From Dehalococcoidales bacterium (GTDB lineage: Bacteria; Chloroflexota; Dehalococcoidia; Dehalococcoidales; RBG-16-60-22): a stretch of DNA of 5,304 bases. Both the position numbers and the translations under genes were made by a program. Of this stretch, positions 1-5,304 are shown piece by piece (the first letter of the stretch is position 1; each line of letters begins with the position of its first letter). The notes under the pieces are model-generated. The model worked only from the letters and a program-made list of their open reading frames with translations. It did no database searches and had not been told where the DNA came from. Location of the stretch: contig JAUVXN010000084.1 in NCBI GenBank assembly GCA_030603605.1, positions 1-5,304 of the forward strand, read 5' to 3'.

Positions 1-63
1 GCCTGACTCAGCCTGCCGCATGGCGAAGGCTACCTGCTCCGGCGTGTACCTTGAACTCTTCAT
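1..63 (-). CDS. IS3-family transposase OrfA, N-terminus (partial)
   Basis: The 21 visible codons read MKSSRYTPEQVAFAMRQAES and then G. They match the opening of IS3-family OrfA proteins, whose first helix carries the pattern K-x-S-R-[FY]-T-x-E-Q-[IV]-x-[FA]-x-[LM]-R-[QE]-A-E-x-G ahead of a helix-turn-helix that binds the element's ends. The start is the ATG at 61-63, with AGGAGG at 72-77 on the same strand, eight bases upstream. In complete IS3 elements OrfA is followed by OrfB (DDE integrase domain) in the -1 frame, made by programmed frameshifting. That part is outside the window, so whether this copy is intact cannot be judged. Confidence 0.85.
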   Translation of the reverse strand, partial: MKSSRYTPEQVAFAMRQAESG

Positions 64-88
64 GGTATAATCCTCCTCTTAAAGTGTG

Positions 89-97
89 ATTATCCCA
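89..97 (-). promoter_or_regulatory. Candidate extended -10 promoter of the IS transposase
   Basis: On the leftward strand, TGGGATAAT lies between the IS terminus and the OrfA start: a TGn extension followed by GATAAT. No good -35 box is seen at the normal distance, so it would have to work as an extended -10 promoter. Its position, about 25 bases before the OrfA ATG and upstream of AGGAGG, suits a weak internal transposase promoter. Confidence 0.35.
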
Positions 98-141
98 TAA
101 AAATCTCATTTTGGCTGGTACAGTTTTCGGGGGGCAGGTCA

Positions 142-825
142 TTAGTTGAAGATTAAACGAGGTTTTTCCCAGCGAACCGCCACGAATGCACCAGTATCCA
201 ATCTCTGAGATTGACCCAATTGTTCGATTTTCATTGCCTCTTCGGGACTATCATCTTTTTGGAAGTGGATGGCGGTTCTGGTTATACCCTTCAAGGGGCT
301 GTAAGTCAATAGTTCATCCGGTGATCTGAAAAAAGCATTCTCTAATATATGCTTCTGACCTTTTTGGGTCTTTGCCTTACGGCGGACAGCCCAGGGACTG
401 AGGCTGTTTAAGGTGGCCACCACCACACACCCTCCGGGCCGCGTAACGCGAAATAGTTCATCTACTGTACTTTTAGCATCCGCTATGAATTCAAGAGCTG
501 TAATAGATACAGCCTTGTCGAAGGAATTGTCTTTAAAGGGCAGACGCAGCATATCTCCCCGGACCTTGAAGAAAGGATAACCTGCAGTCTTCTTCCCTGC
601 AAAACTGAGCATCGGCCCGGAAATTTCAAGACCGACAACTTGCGCCCCTGCAGCAAGAAAATCAAGGGTAAAAATTCCCGTGCCGCAGCCGGCATCAAGC
701 ACCTTTTCTTCTGGCCTGGGATTTAGCAACTCATGTATTAGTTCGCCTTCAATTTCTTTCACTAGTTTTCCAATAGGCGTTGTGAACCACTGGTCATAGC
801 ATTCTGGCCATTCGTCAAAAAGCAT
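142..825 (-). CDS. Class I SAM-dependent methyltransferase (UbiE/BioC-like)
   Basis: This 227-residue protein has a Methyltransf_11-type fold. Motif I is VLDAGCGTG at residues 42-50. The acidic residue ending the second strand, which usually binds the SAM ribose, is Glu67 in VVGLEIS. GDMLRLPF (90-97) and SFDKAVSITALEF (101-113) form the next strands, and RVTRPGGCVVVATLN (126-140) is the usual motif III region. The N-terminal WPECYDQWFTTPIG is typical of small free-standing UbiE/BioC-like enzymes of unknown substrate. It has only three cysteines (9, 47, 133) and no ArsM-type cysteine set, so it is not an arsenite methyltransferase despite the nearby ars genes. The start at 825 is preceded in frame by TAA (847-849), with no earlier start. 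Its stop codon at 142-144 directly abuts the IS terminus. Confidence 0.85.
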   Translation of the reverse strand: MLFDEWPECYDQWFTTPIGKLVKEIEGELIHELLNPRPEEKVLDAGCGTGIFTLDFLAAGAQVVGLEISGPMLSFAGKKTAGYPFFKVRGDMLRLPFKDNSFDKAVSITALEFIADAKSTVDELFRVTRPGGCVVVATLNSLSPWAVRRKAKTQKGQKHILENAFFRSPDELLTYSPLKGITRTAIHFQKDDSPEEAMKIEQLGQSQRLDTGAFVAVRWEKPRLIFN

Positions 826-839
826 TATTCGGTCGTCAT
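825..839 (-). other. Four-codon minicistron overlapping the methyltransferase start
   Basis: The only purine-rich ribosome-binding sequence before the methyltransferase, AAAGGA at about 843-848, is 17 bases from the methyltransferase ATG, too far for direct use. It is three bases from another ATG at 837-839. That frame reads M-T-T-E and stops with TAA, whose last A is also the first base of the methyltransferase ATG (TAATG). A ribosome initiating here would terminate on the next start codon, a classic translational-coupling arrangement. This is an interpretation of the spacing; an unusually distant Shine-Dalgarno site is the alternative. Confidence 0.35.
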
Positions 840-846
840 GATTCCT

Positions 847-909
847 TTATGAATATATGGATTTACCTTCGGGGTTTTGGTCAGCGTCTGATTTTTTAAG
901 AATCGGCAT
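847..909 (-). CDS. Possible 20-residue leader ORF upstream of the methyltransferase
   Basis: A 20-codon ORF starts at ATG 907-909, with the sequence TAGG seven bases upstream, and ends at TAA 847-849. It encodes a hydrophilic peptide starting MPILKKSDADQNPEGK. It lies within the transcript predicted from the promoter at 960-988, and its stop codon overlaps the AAAGGA of the next translation signal. I recognise no family, and the peptide shows no attenuation-type codon run. At this length it may be chance. Confidence 0.25.
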   Translation of the reverse strand: MPILKKSDADQNPEGKSIYS

Positions 910-959
910 CACTGACCTACCCCCAATAATTGTATCACAAATTTATGGCGGTTTTTAAA

Positions 960-988
960 AATTTAGTACCAAGTTTTGTTAATGTCAA
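960..988 (-). promoter_or_regulatory. Sigma-70-type promoter for the leftward methyltransferase
   Basis: On the leftward strand a perfect -35 box TTGACA (983-988) is followed after exactly 17 bases by TAAATT (960-965), a four-of-six -10 box. Transcription would begin near 953, giving a leader of about 125 bases before the methyltransferase start at 825. No competing promoter of similar quality is seen in this strand between 840 and 1200. Confidence 0.55.
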
Positions 989-995
989 GCTCACA

Positions 996-1020
996 CTAAC
1001 AGTAACTGGGTAACAGTTAG
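996..1020. repeat. Imperfect inverted repeat in the divergent intergenic region
   Basis: The arms CTAACAGTAAC (996-1006) and GTAACAGTTAG (1010-1020) are inverted copies with two mismatches around a three-base centre. The repeat lies eight bases upstream of the -35 box of the leftward promoter, a position that could suit an activator or repressor. It does not resemble the ArsR operator seen twice in this window. It could also be incidental. Confidence 0.35.
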
Positions 1021-1029
1021 CCAAAAAGC

Positions 1030-1158
1030 ATGACTGCCGGACAGGGCTTTAAAAGTATAAACGCTCAAGCCTACCTGAAAAAGCGGCTAGCTTTAGAAAT
1101 AAAGTCTGTTAACAAGCGAATCGGACAGAATGCATATTTTATCTTCTCTATAAGGTAG
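1030..1158 (+). CDS. Unrecognised 42-codon ORF, doubtful
   Basis: An open frame of 42 codons runs from ATG 1030-1032 to TAG 1156-1158 in the otherwise empty region between the divergent methyltransferase and arsR genes. It is lysine-rich in the middle (AYLKKRLALEIKSVNKRIG) and ends in an aromatic stretch. No Shine-Dalgarno sequence precedes it, as the bases upstream are AGCCAAAAAGC. I see no family resemblance. It may be a gene remnant or chance. Apart from this frame, the promoter and the inverted repeat, I see nothing definite in 910-1197. Confidence 0.15.
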   Translation: MTAGQGFKSINAQAYLKKRLALEIKSVNKRIGQNAYFIFSIR

Positions 1159-1197
1159 GAACAGTCTTGCCTATATAAAAAATTTTTAATTTAATAC

Positions 1198-1227
1198 TTG
1201 ACAAACATCAAAAGTTTTTGATATAAT
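1198..1227 (+). promoter_or_regulatory. Promoter of the arsR unit
   Basis: A perfect -35 TTGACA (1198-1203) and a perfect -10 TATAAT (1222-1227) are separated by 18 bases. The spacer is almost filled by the inverted repeat at 1207-1222. Transcription should start near 1234, so the GTG at 1233 and ATG at 1236 would lie at the very 5' end of the message, while the ATG at 1263 would have a normal short leader. A bound repressor would occlude RNA polymerase, as expected for ArsR autoregulation. Confidence 0.85.
1207..1222. promoter_or_regulatory. ArsR operator 1 (autoregulatory)
   Basis: ATCAAAA-GT-TTTTGAT is a perfect 7-2-7 inverted repeat between the -35 and -10 boxes. It fits the ATCAA-N6-TTGAT shape reported for many arsenic-type ArsR repressors. 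A near-copy in front of the permease at 1774-1789 differs at two adjacent central bases only, which strongly supports a functional binding site. The cognate protein is inferred to be the ArsR encoded immediately downstream. Confidence 0.8.
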
Positions 1228-1262
1228 ATCCAGTGATGGAGAAGAAGCAGGGTAAGAGTTCA

Positions 1263-1538
1263 ATGACTGAGACTCATGCTAGCGTGTTCAAGGCACTGGC
1301 TAATTCAAGCCGATTAAAGATCATCAGTTTACTGTCTCGGCATGAGGAGCTTTGCGTGTGTGAACTGGAGGCCGCCCTGGGACATAAGCAACCCCTGGCG
1401 TCCTACCATCTGGCTGTTTTGGAGGATGCGGGGCTGGTTACTCACCGGGAGGTGGGAACGTGGTCCTATTATAAACTAAATGAGGAGAGGCTCACAGAGC
1501 TTCTGTCACCGCGATGCTGTGGCTCTCTATTTAGATGA
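1263..1538 (+). CDS. arsR: ArsR-family metalloid-responsive repressor
   Basis: This is a small winged-helix repressor of the ArsR/SmtB family that should leave DNA when it binds trivalent arsenic, antimony or organoarsenicals. Numbering from the ATG at 1263 (91 residues), FKALANSSRLKIISLL is the family's first helical signature, ELCVCEL carries the Cys31-x-Cys33 pair characteristic of metalloid-sensing ArsR, and QPLASYHLAVLEDAGLV is the recognition helix, followed by a beta-wing (REVGTWSYYKL). A vicinal Cys85-Cys86 pair near the C-terminus (SPRCCGSLFR) could supply a third ligand. Alternative starts at GTG 1233 and ATG 1236 add ten residues, but the promoter predicts transcription beginning near 1234. 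I prefer 1263, which has weak AGGG/AAGAG signals upstream. The next gene follows closely. Confidence 0.9.
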   Translation: MTETHASVFKALANSSRLKIISLLSRHEELCVCELEAALGHKQPLASYHLAVLEDAGLVTHREVGTWSYYKLNEERLTELLSPRCCGSLFR

Positions 1539-1552
1539 CAGGAGGCATTGAT

Positions 1553-1717
1553 ATGAGTAAGAAAGAGAATGAAAAGAGCAAGGATTCAGAGGGCTTACAG
1601 GCGGCAATAAAAAGGTTCTTCAGGGTGAAGGGTGGTGGCTCTTGCTGTAAGGTAAGAATTGAAGAGGTGGAAGAAGAGAAAACGGGAGACAAAGCAAAGA
1701 CCACCGAGAAGAAGTAG
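1553..1717 (+). CDS. Small charged protein with Cys-Cys motif in ars unit
   Basis: A 54-residue, highly charged protein (Lys/Glu rich) begins at ATG 1553-1555, seven bases after a strong CAGGAGG (1539-1545). An in-frame ATG at 1535 overlaps the arsR stop as ATGA, but the ribosome-binding site lies downstream of it, so 1553 is the likely start. The middle is an amphipathic segment (GLQAAIKRFFRV) followed by GGGSCCKVRIEEVEEE, with adjacent cysteines at residues 31-32. No signal peptide or membrane segment is visible. I know no named function. Cotranscription with arsR and the vicinal thiols suggest trivalent-arsenic or metal binding, for example delivery to the permease, but this is inference. 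Similar short CC-plus-acidic proteins are, as I recall, found beside ArsP-type permeases. Confidence 0.7.
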   Translation: MSKKENEKSKDSEGLQAAIKRFFRVKGGGSCCKVRIEEVEEEKTGDKAKTTEKK

Positions 1718-1730
1718 CCTAATCCACAAG

Positions 1731-1763
1731 AAGCCTTGTCATATCGAGGCAAGGTTTCTTTTT
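1731..1763 (+). terminator. Rho-independent terminator after the arsR unit
   Basis: AAGCCTTG (1731-1738) pairs with CAAGGTTT (1750-1757) in an eight-pair stem with one G-U pair and an 11-base loop, followed by CTTTTT (1758-1763). It lies 14 bases after the stop of the small Cys-Cys gene and ends just before operator 2. It would end or attenuate transcription from the arsR promoter, leaving the permease separately controlled. Confidence 0.65.
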
Positions 1764-1773
1764 AGCACTTTAA

Positions 1774-1789
1774 ATCAAAAGTAGTTGAT
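1774..1789. promoter_or_regulatory. ArsR operator 2, before the permease
   Basis: ATCAAAAGTAGTTGAT matches operator 1 at 14 of 16 positions and keeps the ATCAA-N6-TTGAT palindrome exactly. The similarity continues into the next bases (ATATAA in both), and each operator's last T is the first base of a -10-like box: TATAAT at operator 1, TATAAA (1789-1794) here. The -35 region is poor (CACTTT at 1766-1771). A start near 1801 would leave the AAGGAAG ribosome-binding sequence out of the message, so the exact promoter is uncertain. The site could also act as a roadblock to read-through. Confidence 0.75.
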
Positions 1790-1808
1790 ATAAAAGGAAG
1801 CAGTTATT

Positions 1809-2759
1809 ATGGACATTATGGACAAGTTGGCGGAAACTGGTTATTGGTTTGTTTACATCTCTTTAGAATTAACCATTCTTTTCCTAGTTATCAGCTTCAT
1901 TATAGGAGTAATAACTACCTATTTTTCCCCTCAGAGGATAAAAAGCACATTGGAAAGGCACGGCAAGGGCCCCCTGGGGAATGCTCTGGGGGCAACGCTT
2001 GGTGGCTTGTTGCCATTCTGCTCCTGCTCGAGCATTCCTGTGTTAATAGGCTTAATCAATGTAGGAGTGCCTTTCAGGATTGCAATGTCCTTTCTCGTAG
2101 CTTCCCCCCTGGGAGTATTTAACCCGGTAGTCATCTCCCTATTTTCCGCTCTGTTTGGCTTAAGGGTCGCCCTCGCTTATATCGTGACCACCTTCATAGC
2201 CGCAGTCCTGGCTGGAATGGTCCTTAATTGGCTGGGCTTAGCTGGCCAAACAAGGAAAGTAGTTGCAACCGGAGGAGCCGAGAATATCGATGCCATAATA
2301 GTAGCTGAGGGGACTACCAGATGGGAGAGGATTAAGCCCAGGTTGAGTAAATCGTGGAGGTTTACCCGGGACTTATATAAAAAGATGCTTCCTTTCATGC
2401 TGGGTGGCGTCGCTGTAGGGGCGCTCATCCATGGCTTTGTTCCTGAGGGCTTCCTTGCCCAATACGCCGGACAATCAAATCCGTTTGCGGTTCCCCTGGC
2501 GGCAGCAATAGGGGTGCCTATGTACATCAGAACATCTACTCTGATTCCCATTGCTTCGGCACTGGTTGAGAAGGGTGTAGGCCTGGGAACAGTGATGGCT
2601 CTCATAATTGGTGGAGCCGGGGCGAGTATTCCAGAGCTAAGCTTACTTGCAGCGATATTTAAAAAGAAGTTATTTATCGCCTATATAATAACCATATTCC
2701 TGATAGCCACCATAATTGGGCTGCTTTTTAATTTCCTGGCGGGGCAGCAATTACTTTAG
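1809..2759 (+). CDS. COG0701/ArsP-type permease (metalloid or metal efflux)
   Basis: A 316-residue integral membrane permease of the DUF318/ArsP_1 (PF03773) superfamily. The family includes organoarsenical exporters and SO_0444-type transporters. It has roughly eight hydrophobic segments (near residues 16-38, 57-82, 90-113, 118-143, 193-212, 224-240, 258-282, 287-311), with a hydrophilic central loop (145-190). The first conserved reentrant motif is GGLLPFCSCSSIPVLIG, with Cys71 and Cys73, the expected thiol pair for trivalent substrate. The matching motif in the second half (GVPMYIRTSTLIPIA) has no cysteine. The start is ATG 1809, with AAGGAAG eight bases upstream; ATG 1818 is an alternative. 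Control by ArsR through operator 2 suggests arsenic or a methylated or aromatic arsenical as substrate, but sequence cannot fix this. A metal-specific paralogue remains possible. Confidence 0.85.
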   Translation: MDIMDKLAETGYWFVYISLELTILFLVISFIIGVITTYFSPQRIKSTLERHGKGPLGNALGATLGGLLPFCSCSSIPVLIGLINVGVPFRIAMSFLVASPLGVFNPVVISLFSALFGLRVALAYIVTTFIAAVLAGMVLNWLGLAGQTRKVVATGGAENIDAIIVAEGTTRWERIKPRLSKSWRFTRDLYKKMLPFMLGGVAVGALIHGFVPEGFLAQYAGQSNPFAVPLAAAIGVPMYIRTSTLIPIASALVEKGVGLGTVMALIIGGAGASIPELSLLAAIFKKKLFIAYIITIFLIATIIGLLFNFLAGQQLL

Positions 2760-2853
2760 CCAACGGAGCCGTTATCCACATGATTTCATTCGTTCTTCGG
2801 TATCCGCAAGCAAAAATCCCCCATCTTTTTCTGACTTCATTAACTGACAAATA

Positions 2854-2882
2854 TTGACTTTCCAAAAATCATATGTTAATAT
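2854..2882 (+). promoter_or_regulatory. Promoter of the DUF134/IscU region
   Basis: TTGACT (2854-2859) is followed after 17 bases by TAATAT (2877-2882), a four-of-six -10 box. The predicted start, near 2889, falls inside the 28-bp palindrome that begins at 2882. The 165-bp gap before the DUF134 start holds this promoter, the palindrome and a ribosome-binding site; I see no convincing terminator for the permease in it. Confidence 0.5.
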
Positions 2883-2909
2883 GTATTATGAGCATATGCT
2901 CATAATACA
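2882..2909. promoter_or_regulatory. Perfect 28-bp palindrome, probable operator
   Basis: The sequence from 2882 to 2909 is a perfect inverted repeat with no spacer: each 14-base arm reads TGTATTATGAGCAT, and the core is ATGAGCATATGCTCAT. It begins at the last base of the -10 box and ends just before the AAAGGA ribosome-binding site (2911-2916) of the DUF134 gene. A protein bound here would block transcription start. DUF134 proteins have a predicted sigma-region-4-like helix-turn-helix, so autoregulation is a reasonable guess. A cruciform or 5' hairpin role is an alternative; there is no U-run, so it is not a terminator. Confidence 0.7.
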
Positions 2910-2924
2910 GAAAGGAAATACAGT

Positions 2925-3143
2925 ATGCCCAGACCCCCGAAATGCCGTCGAGTGGCGTTCTTGCCCGATGTAACCTACTTTAAGCCAGCTGGCATACCGC
3001 TGAGGGCTCTTGGAGAGGTGCGGCTGTCAGTAGAGGAAGCTGAGGCGATACGCCTTAAAGACCTGGAGAGCTTCGAGCAGGAGCAAGGGCGGGGAGATGG
3101 CAGAAGCCGCCGGGGCTCCCCTGCTGGGGCAATTCCCTATTGA
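2925..3143 (+). pseudogene. DUF134 (UPF0251) protein, truncated at N-terminal 54 residues
   Basis: The first 54 codons are a clear DUF134/UPF0251 N-terminus: MPRPPKCRRVAFLPDVTYFK, then PAGIPLRALGEV, then the acidic helix RLSVEEAEAIRLKDLESFEQEQ. Full family members are about 90-150 residues and continue into AAxxMxVSRxTFxRILxxARxKVAxAL, a helix-turn-helix resembling sigma factor region 4. Here that helix-turn-helix is missing: after Gln54 the frame runs into 18 unrelated residues and stops at 3141-3143, while the same DNA in another frame encodes an Mrp C-terminus. AAAGGA (2911-2916) lies eight bases before the ATG. A stable, DNA-binding product is unlikely. Confidence 0.85.
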
Positions 3144-3255
3144 CCCTGAAATTGCCCGACTCTGCGACGCAGGCGATATTGAGCGCTACGACTCAGAGCC
3201 GCTAAACAGCTTTGCTGAGGCTTTCCTGCAGGTAATACCGGATGGAGCTAAATAA
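3085..3255 (+). pseudogene. Mrp/NBP35-type P-loop ATPase, C-terminal remnant
   Basis: Reading from 3085, 56 codons encode KGGEMAEAAGAPLLGQFPID, then PEIARLCDAGDIERYDSE and a short tail, ending at TAA 3253-3255. This matches the C-terminal end of Mrp/NBP35/ApbC ATPases, where G-G-x-x-[LM]-A-x-x-x-G-x-P-[FL]-L-G-x-[IF]-P-[IL]-D-P-x-[IV] is followed by D-[AS]-G. These enzymes bind and transfer Fe-S clusters. The P-loop, the switch motifs and the CxxC are all gone, so the fragment cannot hydrolyse ATP. It begins exactly where DUF134 homology stops, in a different frame. ATG 3097 has GGGCGGGG just upstream but is probably only the internal methionine of the lost protein. Confidence 0.75.
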
Positions 3256-3279
3256 GAATACCCTTGACTGGAGGCATAG

Positions 3280-3729
3280 ATGACTTCAGAATTTGATGAA
3301 CTTCAAGAAGAAATCATGGCGGACATGAGAAAAGTCTATACCAAGACCGTCATTAACCATGCCATGAACCCCAGGAATACGGGAAGTATGGAGGATGCCG
3401 ACACCTTTACCAGTATAACCGGTCCCTGCGGCGATACTATGGTAATGTGGCTTAAGGTGACCGATAACAGGATTGAGAAAGCCAGCTTCTGGACTGACGG
3501 CTGCGGCACCAGCATTGCCGCCGGGAGCATAACCACCGAAATGGTCAAGGGTAAAACCTTCGCCGAAGTGATGAAAATGACTCCCCAGGGTGTGCTTGAT
3601 GCTCTGGGAGGACTGCCCAAAGAGAGTGAGCACTGCGCCCTGCTGGCCATAATTACCATGAGGGACGCTGTCAAAGAATATCTGACTACCAGGCGTGACC
3701 CCTGGAAGAAAGTCTATAATAGCCACTGA
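3280..3729 (+). CDS. IscU/NifU-type iron-sulfur cluster scaffold protein
   Basis: This 149-residue protein is a complete IscU-like scaffold, on which [2Fe-2S] or [4Fe-4S] clusters are built before transfer to apoproteins. The three cluster ligands are present: Cys50 in GPCGDT, Cys75 in DGCGTSIA and Cys119 in EHCALLA, with the conserved Asp52 that promotes cluster release. YTKTVINHAMNPRNTGSM (20-37) is the usual N-terminal region. GLPKESEHC replaces the LPPVKxHC loop that binds HscA in the proteobacterial type, so an HscA-dependent mode is unlikely. No NifU C-terminal domain is attached. The start has TGGAGG six bases upstream and follows the Mrp remnant by 24 bases. The DUF134-side promoter is the only obvious one. 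Confidence 0.9.
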   Translation: MTSEFDELQEEIMADMRKVYTKTVINHAMNPRNTGSMEDADTFTSITGPCGDTMVMWLKVTDNRIEKASFWTDGCGTSIAAGSITTEMVKGKTFAEVMKMTPQGVLDALGGLPKESEHCALLAIITMRDAVKEYLTTRRDPWKKVYNSH

Positions 3730-3731
3730 AT

Positions 3732-4027
3732 CGAGGTGAATACATAGAGAAAAACTGGCACTCCAGATAATGTTTATCGAGGCAAATAAGGACTATGCGC
3801 TAGAGATGGCGAGAATAGCTGAATGGCTTTCCCCGGACGAGGTGCAACTCAACACGCCGCTGCGTCCTTCCGCTGTTCAACCTCTGACACCAGAAGACAT
3901 TAATGCCATACGGCGAGTATTCTTCAGATGTAGGAATGTGCTAACAGTATACGAGGTGCAAAAGCCGGAAGTTGCCCCAATAAACCTGGAGGAAACAGCA
4001 CGGCGCAGACCTAAGGAGGAAAGATAG
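3732..4027 (+). pseudogene. COG0731-type radical SAM protein, C-terminal remnant
   Basis: The open frame from ATG 3770 encodes 85 residues: MFIEANKDYALEMARIAEWL, then SPDEVQLNTPLRPS, and finally LEETARRRPKEER. DEVQLNTPLRP is typical of the C-terminal half of COG0731-like radical SAM oxidoreductases of about 300 residues; their CxxxCxxC cluster-binding motif is absent. Homology seems to begin before the ATG: IHREKLALQI lies upstream in the same frame after TGA 3737-3739, while the frame one base over reads RGEYIEK from 3732. A missing A in the run 3750-3754 would join these as RGEYIEKKLALQIMF. No ribosome-binding site precedes ATG 3770. The tail carries the AAGGAGG (4014-4020) used by the next gene, which may be why it remains. 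Confidence 0.65.
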
Positions 4028-4030
4028 ATT

Positions 4031-4864
4031 ATGGAAGTTCGAATTACTACATTGAGTGAAAACACAGCAAATTTCGGTTTTCTCGCTGAGTGGGGGATAA
4101 GCATCCTGGTTGAAGTGGACGGAATGAAAATTCTTGTCGACACCGGACTGAGTTTCTCGGCGGTACACAACGCCAAGTTACTCGGAGTCGACCTATCTAC
4201 AATTGACCGCATAGTGCTTAGTCACGGCCACGCCGACCACACCGGTGGATTGCGTGATGTACTTAAGATAAAGGGTGAGGTAGAAGTAATTGCTCATCCC
4301 GATGTATGGACTCCAAAATACGTGCGCCGCGATGAGAAATCGCAAGAACAATATATTGGTATACCTTCCTCTCGGGAAGAGCTGGAAAGCCTGGGAGCAC
4401 GATTCAATCTGTCAAGAGAGCCCATCTACATAACTGACAATGTCATGACGACCGGGGAAATTCCGATGCTCTCGAGCTATGAGAGGATTGAGAACAATCT
4501 CTTTGTTAAAGAAAACGATACGCTTTGTCAAGACCCGTTAGCCGATGACCTCGCTTTAGTTATCAATGCTGATTTTGGACTGGTGGTCATACTTGGCTGC
4601 GCTCATCGGGGCATAGTCAATACCCTGCGCCAAGCACAACAACTGACTGGCAAGGAACTGGTGTATGCAGTCATCGGTGGCACTCACCTCTACCGGGCTT
4701 CGAAGGAGCGGATTGAAAAGACGATAGTCGATCTCAAGAAGATGGGGGTTCAGAGGCTGGGAGTCTCACATTGCACCGGTTTTCATGCTGCAGCACGAAT
4801 GGCACAGAAATTTGAAGGGGCCTTCTTCCTGAATAACGCGGGGACCTGTTTTACATTGCCATAA
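4031..4864 (+). CDS. MBL-fold metallohydrolase, COG1237 type
   Basis: A complete 277-residue metallo-beta-lactamase-fold protein, related to the archaeal and bacterial COG1237 group often named after 7,8-dihydropterin-6-yl-methyl-aminobenzene 5'-phosphate synthase. That name should not be taken as a proven function. Metal-binding motifs are in order: SHGHADHTGG (His65, His67, Asp69, His70), GCAHRGIVN (His192), GGTHL (His219) and SHCTGF (His247). ILVDTGLS (34-41) is the preceding conserved strand. There is no signal peptide, so it is cytoplasmic. The ATG lies three bases after the stop of the radical SAM remnant, and AAGGAGG at 4014-4020 inside that remnant is 10 bases upstream, so its translation still depends on the remnant's DNA. 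The substrate is unknown. Confidence 0.88.
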   Translation: MEVRITTLSENTANFGFLAEWGISILVEVDGMKILVDTGLSFSAVHNAKLLGVDLSTIDRIVLSHGHADHTGGLRDVLKIKGEVEVIAHPDVWTPKYVRRDEKSQEQYIGIPSSREELESLGARFNLSREPIYITDNVMTTGEIPMLSSYERIENNLFVKENDTLCQDPLADDLALVINADFGLVVILGCAHRGIVNTLRQAQQLTGKELVYAVIGGTHLYRASKERIEKTIVDLKKMGVQRLGVSHCTGFHAAARMAQKFEGAFFLNNAGTCFTLP

Positions 4865-4894
4865 CCACCCTGGTTTATTACACTAAGGTAAGAC

Positions 4895-5068
4895 TTGGAG
4901 ATTCTGAGGCTTTTTCTGGAGACAGCAGATTTCAAAAAGCTTCATGCAAAATACGCTGATGACCCCAAAGCTCTTACAATACTTGACAAGGAACAACGTG
5001 AAATAGAAATGTACAAAAAGTACTACAAATGGTATGGGTCAGCATTCTTTGTCATGCAAAAGAGATAA
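4895..5068 (+). pseudogene. Methyltransferase C-terminal remnant
   Basis: From TTG 4895, 57 codons read LEILRLFLETADFKKLHAKY and, at the end, EIEMYKKYYKWYGSAFFVMQ before TAA 5066-5068. The ending [EM]MYxKYYxYYGSAFFVMQK is one I associate with the C-terminus of class I SAM methyltransferases of about 250-300 residues. No SAM-binding motif precedes it: TAA at 4889-4891 closes the frame and the MBL gene ends 30 bases earlier. AAGG at 4885-4888 is suitably placed before TTG, so a short peptide could be made, but a 3' stump of a deleted gene is more likely. It is not a piece of the methyltransferase at 142-825, whose C-terminus differs. Confidence 0.55.
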
Positions 5069-5226
5069 GTGTACCTCATAGCACGGAGGCTGGCCAAAAA
5101 AGCTTGCATTGTTACCCTATTGAGCAAAGTGACGGAATGTTAAGTGAACTTGGAATCCTTGATAAAGACAGCCCAGCTGCTTAGTGTCTATTACTGAGTT
5201 GTGCTGATGTTGGTTAAAACACACAA
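5069..5226. other. Intergenic or decayed sequence, no assignable gene
   Basis: One plus-strand frame is open from ATG 5029 to TAG 5184 (51 codons), overlapping the methyltransferase remnant in another frame and ending in GMLSELGILDKDSPAA. It has no ribosome-binding site and no resemblance that I recognise. AGTTGTG (5197-5203) and CACAACT (5222-5228) can form a seven-pair stem with an 18-base loop but have no U-run. I see no promoter, tRNA or repeat here. Confidence 0.3.
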
Positions 5227-5304
5227 CTACTTGATGTCCGCATGATAACTTTGCAGGGATCTAACTCCTAACTTACCCTTGCGATACGCGGCAATTCCCT
5301 TCGC
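5227..5304 (-). CDS. Possible C-terminus of an unidentified leftward gene (partial)
   Basis: The leftward strand is open from the window edge to TAG at 5227-5229, giving 25 residues including KGIAAYRKGKLGVRSLQSYH. The composition (Lys, Arg, Tyr, Gly) is protein-like, and it ends just after a small hairpin, but no family can be named from so short a piece. It could be chance. If real, its gene converges on the methyltransferase remnant. Confidence 0.25.
   Translation of the reverse strand, partial: AKGIAAYRKGKLGVRSLQSYHADIK

Follow-up and report, generated by a model that had tools for sequence, protein, structure and literature searches.

The window, by which the whole stretch of DNA analyzed (5,304 nucleotides) is meant, carries two near-identical inverted repeats, one before arsR, a gene encoding a repressor of the ArsR/SmtB family, and one before a gene encoding an ArsP_1 family permease. 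The repeats are taken as a real operator pair, probably associated with two promoters under one repressor. On balance, a single metal(loid)-responsive ArsR seems to act through both operators, repressing P1, the promoter of arsR and of a small GSCC protein, and a separate permease promoter at site 2. The mechanism is ordinary, a tidy version of a known metal-resistance switch, and the window is a clear case of a recurring layout. It offers a simple natural example of a metal(loid) sensor and a transporter split under one repressor, and the comparison with relatives allows the operator to be predicted for a group of ArsRs encoded by uncultured bacteria.

Operator sites and genes of the unit

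The two 16-mers (Table 1) differ at 2 of 16 positions, are separated by 567 bp, and are identical at 18 of 20 positions once the trailing ATAA is included. Operator 1 is a perfect 7-2-7 palindrome; operator 2 retains ATCAA-N6-TTGAT, all ten outer positions being intact, and lacks the perfect arms. This pattern is found in the window at operators 1 and 2 only. Dinucleotide shuffling of the window (2000 rounds) produced at least one ATCAA-N6-TTGAT in 18 cases and two in none; the stretches preceding arsR and the permease gene, shuffled separately (2000 times each), never yielded one. A best match to operator 1 with no more than two mismatches was found in 2 of 300 whole-window shuffles. The original prediction had described two 16-mers sharing 14 of 16 bases, located on both sides of a terminator and in the same register to a following -10-like box, the second one without perfect arms. 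All of this holds, and the pair exceeds what chance provides.

Table 1. Features of the arsR-permease region
Feature	Positions	Strand	Remarks
P1 -35, TTGACA	1198..1203	+	12/12 consensus together with TATAAT; spacer of 18 nt; -10 preceded by TG
Operator 1, ATCAAAAGTTTTTGAT	1207..1222	+	Inside the P1 spacer, touching the -10
P1 -10, TATAAT	1222..1227	+	Extended, TGATATAAT from 1219
arsR	1236..1538	+	ArsR/SmtB repressor; ELCVCEL box, SYHL recognition-helix motif, C-terminal CC
Gene for 54-residue protein	1553..1717	+	GGSCCKV motif; presumed arsR co-transcript
Intrinsic-terminator hairpin	1728..1760	+	13-bp stem, then TTT
Operator 2, ATCAAAAGTAGTTGAT	1774..1789	+	
Proposed P2 -10-like box, TATAAA	1789..1794	+	Extended, TGATATAAA from 1786; putative promoter element
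Shine-Dalgarno-like AAGGAAG before the permease gene	1794..1800	+	P2 RNA would be expected to start 3' of it
Permease gene	1809..2759	+	ArsP_1 family, 316 aa

The spacer that holds operator 1 belongs to a consensus sigma-70 promoter, the sole 12/12 match detected in the window by a promoter scan. TGnTATAAT is matched with no more than one mismatch at seven places in the window, both strands considered; among them is the extended -10 of site 2, for which the promoter scan found no -35. The hairpin separating the two units is stable (-17.4 kcal/mol, matched by none of 200 shuffles), which suggests that the permease gene needs a start of its own. RNA from P2 would be expected to start at about 1801, just past the Shine-Dalgarno-like AAGGAAG, and to have a leader of about 8 nt. 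The arsR mRNA made from P1 may also be nearly leaderless if the ATG at 1236 is used, the TATAAT ending 8 nt before it. The window comes from a metagenome, and its source is probably a Dehalococcoidia-like member of the Chloroflexota: among the 120 relatives listed for its MBL-fold protein, the four with an organism name (76-80% identity) are assigned to Chloroflexota or Chloroflexi (three) and to Dehalococcoidales (one). A table of PMC3160421 reports leaderless genes for 4 of 12 Chloroflexi genomes and gives a value of 4.7%; by these figures, a leaderless start of the permease gene or of arsR is possible, if uncommon.

The ArsR of the window belongs to the ArsR/SmtB family by its scores against PF01022 (55.6 bits, cut-off 22) and NF033788 (96.5 bits, cut-off 55). 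The starts predicted for homologues point to 1236 as the start of arsR, an alternative ATG being located at 1263. The C-x-C pair of the metal box is invariant in all 34 aligned rows, and the residue in between is V in 33 of them and T in P0061. In the window protein the box reads CVC and has no third Cys; in As(III)-type ArsRs of the E. coli type I kind, the site comprises Cys32, Cys34 and Cys37 in helix alpha3, as described in the part of PMC12607644 consulted. Of the 25 closest rows (the window protein and P0030-P0053), 22 have two cysteines at the C-terminus, which might be a source of metal ligands. The Y of the SYHL motif is kept by 30 of 33 aligned relatives.

The 54-residue protein matched no Pfam family at 0.01 and no NCBIfam family at 1, and NCBIfam gave no name to three of its look-alikes either. 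Look-alikes of this GSCC protein are found beside ArsP_1-type permeases (L001, L002, L003, L005, L011, L036 and L171), hosted by archaea (Methanosuratincola or Methanomethylicota-like) or by a Firmicutes genome and its relatives. They are encoded upstream of the permease gene, or downstream of it (L036), and in the archaeal loci a regulator of PadR-like appearance takes the place of ArsR. The small protein might deliver metal(loid) to the permease. The latter is assigned to ArsP_1 by PF03773 (192.9 bits, gathering cut-off 32.3). It stays below the cut-offs of the two NCBIfam models that it matches, those of the SaoE (107.9 bits, cut-off 325) and SO_0444 (106.9 bits, cut-off 300) efflux equivalogs. 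Exporters of the ArsP kind transport trivalent organoarsenicals; for the window permease, no relative of solved structure was found at E 0.001.

The operator and SYH-type repressors in relatives

ArsR-like loci were collected from 299, 297, 249 and 198 genomes sampled by phylum, the first and third samples overlapping, and from 39 and 17 genomes sampled by class, plus locus L039. The loci are the best matches listed for each genome search (30 asked each time), among which the ArsR-type set comprises 148 loci and 140 unique domains. The 220 bases before each ArsR domain were scanned for TCAA-N6-TTGA. The 23 of the 140 domains lacking a parsed helix motif were counted as other than SYH-type.

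Among the unique domains listed, the site lies upstream of 9 of the 17 that are SYH-type and of 1 of the remaining 123 (Fisher p ~5e-9), the exception being L123, which features SHHL. The association persists when 99 ArsR-type domains are clustered at 80% identity (8 of 13 SYH versus 1 of 86 others). The SYH grouping had been formed on L039 and L050-L079; in the held-out loci L080-L196, the masked L175 being left out, the site precedes 3 of 6 SYH and 1 of 70 other domains (Fisher p 0.001). Although the pattern did not require them, the outer A and T are present at every site with the 8-base core in the stretches scanned. Comparative support is therefore good for ATCAA-N6-TTGAT as the putative operator of SYH-type ArsRs, that of the window included. 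Two observations count against the scheme, the lack of TCAA-N6-TTGA upstream of 8 of the 17 SYH-type loci listed (in L175 the DNA is masked there) and its presence at the non-SYH L123.

Inspection by eye of 13 distinct sites of relatives (the L137 copies of L131 sites uncounted) revealed perfect 7-2-7 arms in two only, the upstream site of L077 and that of L123. Since they vary so, the inner six bases say little about affinity, and arm symmetry was dropped as a guide to it. The proposal that the permease could be derepressed at a lower inducer level than arsR, drawn from the imperfect arms of site 2, is for the same reason unsupported.

Sites located just 3' of arsR were found in 3 of 17 SYH loci (L077, L131 and its near-copy L137) and in none of the 123 others listed, at 27 bases from the arsR stop in L077 and 43 bases in L131. 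In L131, a TACACT box lies before each of the two sites; after the second site come AAGGAG and a gene which, by reading, resembles those of P-type ATPases. The downstream site of L077 is part of a longer palindrome, possibly a hairpin, which makes L131 the better parallel. In L039 and L171 a tandem pair of sites, 22 bp apart, is found before arsR. L171 belongs, with L035, to genome G015. The three genes of the arsR-permease region recur there: arsR, the gene of a small protein of the GSCC kind, and that of a permease with 62% identity to the one in the window. They lie on two contigs that share sequence at their ends, and are thus probably adjacent. No site of the ATCAA-N6-TTGAT type is found in G015 between the small gene and the permease gene, and this too counts against the scheme: the window has one site per unit, G015 a tandem pair before arsR. 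In L171 the ArsR domain runs on into a C-terminal extension, within an open frame of 240 aa.

The sites of L039, L050, L060, L077 and L131 follow a -10-like box or lie beside a ribosome-binding-like sequence, and none of them resides inside a -35/-10 spacer (all by eye). A genome scan based on the permease listed 25 loci, the best 65% identical; none of the 25 has two ATCAA-N6-TTGAT sites, and one site was found in L006, the same locus as L050, and in L020. At a contig end of genome G019 (L199), a 68-residue piece is 85% identical to the window permease. No close relative of the window ArsR was detected in viral contigs, and a plasmid search in near mode gave no match. The 20-letter pattern ATCAAAAGTNNTTGATATAA matched nine stretches of viral DNA, which were set aside as chance after viewing of the surrounding bases; the match in L033 directly precedes a ribosome-binding-like sequence and an ATG.

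Control of the permease gene

Sites, hairpin, gene families and the link of the operator to SYH-type ArsRs can be read in the sequences; from them we infer that ArsR would bind the two copies of ATCAA-N6-TTGAT, that site 2 would have a promoter, and that both would respond to an inducer. At operator 1, ArsR positioned between the -35 and -10 of P1 would repress its own unit, made up by arsR and the small GSCC protein and ending at the terminator hairpin. At operator 2, which overlaps the extended -10 beyond the terminator, it would repress the separate promoter of the ArsP_1-type permease. Binding of the inducer by the Cys box would free both operators, and thus sensor and transporter would be induced together, at levels that could be set separately. 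The original prediction had envisaged a two-promoter regulon controlled by one ArsR. The two sites are supported by the comparison, through the SYH link and the sites found after arsR; the promoter at P2 is only likely, as the extended -10 is alone and AAGGAAG lies 5' of about 1801.

Repression of a separate permease promoter is probably the best reading of site 2. Its main rival takes site 2 as a promoterless operator, at which bound ArsR would block polymerase reading through from P1 and thereby lower leakage of the permease. The missing -35 and the leader of about 8 nt, starting just past the Shine-Dalgarno-like sequence, count against P2 and suit a road block of this kind, AAGGAAG being usable only by RNA that starts further upstream. 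In L050 and L060, sites also lie beside ribosome-binding-like sequences (by eye). Given the sites of the five relatives above, none of them inside a -35/-10 spacer, the position of site 2 beside AAGGAAG fits a site without an overlapping promoter of its own as well. Moreover, a second ArsR site downstream of arsR cuts the background of an E. coli bioreporter (Stocker et al. 2003, as cited in the part of PMC3918153 consulted); site 2 would then be its counterpart in nature. Yet the terminator hairpin is stable and should therefore leave little read-through to block, and the ATAA following site 2, identical to that of P1, makes a good extended -10. Blocking of read-through is accordingly a minority reading, unlikely enough for a separate permease promoter to be preferred.

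Two further readings concern the origin of site 2. It could be a disused remnant of a rearranged operator pair, as the tandem sites of G015 before arsR and the absence of a -35 would allow, but the ten outer positions are intact and the site is found at the start of the permease unit, which makes decay improbable. The two sites could also be alike by chance, or because extended -10 promoters are rich in AT, as both intergenic stretches are (GC 0.24 and 0.33). This can be given hardly any credit, as two sites were found in 0 of 2000 shuffles of the window, and one in 0 of 2000 of either stretch, and the operator is linked to SYH-type ArsRs in relatives.

Related systems and neighboring features

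The window resembles the autoregulated ars operons of E. coli R773, K-12 and B. subtilis in that ArsR is encoded by the first gene and an inverted-repeat operator resides at the promoter. These operons have one operator region each, according to the parts of PMC3918153 and PMC12607644 consulted, whereas in the window the genes are divided by a terminator, and a site of its own precedes the permease gene. Closer in layout is the bioreporter pPR-arsR-ABS (Stocker et al. 2003, cited in PMC3918153, consulted in part), in which two ArsR sites bracket arsR, the second before the output gene. By the same account that construct is man-made, its second site having been added against background, while the arrangement in the window is natural and includes a terminator and a -10-like box. 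No paper describing this arrangement was found in the literature searched, which is not proof of its absence.

Among natural loci, L131 and the near-copies L132 and L137, reached via the Actinobacteria genome of L012, have an SYH-type repressor and ATCAA-N6-TTGAT both before the repressor gene and before the next one; the latter is P-type ATPase-like, not an ArsP_1 permease gene as in the window. In Thermus thermophilus the gene TTC0354 encodes a metal-transporting ATPase. One ArsR/SmtB protein, TtSmtB, binds there its own promoter and the adjacent TTC0354 promoter (PMC5658604, consulted in part, also for what follows). Its operator is unlike that of the window, being of the 6-2-6 type, with TTGCTCAA in the footprint, and binding to its own promoter, which is devoid of the palindrome, is weaker.

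The tie between SYH and ATCAA-N6-TTGAT could help to predict other ArsR-type regulons and to pick operators for biosensors. It is tempting, if doubtful, to go further and take SYH as part of a specificity code for ATCAA-N6-TTGAT which holds across phyla, and the operon as repeatedly split (in the window, in L131, perhaps in L077) so that sensor and transporter each have their own operator and the transporter is timed separately.

Downstream of the permease gene, a perfect 28-base palindrome, TGTATTATGAGCATATGCTCATAATACA, spans positions 2882-2909, just before a DUF134 gene. Of the perfect gapless palindromes of the window it is the longest, and it is probably a regulator site. The DUF134 gene (2925-3255) matches profile positions 6-55 of 98 only, and overlaps a small frame weakly resembling the C-terminal end of Mrp/ParA-type ATPases; the two look like a decayed or deleted gene pair.
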